A stretch of DNA of 51,135 nt, taken from NCBI GenBank assembly GCA_012517735.1, contig JAAYUK010000143.1, positions 1 through 51,135 of the forward strand, given 5' to 3'. Shown here in pieces: positions 1-51,135 of the stretch; within the stretch, counting starts at the first letter, position 1, and each line of letters opens with the position of its first letter. The position numbers were made by a program, and so were the translations under genes. This DNA comes from Nitrospiraceae bacterium. Lineage in GTDB: Bacteria; Nitrospirota; Thermodesulfovibrionia; Thermodesulfovibrionales; Dissulfurispiraceae. The notes under the pieces are model-generated. The model was given only the letters and a program-made list of their open reading frames with translations. It had not been told where the DNA came from and made no database searches.

Positions 1-85
1 AGGCGAATACCTCGGAGGACGGCTGGATGCCGTCCGAGAATGAGCGGCGTTGCCTGCCCTGCCGGCCTAATGACAATTCCAGGTT
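1..85 (+). repeat. Dispersed 190-bp inverted-repeat element, copy 1 (cut by window edge)
   Basis: This is the right-hand end of an element present in full at 12070-12259 and, inverted, at 46353-46541. Positions 1-78 match the right half of those copies almost base for base, including the hairpin GGACGGC-TGGAT-GCCGTCC and the terminal AATGACAATT block. The left half lies outside the window. No transposase is encoded here. Confidence 0.85.
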
Positions 86-267
86 TATAAGGAGGATCTG
101 AAAAGCGCGATGGTACAGGAAAATGACCGATACGATGGCCAGGCTGAATCGGGCAGAACGTTTTGCCCTGATGGTGGGGCTGAAGAATATCATATTTCCC
201 CCTAGGTTGTTTATAATCTCACGTGGGTCAAATACCGACAATCATTGCAGTACACAGAAAGTGAACC
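86..267. other. Intergenic leader upstream of rhlB
   Basis: No recognisable gene lies between the repeat and rhlB. A 31-codon open frame (110-205) follows an AGGAGG at about 90-95, but the spacing is long and the peptide is unfamiliar, so I do not call it. TATAAT at 212-217 is a plausible -10 box for rhlB, without a convincing -35 box. Confidence 0.35.
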
Positions 268-1662
268 ATGAAATTCGATGAATTGAACATTCCTGATCCG
301 ATTCGAGAAGGCATCCGGGCCGCCGGATTTACCGATTGCACACCCGTACAGGAACTGACATTGCCGCATGCGCTCCAGGGGATTGATATTGCCGCGCAGG
401 CGCAGACCGGGACCGGAAAGACCGCGGCGTTTCTCATAGCTGTTTTTTCGCGCATGTTGAGTCAGCCGGGCCCCGGCCAGGGACTGTCACCCCGTGCGCT
501 TGTCGTGGCACCGACGCGCGAACTGGTCATCCAGATTTTCGAGGAGGCGAAAATTCTTCGGGGCTCCGCCGACATCAGGATTGTGCCGGTCTATGGGGGC
601 ATCGACTACAACAAGCAGCGGAACGACCTTGCCGATGGCGTGGATATGCTCATCGGCACGCCGGGCCGGTTGATCGACTATCTGAAGCAGAAGGTATACA
701 GCCTCAAAAAGACCCAGTTTCTTGTCATCGACGAGGCTGACCGCATGTTTGACATGGGCTTTATCGCCGACCTCCGTTTTCTGCTGAAGCGCATGTCCCC
801 CTACGATCAGCGCCAGTCAATGCTCTTTTCCGCCACGCTTTCGCACCGTGTCATGGAACTTGGCTATGAGTACATGAACAATCCGGAGCGTTATGAAGTG
901 ACTCCCGAGCAGATGACGGTCGAGCTGGTGGCTCAGGAGCTGTATCATGTCGGCAAAGAGGAAAAATTCGGCCTGCTGCTCGGCATTATCCGCCGGGAGC
1001 CGGGGCGGTATCTTGTTTTCTGCAACATGAAGGTGACTGCGGAGCGGTTGCAATTGGACCTCGCGGCAAATGGTATCGAATCCGAGGCGATCACCGGAGA
1101 TATCCCCCAGAAAAAACGGCTGAAGGTCCTGGCTGACTTCAAGGAGGGTAAATTTCCGATTCTGATCGCGTCGGACGTGGCAAGCCGCGGGATTCATATT
1201 GAGGGGGTCACGCATGTCATCAACTATGATTTGCCGCAGGATCCCCAGGATTATGTGCATCGCATCGGCAGGACCGGCCGGGCCGGAGCGGAGGGCAGCG
1301 CCATCACGCTTGCCTGTGAAGATTATGTCTATGCGCTGCCGGAGATCGAAAAGTACATCAAGCAGAAAGTACCGGTTGGAGTCATTACAGACGACATGAT
1401 CGTCACTGATTATCAGAAAGCTCCGCGCAATGCCCGGAAACGGAACCCGCTGCCGGAAAAACGGCATCCCGGGGGAAGAGGCCGCCGTCCCGGGCGGAAA
1501 CACAAGAAACCCAGTCCCACGGTGGAACTGCAGCCCCAACGGGAAGCTCCGGCATCGGGCGGAGAAACGGCGGCAAAGAAGCGGAAGCGCAGAAGACGAC
1601 GGAAAAAACCGGAAACTACGGCCTCACAGCAGTCGGTCCAGCAGGAATCTCCGGATCAGTGA
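268..1662 (+). CDS. rhlB: ATP-dependent RNA helicase RhlB (DEAD-box)
   Basis: DEAD-box RNA helicase that unwinds short RNA duplexes in mRNA decay or ribosome assembly. All core motifs are visible in order: AQTGTGKT (Walker A), PTREL, TPGR, DEAD, SAT, then in the second RecA domain SDVASRG and HRIGRTGRAG. The stretch after HRIGRTGRAG (LACEDYVYALPEIEKYI) resembles E. coli RhlB closely, which is why RhlB is preferred over RhlE or CsdA. The last 80 or so residues form a very basic Arg/Lys tail, with a run of Arg and Lys near residue 440, probably for RNA binding. The ATG is at 268 with only a weak upstream purine tract. The gene stands alone and is followed by a clear intrinsic terminator. Confidence 0.9.
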   Translation: MKFDELNIPDPIREGIRAAGFTDCTPVQELTLPHALQGIDIAAQAQTGTGKTAAFLIAVFSRMLSQPGPGQGLSPRALVVAPTRELVIQIFEEAKILRGSADIRIVPVYGGIDYNKQRNDLADGVDMLIGTPGRLIDYLKQKVYSLKKTQFLVIDEADRMFDMGFIADLRFLLKRMSPYDQRQSMLFSATLSHRVMELGYEYMNNPERYEVTPEQMTVELVAQELYHVGKEEKFGLLLGIIRREPGRYLVFCNMKVTAERLQLDLAANGIESEAITGDIPQKKRLKVLADFKEGKFPILIASDVASRGIHIEGVTHVINYDLPQDPQDYVHRIGRTGRAGAEGSAITLACEDYVYALPEIEKYIKQKVPVGVITDDMIVTDYQKAPRNARKRNPLPEKRHPGGRGRRPGRKHKKPSPTVELQPQREAPASGGETAAKKRKRRRRRKKPETTASQQSVQQESPDQ

Positions 1663-1697
1663 GCAGAGCTGGTGAGGAATGAGACGAGTCGAAGCAG

Positions 1698-1735
1698 ACC
1701 GGCCTCGTGTTATTGAGCAGGGGAGGCCGGTTTTT
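1698..1735 (+). terminator. Intrinsic terminator of rhlB
   Basis: A nine-base-pair stem, ACCGGCCTC (1698-1706) with GAGGCCGGT (1723-1731), is followed by TTTTT. It lies 36 bp after the rhlB stop and overlaps the 3' end of the convergent small gene at 1710-1925. Confidence 0.85.
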
Positions 1736-1925
1736 CGGTATCCGTTTCAGGAGCTTCTTCCGTCGCGGCTGCAGCAGTCTCCACCACATTGCCGTATTCG
1801 TCGAGCACCGCTTCCCCTGCCGGACTGGCGGATCTGTTAAAACGTTTCTGCCGTTTTTCTTCCTGCTTTTTCAGACGCTGCAGCTCTTTTTTTCTTTTTT
1901 CGCTTTTGAATGCTGGTCGTGCCAA
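1710..1925 (-). CDS. Small basic conserved protein (71 aa), function unknown
   Basis: A 71-residue soluble protein. The first 35 residues are strongly basic and probably helical (repeated Lys/Arg with Glu and Gln); the C-terminal half is acidic and Ala/Glu/Thr-rich. It starts at TTG (1925), preceded by GTGAGGA at suitable spacing; no in-frame ATG is available. From memory, similar short proteins beginning MARPAFKSEKRKKE occur in deltaproteobacteria and relatives, but I cannot name a function. It converges on rhlB, and its stop codon lies inside the rhlB terminator. RNA or ribosome association is only a guess from charge. Confidence 0.6.
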   Translation of the reverse strand: MARPAFKSEKRKKELQRLKKQEEKRQKRFNRSASPAGEAVLDEYGNVVETAAAATEEAPETDTEKPASPAQ

Positions 1926-2074
1926 ACCGGAATCCTCACTTTCATTGGTTTTTTATTATATCATGGACTGACAGCCTGCGTGATTTCTGCGCCTGCTTGG
2001 GGCAGCATATGTGTGCAATCGGTTATCATATCCAGTACTGACCGAACGTTCACTGCACTGACTGATTGGAGATC

Positions 2075-3211
2075 ATGACGACGAACGCCATCCTGATCAC
2101 TTGTCCCAAAGGGCTTCCCCCGTATCTGAAACAGGAAGTCGAAGGGCTCGGTTTCCCCGTCGTTGCGGAAACTGCTGCCGGAATCGAAACATCCGGTACG
2201 CTGGCCGACACCATGCTGCTGAACCTCCGCCTCAGGACTGCCCATCGCGTGTTGTACCTGCTGGCCGGTTTTGAGGCAAAGGATGCCGATGCACTGTATG
2301 CCAAAGTGTTGGCTATGCCTTGGGAACACTATGTAAGCGAGCAGGAATACCTCACGGTGCACTCGTCGGTCTGCAACCCGACTATCGATAACCCGCTCTT
2401 TGCAAATGTGAAGTGCAAGGATGCCATTGTCGACCGGCTTCGGAAGGTGACCGGGGCTGTCGTGTTTCTTTACTGGAAGGGCGACGCCTGCAGTATCTAC
2501 CTCGACACGTCCGGCGAACCGCTGGCCCGTCGCGACTATCGCAAGTTGCCGATGAAGGCGCCCATGCAGGAGACGCTTGCCGCGGCGGTGGTGCTCGAAA
2601 CCGGCTGGACAGGGGATGGCAATTTCGTAAATCCCATGTGCGGCAGCGGGACGCTTGCCATTGAGGCGGCACTGATTGCTCTGAATCGGGCACCGGGCAG
2701 CCTGCGCTCCAATTATGGCTTCATGCATCTGAAGGGATTTGATCGGAAACAGTGGGATGAACTCCGCGCCAGAGCCCGCACAGAATCACGCAAGACGATA
2801 GCCGGGAAGATCGTCGCCACCGACATGAATCCGGCAGCGGTGAATGCTGCGCGAAAGAACGCCATGACGGCGGGTGTCGATCATCTTATAGAGTTTGGTG
2901 TTTGTGATTTCCGCGCTACTGCGGTTCCCGATGGCGGCGGAATCGTCATTTTCAACCCCGAGTATGGTGAGCGGCTCGGCGAGCTGAAAGAGCTTGAGGG
3001 TACCTACAAGGCGATGGGAGATTTTCTCAAGCAGAAATGCAAAGGCTACACCGGCTATATTTTCACCGGTAACCCCGATCTCGCGAAGAAAATCGGACTC
3101 AAGGCATCGCGTCGCTCAGTATTCCATAATGCTAGAATCGAGTGCCGCCTTTTCAGATATGAACTTTATGAGGGAAGCAGACAGAAACCGAAGGTCCACG
3201 GAGAAGGCTGA
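2075..3211 (+). CDS. THUMP-domain RNA guanine-N2 methyltransferase, RlmL/YpsC-like
   Basis: SAM-dependent RNA methyltransferase of the UPF0020 family, whose members methylate a guanine N2 in 23S rRNA (RlmL, YpsC) or tRNA. The N-terminal about 160 residues look like a ferredoxin-like plus THUMP module. The Rossmann methyltransferase domain follows, with NPMCGSGTLAIEAA (about 186-199) and an acidic ATDMNPAA loop. The motif IV position reads NPEY (about 294-297) where the family usually has NPPY. The start is taken at ATG 2075, three bases after GGAG; an in-frame TTG at 2066 would add three residues. The substrate is inferred only. It is a single gene, followed about 190 bp later by the helicase gene. 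Confidence 0.8.
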   Translation: MTTNAILITCPKGLPPYLKQEVEGLGFPVVAETAAGIETSGTLADTMLLNLRLRTAHRVLYLLAGFEAKDADALYAKVLAMPWEHYVSEQEYLTVHSSVCNPTIDNPLFANVKCKDAIVDRLRKVTGAVVFLYWKGDACSIYLDTSGEPLARRDYRKLPMKAPMQETLAAAVVLETGWTGDGNFVNPMCGSGTLAIEAALIALNRAPGSLRSNYGFMHLKGFDRKQWDELRARARTESRKTIAGKIVATDMNPAAVNAARKNAMTAGVDHLIEFGVCDFRATAVPDGGGIVIFNPEYGERLGELKELEGTYKAMGDFLKQKCKGYTGYIFTGNPDLAKKIGLKASRRSVFHNARIECRLFRYELYEGSRQKPKVHGEG

Positions 3212-3404
3212 TCCGATCGCAGTTCAAAAAACAAAAGTCAAAAGTCGAAAATCAGGATGAACAGCCTCTCTCCGGAAGAATCCGTAAAGACCGCACGCTG
3301 CCAGGTATGGGCTTTTCCTCACCGGTTTTGATACAATTCCTGTTCTCCGGCCTTGTCGTGCGGATTTTGATCCTTGCCGTATTTCATTCAGGGAGTGCAA
3401 TTTT

Positions 3405-5423
3405 ATGGATATTACGAAATATATCAGCCGTCTCAATCCGCGTCAGCGCGAGGCGGTGTTGCATACCGAAGGCCCGCTGCTGGTGCTTGCCGGTGCCGGT
3501 TCGGGCAAAACCCGCGTCATTACCACGCGCGTGGCGTATCTGCTTTCTCAGGGCATACCGTCCGGTTCAGTGCTCGCTGTAACGTTTACGAACAAGGCGG
3601 CGCGGGAGATGCGCGAGCGTGCCATGCAGATGCTCGAAGGCTGCAACATCAAGCCCCCGATCATATCGACCTTTCATGCTCTCTGCATGAATATCCTCCG
3701 CCGCGAGATCGATAAACTGGGCTACCGGAAGGACTTCACCATTTACGATACCTCTGATCAGCACTCGCTCATCAGGAATCTGCTTGCTGAGATCAAATAC
3801 GAAGACAGGAGCTTCAGACCAGAGAGCATTCTTGAGCGCATCAGTCTGGCAAAGAACGAGATGCCGCTTCCGAGAAGCGCCCAAAAGGATGAACCGGATG
3901 CTCTCGAAGTCATCTCGGACGCTGTCTATCCGAAATACTGCGAGGCGATGCAGAACCTGAACGCAGTTGATTTCGATGACCTGCTGTTGCTGACGCTGCA
4001 GCTCTTCCGCGACCATCCGGAGGTGCTCGCGCAGTACCAGGAGCGGTTTCAGTACCTCATGGTCGATGAGTACCAAGATACGAACCGTGTGCAGTATCAG
4101 GTGGTTCGGCTGCTTGCCGGTCAGCGGAAGAATCTTTGCGTGGTCGGCGATGACGACCAGTCTATTTACGGATGGCGGGGGGCGAATCTCGGCAATATCC
4201 TGGACTTTGAGCATGACTTTCCCGGCACGGTTGTCGTGCGGCTGGAACAGAACTACCGTTCATTCGGCAATATTCTCCATGCCGCCAACGGGGTGATCAA
4301 AAACAATAAAAAACGTATGGAAAAGGCCCTCTGGTCCGAAAAGGGAGAGGGGCCGAAGGTGAATATTTTCCGGGCGGAGGATACTGATGATGAGGCTCAG
4401 TGGGTGGCGGACCGCATTGAACTCCTGAAGTTCGAAAAGAACATTCCGTATGACGACATTGCGATCATCTATCGGGCAAATCTTTTCTCGCGGCCGTTTG
4501 AAGAGGCGCTCCGCCGGAAACGCATTCCATACACGGTTGTAGGAGGCACGAGCTATTTCGACCACCGCGAGATCAAGGATCTTGCCTGCTATCTGAAGAT
4601 ATGCGCCAATCAGCGCGATGATCTGAGTCTCCTCCGCGTGATGAATGTGCCGAAACGCGGACTCGGGCCGGCTGCTCTCGGCAGGCTCGTGGCGTTTGCG
4701 CGGGAGCAGAAGACGACTCTGCTCAACGCCTGCAGAAGGGCGGGAGAGATCGAGGACCTTGCTGAGCGGATTCGTCAGAACGCGATCGATCTGGCAAATC
4801 TGATCGATCGCTACAGCGCTCAGTTTTCGATGCAAAAAGACATGGGCATGGTATTTCGGGCGCTTATCGAGGAGATTAACTATCGGGAGTATCTGCATGA
4901 CCTCCATAAAAACCCCCAGACGGTCATCAAGCGCATCGAAGGCTATGAAGACTTCATTTCATCGCTTGGGTATTATGAAAAAACGGAGCAGGCACCAACG
5001 CTTCATGGATTTCTGGAGTCACTCGCCCTGACCGACATGCTCGAACAAAAAGAGGAGAAGACCACGTTCGGAGTCACGCTCATCTCTTTTCATTCGTCCA
5101 AGGGACTTGAATTTCCGGTGGTGTTCATTGCGGGCGTGGAGGAAGATATCCTCCCGCACAGGAAGTCAGGGGGAGATATCGAGGAAGAACGCCGTCTCTT
5201 TTATGTCGGCATCACCCGTGCCATGCACGAGCTCTATATTACGCATACCACGCATCGGATCAAATACGGTAAGGCGACTCCTTCCACGCCGTCCCGTTTT
5301 CTGGAAGAGATTCCCGAAGCAGTCGCCAGAAAGATCGGCCGTTTCGCCGACGATGGCCCTGAAGATCCAGAGGCAGCCGCTGACCGTTTTTTCGCCAATA
5401 TCCAGAAGATGCTTGGGAAGTAG
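3405..5423 (+). CDS. rep: SF1A DNA helicase, Rep/PcrA/UvrD family (closest to Rep)
   Basis: 3'-to-5' superfamily 1A DNA helicase of 672 residues, almost exactly the length of E. coli Rep. It would act in replication restart or repair. Visible motifs are LAGAGSGKTRV (Walker A, about residue 30), FTNKAAREM, DEYQDTN (Walker B), VVGDDDQSIYGWRG, LEQNYRS, SSKGLEFPVVFI and the late GITRA motif. The wording around motifs III-IV and the short C-terminus (ADRFFANIQKMLGK) resemble Rep more than UvrD or PcrA, which carry a longer tail. The start is ATG 3405, with GGGAG about 11 bp upstream. A 19-bp inverted repeat follows the stop. Family certain, Rep assignment moderately so. Confidence 0.85.
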   Translation: MDITKYISRLNPRQREAVLHTEGPLLVLAGAGSGKTRVITTRVAYLLSQGIPSGSVLAVTFTNKAAREMRERAMQMLEGCNIKPPIISTFHALCMNILRREIDKLGYRKDFTIYDTSDQHSLIRNLLAEIKYEDRSFRPESILERISLAKNEMPLPRSAQKDEPDALEVISDAVYPKYCEAMQNLNAVDFDDLLLLTLQLFRDHPEVLAQYQERFQYLMVDEYQDTNRVQYQVVRLLAGQRKNLCVVGDDDQSIYGWRGANLGNILDFEHDFPGTVVVRLEQNYRSFGNILHAANGVIKNNKKRMEKALWSEKGEGPKVNIFRAEDTDDEAQWVADRIELLKFEKNIPYDDIAIIYRANLFSRPFEEALRRKRIPYTVVGGTSYFDHREIKDLACYLKICANQRDDLSLLRVMNVPKRGLGPAALGRLVAFAREQKTTLLNACRRAGEIEDLAERIRQNAIDLANLIDRYSAQFSMQKDMGMVFRALIEEINYREYLHDLHKNPQTVIKRIEGYEDFISSLGYYEKTEQAPTLHGFLESLALTDMLEQKEEKTTFGVTLISFHSSKGLEFPVVFIAGVEEDILPHRKSGGDIEEERRLFYVGITRAMHELYITHTTHRIKYGKATPSTPSRFLEEIPEAVARKIGRFADDGPEDPEAAADRFFANIQKMLGK

Positions 5424-5434
5424 GTTTGCCTGGC

Positions 5435-5480
5435 ACGAAACAGGGGTATGCGCTTACTCTGGCGCATACCCCTGTTTCGT
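5435..5480. terminator. Bidirectional hairpin between convergent genes
   Basis: A perfect 19-bp inverted repeat (5435-5453 with 5462-5480) encloses an 8-base loop between the helicase stop and the stop of the minus-strand repeat protein. There is no long T tract on either side, so it is either a bidirectional terminator or a 3'-end stabilising structure. Confidence 0.65.
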
Positions 5481-5486
5481 CACCTG

Positions 5487-6071
5487 TTACTTCTGGCAGC
5501 CGATAATATTTCCTTTCAGATCGAACTGAATGCCGCCATTCGCTTTGCAACTGACCTGATGTCCACGGGCATCGAGGTAGTTCGCATTGTGCGCCAGCGT
5601 GCAGGATGCAATGTTCCCCTGTTCGTTGAAGTTGATGCGTGAAGCCTGTTTGCAGTTGACCTGATGTCCTCGGGCGTTGAGATAGTTTGCATTATGGGCC
5701 AGTGTGCACTGGTCTATATTCCCTTTTGCATCGAATACGATCGAAGCCCCCTGTTTGCAGTTGACCTGGTGTCCTCGGGCGTTGAGATAGTTTGCGTTAT
5801 GGGCCAGTGTGCAGGATGCGACCCGCCCCTTGGCGTCGAAACTGATGTGCGTCGCTTTTTTGCAGGTGACCTGGTGTCCTTTTGCATTCAGATACGTCGC
5901 ATCATGGGCCAGTGTGCAAGCGGTTACCCGCTTTTGCCCATCGAGCGATCCCGCGCTCATGCAGGTGACCTGATGCCCCGCAGCATTGAGATACGTCTGC
6001 GTTGCACATGACAGGGAGACAATACCCAACAACAGGAACAGTACCCCAAGGACAACGATCAGTCTTCTCAT
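5487..6071 (-). CDS. Secreted protein with five tandem Cys-pair repeats (194 aa), unknown function
   Basis: Exported protein of unknown function. Residues 1-24 form a signal peptide (MRRL, a hydrophobic run, then LSCA). The rest is five tandem units of 33-35 residues, starting at about 26, 59, 94, 129 and 164, each reading (T/N)YLNA.GHQV.C, an F(D/N)..G.(I/V) segment, then CTLAH. Each unit has two cysteines, ten in all, which suggests one disulfide per unit in a beta-hairpin-like array. DNA units 2-5 repeat with a 105-bp period and are nearly identical in places, so recent duplication is likely. The start is ATG 6071, chosen over an ATG 48 bp upstream because GGAGGAG lies just before it and the signal peptide begins there. 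I do not recognise the family. Confidence 0.75.
   Translation of the reverse strand: MRRLIVVLGVLFLLLGIVSLSCATQTYLNAAGHQVTCMSAGSLDGQKRVTACTLAHDATYLNAKGHQVTCKKATHISFDAKGRVASCTLAHNANYLNARGHQVNCKQGASIVFDAKGNIDQCTLAHNANYLNARGHQVNCKQASRINFNEQGNIASCTLAHNANYLDARGHQVSCKANGGIQFDLKGNIIGCQK
5500..5990. repeat. Tandem repeat with about 105-bp period inside the Cys-repeat gene
   Basis: Blocks beginning near 5650 and 5755 are nearly identical over about 60 bases and differ at only a few positions; blocks near 5545, 5860 and 5960 are more diverged. The period keeps the reading frame (35 codons). Confidence 0.8.
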
Positions 6072-6325
6072 GGCTCCTCCGAACAGAAATATGTTTGATT
6101 GCACCTGGCCGGCAGACAAACACCTGCCGGGTCAAGACAGCTTTTGTATTTATTGTAGCAAAAAGGCGCTCGGTGCGCGATTGATCATTTCCGGCTTCAC
6201 CTGTCGGGTTCCGCGCATGGGGGACAATCGTCCGTGCCATATATGGTATGATAGATGACTGCATTGTTTTGTATGGTTTTTCTCAGGATACATGCATGCG
6301 ATAATTCTTGATGAGGTGATGCTAT

Positions 6326-7672
6326 ATGGAAGCGGTGCTGAAAAAGGTTCAGGAGCTTGCCCTGCTGCATGACAAGCTGGATCCCAGACTGATCAAGGAA
6401 AAGCAGATCAAACTCGGTCTCCGCAATGAGGATGGAACCGGCGTTTTTGTCGGGATTACCAGCAAGGGCCAGGTTATCGGCTATGAAAAAATAACGCATG
6501 GCGACGGCAAGGTTGAGGTGAAGCCGGTACCCGGCAAGCTCATGTATTGCGGCTATGACATGGCTGATATTGTTCGCCAGAAGCAGATCGAGAAGCGTCT
6601 GGGCTTTGAAGAGACGGTTTTTCTGCTCCTGACGGGTGAATTGCCGAACAGGCGCGATCTCAAGGCTTTTTGTCAATTGCTCGGCAAGAAGCGTGCCCTT
6701 CCGGCGGAGATGAAGGAGATGATTCTTGCCCGGCCCAAACACGATGATATGATGGGCTCACTGCACACGATGGTTTCCGGGATGCATCTTTTTGACAAGA
6801 ACGCGAATTCGACCAACCTGGCGGATGTGTCGCGCCAGTGCATCGATCTCATTGCCAAGTTCCCGACGATTATTGCGTACAACTATCTCACCACGAAGAT
6901 GGATCGCAAGGACCTGAAGAAGCTGAAGGATCCGAATCCTGACTGGAGCACTGCCGAGACGTTTCTGACGCTGCTGCACGGCAAAACCCCTGATCCGGAC
7001 ATGATCGAGCTGTTTGATACCATGCTGATCTTTCACGCAGAACATGGCGGAGGCAACAACTCCACCTTTTCGACCCGCTGCGTTTCATCTTCCGGCGCCA
7101 ATACCTACATGGCGATCTGCGCCGGCATCGGCTCGCTCTCGGGGCATCTGCACGGGGGAGCCAATGAAGCGGTCATGCGCATGATGGCGGATATCAAAAA
7201 GAAGGTAAAGGATTGGGAAAACGAGGATGAGCTTACCGACTATCTTACGGCAATCCTTGACAAGAAGGTCGGTGACAAATCCGGCAAGATTTATGGCATT
7301 GGCCATGCCGTCTACACGGTGTCTGATCCTCGGGCTGTCTTTCTTGAGGAAACTGCAGGTGATCTTGCTGCCAAGGCGGGCCGTGAGGCTGAGTTTGAGC
7401 TTTTCAAGCGGATTGCGCGCATAGCCCCGAAGCTGGTAAAAGAGAAGAAGGGCAAGACGGTCTGCATCAACGTCGACTTCTATTCTGGTTTTGTCTACGA
7501 ATGCATGGGCATTCCGACCGAGCTTTTTACCCCGATCTTTGCAATGGCTCGCGTGGCGGGGTGGTCTGCTCACCGGATTGAAGAGCTTGTACAGGGCAGA
7601 ATTATCAGGCCATCCTATGTTACCTCGCTGAAGGCCAAAAAGAACTATATCCCGCTTTTCAACCGCGGGTAA
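6326..7672 (+). CDS. gltA: Citrate synthase
   Basis: Condenses acetyl-CoA with oxaloacetate to citrate, the entry step of the oxidative TCA cycle or of glutamate synthesis in anaerobes. At 448 residues it is a full-length type II enzyme. The catalytic residues are visible: His240 in HAEHGGGNNSTF, His276 in LHGGANE and Asp384 in NVDFYSG, plus GHAVYTVSDPRA. The HAEHGGGNN form is typical of the citrate synthases of Clostridia and other anaerobes. The start is ATG 6326, after GAGGTG. It is monocistronic, with an intrinsic terminator 30 bp after the stop. A 2-methylcitrate synthase role cannot be excluded from sequence, but no prp genes are nearby. Confidence 0.92.
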   Translation: MEAVLKKVQELALLHDKLDPRLIKEKQIKLGLRNEDGTGVFVGITSKGQVIGYEKITHGDGKVEVKPVPGKLMYCGYDMADIVRQKQIEKRLGFEETVFLLLTGELPNRRDLKAFCQLLGKKRALPAEMKEMILARPKHDDMMGSLHTMVSGMHLFDKNANSTNLADVSRQCIDLIAKFPTIIAYNYLTTKMDRKDLKKLKDPNPDWSTAETFLTLLHGKTPDPDMIELFDTMLIFHAEHGGGNNSTFSTRCVSSSGANTYMAICAGIGSLSGHLHGGANEAVMRMMADIKKKVKDWENEDELTDYLTAILDKKVGDKSGKIYGIGHAVYTVSDPRAVFLEETAGDLAAKAGREAEFELFKRIARIAPKLVKEKKGKTVCINVDFYSGFVYECMGIPTELFTPIFAMARVAGWSAHRIEELVQGRIIRPSYVTSLKAKKNYIPLFNRG

Positions 7673-7702
7673 TCGCCGTCTGTCCCGATCAGCAATGCAG
7701 AG

Positions 7703-7737
7703 GGTGTCTTCCGGTTGCGGGAAGACACCTTTTTTTC
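7703..7737 (+). terminator. Intrinsic terminator of citrate synthase
   Basis: GGTGTCTTCC (7703-7712) pairs with GGAAGACACC (7720-7729) across a 7-base loop and is followed by seven T residues. It sits between convergent gltA and greB. Confidence 0.92.
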
Positions 7738-7757
7738 TTCTTTGGGCAAAGAAACGG

Positions 7758-8255
7758 TCAGCCGTAGCGTACTGAGAGAATGATGAATGTTGCAGTGCCG
7801 CTGGGGCGGTTGACCGTGACTTCGTCGCCTTCTGTCTTGCGGAGGAGCGCTTTCGCCATCGGCGAATCGATGCTGATGAATCCTCTGGCGGAGTCGCTCT
7901 CGTCGGGCCCGACGATGCGGTAAGTGCAGCAGGTTCCCGCTTCATCTTCAAGCTCTACCCACGCGCCGAAAAAAACGGTTGATGTGTCCGAAGGAGTGCG
8001 GTCAACTACGGTCAGCTCCCCCAGCCGTTTTGAGAGGAACCGGATGCGCGAATCGATCTGGCGCAGCTGTTTCTTGCCGTAGATATATTCGGCGTTTTCG
8101 GAGCGGTCTCCCATGGCCGCAGCCTCGGCAACGGCTTGGGTTACCTGCGGACGTTTTACCCTCCAGAGATGGGCGAGTTCATCGCTCAGGCGTTTGTACC
8201 CTTCAGGAGTTATGTAACCTGATGATTTCGGTCGAAGCGGCGGTGGTTTTCTCAA
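7758..8255 (-). CDS. greB: Transcript cleavage factor GreB
   Basis: Rescues backtracked RNA polymerase by inserting a coiled coil into the secondary channel and stimulating RNA cleavage. The N-terminal coiled coil carries the acidic tip MGDRSENAEY. GreB rather than GreA is indicated by YGKKQLRQIDSRIRFL, VFFGAWVELED and ISIDSPMAKALL, all close to E. coli GreB. The start is TTG 8255, with GAGG five bases upstream; the ATGs just upstream are in another frame. It diverges from the 67-aa gene at 8339. Confidence 0.92.
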   Translation of the reverse strand: MRKPPPLRPKSSGYITPEGYKRLSDELAHLWRVKRPQVTQAVAEAAAMGDRSENAEYIYGKKQLRQIDSRIRFLSKRLGELTVVDRTPSDTSTVFFGAWVELEDEAGTCCTYRIVGPDESDSARGFISIDSPMAKALLRKTEGDEVTVNRPSGTATFIILSVRYG

Positions 8256-8338
8256 TGCATCCTCTTTTCATACAGATATCGCAGCCTCCTTATTGTACCT
8301 GTTATAGTAGACATCAGGAAAACCTTCAAGGAGCAGAT

Positions 8339-8542
8339 ATGGCGAAATATACCGCACCCATCAGCGAAAAGCTCAGGCAGCGCATCCTCGCTCTGCCGAG
8401 GGGCGTCAAATTCGGAGACTTCATGGAAAAAGCCATGCTGGTTTTTGTTGAGGAGCTGGAGAAGAATCCCGAGTTGCGGCCTGAGGATTTTATCATCACT
8501 GCAGTCGAACGGAAAGATGGCGCAAAGAAAAAAGGGAAATAG
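8339..8542 (+). CDS. Conserved small protein (67 aa), unknown function
   Basis: A 67-residue soluble protein beginning MAKYTAPISEKLRQRIL and ending in a Lys-rich tail (DGAKKKGK). AAGGAG lies six bases before the ATG, which makes translation likely. It looks helical, with alternating Glu and Leu in the middle (VFVEELEKNPELRPEDF). No catalytic motif is visible. It is divergently transcribed from greB across an 83-bp gap and converges on the LysR gene. I do not recognise it. Confidence 0.65.
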   Translation: MAKYTAPISEKLRQRILALPRGVKFGDFMEKAMLVFVEELEKNPELRPEDFIITAVERKDGAKKKGK

Positions 8543-8558
8543 CTTTTTGAGCGAGTAC

Positions 8559-9458
8559 CTACGCATACCGTTTGTCAGCAATTTTTATGAATGAACGTGC
8601 TGCGGCAGACAGATACCGGTCTCTATGATGTATAAGATAAAATGTTCGTACGAGCGGAGGGCCTTCCATACTTATTTTTCTGAGCGTCTTGCTTGCTAAC
8701 TCTTTTGCAACCACATGCCGGGAAAGTATTGATATGCCTAAATTTGCTTCGACCGCCCGTTTGACTCCTTCGGTCGTGCCGAATTCCATAGCATGATGGA
8801 GTGTGATGTGAGACCCGGCCAGAAACGAGAGTATGTTGTCGCGGGTGCCTGATCCCTCGCGGGAAAGCAGAAAAGTTTGATCAGACAATTCGACGAGAGA
8901 AACAGGTTTCTTTCTCAGAGCCCATGGATGTTTATTGGATACGACCAGCAGCAAGATGTCTTTTCTGAATAGCGTCGTCGACAATGAGCGATTTTCAGGT
9001 TGATGGCCAACAATGCCAATTTCAAGCGAGTTGTTCAATACCTGTTTTTCTATCAGATGGCTGTGCGAAATGTCCGTGACAATCTCCACGCATGGGTATG
9101 CAGTTTTAAATGTCGCCAGCAAGTTCGGAAGCAAATATGTCCCGATGGTCATACTCGCACCAATTTTCAGTACTCCATACTGAAGGTTTTTCAGGTCACG
9201 GATTCTGTTTCCCGACTGAGCGAGTATTTCGAACATGGCCCCGGTTGCTTGAAAGAGCACCTCTCCGGCCTGCGTGAGCACCACTTTTTTCCCCAGCCGG
9301 TCAAAGAGGCGTGTCCCATAACATTCTTCGAGTTCTTTAATATGCTTGCTGATGCCGGGCTGAGTGAGGTTGAGGCACTCAGCTGCTCTGGTAAAGCTCA
9401 ATATCTTGGCAACAGTGTGAAAGACGCGCAATTGATTGAGGTTCAGCGTGTTAAGCAT
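8559..9458 (-). CDS. LysR-family transcriptional regulator
   Basis: LTTR of 299 residues with the standard layout: an N-terminal winged helix-turn-helix (about 5-63; LSFTRAAECLNLTQPGISKHIKELE) and a periplasmic-binding-protein-like effector domain (about 90-295). It resembles the CysB/CbbR side of the family, but the effector cannot be read from sequence. It is transcribed away from the 9611-11684 genes with a 152-bp shared upstream region, the classic LTTR arrangement, so it probably controls them and itself. Its base composition is AT-richer than the flanking core genes, like the island it faces. Confidence 0.88.
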   Translation of the reverse strand: MLNTLNLNQLRVFHTVAKILSFTRAAECLNLTQPGISKHIKELEECYGTRLFDRLGKKVVLTQAGEVLFQATGAMFEILAQSGNRIRDLKNLQYGVLKIGASMTIGTYLLPNLLATFKTAYPCVEIVTDISHSHLIEKQVLNNSLEIGIVGHQPENRSLSTTLFRKDILLLVVSNKHPWALRKKPVSLVELSDQTFLLSREGSGTRDNILSFLAGSHITLHHAMEFGTTEGVKRAVEANLGISILSRHVVAKELASKTLRKISMEGPPLVRTFYLIHHRDRYLSAAARSFIKIADKRYA

Positions 9459-9467
9459 AACTCAATA

Positions 9468-9522
9468 TTATCATAACGGTAAAAATAAGTCATTTGAATT
9501 ATGTATGAAATCGAATTACGAT
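9468..9522 (+). promoter_or_regulatory. Candidate promoter and LysR-type site upstream of the 9611 gene
   Basis: TTGAAT (9494-9499), 17 bp, TACGAT (9517-9522) is a moderate sigma70-type promoter. Upstream, TTAT-N13-ATAA (9468-9488) is a weak dyad of the kind LysR proteins bind. The divergent regulator supports the reading, but neither element is strong. Confidence 0.35.
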
Positions 9523-9610
9523 AGCAGTCAAGAAAAACGTATACGTTGTTTCAGGGCTCGACTGTTCAGAGCAGGTCGGTGGAACATGAAAAAAGGAGGA
9601 CGAAAAGAAG

Positions 9611-10357
9611 ATGCAGACAGGAAAAATAACGCGGCGAGAACTGCTGATTGGAAGCAGCGTGATGGCACTTGGTGCACTTTCATCCAGTGCGCATTCAGCG
9701 TTTTTGCCGAATTCCGGAGGCGTTGGATTTCCGCTCCCATGGCCGTACAAAAAGATCGATCCACAAGAAGCAGCAAGCATCAGCTATAACGGGTTCTACA
9801 CTGCTGCGTGTTGCTACGGGACAGCTAAAGGGATATTGATGCCCCTTCAACGTCTCGTGGGGGAGCCTTACACACTCGTTCCTCTTCCTGAGGCGATCGC
9901 GTCTGGTCGTGGAGGAATAGCTGGATGGGGTACAACGTGTGGTGCACTTGTCGGTGCTGCGGTTGTTGCCGGGTTTATTGCGCCGCTTGATGCGGCGGAG
10001 TCAATAATCAGGGATCTGTTTCATTGGTTTGGAGAAACATCATTCCCAATATATGAACCGGTCAGCGCTAAAAACGTAGTGAGGACAAGGAGCGCAAGTA
10101 ACTCGCCACTCTGCCATATTGCTGCGGGTAAGTGGTGTAAAAAAGCTGGGAAGCCGTTTAAGCATCCTGAACGGGAGGAATGGTGTGCCAGACTGACTGC
10201 TGACGTCACAGCGCAAGCCGTTACCTTGCTCAACTCCTGGAGCGAAGGGACTCTCGGGTCTGGACGCAGGAATCCAAGAACTGTGTATGGCGCGCCCGCC
10301 CAGTATAACTGTTTGGAATGTCATTCGGGAGGAGTTCCCGAAATGAAAAAGCCGTGA
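9611..10357 (+). CDS. Tat-exported C_GCAxxG_C_C protein with CxxCH, split-Soret cytochrome-like
   Basis: Predicted periplasmic redox protein of 248 residues. The N-terminus is a twin-arginine signal (TRRELLIGS, then a hydrophobic stretch to about 31). The body carries the four-cysteine pattern of the C_GCAxxG_C_C family: Cys67/68 in CCYGTAKG, Cys110 in GWGTTCGA, Cys168 in SPLCH and Cys192. A single CxxCH (234-238, CLECH) near the C-terminus could bind heme c. From memory the closest characterised protein is the split-Soret cytochrome c of Desulfovibrio, a dimeric heme and iron-sulfur protein of similar length. Electron donor and substrate are unknown. The start is ATG 9611, with AAAAGAAG upstream; GGAGG lies further back. 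It leads the island facing the LysR gene and has a paralog at 10923. Confidence 0.7.
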   Translation: MQTGKITRRELLIGSSVMALGALSSSAHSAFLPNSGGVGFPLPWPYKKIDPQEAASISYNGFYTAACCYGTAKGILMPLQRLVGEPYTLVPLPEAIASGRGGIAGWGTTCGALVGAAVVAGFIAPLDAAESIIRDLFHWFGETSFPIYEPVSAKNVVRTRSASNSPLCHIAAGKWCKKAGKPFKHPEREEWCARLTADVTAQAVTLLNSWSEGTLGSGRRNPRTVYGAPAQYNCLECHSGGVPEMKKP

Positions 10358-10401
10358 CGGTCTGTTGCGGTAAATATGTTTTTCATACAAGAGGAGGGAA
10401 A

Positions 10402-10794
10402 ATGTACCAAGCATCAGTGGAGAATGTCGGCGGCTCAAAAAATTACGCAACGACCCGGGACTCGGGATTTGTCATTGATACGGAGGGGGCCGGATCAAAT
10501 CCGGTTGACGCATTTCTGGCAGGACTGTGCGGCTGCATGGCGCATGAGCTCTGTGAGTATCTCCGGCTCGCTGGAATGCCAAACAGTGGTTTTTCGATCA
10601 GGGCTGAAGGCATCCTTGCAACAGAAGGAACATATCTGTCGGATATTGGAGTTTCCATTGCTTTGAAATTAAACCTGCTTGATGAGCAAAGAAAAAAAGA
10701 ATTGCTGGAGTATGTTCAACGCTGCAAGCTGTTTAATACTCTGAAGCGAGGCACGCATATTGAAGCGCATCTTGTAGAGGAGGTGCTGGTATAG
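10402..10794 (+). CDS. OsmC-family protein (130 aa)
   Basis: Small alpha/beta protein of the OsmC/Ohr superfamily, many of which reduce organic hydroperoxides with a cysteine pair. The first cysteine region is NPVDAFLAGLCGCMAHELC; the second is in RCKLFNTLKRG, the position of the usual CPVxxTL motif, so both redox cysteines appear to be kept. GAGGAGGG precedes ATG 10402. It lies 44 bp after the first C_GCAxxG gene and is probably cotranscribed with it. Its placement between the two paralogs suggests a thiol or sulfur function tied to them, but this is inference. Confidence 0.8.
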   Translation: MYQASVENVGGSKNYATTRDSGFVIDTEGAGSNPVDAFLAGLCGCMAHELCEYLRLAGMPNSGFSIRAEGILATEGTYLSDIGVSIALKLNLLDEQRKKELLEYVQRCKLFNTLKRGTHIEAHLVEEVLV

Positions 10795-10837
10795 GAATCA
10801 TACTGGGGAGGCACGTTCTTTTGTGCAAAGGGAGAAA

Positions 10838-10871
10838 TGAGGAGCCGGTAGTGCTTTCTGCCGACTCCTCA
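10838..10871 (+). terminator. Hairpin between the OsmC gene and the second paralog
   Basis: A 13-bp arm, TGAGGAGCCGGTA (10838-10850), pairs with TGCCGACTCCTCA (10859-10871) with one mismatch and one wobble, and is followed by a T-rich stretch (TTATTCTTTT). It could act as a partial terminator or attenuator that lowers expression of the 10923 gene. Confidence 0.5.
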
Positions 10872-10922
10872 AAGCTTATTCTTTTCGTCCAAGGGGTCAC
10901 GTGGTGATGGAGGATATACTGC

Positions 10923-11684
10923 ATGCATAATAATCATGATCTATCCCGCAGAAAAATACTTGTGAGTATTGCAGCAGGCTGTGCGCTTGCAACACAGGGA
11001 AACAGTATCTTTTCCAATGCAGAGGTCAGGACCGTTGCAGCGGGGAAATGGCCATGGCCATATGTGAAGTTAGATCCGGCGGATACTGCGGAACTTGCCT
11101 ATCATGAGTGGTATCGGGTATTTTGTGGCGGCGCTGTTATCAGTAGTGTTTTTTCTCAGTTGAGGGAAAAGGTAGGCGAGCCGTACCGGTCATTCCCGGT
11201 TGACGCGTTTGTTTTTCTTGAAGGAGGGATTGCCGGATGGGGAACCATTTGTGGCTCAAATGCCGGTGCCAACATTGTTAGCAATCTTATTATCGGACCA
11301 CGGATTGCCGATTCGGATGACGGGGTGCTAATAGGGAGTGAGGTGATGCAATGGTATTCCGATGCTCAAATGCCGGTGTATACGCCGAAAGTTCCCAGAT
11401 TTCCCGGGACAATTCCGAAAACGAAAAGTGACTCTCCATTATGTCACATATCGGTAGGGAGATGGATGAAAGCTGCCGGTAAGCCGCTGAAGAGTCCGGA
11501 GCGTCGTCATCGTTGTGCATCAGTCGCGGCAAGTGTTGCATATCGTCTTGTTGAGTTGCTGAATGCGTGGCATGAAGACCAATATGACAGTACCGTGGAA
11601 AGCTCTTCGGCTATCTATGGCGTATACACACAAGGGAATTGTGCGGATTGTCACGGCAGCAGTATTCCGACACTTTCCCGGTAA
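10923..11684 (+). CDS. Second Tat-exported C_GCAxxG_C_C protein with CxxCH
   Basis: A 253-residue paralog of the 9611 product. It has a Tat signal (LSRRKILV) and the same landmarks: WPWPYVKLDP, VGEPY, GGIAGWGTICG, SPLCHI, AGKP.K.PER and a C-terminal CADCH (240-244). The four family cysteines (68, 110, 174, 198) align with those of the first copy; Cys67 and Cys176 of the first copy are absent. The two may form a heterodimer, since the split-Soret cytochrome is dimeric, but that is inference. A GGAGG lies upstream of ATG 10923. Codon use looks AT-richer than the nuo and mot regions. Confidence 0.7.
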   Translation: MHNNHDLSRRKILVSIAAGCALATQGNSIFSNAEVRTVAAGKWPWPYVKLDPADTAELAYHEWYRVFCGGAVISSVFSQLREKVGEPYRSFPVDAFVFLEGGIAGWGTICGSNAGANIVSNLIIGPRIADSDDGVLIGSEVMQWYSDAQMPVYTPKVPRFPGTIPKTKSDSPLCHISVGRWMKAAGKPLKSPERRHRCASVAASVAYRLVELLNAWHEDQYDSTVESSSAIYGVYTQGNCADCHGSSIPTLSR

Positions 11685-11752
11685 AAAATATAAAATAACA
11701 GTCTGAGTGTTAGCTTGAAACCAGAATGTCATACTGATAGCTTGCGGTATAC

Positions 11753-12070
11753 ATGCAAACAACGAGGGTGCTTTTGAAAAACGTTGATGATGTGAATATC
11801 CCCGAAGAGATATACTGGTGCGTTTATGTTCTCAGATGTCGCGGTAACTATCTTTACACCGGATTGACGAATAATCTCGAAAAACGCCTTCGCGATCATG
11901 AGCGCGGCAGCGGCAGCAAATTTGTGCGTTCCCGCAGACCCTTTGAGCTGGTCAGGGTAATTCCATGCGTAACCCCTGCGGAAGCGAGAAAGCTCGAGGC
12001 CGCTCTGAAGAAGATGCGACGGAGTGAAAAAATGGAACGGCTGGGACTTATGTTTGAGCCGATACATTGA
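11753..12070 (+). CDS. GIY-YIG domain protein (UPF0213/YhbQ-like)
   Basis: A single GIY-YIG nuclease-like domain of about 80 residues. CVYVLRC..NYLYTGLTNNLEKRLRDHERG.GSKFVR gives the two signature strands, the catalytic-type Tyr and Arg and the His. A family glutamate position may be E in ARKLEAALK. Such short stand-alone proteins (YhbQ, UPF0213) are common and mostly uncharacterised. The ATG at 11753 lacks a good ribosome site; a TTG at 11774 with GAGG upstream would remove seven residues and may be the real start. The stop codon abuts the left end of repeat copy 2. Confidence 0.82.
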   Translation: MQTTRVLLKNVDDVNIPEEIYWCVYVLRCRGNYLYTGLTNNLEKRLRDHERGSGSKFVRSRRPFELVRVIPCVTPAEARKLEAALKKMRRSEKMERLGLMFEPIH

Positions 12071-12259
12071 ACCCAAAAATGTCATTGGATTCGATCACAA
12101 GCGCTCAGAGCCTGGCTGGACTGGCAACAGAGCGGATTTATTCGGCGAAGCGGCACATACAGGACGGATGTGCCAGGCGAATACCTCGGAGGACGGCTGG
12201 ATGCCGTACGAGAATGAGCGGCGTTGCCCGTCCAGCCGGCCTAATGACAATTCTGGGTT
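12070..12259 (+). repeat. Dispersed 190-bp inverted-repeat element, copy 2 (complete)
   Basis: Complete MITE-like element. The termini are AACCCAAAAATGTCATT (12070-12086) and AATGACAATTCTGGGTT (12243-12259), inverted repeats matching at 15 of 17 positions. Further in, CTGGCTGGACTGGCAAC pairs imperfectly with GTTGCCCGTCCAGCCGG. Two internal hairpins are visible: one built on GGCACAT/ATGTGCC, the other on GACGGC-TGGAT-GCCGTA with flanking pairs. No open frame encodes a transposase. No clear target-site duplication is seen. Copies at 1-85 and 46353-46541 share the sequence. Confidence 0.88.
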
Positions 12260-12286
12260 GAAAATCGAATGATACTGCAGCATAAC
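12258..12286 (+). promoter_or_regulatory. Candidate promoter at the right edge of repeat copy 2
   Basis: TTGAAA (12258-12263), 17 bp, CATAAC (12281-12286). The first two bases of the -35 box belong to the repeat terminus, so insertion may have created or altered a promoter driving the DsbC-like gene. Confidence 0.35.
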
Positions 12287-12318
12287 ATGATGTGCGTAGC
12301 TATGCGGAGGAGGATGTG

Positions 12319-13092
12319 ATGAAACAGCTGGTTGGATTGATGCTCATGATTGGTATATCCATGCTGTATGTTCAGATTGCGTTTGCAGCGGAGGGTTGCG
12401 GACATGAGTGTGCATCCTGCCATGCGCTGTCAAAAGAAGATGCGCAGAAGGCGATTGCGAAGTTGCCCGGGACAAAAGTCCTCCGTGTGGCTGATGCGCC
12501 GGTGCGCGGTCTCTGGGAGCTTTCGGTCGAGCAGTCGGGGAAAAAGAAAGTCCTCTACCTTGATTACGGCAAGCAGAATATCATTCAGGGCAAGATTATC
12601 AGTATGAATGGAAAGGAAGCGCAGCCAAAAAAGACGGATGACGGTAGGGTTGATATGAAAGGGTTGGATTACTCCGGAGCATTGATTCTCGGAGATCAAT
12701 CCGCAGCGAACCGTGTTGCAGTATTTACCGACCCAAACTGCCCGCACTGTCGGATGTTTCACGATGAAATGAACAAGATAGTACAAAAACGGAAGGATAT
12801 TGCTTTCGTGATCTTCCTGTATCCACTGAATCCGAATCCGGCGTCGGATTCCTACATGCTATCCCAGTCGGTTGTCTGTGAGCGTTCGTTGAAGTTGCTC
12901 GATGATGCCTACCATGGAATTACTGTGCCACAAAAGTCATGTGCCGGGGGGCTGATCGAAAAAAATATTGCCCTGGGGCGGAAATATCGCATTGACGGGA
13001 CACCGGCTATTGTTTTCCCGAATGGCAGAATCAATTTCGGCGCTCTGCAGGAAAAGAATTTCCTGAATTTGTTTGAAAAGAATCGTCGTTAG
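12319..13092 (+). CDS. DsbC/DsbG-like thiol:disulfide protein with N-terminal CxxCH
   Basis: Predicted periplasmic thiol:disulfide isomerase or reductase of 257 residues. A signal peptide (about 1-23, ending AFAAE) is followed by a CxxCH (31-35, CASCH), then a DsbC-type linker or dimerisation segment, and a thioredoxin-fold domain with CPHC (141-144) and the cis-proline at TP (228-229). Two further cysteines (187, 208) sit where DsbC has its structural pair. CxxCH could bind heme c or act as a second redox thiol pair. The start is ATG 12319 (GGAGGAGG upstream); an open frame 27 bp longer lacks a site. Partners might be a DsbD-type reductase, not in this window. Confidence 0.8.
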   Translation: MKQLVGLMLMIGISMLYVQIAFAAEGCGHECASCHALSKEDAQKAIAKLPGTKVLRVADAPVRGLWELSVEQSGKKKVLYLDYGKQNIIQGKIISMNGKEAQPKKTDDGRVDMKGLDYSGALILGDQSAANRVAVFTDPNCPHCRMFHDEMNKIVQKRKDIAFVIFLYPLNPNPASDSYMLSQSVVCERSLKLLDDAYHGITVPQKSCAGGLIEKNIALGRKYRIDGTPAIVFPNGRINFGALQEKNFLNLFEKNRR

Positions 13093-13189
13093 CGTGCTCC
13101 GCAATCATGATCTCTGTGTGTGGTTGGGATACCCCGACCGCACAGCTGTCGAGATCCTTCCCAGCCTGCTGGAAGTCCAAAAAAAACCT

Positions 13190-14710
13190 TTATCTGTTGC
13201 AAAAAAAAGGCGCGTGATTTGATGTGAAGAACGGCGGATCGTTTTTCACAACGGCGGCGATGGCCGGATTGCGCCTGAACTCTTCGTTGAGAAAGCGTCT
13301 GACCTCCCTGCGATTCCATCCGGCAGGGTGAGCAAAGTCAGTATAGAGCGAAAGGTCTCCTTCATAAAAACTGCCGGTTCCATAGCGTTCGGCATCGGGA
13401 GTTCCGACCGGCATGTTGAAGATCGCCAGATTCAAAAAGGTGATGGCATGCGCATGCTGTTCTGTGAACGAGAGTGTCTTCAGGGCTTCCTTGCGGGTTT
13501 CCACAGGAGTTCCGAAGAGCAGGTATGCATAGGTTGCTATTCCGGTGTTTTTGAGGGTTCTGAGAGCCGCTGAGGCGGTGGCAAGATCTACTCCCTTGCT
13601 GAGCGCATCCAGCACCCCCTGGTCACCAGATTCGATGCCGAGCTTGAGCATGACGCACCCCGATGTTTTCAGTGCCCTGACGTAATCAGGATCGGCAAGA
13701 TCTTTGCCGATACGCACAAATCCATACCATGGCGCTCCAGGAGGAGCAGCGATCAGGGCGTGCATGAGTGCGGGGCTGAGCGCGTTGTCCAGAAAGTGAA
13801 TCAAGAGCGGGTGGTGTTGTTGCACAAGCTGTTTCACCTCTTCTGCAGCCCGCGCGGCAGCGATCGGCATGTAGCGGTTGTCTTCGGCATGTTCGGGACA
13901 GAAAGAACAGCGGTTCCAGAGGCACCCGCTGGAAGCACTGTACGGAAGAACAGGACCGGGAGCGAGATACTCATAGAGCGGCAACGACGAATAGTCAGGA
14001 GCATGCGGCTTGTCTGTTTCGTGAATCCCGGCGAGGCCAAGCAGCGCTGCTTCCCCCGGGCCTTCGATACAGCAATCGATCAATCCGGAAAACGGCGCAT
14101 TCCATCCGGGTCGTCTCATCCACGATGTCATGAGTCCGCCTCCGCAGGCGATTTTGAGGTGCGGCCAGGTGTTTCGCAGAAACCCGATCATGGCGAATGC
14201 GGTGAGCGCCTGACTGAGATACGAAAGGGACATGCCGACAACTGACGGATGATTCTTCTCGACAAGCGCCCGCAGGCGCATGCTGAAATACGGATAGAAC
14301 GGATTCTGTTCCGGATGCTGTGCCGACCGGAGCAGATCCGAACTGCGAAGCGGAGAGAGGGCAGGATCCTGATAGTTTGCGATGCCGGCGATCCCCGAGC
14401 TTTGGTGCTCCAGAGCCCGGTTGAGGTCGATGACCGCACGTTTGTACCGATCTGGAGAGCGGTAGGTTGCTGCTGATCCGACGGCGGCGAGATTTCGGTC
14501 ATGGTTGCGCATGGCCCGGGAAGTCCAGGTGTCGGGCGGCTCATCAGGCATGGTGCGGCGGAGCAGATGGAGCATGCCTTCCAGATTGGCGTCCAGAAGG
14601 GTGCACGGTATTTTATGCGCTGAGAGCGCTCCCGCCAGACGCGCAATGCCGGCCGGAGGTTCCGAGGGCTTCGCTACAGGCGGGTGGATCAGCAGCATGT
14701 GATCATTCAA
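13190..14710 (-). CDS. B12-binding-type radical SAM protein
   Basis: Radical SAM enzyme of 506 residues, of the class with an N-terminal cobalamin-binding-like Rossmann domain (about 1-230; LLIHPPVAKPSEPPAGIARLAG, then a Gly-rich CGGGLM segment). The radical SAM barrel follows with cysteines 263, 268 and 271 (GCLWNRCSFC), i.e. CX4CX2C spacing rather than CX3CX2C; the GIESGDQGVLDALSKG segment is the usual SAM-binding strand region. Substrate unknown; such enzymes methylate or rearrange small molecules, lipids or cofactors. It is 36 bp downstream of an OsmC gene and probably in one operon with it. ATG 14710 has a weak ribosome site; ATG 14698 is an alternative. Confidence 0.82.
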   Translation of the reverse strand: MNDHMLLIHPPVAKPSEPPAGIARLAGALSAHKIPCTLLDANLEGMLHLLRRTMPDEPPDTWTSRAMRNHDRNLAAVGSAATYRSPDRYKRAVIDLNRALEHQSSGIAGIANYQDPALSPLRSSDLLRSAQHPEQNPFYPYFSMRLRALVEKNHPSVVGMSLSYLSQALTAFAMIGFLRNTWPHLKIACGGGLMTSWMRRPGWNAPFSGLIDCCIEGPGEAALLGLAGIHETDKPHAPDYSSLPLYEYLAPGPVLPYSASSGCLWNRCSFCPEHAEDNRYMPIAAARAAEEVKQLVQQHHPLLIHFLDNALSPALMHALIAAPPGAPWYGFVRIGKDLADPDYVRALKTSGCVMLKLGIESGDQGVLDALSKGVDLATASAALRTLKNTGIATYAYLLFGTPVETRKEALKTLSFTEQHAHAITFLNLAIFNMPVGTPDAERYGTGSFYEGDLSLYTDFAHPAGWNRREVRRFLNEEFRRNPAIAAVVKNDPPFFTSNHAPFFCNR

Positions 14711-14746
14711 CTGCTACAGATGCTGAGGCACCGCCTTCCGGCGTGC

Positions 14747-15169
14747 TCATTGGTTCACAATTCTGTAGCGGAACGAGATTTTTGCTGAGTGCTCGAGAGT
14801 AGCCTTGACCGAGCAGTATTTCTCCATCGACAACTCCACGGCGTGTTTTACCGCCTCTTCGGAAACACGTTCACCCGTGATCACCCACTCGATGTCCATG
14901 CTCACACAACGGTGCGGATAGTCCGGCTCCAATTCTCCGCTGACATGAACCGTGCAGTCGGAAATCTTCTGCCGTTTTTTCCGGAGGACCGAAACGATGT
15001 CCATGCCCGAGCAGCTGCCGATGGCGACCGCGAGCAGTTCCATCGGACGCATGCCCATATTGGTGCCGCCGTCTTCCGGTGCTGCGTCAAGGACAATGGC
15101 GTGTCCTGTTCCTGATTCACCGACGAACTGCAGGCCGCCGGTCCATTTTACGGTAGCGGTAACGCTCAT
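14747..15169 (-). CDS. OsmC-family protein, YhfA-like (140 aa)
   Basis: OsmC superfamily protein. It shows the RPMELLAVAIGSCSGMDIVSVLRKKRQ helix with its cysteine and the second cysteine in KYCSVKATLEH, the pair expected for peroxide or thiol chemistry. It is closer to the YhfA branch than to Ohr. GGAGG lies five bases before ATG 15169, and a plausible promoter precedes it. The radical SAM gene follows 36 bp downstream. It is only distantly related to the OsmC gene at 10402. Confidence 0.85.
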   Translation of the reverse strand: MSVTATVKWTGGLQFVGESGTGHAIVLDAAPEDGGTNMGMRPMELLAVAIGSCSGMDIVSVLRKKRQKISDCTVHVSGELEPDYPHRCVSMDIEWVITGERVSEEAVKHAVELSMEKYCSVKATLEHSAKISFRYRIVNQ

Positions 15170-15195
15170 AACGACCTCCGGGGGAGTTATATTCT

Positions 15196-15225
15196 ATTAT
15201 GTGCGGCGTGGTGGGTAAACGGCAA
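15196..15225 (-). promoter_or_regulatory. Candidate sigma70-type promoter of the OsmC/radical SAM operon
   Basis: On the minus strand TTGCCG (15220-15225), 18 bp, CATAAT (15196-15201), about 27 bp before the start codon. Confidence 0.45.
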
Positions 15226-15280
15226 GCCGATGCCGCCGCTCTGGCCACCGTTGCTGATGTAGCGCGGAGAAACCGCAGAC

Positions 15281-16063
15281 TTACGGATGGGTAATCTGCA
15301 GACGCTGAATGGCAGAGGACTTTCCGGTAGCCGGATCAATTTCGATGACAACCGCGCAGAAAAGCGCCTTGCCCGAAGCCACTTCAAACTTGCGGGGCAT
15401 CTGGTTGAGAAACCGGGATATGATCTGCTCCCGGTCGATACCGATTACTGAGTTGACTGGACCGGTCATGCCGACATCAGTGATATAGGCGGTGCCTCCT
15501 GCGAGAATTGTTTCATCCGCGGTCTGCACATGCGTATGCGTTCCGACAACCGCGCTCACATTTCCGTCCATATAATGGCCGAAAGCGATTTTTTCGGAGG
15601 TTGCTTCCGCATGAAAATCGATGAGGATATTACGAGTGATTGCGCGCAGCCGTTCTACCTCAGCCTGCGCAGTCCGGAATGGGCAGTCGAGGCTGTGCAT
15701 GAAAATGCGGCCGGCGACATTCATAACGCCAAGTTGCTGGCCTCCCGGCAGGTTGAGCAGATATGAACCGGCACCGGGGACTCCGGGAGGGAAGTTGAGG
15801 GGGCGAAGGATCCGCGGTTCGCGCGGGATGTAGTCGACCGTCTCTTTTTTGTCCCAGACATGGTTGCCGGTGGTTATGACCTGGACTCCCATGGCGAAGA
15901 GCTCAAAAGCGGTAGACTCAGTGATACCGAAGCCGCCGGCGACATTTTCGCCGTTGGCAATGACCGCGTCAATCTTGTAGCGGCTGACGATGTTCGGCAG
16001 GAGCGCCCGGGTTGCAACCCGGCCGACCCTGCCGATAATATCGCCGATAAAGAGCAGCTTCAT
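15281..16063 (-). CDS. ymdB: YmdB-family metallophosphoesterase
   Basis: Calcineurin-like phosphoesterase of the TIGR00282 family; Bacillus YmdB hydrolyses 2',3'-cyclic nucleotides. The metal ligands are visible: FIGDIIGRVGR, NGENVAGGFG, TGNHVWDKKE, FHAEATSEK, GTHTHVQTADE. At 260 residues it is full length. It starts three bases after the rny stop, so the two are cotranscribed, an arrangement found in many phyla and consistent with linked RNA turnover. A cytoplasmic location is expected since no signal peptide is present. Confidence 0.92.
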   Translation of the reverse strand: MKLLFIGDIIGRVGRVATRALLPNIVSRYKIDAVIANGENVAGGFGITESTAFELFAMGVQVITTGNHVWDKKETVDYIPREPRILRPLNFPPGVPGAGSYLLNLPGGQQLGVMNVAGRIFMHSLDCPFRTAQAEVERLRAITRNILIDFHAEATSEKIAFGHYMDGNVSAVVGTHTHVQTADETILAGGTAYITDVGMTGPVNSVIGIDREQIISRFLNQMPRKFEVASGKALFCAVVIEIDPATGKSSAIQRLQITHP

Positions 16064-16066
16064 GCG

Positions 16067-17632
16067 TTATTTTGCGTAGTCGACAAAGCGTGACTCACGG
16101 ATGACCGTTACCTTGATCTGCCCGGGATAGGTAAGCTCCTGCTCGATCTTCTTGCTCAGTTCGCGGGCGATCATCGAGGACATGTCGTCATTCACCATTT
16201 CGGGTTTTACCAGAATACGCACTTCGCGTCCAGCCTGAATGGCATAACACTTCTCGACGCCGTTGAATGCAAGGGCCAGTTCCTCGAGCTTGCCGAGGCG
16301 TTTCAGGTAGTTCTCGATGCTTTCCTTCCGGACACCCGGACGAGCGGCGGAAAGCGCATCCGCAGCCGCGACGAGTGCGGACTCCACACAGTTGACATCG
16401 ACCTCGCCGTGGTGCGAGACAATGGCGTTGATCACATAATCGTTCTCGCCATGTTTTTTTGCGAGATTCCCGCCGATTTCCTGATGAGAACCTTCGACCT
16501 CGTGGTCGATTGCCTTGCCGATATCATGTAGCAGACCGGCGCGGCGGGCAAGCTTCTCGTCAACGCCGAGCTCGGCAGCCATCATGCCCGCAAGATAGGC
16601 CACTTCTTTTGAATGCTGGAGAATGTTCTGCCCATACGAGGTCCGATACCGGAGGCGGCCGACGGTTCTGACCAGTTCCGGGTGCAATCCTGAAATCCCG
16701 AGGTCAAAGACCGCTTTTTCACCTTCTTCGCGAATCGTTGCATCGACCTCTTTTTTGACCTTTTCGACAATCTCCTCGATACGAGCCGGGTGAATCCGTC
16801 CGTCATGGACCAGGCGTTCCAGCGAAAGACGCGCAATTTCGCGGCGAACCGGATCGAAGCCGGAGAGGGTAACCACCTCGGGGGTGTCGTCAACGAGCAG
16901 ATCAACCCCGGTGGCTGCTTCGAAAGCCCTGATATTGCGGCCCTCACGTCCGATAATGCGGCCCTTCATTTCATCACTCGGCAGGCTGACTGCAGAAACC
17001 GTTGCATCGGCGACAAAATCGCTTGAATACCGCTGAATTGCAAAACTGATAATCTCTTTTGCTTTTTTTTCAGCAACTTCTCTTGCTTCGTCTTCGATCT
17101 TCTTGGCGAGTTTCGCGACTTCGAATTTCGATTCTTCTTCCACCCGCCTGAAAATCTCCTGTTTTGCCTCATCGGAGCGCAGGTTGGCCACGCGTTCAAG
17201 GGCCAACGTCTGCTCCTTGATCAGATTGGCATACTGCGTTTCCTTGTCGATCAGCCCCCGCTCCCGCGCGGTCAGTTCACGTTCCTTGCGGTTGAACTCA
17301 GCATCTCTTCGCTCTGCCTGATCAATCTTCTTTTCGAGCTGCTCCTCTTTCTGTCTGAGCCGGTTTTCGAGACGGCTGATTTCGCGGCTGCGCTCCTTGA
17401 GTTCTTTTTCGGCTTCAACTTTGAGCTGATACGCAAGGTCCTTTGCAGAAACCTCTGCCTCTTTTTTGAGAGTTTCTGCTTCCTTGCGGGCTTCCTCAAG
17501 GATCGTGGCGCGCAAATTCTGCACATCTTCTCGTTGCGATTTCAGGGTGTTCCGGTAGAACAGGAAGAAGATCAGCCCGGTCGCGATGCCGACGGCAATC
17601 GCGATCACGACATACACCAGATGGTCGTTCAT
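16067..17632 (-). CDS. rny: Ribonuclease Y
   Basis: Membrane-anchored endoribonuclease that initiates mRNA decay. Order of domains: an N-terminal membrane helix (about 5-25, [20 protein letters not shown]), a long charged coiled coil (to about 205), a KH RNA-binding domain ([15 protein letters not shown]) and an HD domain ([17 protein letters not shown]). At 521 residues it matches the usual length of about 520. The start is set at ATG 17632 because GGGAGGA lies seven bases upstream and the anchor follows at once; the open frame continues 33 bp further without a site. RhlB is also encoded in this window and could cooperate in decay, which is inference. Confidence 0.95.
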
Positions 17633-17915
17633 GGTAATCCTCCCGTCAGTCAGTGCTGCCTGCATGGAAAAAACTGTTCATGGTGCTGCATGCAGACGCG
17701 CGGCTGAAGGTGGATAGGCTCTTTGGGGAAAGTCTTTGAATTTATGGGAGTTTGAAAAGGAGTACCCGGTGCTGCCCCGGCGGGGCAACGCTGCTGTTCA
17801 ATCGTCTATGGGTAACGTGCAAACGGCATGATGCTGCACAGATCTGTCGCACGGTTGGAGGCTCCTTTATGCTTTCCATCATTCCCTGAATCTATCCACA
17901 CAATCGCCGTACAGC
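17633..17915. other. Leader region between 6S RNA and rny
   Basis: No coding sequence is recognisable. A small GC hairpin (TGCCCC 17773-17778 with GGGGCA 17782-17787) is the only clear structure. It may be the rny 5' UTR, or rny may be read through from the 6S promoter. Confidence 0.4.
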
Positions 17916-17959
17916 AATTGCCGCCGCCGAACACCTATTCGTCTTCGACGCCGGCAATT
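17916..17959 (-). terminator. Long hairpin downstream of the 6S RNA
   Basis: Two 16-base arms (17916-17931 and 17944-17959) pair with two mismatches around a 12-base loop, just 3' of the predicted 6S RNA. No T tract follows, so it could be a processing structure or a weak terminator. Confidence 0.45.
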
Positions 17960-17977
17960 TCTGTCGTGGAAGAATGT

Positions 17978-18172
17978 GTACCCACCCTGCCGTGTGGTAA
18001 AAATTAGATCCCGTATTATCTACAGGTGGGTGCCCCGAAGACCGCTTAGGCTTTCTCCGTACGGAGACCTGCACACCGCCAGTCTTATACCCGGCTCCCA
18101 AACTATCTAATTTGCCGGATCAACACTTTTACCGAATCACGAACAGGGCAGGTATATCCGGCTGCATTACTC
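17978..18172 (-). ncRNA. ssrS: 6S RNA (ssrS)
   Basis: Small RNA that mimics an open promoter and binds sigma70 RNA polymerase. Minus-strand landmarks resemble known 6S RNAs: GGGAGCCGGG (near 18090-18099), AAGCCTAAG (18045-18053; AAGCCTTAA in E. coli) and CACCCACCTG (18023-18032), in the same order as in E. coli. The ends pair: ACCTGCCCTG (18144-18153) with CAGGGTGGGT (17980-17989), ten pairs with two wobbles, enclosing about 174 nt, the right size. An inner alternative stem AAATTAGAT/ATCTAATTT (18105-18113 with 18001-18009) also exists. A promoter lies directly upstream. 6S genes next to rny are, from memory, common in related groups. Exact ends are estimated. Confidence 0.75.
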
Positions 18173-18178
18173 ACTAAT

Positions 18179-18208
18179 TTTATACCAGAAAGACCCTGGT
18201 TTCAGCAA
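18179..18208 (-). promoter_or_regulatory. Promoter of the 6S RNA
   Basis: On the minus strand TTGCTG (18203-18208), 18 bp, TATAAA (18179-18184), with TGG directly before the -10 box as an extended element. Transcription would start near 18172. Confidence 0.55.
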
Positions 18209-18227
18209 CAGAAAAATAGCGTAGAGT

Positions 18228-19610
18228 CTACCGTAAGGCAACAGAAGGGACTACCCCGATCACGCAGACTGCCAGTACTGCTATCAGCAATGCTGCCAGT
18301 ACCGTCGGAAAGCCCTCGACCCGGACCCGCACGGCGCCGGGCTTCATGTACATGTTCATCACCACATGGAGGTAGAAGAACGCGGAGATCGCGCTGAAAA
18401 TGATGGCAATGAGCACCAGCCAGGTGTATCCTGCATGAACCGCGGCCATAAAGACATTGAATTTGCCGATGAATCCCGCTGTCGGGGGGATGCCGGTCAG
18501 CGAGAACATGAAGATCAGCATGACCGCCGCGAGCAGCGGGTGATTTTTCGCCAGGCCGTTATAGTCGTCGAGGTCGTTCCGGCAGTCCATGGTGATGACC
18601 ACGCAGAATGCGCCGATATTCATGAATGCATAAATGAGCAGATAATTCATCATCGCGGTGAGTCCCTCGGTCGTACCGGCAACAATACCGAGGAGTGCGT
18701 AGCCGGCATGGGAAATCGCCGAGTAGGCGAGCATGCGTTTGATATTCTTCTGCACCAGGGCGACGATATTTCCGACGGCCATCGAAAGGATCGACAGGAT
18801 GATGAAAAACGTAGTCCAGTCAGGCTGCAGAGCCCCGAGTCCCTCATAGAAGACCCGTCCGATAGCGGCGAATCCGGCAGCCTTCGGGCCGACTGACATG
18901 AAGAGGGTCACCGAAGTCGGTGCGCCTTCATACACGTCAGGGACCCACATGTGGAAAGGCACGGCACCGATCTTGAAAGCGAAACCGGCTATAATCAGCA
19001 CCAGACTCAGCAAAAGTGCCGGGTTTGGTCCGGTAGTTGCAATATGAGCGCCAATCTGGCGGATATCGGTCGAGGTTGTCAGTCCATACAGCAAGGCGAA
19101 GCCGTAAAGCAAAATCGCCGACGAGAAGGCACCGAGCATGAAGTATTTAATCGCTGCTTCATTGGACCACCAGTCGTGCCGCTTCATTGCGGTCAGGATA
19201 AACGTGCTGAGTGCCATGAGTTCGAGGCCTACATAAAGCGTGATCAGGTCGCGCGACGATGCCATGATCATGGCGCCGCAGGTTGCAAACATGAGTACGC
19301 TGTAATACTCCCCAAAGTCCTGGTGTTGCCGCTGGATGTACTGAAACGACGCCAGCGTCGTCATGATGAGATTTCCGAGAAAGATTATCTTGAACCAGTC
19401 GCTGTAGGCATCCGAGACGAAGGTTCCGCCGAAGGTTTCTCCGTGGGTGTACGGGAGCAGGTACAGCAGAAACAGCGCGACGGCTATGCCGATGCCGCCG
19501 ATCGGCCCTTTTCTTACGGCCACCAGTTCCACGAGGAGCACCAGCGATGCCACTGCGGCCAAGATGATTTCCGGCAGAACCGGTGTCAGATCCGGAAAGG
19601 GGATGTTCAT
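18228..19610 (-). CDS. nuoN: NADH-quinone oxidoreductase subunit N
   Basis: Antiporter-like, proton-pumping membrane subunit of complex I, about 14 transmembrane helices, 460 residues. The conserved stretches include LELMALSTFIL, FKIGAVPFHMWVPDVYEGAPT and KRMLAYSAISHAGYALLG, which hold the pumping glutamate and lysines. It is the last gene of the operon and overlaps nuoM by four bases (ATGA). It lies at the distal arm together with NuoM and NuoL. Confidence 0.96.
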   Translation of the reverse strand: MNIPFPDLTPVLPEIILAAVASLVLLVELVAVRKGPIGGIGIAVALFLLYLLPYTHGETFGGTFVSDAYSDWFKIIFLGNLIMTTLASFQYIQRQHQDFGEYYSVLMFATCGAMIMASSRDLITLYVGLELMALSTFILTAMKRHDWWSNEAAIKYFMLGAFSSAILLYGFALLYGLTTSTDIRQIGAHIATTGPNPALLLSLVLIIAGFAFKIGAVPFHMWVPDVYEGAPTSVTLFMSVGPKAAGFAAIGRVFYEGLGALQPDWTTFFIILSILSMAVGNIVALVQKNIKRMLAYSAISHAGYALLGIVAGTTEGLTAMMNYLLIYAFMNIGAFCVVITMDCRNDLDDYNGLAKNHPLLAAVMLIFMFSLTGIPPTAGFIGKFNVFMAAVHAGYTWLVLIAIIFSAISAFFYLHVVMNMYMKPGAVRVRVEGFPTVLAALLIAVLAVCVIGVVPSVALR

Positions 19611-21244
19611 TTCAGTACCTCCAAGGCAGTCTGGGAAACCGGAGGTTGTCCTGCCGAAGCGATCCGCTCGAGCAACTGCTGTACCGAAGCGTCCATCATG
19701 CCGAGGAACGGGTTCGGATAACAGCCGATCCAGAACACGAGAATCAGGAGCGGGATGAGGGTCAGCACTTCACGCACATTCAGGTCGCTGCCATGGCCGA
19801 CCAGTCCCGGATTGGCATCGACGAAGAAAACCTTCTGATAGAGCCAGAGCATGTAAGCAGCACCGATGATGATGCCGGTTGCGCCGAGTGCGCCGGCGAG
19901 CACCGACGCCTTGAATCCACCCACCAGAATCAGGAATTCTCCGACAAATCCGTTGGTGCCCGGCAGTCCGATCGACGCCAGCGTGAATACCATGAAAAAC
20001 GTTGCAAAGACCGGAAAGAGCGTGGCTGCGCCGCCGTAATCGGCGATCCGGCGGGTATGGGTTCTCTCATAAATCATGCCGATGCACAGGAAGAGCGCAC
20101 CGGTTACGATGCCATGATTGACCATCTGGAGAATGCCGCCCTGTACCCCCTGCGTATTGAGCGCAAAAATACCGAGCGTGACAAACCCCATGTGACTGAC
20201 CGAGCTGTACGCGATGAGGCGTTTCAGGTCGGTCTGCGCAAGGCAGATCACCGCACCGTAAATAATGGCGATGACCGACAGGGCCAGCATGAACGGCGCG
20301 AGTATTTTCGTCGCTTCCGGGAACAGCGGCATGTTGAGCCTCAGGAAACCGTAAGCCCCCATCTTGATCAGGATGCCGGCCAGAATGACGCTGCCTGCGG
20401 TCGGTGCTTCCGTGTGGGCATCAGGCAGCCAGGTATGTACCGGAAACATCGGAACCTTCACTGCAAAGGCTGCGAAAAACGCCCAGAACAGCCATATCTG
20501 CATGGTCAGCGGATAATTGGTTTTCATCATCACCAGAATGTCAAAGGAGCGTCCTGTTGCAAAGAAGAGTACGAGAATGCCGACCAGCATGAGGAGGCTC
20601 CCGACCAGTGTGAACAGGAAGAACTTGATTGCTGCATAAATACGGTTCGGCCCGCCCCAGACGCCGATCAAAATGTACATCGGGATGAGCATTGCCTCCC
20701 AGAAAATATAGAAGAGGAAGAGATCGAGGCTGCAGAACACGCCGATCATCGAGCCTTCAATCAGGAGCAGCGCAGCATAGAATTCCTTCACCTTGTCGGT
20801 GATGGCGGTCCACGAAACCATTACGCAGAGAATGGTCAGCAGCGTGGAAAGCAGCACAAAGAGCACGCTGATGCCGTCAATACCGAGATAGTACTGGATA
20901 CGCCACGCATGAATCCAGTCCGTGCGCTCAATGAACTGCATGGCCGCCGTTGAACGGTCAAAATGCGTAAAGAGCGGGAGGCTCAGAATGAAGGTTGCCG
21001 TGCTGACGCACAGCGCCGACCAGCGCATCAATCCGGTTTTGCACTTCGGCAGGAGCATGATGGCGACGGCCCCGAAAATCGGAAGGAAAATCAACGTCGA
21101 AAGCATCGGGTACGAGATCAGTCCCGCGTATTGGTGCCCGATGAACATGGCGACAGCGCCGACCGGAAGCGCGAGGAGGGCGGCCAAAATCGGATAACTC
21201 AGATCGTTTTGCGGTTCAACTGTTGCGTGTTCATGTCCGGACAT
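19607..21244 (-). CDS. nuoM: NADH-quinone oxidoreductase subunit M
   Basis: Antiporter-like membrane subunit of complex I, 545 residues. Landmarks are YLGIDGISVLFVLLSTLLT, FWEAMLIPMYILIGVWGG, KVPMFPVHTWLPDAHTEAPTAGSVILAG and RLIAYSSVSHMGFVTLGIF. The start is ATG 21244 with AAAGGAGG eight bases upstream; an open frame 39 bp longer has no good site. A short His- and Glu-containing N-terminal segment precedes the first helix and is slightly longer than usual. Confidence 0.96.
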   Translation of the reverse strand: MSGHEHATVEPQNDLSYPILAALLALPVGAVAMFIGHQYAGLISYPMLSTLIFLPIFGAVAIMLLPKCKTGLMRWSALCVSTATFILSLPLFTHFDRSTAAMQFIERTDWIHAWRIQYYLGIDGISVLFVLLSTLLTILCVMVSWTAITDKVKEFYAALLLIEGSMIGVFCSLDLFLFYIFWEAMLIPMYILIGVWGGPNRIYAAIKFFLFTLVGSLLMLVGILVLFFATGRSFDILVMMKTNYPLTMQIWLFWAFFAAFAVKVPMFPVHTWLPDAHTEAPTAGSVILAGILIKMGAYGFLRLNMPLFPEATKILAPFMLALSVIAIIYGAVICLAQTDLKRLIAYSSVSHMGFVTLGIFALNTQGVQGGILQMVNHGIVTGALFLCIGMIYERTHTRRIADYGGAATLFPVFATFFMVFTLASIGLPGTNGFVGEFLILVGGFKASVLAGALGATGIIIGAAYMLWLYQKVFFVDANPGLVGHGSDLNVREVLTLIPLLILVFWIGCYPNPFLGMMDASVQQLLERIASAGQPPVSQTALEVLK

Positions 21245-21260
21245 GCCTGCGCCTCCTTTC

Positions 21261-23192
21261 CTAGTGTGTTTTTGTACCGGCAATAAATGCGATCGATATC
21301 AGCACGAAAAGACCGAAGATCAGGACGATCCCATAATGCTGCAGATAGCCGGTCTGGAGTTTTCGCAGCTTCATTCCGAACGACTGAATGAGACTGGGAA
21401 CGCCGTTCACAATGCCTTCAATGATTTTGGCATCGGTAAAGCCGACCAGTATGGTTGATGCAACCCATTTGGTCGGACGCACAATGATCGCATCATACAA
21501 CTCATCGACAAAATATTTGTTCCAGAGGACGGTATGAATCTGCTTATACCGTTCGGTCAGTCGTTTCGGCATGTCGGGAGACATGACATAGAAATATGAA
21601 GCGGTTCCGATGCCGAGCGCTGCGGCAAGGATCGAAATGCCCATCACCATGTATTCCTCTGCATGCGTTCCGTGAACGTGGGGATGGCCGAGAACCGGCT
21701 CAAAGAAGTGAGCTATCCAGTTTCCGCCGCCGAGCGCCTGCGGGATGCCGATCCACCCGGCGCCAACGGCTCCGACGGCGAGAATGGCGAGCGGTACGGT
21801 CATGACCGACGGGGATTCATGGAGATGGTGCTCCTGTTCGTGCGTGCCACGGAATGAGCCGTGGAAGGCAAGGAAGATGATCCGGAAGCTGTAGAATGCG
21901 GTCAGACCGGCGACAATCGTGGCTACGACCCAGACAATCTTGCCGATCATCCCTCCGTTATATGCCATCCAGAGGATTTCGTCTTTGCTGAAGAATCCGG
22001 CAAGCCCGGGTATACCGGCAATGCTGAGCGATGCGAGCAGGAAGGTCCAGTAGGTTACGGGCATATGCTTTTTCAGGCCGCCCATCTTCTGGATATCGAG
22101 TTCGCCAGCCATGGCATGCATGACGCTGCCGGCGCCGAGGAAGAGCAATGCCTTGAAGAATGCGTGCGTGTACAGATGGAAAATACCTGCGCCGAAAGCG
22201 CCGACCCCGCATGCGAGAAACATGTAGCCGAGCTGGCTGCAGGTAGAGTAGGCGATAATGCGTTTGATGTCGTTCTGTACCAGTGCAATCGTCGCTGCAA
22301 ACAGGCTGGTTGCAGCGCCGGTGATTGCGACAACTGCCATGGCCGTGGGCGAAAGGCTGAAAAGCGGATTGAACCGGGCCACCAGAAAAACGCCGGCGGT
22401 AACCATGGTTGCTGCATGAATGAGGGCGCTGACCGGGGTCGGGCCTTCCATTGCATCGGGCAGCCAGACATGGAGCGGCAGCTGCGCCGATTTGCCAACC
22501 GCGCCACAGAAGAGCAGCAGCGCGATCAGGGTGATCAGATCAACCTCATAGCCGAAGAGCGGGAAGGTCTTGCCCTGAAGGGACCCTACCGAAGCAAAGA
22601 TGTCGCTGTACTGGATGCTGCCGACCACGAGAAACACCAGAATAACCCCGAGCCCGAATCCGAAGTCGCCGAATCGGTTAACGATAAATGCCTTTTTCCC
22701 TGCATCCGCGGCGCTCTGCTTCTGATACCAGTATCCGATCAGGAAGTAGGAGCAGAGACCGACCGCTTCCCAGCCGAAATAGAGCTGAAGCAGGTTGTTG
22801 CCGGTGACCAGCATCAGCATCGAAAAGGTAAAGAGACTGAGATACGAAAAGAAGCGGTAATAACCGGGATCGCCATGCATGTAGCCAATTGAATAAATAT
22901 GCACGAGCAGGCTGACGGTGGTAACGACGATGAGCATGACCGCAGTGAGCGGATCGATCAGGAATCCGACCGAAACGCGGAACCCGCCGGAGCTGATCCA
23001 GCTGTACAGATCGGAGTTCATCGTTGCGCCGCCCGCAACCTGAATGAATACTGCTACGGAAAGCACGAAAGATGCAAAGACGCCCGCTATTGCGACAATA
23101 TGGGCGCGGTCTTTCAGGAGAAAACGCCCGAAGAGAATGTTGATCAGGAACGCCGCGAGCGGCAGAAACGGTATGAGCATTGCGTATTTCAT
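21261..23192 (-). CDS. nuoL: NADH-quinone oxidoreductase subunit L
   Basis: The most distal proton-pumping subunit of complex I, 643 residues. It has the antiporter core (FFSYLSLFTFSMLMLV, KSAQLPLHVWLPDAMEGPTPVSALIHAATMV split by normal loops, KRIIAYSTCSQLGYMFLACG) and the C-terminal extension that in known structures forms the lateral helix along the membrane arm. It follows nuoK with a two-base gap. Its ribosome site lies inside the nuoK end and is weak, so translational coupling is likely. Confidence 0.96.
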   Translation of the reverse strand: MKYAMLIPFLPLAAFLINILFGRFLLKDRAHIVAIAGVFASFVLSVAVFIQVAGGATMNSDLYSWISSGGFRVSVGFLIDPLTAVMLIVVTTVSLLVHIYSIGYMHGDPGYYRFFSYLSLFTFSMLMLVTGNNLLQLYFGWEAVGLCSYFLIGYWYQKQSAADAGKKAFIVNRFGDFGFGLGVILVFLVVGSIQYSDIFASVGSLQGKTFPLFGYEVDLITLIALLLFCGAVGKSAQLPLHVWLPDAMEGPTPVSALIHAATMVTAGVFLVARFNPLFSLSPTAMAVVAITGAATSLFAATIALVQNDIKRIIAYSTCSQLGYMFLACGVGAFGAGIFHLYTHAFFKALLFLGAGSVMHAMAGELDIQKMGGLKKHMPVTYWTFLLASLSIAGIPGLAGFFSKDEILWMAYNGGMIGKIVWVVATIVAGLTAFYSFRIIFLAFHGSFRGTHEQEHHLHESPSVMTVPLAILAVGAVGAGWIGIPQALGGGNWIAHFFEPVLGHPHVHGTHAEEYMVMGISILAAALGIGTASYFYVMSPDMPKRLTERYKQIHTVLWNKYFVDELYDAIIVRPTKWVASTILVGFTDAKIIEGIVNGVPSLIQSFGMKLRKLQTGYLQHYGIVLIFGLFVLISIAFIAGTKTH

Positions 23193-23194
23193 GG

Positions 23195-23500
23195 TTATCC
23201 GTTCATTTCCTTTATTTCATCCGCCTGGATCGTTGCCTTGTTGCGGAAGAGGGTTACAATGATGGCCAGCCCGATTGCAGCTTCGGCCGCCGCCACGGTC
23301 ATGATGAAAATCGTGAATATCTGCCCCCGGAGATCGTTCAGGTAATGGCTGAAGGTCACCATGGTGATATTGACGGCATTCAGCATGAGCTCGATACTCA
23401 ACAGCATGACGAACATGTTGCGGCGGACCAGAAAGCCGAACATGCCGACCGCAAAGATTACTCCTCCCAGTCCCAGATACCATTCCATTGGAATCGGCAT
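23195..23500 (-). CDS. nuoK: NADH-quinone oxidoreductase subunit K
   Basis: Three-helix membrane subunit of complex I, 101 residues, the usual size. It contains the conserved glutamates in LLSIELMLNAVNI and AAAEAAIGLAIIV. The start is ATG 23500 (GGAAGG upstream); the frame extends 36 bp further, into nuoJ, without family-like sequence. Confidence 0.95.
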   Translation of the reverse strand: MPIPMEWYLGLGGVIFAVGMFGFLVRRNMFVMLLSIELMLNAVNITMVTFSHYLNDLRGQIFTIFIMTVAAAEAAIGLAIIVTLFRNKATIQADEIKEMNG

Positions 23501-23504
23501 AACG

Positions 23505-24011
23505 TCAGTCCTTCCGTTTCGCGAGCACCATCGCACCGACGACGGCGATCAGCAGAATGAGCGATGCAACTTCAAAGGGAAACAGATACTCCGTAAAGAG
23601 CAGTTTCCCGAGCGCCCGGGTATTCGTTTCGGCCTTGATTGCTTCAATCGTATAGGGCCCTGACGGACCCTTTGCAAAATTACTGACACCGAAAAAGAAC
23701 ATCAGGACGACACCGATGCTGAGCGCTGCGGCAATCGGCCACTCCCCGATGACGAGTTCGCCTGCCAGCTCTTCCTTCATGCTCATCATCATGATAACGA
23801 AGATGAAGAGCACGAGAACCGCACCGGCATAGAGAATGAGTTCAACCGCCGCCAGAAACTCAGCGTTCAGAAAAAGAAAGAGTGCTGCGGAGTGGATGCT
23901 GAAAACGAGCATCCAGAGGACGCAGTGCACCGGATTCTTGCGCGATATGACCAGAAACGCAAAAATCGGCATCGTGATCGCAAAATACCAGAAAAATGCC
24001 TGGAGTATCAT
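23505..24011 (-). CDS. nuoJ: NADH-quinone oxidoreductase subunit J
   Basis: Five-helix membrane subunit of complex I, 168 residues, with the conserved ELILYAGAVLVLFIFVIMM segment whose third helix takes part in coupling. ATG 24011 overlaps the nuoI stop by four bases. Confidence 0.95.
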   Translation of the reverse strand: MILQAFFWYFAITMPIFAFLVISRKNPVHCVLWMLVFSIHSAALFLFLNAEFLAAVELILYAGAVLVLFIFVIMMMSMKEELAGELVIGEWPIAAALSIGVVLMFFFGVSNFAKGPSGPYTIEAIKAETNTRALGKLLFTEYLFPFEVASLILLIAVVGAMVLAKRKD

Positions 24012-24622
24012 GGTTGTGCGGTCTCCTTCGGCATAGCAGCCACCGGTGCGGGTTCAGCGGGCTTCAGCACCGGCCGGGTCGGAACGGGCCCTTGTTCCCG
24101 CTTTGATTTCGGCATCTTTGCCGAGTCAACGCCGTCGGGCCGCCAGAACTTGTTGAAATAGGTCTCGCTCTGCTGTTTTGCGGCAAACTCGTCCCAGTTT
24201 TTCAGGAGTTTTTCCTTGTCGAAATACAACGCAGCCTTGTCGGTCGACGAGTACTCGTATTCCTCGGTCAGCACGAGCGCGCAGACCGGGCAGACTTCAA
24301 CGCAATAGCCGCAGTAAATGCAGCGAAGGGCCTCGATGTCATATTTGACGACTACCAGTTTGTTTTCGATCTTCTCCTTGGCTATGGTAATGCACTGTGC
24401 CGGGCAGATATTCGCGCATTTCATACAGCCGATACACTTTTCCTTGCCGCTGACCGCATCCCTGACAAAGGCGTGACGCCCCCGGAATCCCTCATACACA
24501 CGCCGTCTTTCTTCGGGATACTGAATGGTGACCGGTTTGGTAAACATCATCTTGAGAGTCAATGCCATGCCCTTGATGATTTCAACCAGAAACGCGCGCT
24601 TGATAATATCCCTGACCGTCAC
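24008..24622 (-). CDS. nuoI: NADH-quinone oxidoreductase subunit I (2x[4Fe-4S])
   Basis: Ferredoxin-like subunit that carries clusters N6a and N6b between the peripheral arm and NuoB. Both motifs are intact: CIGCMKCANICP and CIYCGYCVEVCP. At 204 residues it is longer than typical NuoI because of a Pro/Lys/Ala-rich tail of about 40 residues after FWRPDG. Overlaps nuoJ and lies nine bases from nuoH. Confidence 0.96.
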   Translation of the reverse strand: MTVRDIIKRAFLVEIIKGMALTLKMMFTKPVTIQYPEERRRVYEGFRGRHAFVRDAVSGKEKCIGCMKCANICPAQCITIAKEKIENKLVVVKYDIEALRCIYCGYCVEVCPVCALVLTEEYEYSSTDKAALYFDKEKLLKNWDEFAAKQQSETYFNKFWRPDGVDSAKMPKSKREQGPVPTRPVLKPAEPAPVAAMPKETAQP

Positions 24623-24631
24623 CCTATGCTC

Positions 24632-25714
24632 CTAGAAGAAGTATTTCACCAATGCGGTTATCACGATATTCACCAAAGCCAGCGGAATGAGCACGGTCCA
24701 GCCGATGCGCATGAGCTGGTCATACCGGTATCGCGGAAGCGTTGCCCGGATCCAGTAATACAGGAACAAATGCGAGTATACTTTGCAGAGAAAGACGACT
24801 GCCTCGACGAATGTTTTGACTGATTGCGGCAGGTCGTTCAACGCCGGAACCACTTTGTACAACACCGGCGGAAGCCCCCAGCCGCCCCAGAAGCAGAGTA
24901 CGGCAACGCAGGACATCACGATCATGGCGATGTATTCGCCGAGGAAGAAGAGCGCAAAGCGCATGCCGCTGTATTCCACAAAGTATCCTGCGACCAGTTC
25001 GCTTTCCGCTTCGGGGAGGTCGAACGGCGCGCGGTTCGTTTCGGCGAGCGCGGAGACCATGAAAACGAAGTATCCGAGGAACTGGGGAATGAGATACATC
25101 CCGTGCCAGCTTGTCTGCTGGGCCTTTACGATGTCGATGAAATTCAGCGATCCGGCAAGCATCATCACGCCGACGAGGCTGAGCCCCATTGCCACTTCAT
25201 AACTGATGAGCTGGGCCGAAGAGCGGAGACTGCCGAGGAATGCGTATTTCGAGTCCGACGCCCAGCCGGCCATAATGATACCGTATGTGCTTACGGCGGA
25301 AAGGGCGAGAATATAGAGAAGACCGATGTTGATATTCGCGATATAAAATGCCTCGAAGACCGGTACGACCGCCAGCGAACTGAGCGTTGCAAAAAGCACC
25401 AGCAGAGGAGCCACTTTGAAAACAATGCGGAATTTGGTCGATCCGACGCCCGGGCGGGGAATCACGTCTTCCTTGAAAAAGAGTTTTATGCCGTCGGCAA
25501 TGGGCTGGAGCAGTCCGAACGGCCCGACGCGGTTCGGCCCGATGCGGACCTGCATGTGGCCGATGATCTTCCGTTCGAACCAGGTGCAGTACGCAACATG
25601 CAACATGGCAGCCGCCACCATGACAAGAATCTTTCCGAGTATGATGGCGATCACCAGAACAATATTGTCCGGCGGCGAAAACGGCCACGTAAAGTTGTAG
25701 GGGGACGGGTTCAT
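24632..25714 (-). CDS. nuoH: NADH-quinone oxidoreductase subunit H
   Basis: Eight-helix membrane subunit that forms much of the quinone chamber, 360 residues. Landmarks are [32 protein letters not shown] (split by normal residues) and [21 protein letters not shown], both very conserved. It overlaps nuoD by four bases (ATGA). Confidence 0.96.
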
Positions 25715-26919
25715 CGGTCACACTCCCCGAGCACGATATCGATCGTGCCGATATTGGCGATAACATCAGCAACAAGACCACCTTCGCACAGTCTCGGCAG
25801 AACGGACGCGTGTACAAAGGAGGGTGCCCTGACATGCATGCGATACGGCTTGCCGGTGCCGTCGCTCACGAAATAGAAGCCGAGTTCCCCTTTGGGAACT
25901 TCAGTTGCAACATACAGATCTTCAAATTGGGGTCCTGCGGGTGCTGCCGGTGCTTCAGCAGGAGCTGCACCCGCAGCAGGCGGTGGAGCCGGCGGAGCCG
26001 GCTTTTTCCGCGGTCCCGCTGCCATGTCATACCCAGGCGCATCCGGATTCAGGACGAGCCCTCCTGGGAGTTTTTCGAGACATTGACGAATGATGCGGAC
26101 TGATTGCCGGAACTCTTCCATGCGGCAGCGATACCGGTCATATACGTCGCAATTGGTGCCGAGCGGGATGTCGAAATCGATCTGGTCGTAGGCATCGTAT
26201 GGGGCACATTTGCGGACGTCGTACGGGACTCCGGATCCACGAAGCGTCGGGCCGGTCAATCCCCAGTTGATCGCTTCTTCAGCGCTGATCACGCCGATGC
26301 CCTTGGTGCGCACCAGCCAGATGCGGTTCTGGTCGATCAGCCGTTCGTATTCCTCGACATGCGAAGGGAATTCATTGATGAACGCAGTGCAGGCATCGAT
26401 AAATTCCTGGTTGATATCGCACCGTACTCCTCCGATCCGCGGATAGGTTACGGTCAGGCGCGCGCCGCAGGCCATTTCATACAATTCCAGAATTTTTTCG
26501 CGTTCGCGCATTGAGTAAAGAAAAACCGTCATGGCTCCGATGTCCAGAGCATGTGTCGCCAGCCAGACGATATGATTGGCGATGCGGGTCAGTTCCGCCA
26601 TGATTGTGCGGATAAACTTGGCGCGTTCCGGAACGGAGACGCCTAGCAGCCGCTCAACCGCAACGCAGTAGCCGATGTTATTGGCCATGCTGGAGACATA
26701 ATCGAGCCGGTCCGTAAGCGGCAGAACCATCGGATAGGTCCGGTTTTCCCCGAGCTTCTCGGTGCCGCGATGAAGATACCCGACATACGGGGTGCATTTG
26801 ATCACCTTTTCACCGTCGAGATCGAGGACCAGGCGCAATACGCCGTGGGTCGCAGGATGCTGCGGGCCCATGTTGATGGTCAGTTCTTTGGTCGCTAAAC
26901 GCCGGAGATGCGGTGACAT
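25711..26919 (-). CDS. nuoD: NADH-quinone oxidoreductase subunit D, with a Pro/Ala-rich insertion
   Basis: The 49-kDa-type subunit that builds the quinone site with NuoB. It has [15 protein letters not shown] (about 16-30), [19 protein letters not shown] and the C-terminal [13 protein letters not shown] with RAPSFVH and GEC.DR. Separate nuoC and nuoD are present here. Between residues about 302 and 331 (25927-26016) a run rich in Pro and Ala ([20 protein letters not shown] and following) replaces the usual short loop before PKGELG, so the protein has an unusual low-complexity insert. The start codon ATG 26919 overlaps nuoC by 25 bp; TINMGPQH near residue 15 fits the family, so a start further in is unlikely. 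Confidence 0.94.
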
Positions 26920-27452
26920 TCGTCTACCTCAAATGCATTGTTTTTGATCGCGTGTTCCTTGACATCAATAAATCCCTGCCATTCGAGCGGTCCGAGGTCG
27001 CTCTGCAGGGGATAGTCCTTGCGAAGCGGGTGCCCCTGCCAGTCTTCCGGCATCAGGATACGGCGCAGTTCCGGATGTCCGGTGAAGGTGATGCCAAACA
27101 TGTCGTAGCATTCGCGCTCGAACCAGTTTGCCCCTTTCCAGATATCGGTAACCGTGGCAATGGAGCAATCATCTTCAGGTACTGGCGCTTTTATGCGGAT
27201 CGAACCGCACCGTGTCGTCGACAGCAGCTGGTACACTACCTCAAACCGGACCGGTTTTTTGTCCGCATAATCTACCGCTGTCAACGCGACGAGCATATCG
27301 AACCGGAGCTCCATGGAGTCGTGCAGGAATGCAAGAATCTCGTGGGCAACCGACCGGTCAACGGATACGGAAACCTGCCCGAGGGCTTCTGTTATTTCGA
27401 GTACGTGCTGAGGGAAGGCTTCCCGGATTTTTTCGGCATCCTGCATGCTCAT
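26895..27452 (-). CDS. nuoC: NADH-quinone oxidoreductase subunit C
   Basis: The 30-kDa-type subunit of the peripheral arm, 185 residues. Conserved [27 protein letters not shown] and HPLRKDYPL are present. The start is ATG 27452, which overlaps the nuoB stop as ATGA and has GGGGAT upstream; a GTG at 27467 is possible but has no good site. Confidence 0.94.
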
Positions 27453-27970
27453 CGCCAGTATCCCCACTTGCCGTGCTCGTTTTTGATCTTGTTCTGGAGC
27501 CTGATGATGCCTTCCAGCAATGCCTCGGGGCGAGGAGGGCAGCCCGGAATATAGATATCAACCGGCATGATCGTATCCACTCCCTGAACGGTGCTATATG
27601 TATTATAGATACCGCCGGTGCAGGCGCAGCTTCCCATGGCGATCACATAACGGGGTTCCGGCATCTGATCATACACCGTGCGAACCACTGGCGCCATTTT
27701 TTTCGTGAGTGTGCCCGCGATAATGATTGCATCAGCCTGACGCGGCGATCCGCGAAACACGATGCCGAAGCGATCCAGGTCATAATGGGAAGCCCCGGTC
27801 GCCATCATCTCAATGGCACAGCACGCAAGACCGAAGGTCATGGGCCAGATCGAGGAACTGCGGCTCCAGTTGACGAGCTTGTCGACCGATGCAATGATGG
27901 TATTGGCGCCGGGGATGACCTTTACGCCTTTTTCGACTTCAATAATATCCGTTGCGCCGGTTATGATCAT
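27449..27970 (-). CDS. nuoB: NADH-quinone oxidoreductase subunit B
   Basis: Carries the terminal cluster N2 next to the quinone. Visible ligands: [10 protein letters not shown] (tandem cysteines), MGSCACTGG and [13 protein letters not shown]. 173 residues. It starts eight bases after nuoA. Confidence 0.96.
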
Positions 27971-27978
27971 CTGCGCTC

Positions 27979-28350
27979 CTAGAATTCAAAGGCCTTTTTC
28001 TTCCACGCATATATGTAGCCAATGGCCAGCAGGAAAATAAAAAGCATCATTTCCACCAGTCCGAAAAGGCCCAGCTCATCGAAAATCACTGCCCATGGGT
28101 AGAGGAAAATCGCTTCGACATCGAAGATGACAAACATCATGGCAACAATGTAGTAACTGACACGGAAGCGCTGCCGGGGTTCTCCAACCGGCGGAATGCC
28201 GGATTCATACGGCATGAGTTTGTCGGGGTAGGGACGCCGGAGGCGGACAAGCGTACCGACGGTGACGATCACCATTCCGAGGACTGCAGCAATCACCATC
28301 ATGATCAGGATGGGCAGATATTCAGTCGGTATGTAGCTGCCGGGAGTCAA
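27979..28350 (-). CDS. nuoA: NADH-quinone oxidoreductase subunit A
   Basis: Three-helix membrane subunit at the junction of the two arms, 123 residues. Conserved [20 protein letters not shown] and [12 protein letters not shown] are present. The start is TTG 28350, preceded by GAGGAAG; no in-frame ATG precedes the conserved part. First gene of the operon. Confidence 0.95.
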
Positions 28351-28394
28351 TTATTCGCTTCCTCGCTCACCATGATTTCGTTCTGAATGGTAAA

Positions 28395-28423
28395 ATCTTA
28401 ACGCGGCGCGATCGATTTGTCAA
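28395..28423 (-). promoter_or_regulatory. Promoter of the nuo operon
   Basis: On the minus strand TTGACA (28418-28423), exactly 17 bp, TAAGAT (28395-28400): a near-consensus sigma70 promoter about 45 bp before nuoA. Confidence 0.85.
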
Positions 28424-28485
28424 GGTAATATGTGGTATAAATTATATTTATATCTTTATGAGTCAATAAGTTACAACAGAAGCTG

Positions 28486-29466
28486 CTAGCGACGGATATC
28501 GGGAATCGGCTGTATTGGCCGTTTGGGGCGGAAATCGATTTCGCCGTCGATGGCCCGACGGTCTTGCTGCGCGGGCTTTTGGGGCTCCGCGGTCGGAGGT
28601 GGTGGAGCAGGTTGCTTTGTTACCGGAGCCTGCGCTGCCGGTTGCGGCTGTGCCTGCGCGGGTCCCTGCGCAGGAGTGATGGGCGGCGCAATCGGCTGCA
28701 TGATCCCGGTGGAGGGACGTTCCTTGCTCATGATCATGATCAGGCTGATTCTCCGGTTGCGGGCGTCCTTGGGGTCTTCCTTATTCAGCAGATCGGTATC
28801 GGCATAGCCGACGACGCGGGCAATCCTGGCAGTATCGATTCCGTTATTTTCTATTTCCCGGCGAGCAGCGGTGGCACGCTCCGTCGAGAGCTCCCAGTTG
28901 GTCCGCTGGCCGCTCTTGAAAGGCGCGGCATCGGTATGACCTTCCACCGCTATCTTATAAGGATCCTCCTTGATGTTCTCCGCGATGACCCGAAGTATCT
29001 CTTTCGCCTTCTCATTGGGAATGGAACTGCCCGATGCGAACATCGGTGCCCCTTCGGTATCCACAATCTGGATGCGGATCCCTCCCTCGACCGTGTCGAT
29101 GAAAACATGGTCTTTCAGGGATTTGAGTTTGTCCTCGACCGCCTGCTTCAGTTTTTCCTTCAGGTCAGACACCTTCTGCTCACCGGTGACCGGTTCTATG
29201 GTCGAGACTTTCACTTCGGGCTGCACCGAGGCTCCCTGCTCCATAAAGGATTGGCCCGATTGATGAAACAGGTTGAAATTCCGGAAATAGTTTGCGAGCG
29301 CCGCTTTCTTGACCGGATCGACCATCGAAATAAGCCAGAGCAGCAGGAAAAACGCCATCATGGCGGTCACAAAGTCTGCGTACGCAACCTTCCAGGATCC
29401 CCCGTGATGTCCCCCGTGGCCCTTTTTGACCCGCTTGATGATGATGGTTTTGGATTTGTCCGCCAT
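28486..29466 (-). CDS. motB: Flagellar stator protein MotB
   Basis: Ion-channel and peptidoglycan-anchoring stator subunit, 326 residues. The single membrane helix follows YADFVTAMMAFFLLLWL, with the channel aspartate at 31. The OmpA-type domain shows EGHTDAAPF.SGQRTNWELSTERA and a NRRI motif. A Pro/Gln/Ala-rich tail of about 75 residues after the OmpA domain is unusual in length. Residue 42, eleven after the Asp, is Leu; E. coli MotB has Val there. It is last in a five-gene operon, two bases after motA. Confidence 0.93.
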   Translation of the reverse strand: MADKSKTIIIKRVKKGHGGHHGGSWKVAYADFVTAMMAFFLLLWLISMVDPVKKAALANYFRNFNLFHQSGQSFMEQGASVQPEVKVSTIEPVTGEQKVSDLKEKLKQAVEDKLKSLKDHVFIDTVEGGIRIQIVDTEGAPMFASGSSIPNEKAKEILRVIAENIKEDPYKIAVEGHTDAAPFKSGQRTNWELSTERATAARREIENNGIDTARIARVVGYADTDLLNKEDPKDARNRRISLIMIMSKERPSTGIMQPIAPPITPAQGPAQAQPQPAAQAPVTKQPAPPPPTAEPQKPAQQDRRAIDGEIDFRPKRPIQPIPDIRR

Positions 29467-29468
29467 AC

Positions 29469-30326
29469 TTATTTTCTGAGACTGCGGATGGCTTCCTCGA
29501 CTTCAAGGAATGTCGGCTTGACTCCCGTCGGAACGACGCGGCGGGCAAATTCAACGGCAATCTGCGGCGCGGCGCCACCGACAAAAGCGACAATGCCGAC
29601 CTTCAGTACGTTGAGGAATTCCTTGTCTTCGGCAACAATGAATTCGAGGCTTCTGCCGAGCGGCCCGACAATTCCGTAACTGAGCAGAACGCCGAGGAAT
29701 GTTCCGACCAGCGCGGCCCCAATGCTCTGTCCGAGCACTTCCGGGGGCTCCTTCATCTTCGCCATGGTCAGAATGACGCCGAGAACCGCAGCAACAATAC
29801 CGAGTGCCGGGAATGCATCAGCAATATTGGTAATCGCTTTGGAGGGAGCCATTTCTTCTTCGTGGAGCGCTTCCAGTTCCGCATCGAGCAGCGATTCAAG
29901 TTCGTGCGGGGCTATGCTGGTCGTCATGACCGTGCGTAACGTATCGGCCACGAGCGTTACCGCGTGGTGATTTTTGAGGAATTTCGGATATTTGCTGAAT
30001 ATCTTGGACTCCTCCGGGCTGTCGACGTCCGATTCGATCGAGACGAGACCTTCCTTTCTGATCTTGGTGAATATTTCACTCAGGAGCAGAAGGATTTCCA
30101 TATAGTCATTTTTGGTGTAGGACTTGTTGGTCAATATCCTGATCAGGCCGGCGATGCTTCCCTTGATCACTCGCAGGGGATTGCCGATGACAAAAGCGCC
30201 GCATGCAGCACCGGCGATAATGAGCAGCTCAACCGGCTGGTACAGCAGCGAGAGATTGCCGTGCTCCAGAACATAGCCGCCGATTACGCAGGCAAATACT
30301 ATAACGGCACCGATAATCGCAAACAT
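29469..30326 (-). CDS. motA: Flagellar stator protein MotA
   Basis: Four-helix stator subunit, 285 residues, close to E. coli MotA in length and layout. The cytoplasmic loop and ADAFPALGIVAAVLGVILTM with LGQSIGAALVGTFLGVLLSYGIVGPL are family-typical. AAAGGAA lies upstream of ATG 30326. It pairs with the MotB just downstream. Confidence 0.94.
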   Translation of the reverse strand: MFAIIGAVIVFACVIGGYVLEHGNLSLLYQPVELLIIAGAACGAFVIGNPLRVIKGSIAGLIRILTNKSYTKNDYMEILLLLSEIFTKIRKEGLVSIESDVDSPEESKIFSKYPKFLKNHHAVTLVADTLRTVMTTSIAPHELESLLDAELEALHEEEMAPSKAITNIADAFPALGIVAAVLGVILTMAKMKEPPEVLGQSIGAALVGTFLGVLLSYGIVGPLGRSLEFIVAEDKEFLNVLKVGIVAFVGGAAPQIAVEFARRVVPTGVKPTFLEVEEAIRSLRK

Positions 30327-30331
30327 GTCGG

Positions 30332-30865
30332 TTATTCCTTTCGTTGCGCCTGCATGATTTCCCGCTCCCGCTGAAACACAAAGCGGACAATCAGGTCGCG
30401 CATTTCGTCAGTCATGGATATAAATTGTATGACAACAGCTTCCGGCGTAGCGCTTATAGTCTTGCCGACGACACTCAGAACAACCGGCTTGTCGGAGAAA
30501 AAGCGCATTTTTATCTCGACGAGATCCCCGACATGCAGTTCAGTGTCGGGCCGGAAGGTCATTCCTCCCGCGCCGATGTTCACCCGATGCGGCGTCATGC
30601 CTGACAGGGAGTCTTCACGCTCTTCCAGCATCTTGAGGACGGCATCCAGTTTCCTGTTAAGGAGACCGAGCCATTCGGCCAGCGCGGTATCCCGTACGTC
30701 CATGGGCAGCGGTTCGAACAGGAGCTGCTGCGTATGGAACCGCGATTGCACCTGGCCATGCTCTTCGGCCGGCACGATGCGGAGCGCCATCAAAATCTCG
30801 GCATCGACCCGGGCAAATGCCTGCGCACTGGACTGGTTCGTATCCTGAACTGCTTCCGATATCAT
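30332..30865 (-). CDS. PilZ-like domain protein between stator gene pairs
   Basis: A 177-residue soluble protein with a C-terminal PilZ-like beta barrel: NIGAGGMTFRP, GDLVEIKMRF and VVGKTIS. The canonical N/DxSxxG is changed to NIGAGG and no clear RxxxR precedes it, so cyclic-di-GMP binding is doubtful. The N-terminal 90 residues look helical. The gene lies five bases before motA and 22 bases after the upstream stator pair, so it is cotranscribed and may brake or tune the motors, as YcgR does. That role is inference. Confidence 0.7.
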   Translation of the reverse strand: MISEAVQDTNQSSAQAFARVDAEILMALRIVPAEEHGQVQSRFHTQQLLFEPLPMDVRDTALAEWLGLLNRKLDAVLKMLEEREDSLSGMTPHRVNIGAGGMTFRPDTELHVGDLVEIKMRFFSDKPVVLSVVGKTISATPEAVVIQFISMTDEMRDLIVRFVFQREREIMQAQRKE

Positions 30866-30887
30866 GCCTGAATCCCTTTTCCCGTCA

Positions 30888-31556
30888 CTACGGCACCGCC
30901 TGATCAGGCGGCATGACGACTAGTTCGACCCGACGATTCTGGGCACGCCCCTCAGGGGTTTCATTTGACGACAGCGGCCGGTATTCCCCATAGCCCGAAA
31001 TGGTAAACCGGTGCGGATCGAGTCCCTTGCCGACCAGCGCATGCAGGACACTCGATGCCCGCGCTGCGGAGAGTTCCCAGTTTGAGTGGAACCGACCGCT
31101 GCTGATCGGCACGTTGTCCGTATGCCCTTCAATAAACACCCGGCCCGGAGTCGTCTTCAGTTTATCGGCGATGCGGCTGAGTACCCCATCTGCTTCCGGT
31201 CGGACATCCGCTGAGCCCGAGGTGAACAGCGCGGTATCGGAAAACGTTATGACAATGCCCCGCTGTTCATTATTAACCGCAATATTGTCTTCATTTTTGA
31301 GAACGGCTTTCAACTCTTCAGCAATCGACTTCTCGGTTTTGGTATAGTGCAGCTTGATCGGGTCGTCAATGACCTTGAATACCTGGCGCAAGGAAAGCGA
31401 GAACTTTTCGAGCTTCGTGTGATCCATGGACGACAACGCATACAGTGCGACAAAAAACGTAAACATGAGCGTCATGAAGTCTGCATACGAAATGAGCCAC
31501 CGGTCGAGATTTTCGGGGTGATCGCTGTCTTTGCGGCGACGGCGGATTCGCATCAT
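30888..31556 (-). CDS. Second MotB-type stator protein (MotD/PomB-like)
   Basis: Stator B subunit of 222 residues. The membrane helix is RWLISYADFMTLMFTFFVALYALS, with the channel aspartate at 26. The OmpA-like domain reads EGHTDNVPISSGRFHSNWELSAARA and GYGEYRP. Eleven residues after the Asp is Ala37. Two ATGs stand in tandem (31556 and 31553); GGAGGG suits the second better. Together with the upstream A subunit it resembles the Pseudomonas MotCD pair more than MotAB. Confidence 0.9.
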   Translation of the reverse strand: MMRIRRRRKDSDHPENLDRWLISYADFMTLMFTFFVALYALSSMDHTKLEKFSLSLRQVFKVIDDPIKLHYTKTEKSIAEELKAVLKNEDNIAVNNEQRGIVITFSDTALFTSGSADVRPEADGVLSRIADKLKTTPGRVFIEGHTDNVPISSGRFHSNWELSAARASSVLHALVGKGLDPHRFTISGYGEYRPLSSNETPEGRAQNRRVELVVMPPDQAVP

Positions 31557-31562
31557 CCCTCC

Positions 31563-32327
31563 TTATGCTTGAGGTTCGCGGTCTGTGAGAAATGCGTTCA
31601 GACGCGTCCTCAGGAAATACGGATTGACCCCGCTCTCGATGCCCAGAATCCCTTCGATGATCAATTCCCGGATGAATACTTCTTCCTGCATCCGGTTGAT
31701 GATCTTTTTGGCGAGCGGAATGAAGATCAGATTGGCCGATCCGACACCGTAAATCGTAGCAACAAAGGCAACGGCGATGCCGCCGCCGATTTTTGAAGGA
31801 TCGGTTACATTCTTCATGACATTGATCAGTCCCAGCACCGCCCCGAGAATACCGATCGTCGGTGCGAATCCGCCAGCTGACTCATATACCCGGGAGGCTT
31901 GCTTCATGGTCTCTTCATAGGTGGCAATTTCCTGCGACAGGATATCCCGGATCATCGCGGGGTTCATGCCGTCGACGACAAGGTTCAGGCCCTTTTGCAT
32001 GAAAGCGTTCTCGATTTTCAGTATCTCCGGCTGCAGGGCGATCAGACCGAGTTTCCGTGCCTTCACCAGAAGGGCGATGACTTCCTCAATGATTTTCTCC
32101 GGATCATGTGAAACGGGACGGAGAATCATCGGGAGGCACTTGATCGCCCGTTTGACATCGGGAAACGAGGAACTGAGCAGCGTCGCACCGAAGGTTCCGC
32201 CGAACACGATTGCCGCAGCCGCTCCCTGAAGGAGGTGGGAGGTATTGCCGCCTTCAATCAGATTGCCGACGATGATGGCACCTGTTCCAAGGATCAGTCC
32301 GAAGAGTGCCGCATAATCAAATCGCAT
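31563..32327 (-). CDS. Second MotA-type stator protein (MotC/PomA-like)
   Basis: Four-helix stator A subunit of 254 residues, the length of PomA and MotC. It shows GGFAPTIGILGAVLGLINVM and the GGGIAVAFVATIYGVGSANLIFIPLA helices. The conserved threonine and proline positions of the A subunit appear to be present. First gene of the stator operon, with a strong promoter 60 bp upstream. Confidence 0.92.
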   Translation of the reverse strand: MRFDYAALFGLILGTGAIIVGNLIEGGNTSHLLQGAAAAIVFGGTFGATLLSSSFPDVKRAIKCLPMILRPVSHDPEKIIEEVIALLVKARKLGLIALQPEILKIENAFMQKGLNLVVDGMNPAMIRDILSQEIATYEETMKQASRVYESAGGFAPTIGILGAVLGLINVMKNVTDPSKIGGGIAVAFVATIYGVGSANLIFIPLAKKIINRMQEEVFIRELIIEGILGIESGVNPYFLRTRLNAFLTDREPQA

Positions 32328-32383
32328 GATAGTTGGGTTCCCGTCCTTTGGAAAATCTTCTGCACCGCGCCGAATTCATATAA

Positions 32384-32412
32384 ATTATAGGGACTCACGG
32401 TCGAATTATCAA
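32384..32412 (-). promoter_or_regulatory. Promoter of the dual-stator operon
   Basis: On the minus strand TTGATA (32407-32412), 17 bp, TATAAT (32384-32389). It is a sigma70-type signal; no sigma28 or sigma54 flagellar promoter was seen. Confidence 0.75.
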
Positions 32413-32452
32413 TATATAAAGGAGTCAGTCGTGATTATCGGCAGAAATGGAG

Positions 32453-32477
32453 AAAAATTAACCGGCAATAGCGGTTA
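32453..32477 (-). terminator. Intrinsic terminator of the EamA transporter gene
   Basis: TAACCG/CGGTTA arms (32472-32477 and 32459-32464 on the plus strand) around a 7-base loop, followed on the minus strand by ATTTTT. Confidence 0.65.
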
Positions 32478-32502
32478 CCCCGACAGGACAGACTGCGGGA
32501 GG

Positions 32503-33345
32503 TCAGAGTTTCCGGGCCAGATACCCGGAGGCAAGTATCATGGCGCCGCCGAAAATCGTGGCAGAAGTGATGCTCTCGCCGAGGATAACCGCGGCGAGCA
32601 CGATGGCGCTGACCGGTTCACAATAGCCGAGTATCGCAGCCTTGTTCGCGTGGATGGTCCGCATTCCCCGGAAATACAGAATCGGCGCGATTGTGGCATG
32701 GACGATTCCGATCGCAAGGAAAAGCCATCCTGCCGGAAAGAACGGAGCCGGCGGTTCGACAATCGGCAACAAGAGGACAACTATGACCAGATTCTGTCCG
32801 AGGGTCAGTACCATCGGATCGTTGAGCGGTGAGATTTTACGGATGATGATGATCACAAAGGCATAGGACAGCCCGGAGATCAGACCGAACAGAATGCCGA
32901 GACCATTACGATCTCCCGAGGCGATGTCACGCAGAAAGGTGGACGTATCAACGCCGAGAATGATCCAGAGTCCGCAGGCCGCGAGGGTCATGGCGACCAG
33001 CATTCTGAGCGTACATTTTTCCCCGAGCAGGACTGGCGCGAGCAGGGCGACAAAGGCCGGAGCGGTGTAGTGGGTAAGCACGGCGTTGGCGATCGAGGTG
33101 TAGTGGTACGCAAAAAAGAAGCTGCCGGTATTGATCAGGGCGACAACCCCGAGCAATGCGATACCGCCGAGAGCGTTCCGGTCTGGCATGGGAAGCTTTT
33201 CACGCAGTGCAGTCAGGACCAGCGTGAGCGGCAGCAGGGAGAATGCGCAGGGGAAAAAGACGAGGTTGATCGGCGACGCCCCGGACAGCTTGATGAGCAC
33301 GCCGAGGGAACTCCAGAGAATGAGAGCGCTAATAACGGCGATCAT
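32503..33345 (-). CDS. DMT-superfamily transporter, EamA domain
   Basis: Membrane transporter of 280 residues with ten predicted helices in two EamA repeats. Typical landmarks are the early ILWSSLGVLIKLSGASP, AYHYTSIANAVLTHYTAPAFVALLAPVLLGE at the end of the first repeat and the mirrored ILGYCEPVSAIVLAAVILGE in the second. Substrate unknown; relatives export amino acids or drug-like metabolites. It is monocistronic, diverges from the HD-GYP gene, and has no obvious ribosome site before ATG 33345. Confidence 0.88.
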   Translation of the reverse strand: MIAVISALILWSSLGVLIKLSGASPINLVFFPCAFSLLPLTLVLTALREKLPMPDRNALGGIALLGVVALINTGSFFFAYHYTSIANAVLTHYTAPAFVALLAPVLLGEKCTLRMLVAMTLAACGLWIILGVDTSTFLRDIASGDRNGLGILFGLISGLSYAFVIIIIRKISPLNDPMVLTLGQNLVIVVLLLPIVEPPAPFFPAGWLFLAIGIVHATIAPILYFRGMRTIHANKAAILGYCEPVSAIVLAAVILGESITSATIFGGAMILASGYLARKL

Positions 33346-33403
33346 GATTGTTGAGCTATTCTCCCAGGATATACGATCGGTCTTTCATTTCGCATGGGAA
33401 TGC

Positions 33404-33409
33404 TATAAT
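33404..33409 (+). promoter_or_regulatory. -10 box of the HD-GYP gene
   Basis: A consensus TATAAT at 33404-33409 without a clear -35 box. Transcription would start near 33416. Confidence 0.45.
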
Positions 33410-33422
33410 AAAACCATACGCT

Positions 33423-33457
33423 CCTGAATATCCATCAATAACTATTCAGGTGTTTTT
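33423..33457 (+). terminator. Terminator-like hairpin in the HD-GYP leader
   Basis: CCTGAATA (33423-33430) pairs perfectly with TATTCAGG (33443-33450) and is followed by TGTTTTT. It lies between the -10 box and ATG 33485, so it could be an attenuator. Confidence 0.6.
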
Positions 33458-33484
33458 CCGGCAGAAGGACGGGAGTCATTCTTC

Positions 33485-34719
33485 ATGGCCACGAGTTATC
33501 GGGAAATCGACAGTCATATTGCAGTGAAGGTGGAACGGCTGCAGGTCGGCGCGCGGCTCCCCTTTGACGTGTTTATCAAGGATGGCGGGGTCATGAAACC
33601 GCTCTTCAACAAGGGAATGATCTTTTCGCGTATCGCCCAGTCGATCATTCACGAAAAAGGGGTTTCGGAAGTCTATGTGCTTGCGGAGTGCGCTGGTGCC
33701 CTCGCGGGATATGGTTCGCAGTCGTCGCGCAGCCAGGAATCGGTCCTGGAAAATCCCGTTGCATTCAAGAATTACTCCCACGCGAAGGATAAATACTTTC
33801 AGATAGAGCGCAGTGTCCTGGTTCCCGGCACGCTGGTCCCCTTCTCGATTTACTCCATTGAGCAGCTCAGCTTCCGGCCGGTCGCCGAGGCTTCGGAATC
33901 GTCTCCGGTCAGGATTGACAGCCATATTGTCAACGCGCCGGGAGATTTGTGCATCATGACCGCCGATGTCCCGAGGTATAACGAATATCTTCGCACCCTG
34001 TCGGATGGAAAAAACCTTCCTCCTGAGGAAGCGACGCGTGTGAAAGCGCTCGTTACCAAGGAAAATGCGAAGGTCATCATGAAGGAACTGCTGGAGGATC
34101 CCCGGAGCGGCCAGGCGATCAAGGAAACCGGGAGAGTTGTCAATAGCATGATCGACTCCATACTGGAAAGCCGTGACACGATCTATGACCTGATTTCGCT
34201 CAAGCAGTACGACTATTACACCTATACCCATTCGGTGAATGTCGGCGTGCTCTCGGTTGGGCTCGGGGTTGCGGTGAATCTCCCCCGTCCGCAGATTGAG
34301 CTGCTGGGAATGGGAGCGATGCTGCATGATGTCGGGAAGAGCGCCATCCCGGGAGATATTCTCAACAAGCAGGGCAAACTTGACGATATGGAATACATGA
34401 TCATCAAGACCCATGTTACGGAGGGAGAGAAGATTCTCCGTTCCAATCCCGATGTGCCCCCACAGGCAATGCCGGCCGCTTTGCAGCATCATGAAAAGTT
34501 GTCAGGACGCGGGTATCCTGCCGGGCTCAAGGGAACGGAGATCAACCTCTTCGGGCGTATAGTGGCGATAGCGGACTGTTACGATGCCCTGACCACCAAA
34601 CGTCCCTACAAGGCTCCCATGACCCCGTTTTATGCGCTTTCGATCATTGCCAAGGAAACGGGCGATTATGATCAGGAACTGCTCAAGGTTTTCATAAAGA
34701 TGCTCGGCAAGATCAAATA

Positions 34720-34720
<1 letters not shown>
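33485..34720 (+). CDS. HD-GYP domain protein (cyclic-di-GMP phosphodiesterase type)
   Basis: A 411-residue soluble protein. The C-terminal half is an HD-GYP domain with the metal ligands HDVGKSAIP, QHHEKLSGRGYP and the partner histidines (YTHSVNV), a class that hydrolyses cyclic-di-GMP. The N-terminal 150 residues are a mixed beta/alpha region of unknown fold, shared with the paralog at 46614 (both start with a LPFDV/IPFDV-type segment and end near a VKGDLAI/GDLCIM stretch). The stop overlaps the rarA start by one base (TAATG), so translation is coupled. ATG 33485 is preceded by GGGAG. Confidence 0.88.
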
Positions 34721-35985
<1,265 letters not shown>

Positions 35986-36085
35986 CAGCGGGTCCGATCG
36001 GCGTCAGCGCGTCCGAAGTTTCATGCCCTGTTCTGTTTGCCGTAACGAATCAGGGGCATGTTGGCTGTGGTATCATTATTCCATC

Positions 36086-38545
36086 ATGAATCCTTCCGGT
36101 AATGGCTCCGTTCTCACCGCTGCGGGCTGTATTCCGCGTCCGCGCGTCCGCTATTTGTGTTTGTCATGCACGCTTCTTTTCTCACTGCTTCTCTGTCTGC
36201 CTCAGGCCGCAGGAGCTCAGAATCCGATCCTGCCTGAGACAAAGCCGTCTGCGGCTCCGGCACCGCAGACGCTGTCGCTCCCTGCAGATGATGCGGCCAT
36301 CGACAAGGCAATAGAGCAACTTGAAGAACGTTTGAAGAAGATCCGTGCCCTTGAGGGGACATCTGCAGAAGGGTCGCCTGACAAGAACGCCCTGCAGATT
36401 GCCTCGCCGGATGAATTGAGAAAGCGGCGCCACATGGTCAGTGAGTTGATTGTGGCACTGGACGCTCATGCCGAGGCATTGCGGGATATCAAGAATATCC
36501 GGAAGGTCAACCGTCAGCGCTCCGCGGAAATCCGCTCGTGGGAGGGCTTTGCCGAGAAACCGCCGTATCCCGTGGTTTTTCTCGACAGCCTTCGCGATGC
36601 GGTCGCGGAACAGAAGAATGACATCCAGACGCTGCAGATGCGGCTTTCCATCATCACGGGGGAATTGAACAAATATATCAGGGCGTTGAATGACAGCCGG
36701 CCGAAAATGCGCTTGCAGGAAGAAGCGTTTGAAAAGAGTATTGGATCGGTCAAGGAGGGCCGTCAGCGCTGGCTCCGCGATATGGCACGCCTCCAGAATG
36801 AGCTGAATGAGACGGCTGTCGCTTCCTTTGAAACCCGGCGTCTGGTCGCTGAGGAAACCCTCGCCGGCAAAAAGGAGTATCTGCAGTTTCTTGAACAGAA
36901 ACTGCGGGCTGCCGAGCAGGTCTCACCGCTTTCCGCAGCTGATGTCGGGCAAAAACTCCAGGCGCTTGATTCCCAGCGAAGACAGATTGCGGGTGAGCTG
37001 GCGCGGATCATAAAAAAGGAAGAAGAGGCAAAAAAAAGCCTGCAGCAGACCCGCGAAAAGCTCGAAGCCCTGCAGTCACGGGTTGGTTCCGGGGCCGCAT
37101 CGCCGTTTCAGCAGAACGAGCTGAAGCAGCTCCAGACGTTGGTCGAGTTGCAGACGGTTCTCGCCGACGGGAGCAGGGAGCAGGTTGAGGTCATGAAGGG
37201 ACGGGTTCAGCTCATCGATTATGCGGAGACGCTCTGGGAAGACCGCCTGTGGCTTGCCAGAAACCCCTCACTGGAGGAGATCAGGGCAAAGTCCGAGGAA
37301 GTGCGGACCATTCTCGACAACCTGCAGCTCTGGAAAACGGTTGTTCAATCCAGGATGCTTGCATTGGTGGGGCTTATCCAGTCTCAACGCGCGAGAATTG
37401 ATGCGCCCGGTGTTACGGCGGAGATTCTCCGCCATGAAAAGCTGGTCCTCAGGACATATGAGGACCGGCATATCCTGCTTCAGAAGGCTGCTGAAGAACT
37501 CGCCGGAGTTGTGCGCCTGGCGGGCCACTTCAGCGAAGAACTTGCCGAGCGCCGGGACAGAACCTCTCTGCAGGGACGCCTGCGGGATGCTGCCTCCATA
37601 GCATACGGCTTCATCAAGAAGCTTTGGCTCACCGAACTCTATGTTGCCGAGGAGACGGTGGTTGTCGAAGGGGCCAGGGTGGTGAAACCGGTCACCGTAA
37701 CGGTTGCAAAGGCAGTTCAGGCGCTTGCGATCCTTGTTGTCGGCGTCTGGATCTCCCGCAAGCTCATGCGGCCGCTCCGGTGGCTGGTTGTTCACAAGTT
37801 CAAGCAAAACAACAGTATTGCCGCACAGATCGGGACCGTTGCCTTTCTCATCCTCTTTATCGCTGTTTTTGTGTTTTCACTGGTTTCGGTGAATATCCCG
37901 CTTGCGGTTTTTGCGTTTCTCGGCGGTGCGCTCGCCATCGGTATCGGTTTTGGGGCACAGAACCTGATCAACAACTTTATCAGCGGCATCATATTGCTCT
38001 TTGATCGTTCGATCAGTGTCGGCGACCTTATCGAGGTTGACGGACAGGGCGGCAAAGTGACTGCCATCGGGATGAGAAGCTCTCTCGTTCAGCGATTTGA
38101 CGGCGTGGAAATGCTCGTGCCGAACAGCCAGTTCCTCCAGCAAAAAGTCATCAACTGGACCCATTCCGAACGCCAGATGCGATACTCCATAGCGATCGGG
38201 GTTGCGTACGGTTCTCCGGTACGTAAAGTGAAGGAATTGCTCACGCAGGTCATTGAGGAGCAGGAGGCGGTCCTGAAGACTCCGCATCCATTGGTTGTCC
38301 TCGATGACTTTGCGGACAACTGCATTCACTTTACGGCGTATTTCTGGCTTGAGCTGGATTCGATCAGGGATAACCGTATTCTGATGAGTGAGATGCGGTT
38401 CAGGATCATCGAGTTGTTTGACGAACATGGTATCGTCATTCCTTTCCCGCAACGGGATGTTCATCTTGATGCCCCTGTGCCGATTCCGGTTCGGGTGGTC
38501 GATACGGAAGCAGATCAAAAAGGTTCGCGGCGCCACCCCATCTGA
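36086..38545 (+). CDS. Large MscS-family mechanosensitive channel (MscK/KefA-like)
   Basis: Predicted inner-membrane osmotic-release channel, 819 residues. A signal-peptide-like segment (about 15-42, ending AAGAQ) is followed by a large periplasmic domain with long charged coiled-coil stretches (to about 520), then a few membrane helices and the MscS core in the last 280 residues: AFLGGALAIGIGFGAQNLINNFISG (pore helix TM3), DRSISVGDLIEVDG.GGKV and ATG.MRSSLVQRFDG-like beta domain, PNSQFLQQKVINWT. The start is placed at ATG 36086 because the signal peptide follows; the ribosome site is weak. An earlier in-frame ATG at 36023 is possible. Confidence 0.88.
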   Translation: MNPSGNGSVLTAAGCIPRPRVRYLCLSCTLLFSLLLCLPQAAGAQNPILPETKPSAAPAPQTLSLPADDAAIDKAIEQLEERLKKIRALEGTSAEGSPDKNALQIASPDELRKRRHMVSELIVALDAHAEALRDIKNIRKVNRQRSAEIRSWEGFAEKPPYPVVFLDSLRDAVAEQKNDIQTLQMRLSIITGELNKYIRALNDSRPKMRLQEEAFEKSIGSVKEGRQRWLRDMARLQNELNETAVASFETRRLVAEETLAGKKEYLQFLEQKLRAAEQVSPLSAADVGQKLQALDSQRRQIAGELARIIKKEEEAKKSLQQTREKLEALQSRVGSGAASPFQQNELKQLQTLVELQTVLADGSREQVEVMKGRVQLIDYAETLWEDRLWLARNPSLEEIRAKSEEVRTILDNLQLWKTVVQSRMLALVGLIQSQRARIDAPGVTAEILRHEKLVLRTYEDRHILLQKAAEELAGVVRLAGHFSEELAERRDRTSLQGRLRDAASIAYGFIKKLWLTELYVAEETVVVEGARVVKPVTVTVAKAVQALAILVVGVWISRKLMRPLRWLVVHKFKQNNSIAAQIGTVAFLILFIAVFVFSLVSVNIPLAVFAFLGGALAIGIGFGAQNLINNFISGIILLFDRSISVGDLIEVDGQGGKVTAIGMRSSLVQRFDGVEMLVPNSQFLQQKVINWTHSERQMRYSIAIGVAYGSPVRKVKELLTQVIEEQEAVLKTPHPLVVLDDFADNCIHFTAYFWLELDSIRDNRILMSEMRFRIIELFDEHGIVIPFPQRDVHLDAPVPIPVRVVDTEADQKGSRRHPI

Positions 38546-38566
38546 GAACGGGGATCCGCTGATGCT

Positions 38567-40024
38567 CTATTCCCCCTGCCGATTCTGGTCCGGATCGGCT
38601 GCGGGAGGTTTCACGGTCGCCAGTCTGTCAGCCTCGGTTATCCAGCCGCCTCCCATGGCTTTATACAGATTCGCTATGGACTGAAATATCGCCCCTTTGG
38701 TCTGGGTTAACGACAATTGCGCCGAGAAGTAGGAACGCTCGGCGTCCAGCACCTGGAGGTAACTCGTAAATCCTTCGTCATACTGAAGCCGGGACAGCTC
38801 TGCATAGGTCTTGAGTGCTTCGACCTGCAGGCGTTGCGCTTCGCTCTGCTCCCGCGTTTTCACGTGGGTGACCAATGCATTCTCGACATCGCTGAACGCG
38901 CTCTGGATAGTTTTCTGGTAATTGTACAAGGCCTGCAGCTGCTGCGCTTCGGCTACCTGGACTCCGCTCACAATCTGTCCGCCGGCAAAGATCGGGAGCG
39001 CTGCTTGACCAGCCCATGTCCACATGCGCGCCGGGCCGGTAAACAACTGAGAGAGCTGAGTGCTTGCGTTGCCGAGAAAACCGGTCAGCGTAATCGCCGG
39101 GAAATAGGCGGCTTTGGCTACACCGATGCGGGCATTGGCGGCGATCAGTTCCTGTTCAGCCTGCCGGATATCGGGTCTCCGTTCAAGGAGTTCTGAAGGC
39201 AGTCCGGCAGGAATTACCGGAAACGCCAGCTGATCAAGGGTCTTCCCCCGCTTGACCGGGCCGGGGTTGCGGCCAAGCAGCAGGTTCAACGCATTTTCCT
39301 GCTGAACGATGGTGCGTTCAATTTGCGGCACAGTCGCCCGCGCTGCTTCATATTCGGACTTGACCTGCATGAGGTCTACTTCAGAAATCACGCCTCCCTC
39401 GAATTTCAGCTTGAACAGTTCATAGGTTTCCGCCCACATCTGCGTGGTCGTTTTTGCAATTTCAAGCTGCTGGTCGAGGCTGCGCAGGTTGATGTAGCCG
39501 TTTGCCACCGACGTCACGAGAGTCATTATTACACCCTGACGGGCCTCTTCCGTACCGAGCAGGTCTGCTTTGGCCGCCTCCCGGGAACGACGCAGCTTGC
39601 CCCAGAGATCGATTTCCCAGCTTGCGGTAAAACCGGCATCAAAGGTCCAGAAGGTTGCCCGGTTCTGCGGCACTGCAGTGGCTCCCCGCTCAGTCGCGCG
39701 CTGCCGCTGTGCGGTTCCGGTTGCTCCAATCTCAGGAAACAATTTTCCGGTAGCGATCCCGAGCCTTCCCAGGTACTCGTCAACCCGGGCAGTGGCAATC
39801 AGCAGATCCCTGTTTTCACGCAGGGCAATCTCAACGAGTTCGGTCAGCACTGGATCCTGAAACTGCCGCCACCACTCGGCATTCACGGCATCCTGCGGGC
39901 TCGTGCCGGCAAAGCGGAACGCCTGCGGCGATGCAATATCCGGCCGCTGATAATTCGGGCCGACCGCGCAGCCCGCTATAAGCAGAATGAGGCAGACATT
40001 CACTATGGCGTTTACTCTATGCAT
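38567..40024 (-). CDS. RND efflux outer-membrane lipoprotein (OprM/NodT family)
   Basis: TolC-like outer-membrane channel of an RND pump. A lipoprotein signal (LLIAGC) is followed by VGPNYQRPD, typical for OprM/CmeC-type proteins, and by two repeated halves with NRDLLIATARVDEYLGRLG and ERRPDIRQAEQELIAANARIGVAKAAYFP. The start is ATG 40024 with GGAGGG four bases upstream. It overlaps the pump gene by eight bases. Confidence 0.92.
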   Translation of the reverse strand: MHRVNAIVNVCLILLIAGCAVGPNYQRPDIASPQAFRFAGTSPQDAVNAEWWRQFQDPVLTELVEIALRENRDLLIATARVDEYLGRLGIATGKLFPEIGATGTAQRQRATERGATAVPQNRATFWTFDAGFTASWEIDLWGKLRRSREAAKADLLGTEEARQGVIMTLVTSVANGYINLRSLDQQLEIAKTTTQMWAETYELFKLKFEGGVISEVDLMQVKSEYEAARATVPQIERTIVQQENALNLLLGRNPGPVKRGKTLDQLAFPVIPAGLPSELLERRPDIRQAEQELIAANARIGVAKAAYFPAITLTGFLGNASTQLSQLFTGPARMWTWAGQAALPIFAGGQIVSGVQVAEAQQLQALYNYQKTIQSAFSDVENALVTHVKTREQSEAQRLQVEALKTYAELSRLQYDEGFTSYLQVLDAERSYFSAQLSLTQTKGAIFQSIANLYKAMGGGWITEADRLATVKPPAADPDQNRQGE

Positions 40025-43000
40025 GATGCCCTCCATTGTCATGAGAGCTTTCCGACGGTGGCGGATCGTGTTCCGGCTTTTTCCGTCCGATTTTTTCCAC
40101 GACGGAGAAGGTGACTGGAATCAGGAAGATTGCGATAAAGCTAGCCGCCAGCATGCCGAAGATAACGGTTGTGCCCATAACCTGTCGCGAAATGGCTCCG
40201 GCACCGCTCGCAATGGCCAGCGGCACACATCCGAGAATGAACGCAAACGATGTCATGAGAATCGGCCGCAGACGGAGTTTTGCCCCTTCGAGCGCGGCGT
40301 CCATGATCGGCAATCCTTCTTCGTACTTCATCTTGGCGAATTCGACGATCAGGATCGCGTTTTTTGCCGCCAAACCAATGAGCATGACGAGACCTATCTG
40401 TGCGTATACATTATTCTCCATGCCGCGAATGAAGAGTCCGAGAAATGCCCCCATGACGGCGATCGGGGTGCCGAGGAGAACGCTGAACGGCAGCGACCAG
40501 CTTTCATACTGTGCCGCCAGAATGAGAAATACGCACAGGAGAGAAAAAGCAAAGATGATCATCGGCGAGACGCCTTCCCGGGCTTTCTTCTCCTGGAAGG
40601 ACATGCCGAGATAATCGTAGCCCATTTCTCGCGGCATGGTCTCGGCAAAAACCTCTTCGAGCGCCTTCATGGCCTGTTCGGAGCTATAACCTGGCGCTGC
40701 AAATGCGTTTATCTGGGCGCTGCGGTAGAGGTTGTATCGCATGGTGAATTCCGGCCCTGTCGTCGAGCGTGTCGATGTGACCGCTGCGAGCGGCAGCATG
40801 GTTCCATCGCTGTTCTGGACATAAAACTGACCGAGTTTTTCGGCGCTGGTCCTGAAGTCGCCTTCGGCCTGAACGAATATCTGCCATTGGCGGCCGAACC
40901 GGTTGAAGTAATTCACAAATGCGCCGCCCATGAAACATTGGAGCGTCTGATACACATCAGACAGGTTGACTCCCTGTTTCAACACCTTGTCACGGTCGAC
41001 ATCGACGAACACCTGCGGAACGACCGGAAGAAACGTGGTCGAGACCTGTCCCAGTTCAGGACGCTTCCGGGCAGCTTCAATGAATTTCTGTACATTTTCG
41101 GCAAGAAACGCGATGTCCTTTCCTGCGCGATCCTGAAGAACGAAGGTTGCACCTCCAGAGGTGCCGATTCCCGGAATGGCGGGCGGCGAGAACGCAAACG
41201 CCATCGCTCCCGGAATCTGCGAGAACTCCCGGTTGATATGCGCCTTGATCGCATTATAGTGTTCTTCCGGTTTTTTCCGCTCCTTCCACTCATCCAGTGC
41301 AATGAAGAAGAAGGCGCTATAGGTGTTGGTCACCGAACTCAGCATGTTATAGCCGATGATTGAGGAGTAATACTTTACGCCCGGCGTGTTTTTCAGGATC
41401 TCCTCGGCTTTCTTGACGACGTCATCAGTGCGCTGCAGGGAGGCTGCATCCGGCAGCTGAAGCCCCGCGAAAAGGTATCCCTGATCCTCCTCCGGCAGAA
41501 AACTGGCCGGGAGGGACTTCCCGAGCCCTCCTGCCAGCACAGCCACACCGGCAAGGAATATGAGACTGATCATGCTTTTCCTGATGAGATGATGACAGAT
41601 GCCCACATATCCGTCCGTAGCGCGCCCGAACTTCAGATTGAACCAGTCATAGAACTTCTGGAGCGGTCCGGAGCCTTTTGTTTTCGGTTTCAGCAGAAGC
41701 GTGCACAGTGCAGGACTCAGGGTCAGGGCATTGAAGGCGGAGATGATGACCGACAGGGCGATGGTGACCGCAAACTGCTGATAGAGCGCGCCGGTGATTC
41801 CGGGAATGAAGGCGGTTGGAACAAATACCGCGGCAAGAATGATGGCTATCGCGACAACGGGCCCGGAAACTTCCTGCATCGCCTTGATCGTGGCATCCTT
41901 GGGAGACATGCCATGTTCGATATGATGTTCTACCGCCTCGACCACGACAATCGCATCGTCCACGACAAGGCCGATCGCCAGAACGAGTCCAAAAAGCGAC
42001 AGCGTATTGATCGAAAACCCGAACATCGGGAAAAACATGAAGGTGCCTATCAGGGAAACCGGCACTGCCAGCAGCGGAATGAGTGTTGCGCGCCAGCCCT
42101 GCAGGAAGATGAATACCACGATAATAACCAGCAGCAGGGCTTCCCACAGCGTCTGGACGATTTCCGATATGCCCTCGGTAACGGCGAGCGTGGTATCAAG
42201 CGCCACGACATAATCAAGATCTGCGGGGAATCGCTGCTTCATCTCCTCCATCAGTTTTTTGGCGCCCTTTGCTGCATCAATGGCGTTACTGCCGGGCATT
42301 TGGTACAGCGCAATCAATGCGGTCGGCTTGCCGTTCAGTCGGCTTTTGATACTGTAATACTGCGCTCCGAGTTCAATGCGGGCAATGTCTTTCAGCCGCA
42401 CCATCGAACCGTCAGGATTCGCCCGAACGACAATATTGCCGAATTGTTCTTCGGATTCGAGTCTTCCCTGGGCACGAACGGCGTAGGTGAACTCCTGTCC
42501 TTTTGGTACCGGTTCAGCCCCGATCTGACCTGCGGGGTTGACTGTGTTTTGAGCTTTTACCGCACTGACGATTTGGGGAATGGTGATGCTCTGCGATGCG
42601 AGCTTGTCCGGTCTGACCCAGATGCGCATCGAGTACTGCCCCGCGCCAAAGACCGTGACGCTCGCAATGCCCGGCACACGGGTGAACTGGTCGTTCATGT
42701 TGATGTAGGCGTAATTTGCCAGAAACACTTCATCATAGGTGCCATTCGGAGAGTACAACGCGAATAAGAGGAGGGGAGATGCAGTAGACTTCTGGACGGT
42801 AACGCCCATGTTTTGCACGTCCGCCGGAAGCTGCGAATTTGCCTGATTGCTTCGCATCTGGGAGAGGATCTGGTCGGTGTTCGGGTCGGTCTTGACATCG
42901 AAATTCACCCGGAGCGTCATCTGACCGTTGTTGGCATTGATCGAATACATATAATTCATGTTGTCGACGCCGGACATCTGCTGCTCGATCGGCGTTGCAA

Positions 43001-43181
43001 CTGATTGCTCGAGGGTCACTGCATCGGCACCGGTATAATTTGCGATCACCTGGATTTCCGGCGGAACGATATTCGGATACTGGGCGATGGGGAGGCCGGT
43101 CATCGCCACAATGCCGACAATGACCATGAGAATAGAAATAACCATGGCCACGATAGGCCGATTGATGAAAAATTTTGACAT
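40017..43181 (-). CDS. RND multidrug efflux permease, HAE1/AcrB family
   Basis: Inner-membrane proton-driven exporter, 1054 residues, 12 helices and two large periplasmic loops. It begins MSKFFINRPIVAMVISI and has AQYPNIVPPEIQV, AIGLVVDDAIVVVEAVEHHIE with the paired proton-relay aspartates in helix 4, and GRATDGYVGICHHLIRKSM before the second half. The length and the FINRP start mark the HAE1 (hydrophobe/amphiphile) type, so organic substrates such as drugs, dyes or solvents are likely, not metals. AAGG precedes ATG 43181. Confidence 0.94.
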   Translation of the reverse strand: MSKFFINRPIVAMVISILMVIVGIVAMTGLPIAQYPNIVPPEIQVIANYTGADAVTLEQSVATPIEQQMSGVDNMNYMYSINANNGQMTLRVNFDVKTDPNTDQILSQMRSNQANSQLPADVQNMGVTVQKSTASPLLLFALYSPNGTYDEVFLANYAYINMNDQFTRVPGIASVTVFGAGQYSMRIWVRPDKLASQSITIPQIVSAVKAQNTVNPAGQIGAEPVPKGQEFTYAVRAQGRLESEEQFGNIVVRANPDGSMVRLKDIARIELGAQYYSIKSRLNGKPTALIALYQMPGSNAIDAAKGAKKLMEEMKQRFPADLDYVVALDTTLAVTEGISEIVQTLWEALLLVIIVVFIFLQGWRATLIPLLAVPVSLIGTFMFFPMFGFSINTLSLFGLVLAIGLVVDDAIVVVEAVEHHIEHGMSPKDATIKAMQEVSGPVVAIAIILAAVFVPTAFIPGITGALYQQFAVTIALSVIISAFNALTLSPALCTLLLKPKTKGSGPLQKFYDWFNLKFGRATDGYVGICHHLIRKSMISLIFLAGVAVLAGGLGKSLPASFLPEEDQGYLFAGLQLPDAASLQRTDDVVKKAEEILKNTPGVKYYSSIIGYNMLSSVTNTYSAFFFIALDEWKERKKPEEHYNAIKAHINREFSQIPGAMAFAFSPPAIPGIGTSGGATFVLQDRAGKDIAFLAENVQKFIEAARKRPELGQVSTTFLPVVPQVFVDVDRDKVLKQGVNLSDVYQTLQCFMGGAFVNYFNRFGRQWQIFVQAEGDFRTSAEKLGQFYVQNSDGTMLPLAAVTSTRSTTGPEFTMRYNLYRSAQINAFAAPGYSSEQAMKALEEVFAETMPREMGYDYLGMSFQEKKAREGVSPMIIFAFSLLCVFLILAAQYESWSLPFSVLLGTPIAVMGAFLGLFIRGMENNVYAQIGLVMLIGLAAKNAILIVEFAKMKYEEGLPIMDAALEGAKLRLRPILMTSFAFILGCVPLAIASGAGAISRQVMGTTVIFGMLAASFIAIFLIPVTFSVVEKIGRKKPEHDPPPSESSHDNGGHHA

Positions 43182-43187
43182 GGCCGG

Positions 43188-44435
43188 CTACCTTTTCCGG
43201 GGTGCTGCAGCCGGCTGCTCTTCGGATTTTGCCGGCGCTCCAGTCGGAGCCCCGGCGGGCTTTGCTTCTTCCGGTTTTTTCTGTTCAGGTCCGGCAGTCT
43301 TGATCCGAACCGTCATGCCGGGTCTCACTTTCTGAACCCCTTCGGAGACGACCCGTTCCCCCGGTTTCAGTCCTTCGTCAATGACCCAGAGCGTGTCGAC
43401 CCGCTCGGCGGCCTTGACAGTACGAATGTCGATCTTGTTGTCGGAGCCGACGACTGCTACCTGATAACGCCCCTGTATTTCCGATACGGAGCGCTGAGGA
43501 ACCAGCAGAGCTCCCTGTTTTGTCTCTACATGGGCACGGACACGGGCGAAAAGGCCGGGACGCAGGATATTGCCTGGATTGGGAAACAACGCGGCTACCT
43601 TTATGGTCCCGGTTTTTGGATCGATCTGGTTGTCTGCCAGTGCGAATTGCCCCTTGTGCGGATACAGACTGCCGTCAGAGAGAAAGAGCTCAGGAGTCAC
43701 TGTCCGGTTTTTGTTCTGTTTCTGTTTCTCGACATGCCACAAGTACTGCTGCTCACTGAGCGGAATATATACCTTGATCGGATCAACGGTTGCGACGGTT
43801 GTCAGGGGGGTGGTGCTGTTCGGTCCCACAAGGTTGCCGATCTGCGCCTGGGCAAGTCCCGCTACGCCGTCAATCGGTGAGGTGATTTTGGTGAAATCAA
43901 GGTCCAGCCGCGCCTTATCAACCGCTGCTTTCGCTGACTGAACCGCAGCAGCAGCAGACAGCTCCTGACCGACGGCATTGTCAAGATCGCGCTGGCTGAG
44001 CGCCTTTTTTTCCGCGAGCGGGCGAATCCGCTTCAAGTTCGCTTTTGCGGTGTCCCATTGCGCCTGCGCGTTCGCGAGATTGCCTTCCGCCTGGTCAAGC
44101 GCTGCCTGGAATGTTCTCGGATCGATCTCAAAGAGCGCCTTGCCTTTTTTGACAAAATCTCCTTCCCGGTAGTTCTGCTTCATCAGGTAGCCGCTGACCT
44201 GCGCACGAATGGTCGCGTTTACCGACCCTTCGACCGATCCGACCCATTCGACGTAAACCGGGACATCTTTCTGGACGACATCGACAACTTCGACAAGCGG
44301 AGCCTGCGGAGCAGGTTTGCCCTTGTCGCAGCTGGAGAGGGAAAGAACGAGAGCGCATCCCATCATGCAAAGAGCAAATGTAGACAAAGAACGATCGATT
44401 CGAGCATTGGTCAGTAGTTCACGATCTGCAGTCAT
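43188..44435 (-). CDS. RND efflux periplasmic adaptor lipoprotein (AcrA family)
   Basis: Membrane-fusion protein, 415 residues. It has a lipobox (LSLSSC), biotinyl-lipoyl-like strands (ATIRAQVSGYLMKQNYREGDFVKKG), a coiled-coil hairpin (NAQAQWDTAKANLKRI and KKALSQRDLDNAVG) and a beta barrel. The C-terminal 45 residues are Pro/Ala/Lys-rich. First gene of the efflux operon; GGAG precedes ATG 44435. No regulator gene is next to the operon. Confidence 0.93.
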   Translation of the reverse strand: MTADRELLTNARIDRSLSTFALCMMGCALVLSLSSCDKGKPAPQAPLVEVVDVVQKDVPVYVEWVGSVEGSVNATIRAQVSGYLMKQNYREGDFVKKGKALFEIDPRTFQAALDQAEGNLANAQAQWDTAKANLKRIRPLAEKKALSQRDLDNAVGQELSAAAAVQSAKAAVDKARLDLDFTKITSPIDGVAGLAQAQIGNLVGPNSTTPLTTVATVDPIKVYIPLSEQQYLWHVEKQKQNKNRTVTPELFLSDGSLYPHKGQFALADNQIDPKTGTIKVAALFPNPGNILRPGLFARVRAHVETKQGALLVPQRSVSEIQGRYQVAVVGSDNKIDIRTVKAAERVDTLWVIDEGLKPGERVVSEGVQKVRPGMTVRIKTAGPEQKKPEEAKPAGAPTGAPAKSEEQPAAAPRKR

Positions 44436-44566
44436 AGTACACGCTCCGCAATGATGGTAATGCGGGGAGAATCCCCATGGTCTGGCAAAGATCTCCTGTA
44501 AGATCGGGCGTTTCAGAGACGGGACTGCGGGAAGCCTACTCAGAGCACCTTGCCATAGCAGTTAAA

Positions 44567-44595
44567 ATTCTAAGGCTTATTTGCCGGCAAGTCAA
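44567..44595 (-). promoter_or_regulatory. Promoter of the RND efflux operon
   Basis: On the minus strand TTGACT (44590-44595), 17 bp, TAGAAT (44567-44572). A small dyad GGGGA-GAA-TCCCC at about 44464-44476, nearer the gene, is a possible operator. Confidence 0.7.
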
Positions 44596-44632
44596 CAACA
44601 CTGTGTATGCACAGCATCCGTAGATGAAACGA

Positions 44633-44662
44633 CTGACGGCAGACGGGGAGTGGTGTTACAAT
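44633..44662 (+). promoter_or_regulatory. Candidate promoter of the exported-protein gene at 44791
   Basis: CTGACG (44633-44638), 18 bp, TACAAT (44657-44662), leaving a leader of about 120 bases before ATG 44791. Nothing else recognisable lies in 44436-44790. Confidence 0.45.
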
Positions 44663-44790
44663 GAAGGAACTATTCGTGCGATGAATATCCCGGTGAATTG
44701 ATCATCCGGGGTGTGTTCGGTCTTGCGGATAGTCTGCCTGACTCCCGAAGCGTGCGGATGCAAAGAACAAACAGACCACGAGGAGCGATA

Positions 44791-46080
44791 ATGAAACGGA
44801 TATGTGCACTGGCTGTGACGATACTGATGGGAATTGTTTTGGGCGCGGGCGTTGCTGGTGCTGAGGTGTTTGAAACACCGAAGAATCGCAAGGCTGCGGA
44901 TATTCTTCCTGCCGATATGGTGAGCGGAGAGCATTTCACGGTCCGGGAAAACGTTGCTGTCTATGATTATCTTCATGCCTATACAGTCGATTCGGATTAC
45001 GGAACATTCACCGCAATCAGCGACGGCGGACTGAGAAAGCTGCTTCTGGAAATCCGGGCGATTACTGAACTGAGGAAGATTGCCGATGCAGAGGCGTTTG
45101 CAAAGGCGCTCGGTGCGGCAGCAGCGGCCCCGGTGAAACTGGGGGTGAGTCTCGTCACCAATCCGGTGGATACGGTAGCTGCCATTCCCAAAGGCATCGG
45201 CCAGTTGTTCAGTGATGCTGTTTCGGGTTTTTCAACCGAAAAACAGGCCGGCGAAGACGGTCAGGTCGAGGAAGTTCTTGAACTGTCGCGCTTCAAGCGT
45301 GAATATGCATTCAATCTTGGCGTTGATGCGTATTCAAGCAATGAGGTGTTTCAAGCTGAGTTGAATCGGGTGGCGTGGGGCGGAGTTGCCGGGAATCTCG
45401 GCTTCAGCGCTGCCACGGCTCCGCTCGGCGGCATTGGGTATATCGTATCGGGGTCTGCCTTTGGGCAGCAGATGAACGATTATCTTGCAGAAAACCCGCC
45501 GTCACGAATTCGCAGCAATGCTCAGGAAAAACTTGCGGCAATGGGTGTCGGGGAGAAAGAGATCAAGGCATTCCTTGAGGCGAAGGGATATACGCCGCGC
45601 CATACAGCGGTTATCGTCGGGCACCTGGAGCGCCTCGGAAAGGCCTCCGGAATCGATTCCTACATCAACTATGCCTCCCACGCCGACAACGAGGAGGAGG
45701 CGACATTTTTCATGAATATCGCCGAGATTCTTGGGGGATATCACCAGAAGGTTTCTCCCATCAGGCAGGTCGGTGTTGCAAAGGCGATTGTCTGGGCACG
45801 TGACGAAAACGGGACCATACTGGCGCCGTTTCCGCTTGATTACGGCGTCTGGACAGAACAGGTTTCGGTGCTGGTAAGGGAAATGATTGCGGAGAATACC
45901 CGGGAAAACGAAAAACAGAAGTTCGAACTCTGGGTGACCGGCACAATGTCGCCCCTCGCAAAAAAGAACCTGGAGGCGCGGGGAGTGACGGTGAACGAAG
46001 AAGTCTATAAGCGCATCGATTTGGTCGACTATGTGACGTTCAAGTCGAAGCCGGTTTCCCCGAATCCTGAGAAGAACTGA
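44791..46080 (+). CDS. Exported protein of unknown function (429 aa)
   Basis: A 429-residue protein with a clear signal peptide (about 1-26, MKRICALAV to AGAEV). GAGGAG precedes ATG 44791, which rules out the longer frame. The mature part has a Gly/Ala-rich hydrophobic middle (VAWGGVAGNLGFSAATAPLGGIGYIVSG) that could insert in or lie against a membrane, and a C-terminal domain ending in LEARGVTVNEEVYKRIDLVDY, which recalls short beta/alpha repeats. PVDTVAAIPKGIGQLF hints at an amphipathic segment. No catalytic motif is seen. It stands alone between the efflux operon and repeat copy 3. Confidence 0.7.
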   Translation: MKRICALAVTILMGIVLGAGVAGAEVFETPKNRKAADILPADMVSGEHFTVRENVAVYDYLHAYTVDSDYGTFTAISDGGLRKLLLEIRAITELRKIADAEAFAKALGAAAAAPVKLGVSLVTNPVDTVAAIPKGIGQLFSDAVSGFSTEKQAGEDGQVEEVLELSRFKREYAFNLGVDAYSSNEVFQAELNRVAWGGVAGNLGFSAATAPLGGIGYIVSGSAFGQQMNDYLAENPPSRIRSNAQEKLAAMGVGEKEIKAFLEAKGYTPRHTAVIVGHLERLGKASGIDSYINYASHADNEEEATFFMNIAEILGGYHQKVSPIRQVGVAKAIVWARDENGTILAPFPLDYGVWTEQVSVLVREMIAENTRENEKQKFELWVTGTMSPLAKKNLEARGVTVNEEVYKRIDLVDYVTFKSKPVSPNPEKN

Positions 46081-46115
46081 TCTCGCGGCGTTCTGCCCAC
46101 GAAAAGGTATGATGC

Positions 46116-46370
46116 ATGAAACAAGGCGGTGTCTGTCCGAAGCCGGAAGAGTTTTTCTTAAATGGCTCAGATACCGCGGTGATGGCACTCACCAACCGGC
46201 AGTCAAGCCGCTCGTCTGCCGGAGAATGGCAGTCCAGGTATTATTTGATTCTCTTTGCCAGCCTGATCGCAATCGCAGAAATCTTCACCGGCGGCGATAC
46301 CTCGAACGACAACATGTTTTTCAATTGGATGAATATGTTCCTCCCTTTTTCATCCGAGAATTGTCATTAG
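46116..46370 (+). CDS. Small open frame running into repeat copy 3 (84 aa), doubtful
   Basis: ATG 46116 has an AAAGG upstream and encodes one predicted membrane helix (YYLILFASLIAIAEIF). The last five codons and the stop come from the repeat terminus, so if it is real the gene was truncated by the insertion, or it is a remnant. No family recognised. Confidence 0.3.
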   Translation: MKQGGVCPKPEEFFLNGSDTAVMALTNRQSSRSSAGEWQSRYYLILFASLIAIAEIFTGGDTSNDNMFFNWMNMFLPFSSENCH

Positions 46371-46541
46371 CCTGGCAGGACAGGCAACGCCGCTCATTCT
46401 CGGACGGCATCCAGCCGTCCTCCGAGGTATTCGCCTGGCACATACGTCCTGTAAGTGCCGCTTCGCCGAATAAATCCGCTCTGTTGCCAGTCCAGCCAGG
46501 CTTAGAGCGTTATTGGATCGAATCCAATGACCATTTTGGGA
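46353..46541 (-). repeat. Dispersed 190-bp inverted-repeat element, copy 3 (complete, inverted)
   Basis: Complete element in the opposite orientation to copies 1 and 2. The termini TCCGAGAATTGTCATT (46353-46368) and AATGACCATTTTGGGA (46526-46541) match at 13 of 16 positions as inverted repeats. The internal hairpin of GGACGGC/GCCGTCC is kept, and the second hairpin reads GGCACTTAC/GTATGTGCC, where copy 2 has GGCACATAC/GGATGTGCC: a stem is preserved in both copies despite changes. Confidence 0.88.
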
Positions 46542-46613
46542 TAAACCGTTCTGAAAAAGACGTTTCGGACGCCAGCCCCCATTGTCTGGCGCACACCGGA
46601 GCATTCCGACCGG

Positions 46614-47876
46614 TCAAACATTCAACTCGGCAATGACCTTCACAAACGCCTTGAGGCAGTCGGCATCATAATCGCCGTATTCGGTCACTTCTCTGGTCAG
46701 CAGGGCAAGCGCCATGTAAGGGGTATGGGAATACCGGTACGGCCTCGGTGTGGTCAGGGCATCGTATGAATCGACCAGCGATGTTATCCTGCCGAAGATG
46801 GTCAGCTTGTCCTTTCCGAGACGGAGTGGATAGCCATTGCCCGAAAGCTTTTCATGATGCTGCAGGACAGCCACCAGCGACTCCCTGGGAATGGCGGGGT
46901 TCGGTTCGAGGATTCTTACTCCCTCAATCGGATGCTGCCGCATCAGCCGGAACTCTTCATTCGTCAGCTGTCCCGGCTTGTCGAGCACCTCAGGAGGAAT
47001 CGTGCTCTTGCCGACATCATGCATCATTGCGCCGATACCGAGTTTTTCCAGACGGTCCCGATCAAGTCCGAGAGCAGCTCCCAAGGCAACCGACAGCACT
47101 GACACATTCACAGAGTGGGTATACGTGTAGAGATCATGGTTCCTGAGCGACATCAGATCCTGAACCTCGACGTCCTGATTCAAAACCGCATCGGTTATCG
47201 ATCCGACAAAGGTGACCAGGGTGCCGGTTTTCGTTGAATCTTTCGGATCCGACAGAACATCGCGCATGAGGATTTTCGAGTTCTCTTTCATGCTGATCGC
47301 CCGTGTCTTCCGCCTGACTTCCGCCGGAATCGCCGGAGACTCGAAAAGTCCCTGCAGATAATCCTGATAGAGCGGAATATCCTGCGCCCGAATGGCGAGA
47401 TCGCCCTTGACGACAACCCCATGGGCAGGAATAAGCATGGGAGATCGCTGGGTAGCTTCCGCAATCTGCCTGACTGAAACTCCGTCGATTTCAAAAAGAG
47501 AGAAGGTGATTCGGGAGCCCGGCAAAAAAAGATTCCGGTCTACCAGCAGGGTTTTTTCTATCTGGTGATACTCTTTTTTCTTTTTGGTGTATGCGACCTG
47601 TTTTTCGAGCTCGAGGCCTTCCGATGCATCAGCGGGCTGGCTCTGGCCGAGATAGGCGGCAATCAGGCTGGCATCGCCCTCAACATAGACCGTTGTAATC
47701 CCCTTCAGGCTGGCAACGCGATGGGCATCTTCGTCGAAATGGGTCCATTTCGGAAACAGCCGTTCAAGCCCATCCAGCCCCTCATAATAGACATCAAACG
47801 GAATCCTGAGGCCGACCAGCAAGCGGTCGATATTGATCGGAACCTTAGTTTTTGAGCCTGAAACCGTCTCAACCAT
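46614..47876 (-). CDS. HD-GYP domain protein, paralog of the 33485 gene
   Basis: A protein of about 420 residues with a C-terminal HD-GYP domain: HDVGKSTIPPEVLDKPG, QHHEKLSGNGYPLRLGKDKL and YTHSVNV, predicted to hydrolyse cyclic-di-GMP. Its N-terminal part resembles the other HD-GYP protein of this window (RIPFDVYYEG, QIEKTLLVDR), so the two arose by duplication. The start is uncertain: ATG 47876 has a poor ribosome site and GTG 47885 is an alternative. It lies 126 bp downstream of parA; a TATAAT on the minus strand at 47960-47965 suggests its own promoter. Confidence 0.87.
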   Translation of the reverse strand: MVETVSGSKTKVPINIDRLLVGLRIPFDVYYEGLDGLERLFPKWTHFDEDAHRVASLKGITTVYVEGDASLIAAYLGQSQPADASEGLELEKQVAYTKKKKEYHQIEKTLLVDRNLFLPGSRITFSLFEIDGVSVRQIAEATQRSPMLIPAHGVVVKGDLAIRAQDIPLYQDYLQGLFESPAIPAEVRRKTRAISMKENSKILMRDVLSDPKDSTKTGTLVTFVGSITDAVLNQDVEVQDLMSLRNHDLYTYTHSVNVSVLSVALGAALGLDRDRLEKLGIGAMMHDVGKSTIPPEVLDKPGQLTNEEFRLMRQHPIEGVRILEPNPAIPRESLVAVLQHHEKLSGNGYPLRLGKDKLTIFGRITSLVDSYDALTTPRPYRYSHTPYMALALLTREVTEYGDYDADCLKAFVKVIAELNV

Positions 47877-48002
47877 TTTTTTCACGTCGTGCCACCATGC
47901 GCTGTAGCTCCACAAAACAGGAGCGGATCTCCCCGCTCTTCATCCGGACGGGTACTTTTATTATATGCAATTCTTCCGGAAAGGAGAACCTCGCAAAAAA
48001 AA

Positions 48003-48772
48003 TCAGAAAAGCAGACTATTGTCGTTCAGGATTTCCTTGGCGAGAGTGAGGTATCCCTGAGCGCCGGAAGAATTCGGCGCATAGAGGATCGCCGGCTTGC
48101 CGTGGCCCGGAGCCTCGGCCAGAATGACGTTCCGGGGGATGATCGCATCATAGACTTTGGTCCGGAATACCCTCCGCACGTCTTCGGCTATCTGGCGGGA
48201 GAGCGAAAGGTGGCGGTTATGCATGGTAAGCAGAATCCCTTCAAGGTCAAGCGTCTCGTTAAAACTGCCCCGAATGCGCCAGAGCAGCTTGATCAGAAGG
48301 CTCAGTCCCTCAACCGCAAAATATTCGCACTGCACCGGCACCAGAACCGAATGCGACGCAACCAGCGCATTCAGCGTCAGCAGGCCGAATGACGGCGGGC
48401 AATCGACGAAAATGAACCGGAACTCGCTCTTGAGCGGATCGAGAATCCGCTTGAGCGCCCGCTCCCGTTCGGGTTGTTCGAACAGTTCGATCTCCGAGAC
48501 AAACAGGTCCATGGTCGTAGGTATGACATACAGGTTGGGCACCATGGTCCGGGTCAGCACATCCTCGATGCCGCATTTACCGGCGTAGAGATCGTAGAGT
48601 CCAAGCTTCACAGCATCCCGCTTGATACCGAGCCCGCTTGTCAGGTTTCCCTGCGGATCGGAGTCGATGACGAGGACCGATTCGTTGGAAAGCGCCAGTG
48701 CAGCGGAGAGATTCAGGGCGGTGGTCGTCTTGCCGACTCCGCCCTTCTGGTTGGCTATGGAAATGATCTTGT

Positions 48773-48776
<4 letters not shown>
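48003..48776 (-). CDS. parA: ParA/Soj-family ATPase
   Basis: Deviant Walker A ATPase of 257 residues that positions DNA or protein cargo. [18 protein letters not shown] (about 11-28), [14 protein letters not shown] and [18 protein letters not shown] are the signature motifs. It has no ParB gene next to it in this window. It shares four bases with the upstream NifA-like gene (ATGA), an unusual pairing, so it may not be the chromosomal ParA. Cargo unknown. Confidence 0.9.
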
Positions 48777-50317
<1,541 letters not shown>

Positions 50318-50437
50318 GGAGACTAGTGTACCATATGCGACAAAAATGTTCACCATGCAAACGGAAATGTACTGATATCTGTTTCTCTGGCGCATGGGCT
50401 TTCCCGTGCAGCACAAAGAGCGAGTTCCTGTCATCCA

Positions 50438-50466
50438 TTGCAAAATAGGATTCGGTACAGTATCAT
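50438..50466 (+). promoter_or_regulatory. Candidate promoter of the REC gene
   Basis: TTGCAA (50438-50443), 17 bp, TATCAT (50461-50466). The ATG at 50473 follows only six bases after the -10 box, so the mRNA may be leaderless. Confidence 0.4.
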
Positions 50467-50472
50467 CAAAGT

Positions 50473-50991
50473 ATGGTGGACAGGACACGAAACCGGATTT
50501 TGATTGTTGACGACGACCCAACGATTGTTGATATCATCCGCACCGTTCTCCTCGGAAAAGGATATCACTGCGACAGCGCCCCTGACGGGATTGAAGCGCT
50601 CCGTCTCTGTGAAGAGAATGTCTATGATGCGGTGATCTCCGATGTAGTCATGCCCGGCATGAACGGACTGCAGCTGACCCGCGAGCTGACGAAACGCAAT
50701 ATCGATGCGCCGATCATGGTCATGACCGGATACGGCGGGGAGAATGCCGCGGCTGAAGCGATAGAGGCGGGAGCAAGCGAATTCATCGAAAAACCCTTCT
50801 CCCTTGCGGCTTTTGACCTGCGCTTCCAGAAAATGGTGCAGCAGCACGAAATCCTTCGCATGAACCGGGAAAAGCAGAGCGAGTTTCAGAAGATCAGTTC
50901 GTCAATGATCGCGGGAATCGAAAAGGACGCTTACGAAAATCTTGCGCGCCTCCAGAAAGAACTCGACGCGCTCCGCACCAAAAAAGGATAG
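50473..50991 (+). CDS. Response regulator receiver (CheY-like) protein with C-terminal coil
   Basis: Two-component receiver of 172 residues. The REC domain (about 8-125) has VDDDP at the acidic pocket, phosphoacceptor Asp in [18 protein letters not shown] at the switch threonine and IEKPF with the conserved Lys. About 45 charged, helical residues follow with no DNA-binding or enzyme domain. The gene diverges from the NifA-like activator across about 155 bp. No histidine kinase is in the window. No ribosome site is visible before ATG 50473. Confidence 0.85.
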
Positions 50992-51007
50992 TCAGACAGC
51001 AGACGAA

Positions 51008-51083
51008 TGGTGGACGGTAAGGGATTCGAACCCTCGGCCCCCACGTTGCGAACGTGATGCTCTCCCAGCTGAGCTAACCGCCC
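51008..51083 (-). tRNA. tRNA-Ala (anticodon CGC)
   Basis: A 76-nt cloverleaf read on the minus strand. Acceptor GGGCGGT pairs with ACCGTCC; the D arm is GCTC/GAGC, the anticodon arm TCACG/CGTGG with loop TTCGCAA (anticodon CGC) and the T arm contains GGTTCGAATCC. The discriminator A and an encoded CCA are present. The G3-U70 wobble pair in the acceptor is the alanine identity element. Confidence 0.95.
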
Positions 51084-51135
51084 GATTCCACCCGAATGAA
51101 AAAAGTATAGCACAAAGTCCGCGATGAGTAATAAG
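51084..51135 (-). promoter_or_regulatory. Candidate promoter of tRNA-Ala
   Basis: TATACT on the minus strand, about 20 bases before the tRNA 5' end, is a good -10 box; the -35 box, spaced 17 bp, reads TTACTC and is weak. Confidence 0.4.

Follow-up and report, generated by a model that had tools for sequence, protein, structure and literature searches.

Copies in the Window

The element described here adjoins a small, presumably GIY-YIG-like ORF in the window, i.e. the whole stretch of 51,135 nt that was analyzed. The sequence-only reading had claimed three related stretches; all of them are present (Table 1). They cannot be due to chance, as a pattern of 26 core bases has two matches in the window compared to 0.00 expected. 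Copy ends were defined by inverted repeats. The span 12070–12259 proposed in that reading does hold a copy, with two bases of the duplicated target included per side, and the spans 46353–46541 and 1–85 likewise hold copies, the ends of which had to be reset slightly. Since the third copy is cut by the contig start, this start appears to be a break inside a copy of the element. Compared to shuffled sequences, folding of 12070–12259 gave z = −4.1 for the + strand and z = −4.8 for the − strand. The window also contains a 6S RNA gene at 17975–18157 (−), recognized as Rfam RF00013 with 85.7 bits.

Table 1. Copies of the element in the window and anatomy of the copy next to the GIY-YIG-like ORF.
Feature	Position	Strand	Remark
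Complete short-form copy, the element under study	12072–12257, 186 bp	+	bounded by inverted ends
Second complete short-form copy	46354–46540, 187 bp	−	flanks TTCAT / ATAAA, no match between them
Third copy, right part only	1–83	+	cut by contig start
Left target-site duplication TTGAA	12067–12071	+	includes TGA stop of the presumably GIY-YIG-like ORF 11753–12070
Left terminal inverted repeat CCCAAAAATGTCATTGG	12072–12088	+	
Outer stem P1, 5' arm GCCTGGCTGGACTGGCAAC	12110–12128	+	
Conserved GAGCGG	12130–12135	+	P1/core junction
Hairpin hp1 (GGCACATACAGGACGGATGTGCC)	12152–12174	+	GGA in loop
Most conserved segment: CCTCGGAG, hairpin P3, CGAGAATGAGCGG	12184–12221	+	P3 with TGGAT loop
Outer stem P1, 3' arm	12223–12240	+	
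Right terminal inverted repeat CTAATGACAATTCTGGG	12241–12257	+	
Right target-site duplication TTGAA	12258–12262	+	

Copy Number and Transposon Traits in the Source Genome

A whole-genome copy search, as the sequence-only reading had suggested, revealed at least 55 copies in the assembly, which comprises 2.71 Mb in 268 contigs and breaks at repeats. This number is a lower bound composed of 51 copies bounded at both ends, obtained from BLAST matches and an inverted-repeat search, and of copies cut by contig ends. BLAST with two queries returned at least 59 and at least 52 pieces, the best 40 candidates being scored in each case, and the end sequence of the element was matched exactly 63 times. 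The bounded copies, which range from 50 to 229 bp, fall into 13 mini forms (<80 bp), 17 copies of about 186 bp, with one copy of 128 bp counted in, and 21 of about 229 bp. The mini forms span about 50–71 bp and are devoid of the core. With CGGGG...CCCCGAAAATGTC...GACTTTTCGGGG the long form of about 229 bp exhibits a third hairpin, which was also observed at the equivalent place in a copy from another genus (L170:2836-3009, genome G002), so that the two forms are old subtypes.

The termini of the copies are imperfect 17-bp inverted repeats. Exact 5-bp direct repeats flank 22 of the 51 bounded copies compared to 3.6 expected from re-paired flanks, with a maximum of 11 in 5000 shuffles. Exact flank repeats of width 4 and of width 6 were found for one copy each, which makes the duplication specific for a width of 5. 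The duplicated target sites are mostly WTNAW, and the fourth base is A in 22/22. Inverted ends together with 5-bp target duplications are the signature of DDE-type cut-and-paste transposition. In the source genome the element thus combines inverted ends, a target duplication of fixed length and dispersed copies without a transposase gene; because of the 17-bp inverted ends and the 5-bp WTNAW duplications its copies are a MITE family. An IS with the same ends, a search for which had also been proposed, was found nowhere among the 63 exact end matches of this assembly of 268 contigs broken at repeats. Near 12070 no empty site is discernible in the same-genus genome G001, where the region is too diverged, and the intergenic regions of other relatives are likewise too diverged for such a comparison. 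At three places (L013:67-327, L011:1122-1381, L012:1109-1300) mini forms (about 70 bp) are arranged head to tail with full copies and share the 5-bp site with them, which suggests that elements insert into one another's target duplications.

A Conserved Core and Its Distribution

The interior of the element forms a module about 96 nt in length, in which two hairpins with GGA in their loops are carried on a variable stem. Its plan comprises P1 of about 20 bp, GAGCGG, P2 enclosing hp1, CCTCGGAG, P3, CGAGAATGAG and the other arm of P1. Among 60 relatives searched, the central 37 bp are multicopy in other genera, and according to named records the family occurs in MAGs of Thermodesulfovibrionales and Nitrospirae. 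A covariance model built from 22 sequences, the E-values of which are rough, has matches in 89 of the 159 genomes from the same order, many of them with at least 20 copies. Beyond the order, five genomes from further families of the class and one from a different lineage within the phylum gave matches. In G200, which is assigned to family f26 outside the class, three good matches (C78:2609-2750, C60:2311-2452, C174:3987-4126) point to either horizontal transfer or mis-binned contigs. Copy numbers can differ strongly within one genus, G018 having at least 20 copies compared to two each in G006 and G030.

Outside the source genome GGA is present in the P3 loop of 91/98 copies. The core is conserved across the order, and the AATTGTCATT ends are confined to the source genus. 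By eye, the inverted ends of the copies in G002 (L089, L161–L167) differ from these (CTAAGAGC..CTAAC..AATGA); some copies from other genera (flanks of L152, L203 and L131) carry ATTCATAAAT / TTTATGAAT ends. These differing ends give the impression that transposons of several types acquired the core. No Rfam family matches the element above its gathering score, and literature searches returned nothing on it. A phage or plasmid origin was rejected, as neither viral contigs, searched with one exact pattern, nor plasmids and phages gave a match.

Covariation and Strand Preference

The reading had suspected that a stem is kept although bases change, which is borne out by strong covariation across relatives. 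In an alignment of 101 copies, pairing is observed in 97.9% of the cells, and double changes occur in 24 of the 27 pairs. The covariation score of 0.62 compares with 0.06–0.09 for slid structures and was reached in 0/500 shuffles; the alignment was fitted to the model's own structure, and copies within one genome are not independent. Covariation beyond controls, as used to recognize a structured RNA, is therefore present. Neither of the outcomes that the sequence-only reading had named as speaking against it, no further copies in the genome and no covariation of the stems, did occur.

The count of G·T and A·C pairs in P1 provides a test that depends less on the alignment. Outside the source genome 1066 Watson–Crick, 87 G·T and 9 A·C pairs were counted, and the excess of G·T over A·C is present whatever the gene orientation. 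Selection on the complement would reverse this wobble bias, and double-stranded cruciforms would give none. In addition, the + strand of the model is more stable than its complement in 85/87 copies, by 9.5 kcal/mol on average. Because of the excess of G·T over A·C and the higher stability of one strand, selection acts on one single strand, either RNA or ssDNA.

Gene Context and Retention at the Same Sites

With genes called crudely as the longest non-overlapping ORFs, 40 copies outside the source genome are antisense to both co-directional neighbors vs. 8 in sense orientation (p = 3e-6). Outside the source genus most copies directly follow a stop codon; in the genomes other than the source genome and G002, the stop codon of the right-side neighbor is a median of 8 nt away. 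In the source genome, 11 sense and 4 antisense copies were found; here the antisense placement of the other genera is not seen, in keeping with recent transposition. A cassette-like arrangement was observed in G018 (L084:3365-5078), where three elements occur in 1.7 kb with single small genes between them.

Within one subtype, identity between copies amounts to 94% in the core and 42% in the outer half of P1 (flanks 29%); this outer half is nonetheless 95% paired. The combination of a conserved core with a divergent but paired outer stem indicates that P1 is particular to each site. The site-specific P1 might be explained by insertion of the core into pre-existing palindromes; the empty sites that bear on this idea are too diverged. 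At about ten loci two genomes, mostly of different genera, share an element of identical orientation, with flanks of about 70–94% identity. The subtype differs at some of these loci, so replacement or conversion occurs as well. In seven same-site pairs in common register, 19 changes in P1 keep the pairing (9 double and 10 single) and 7 break it; this comparison leaves out L150/L123 and L140/L126, which are out of register, and one missing pair.

Alternative Explanations

Bacterial MITEs, reviewed in PMC10969869, resemble the element in being short, non-coding and dispersed in multiple copies, with inverted ends and a target duplication of fixed length. It could thus be a plain MITE, i.e. an internally deleted IS with a palindromic interior as mere by-product that is moved by a DDE transposase encoded elsewhere. 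The inverted ends and 5-bp duplications fit this explanation, as do the three size classes, including the 50–71 bp forms without core, and the adjacent copies with a common duplication (L011, L013). However, unlike in bacterial MITEs, it is the interior and not the ends that is conserved across the order; the ends are specific for the genus, with AATTGTCATT only in the source genus and other ends, by eye, in G002. Strong covariation of the stems, the constraint on one strand and an assembly without an IS bearing these ends also speak against a plain MITE, which we regard as unlikely. The earlier reading as a MITE hence holds for the inverted ends and the 5-bp duplications, whereas an interior conserved across the order is not that of an ordinary MITE. 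Its other suggestion, a REP-like or RNA-forming element, agrees with the structured, covarying interior but finds no support as far as kinship with REP/RAYT is concerned. Similar to REP, BIME and REPIN sequences with their RAYT, the element is palindromic, intergenic, of high copy number and located at gene 3' ends; in contrast to them it is conserved at the center instead of the ends, measures about 140–190 nt and shows no link to a RAYT. A substrate of an ssDNA enzyme, either HUH/RAYT as for REP or an integrase acting on the folded bottom strand as for attC, would explain strand-specific folding, high copy number and a position few bases past stop codons in which the strand that folds is antisense to the gene. 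Integron attC sites share this location after stop codons and this orientation of the folding strand; the element differs from them in being scattered and in combining a conserved center with a variable stem, an arrangement opposite to that of attC. The element-rich G022 and G094 lack Y1/RAYT genes, which the element-free G009, G020 and G044 possess; no element lies within about 1.5 kb of the examined Y1 genes, including two in G000, and retention at the same site between genera is unlike active cassettes. An ssDNA enzyme substrate is accordingly quite unlikely, and mobility by REP/RAYT is unsupported, given the mismatched distribution of Y1 and the lack of linkage between the examined Y1 genes and the copies. 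One such gene encodes a RAYT-like Y1 transposase of 286 aa (L088:1000-1860, −), which adjoins a dnaE-like ORF with no element nearby.

Two further explanations assign a function in RNA to the hairpins or to the position of the element. E. coli REP/BIME sequences are said to stabilize or process intercistronic mRNA, and the tight placement between co-directional genes, a median of 8 nt past the stop, would suit such a stabilizer or processing element in the neighbors' transcripts; this is very unlikely, since it is the antisense strand that is under constraint. The loops ACA(N)GGATG, compared with the consensus of CsrA/RsmA sites, resemble such sites, which raised the idea of a CsrA-binding sponge. 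It would be in line with the GGA that is kept in P3 loops outside the source genome and with the hp1 loops of the constrained strand, for instance ACAAGGATGT. sRNAs of the CsrB/RsmZ type likewise possess hairpins with GGA loops. Unlike these, the element occurs in tens of scattered copies, has no Rfam match and is not associated with csrA: 36 genomes have both, 53 the element only, 34 csrA only and 36 neither (p = 0.34). Furthermore, the csrA-free G010 (96% complete) retains GGA loops in 15/15 copies. The sponge is largely refuted by this distribution and can hardly be given credence.

Proposed Function and Significance

We consider it moderately probable that the element belongs to a class-level family of structured non-coding modules, which in the source genus is borne by a MITE. 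Since only one strand of the interior module is kept able to fold, the module probably has a job rather than being junk. RNA is the more likely form of the constrained single strand: the form under constraint would be an RNA read from the + strand, in which G·U is tolerated and A·C is not. Most likely the element would then act as a transcribed structured RNA near gene 3' ends, and every copy may be under selection at its own site. Two points run counter to an RNA: the constrained strand usually lies outside the mRNA of the neighbors, as follows from the predominance of antisense copies, and similar strand signals are expected from folding of ssDNA. Retention and loss seem to affect the copies of a genome jointly, as if a partner acting in trans were required (G018 compared to G006 and G030); in genomes with nearly no copies this partner might have been lost along with them. 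Tentatively, and with less confidence than for the family of modules as such, one may think of a new class of non-coding RNA with tens of copies per genome, fixed antisense sites behind genes, a two-hairpin core, a site-specific stem, a partner in trans and capture by transposon ends in single genera.

The interiors of bacterial MITEs are usually regarded as junk. In this element the interior is the part conserved across the order and the ends are the part that changes, and the data strongly indicate selection on a single-stranded structure. The genomes of one genus that differ in having at least 20 or two copies offer a direct means of searching for the partner. If the module is an RNA, it would represent an unlisted family of very high copy number in a little-studied phylum.
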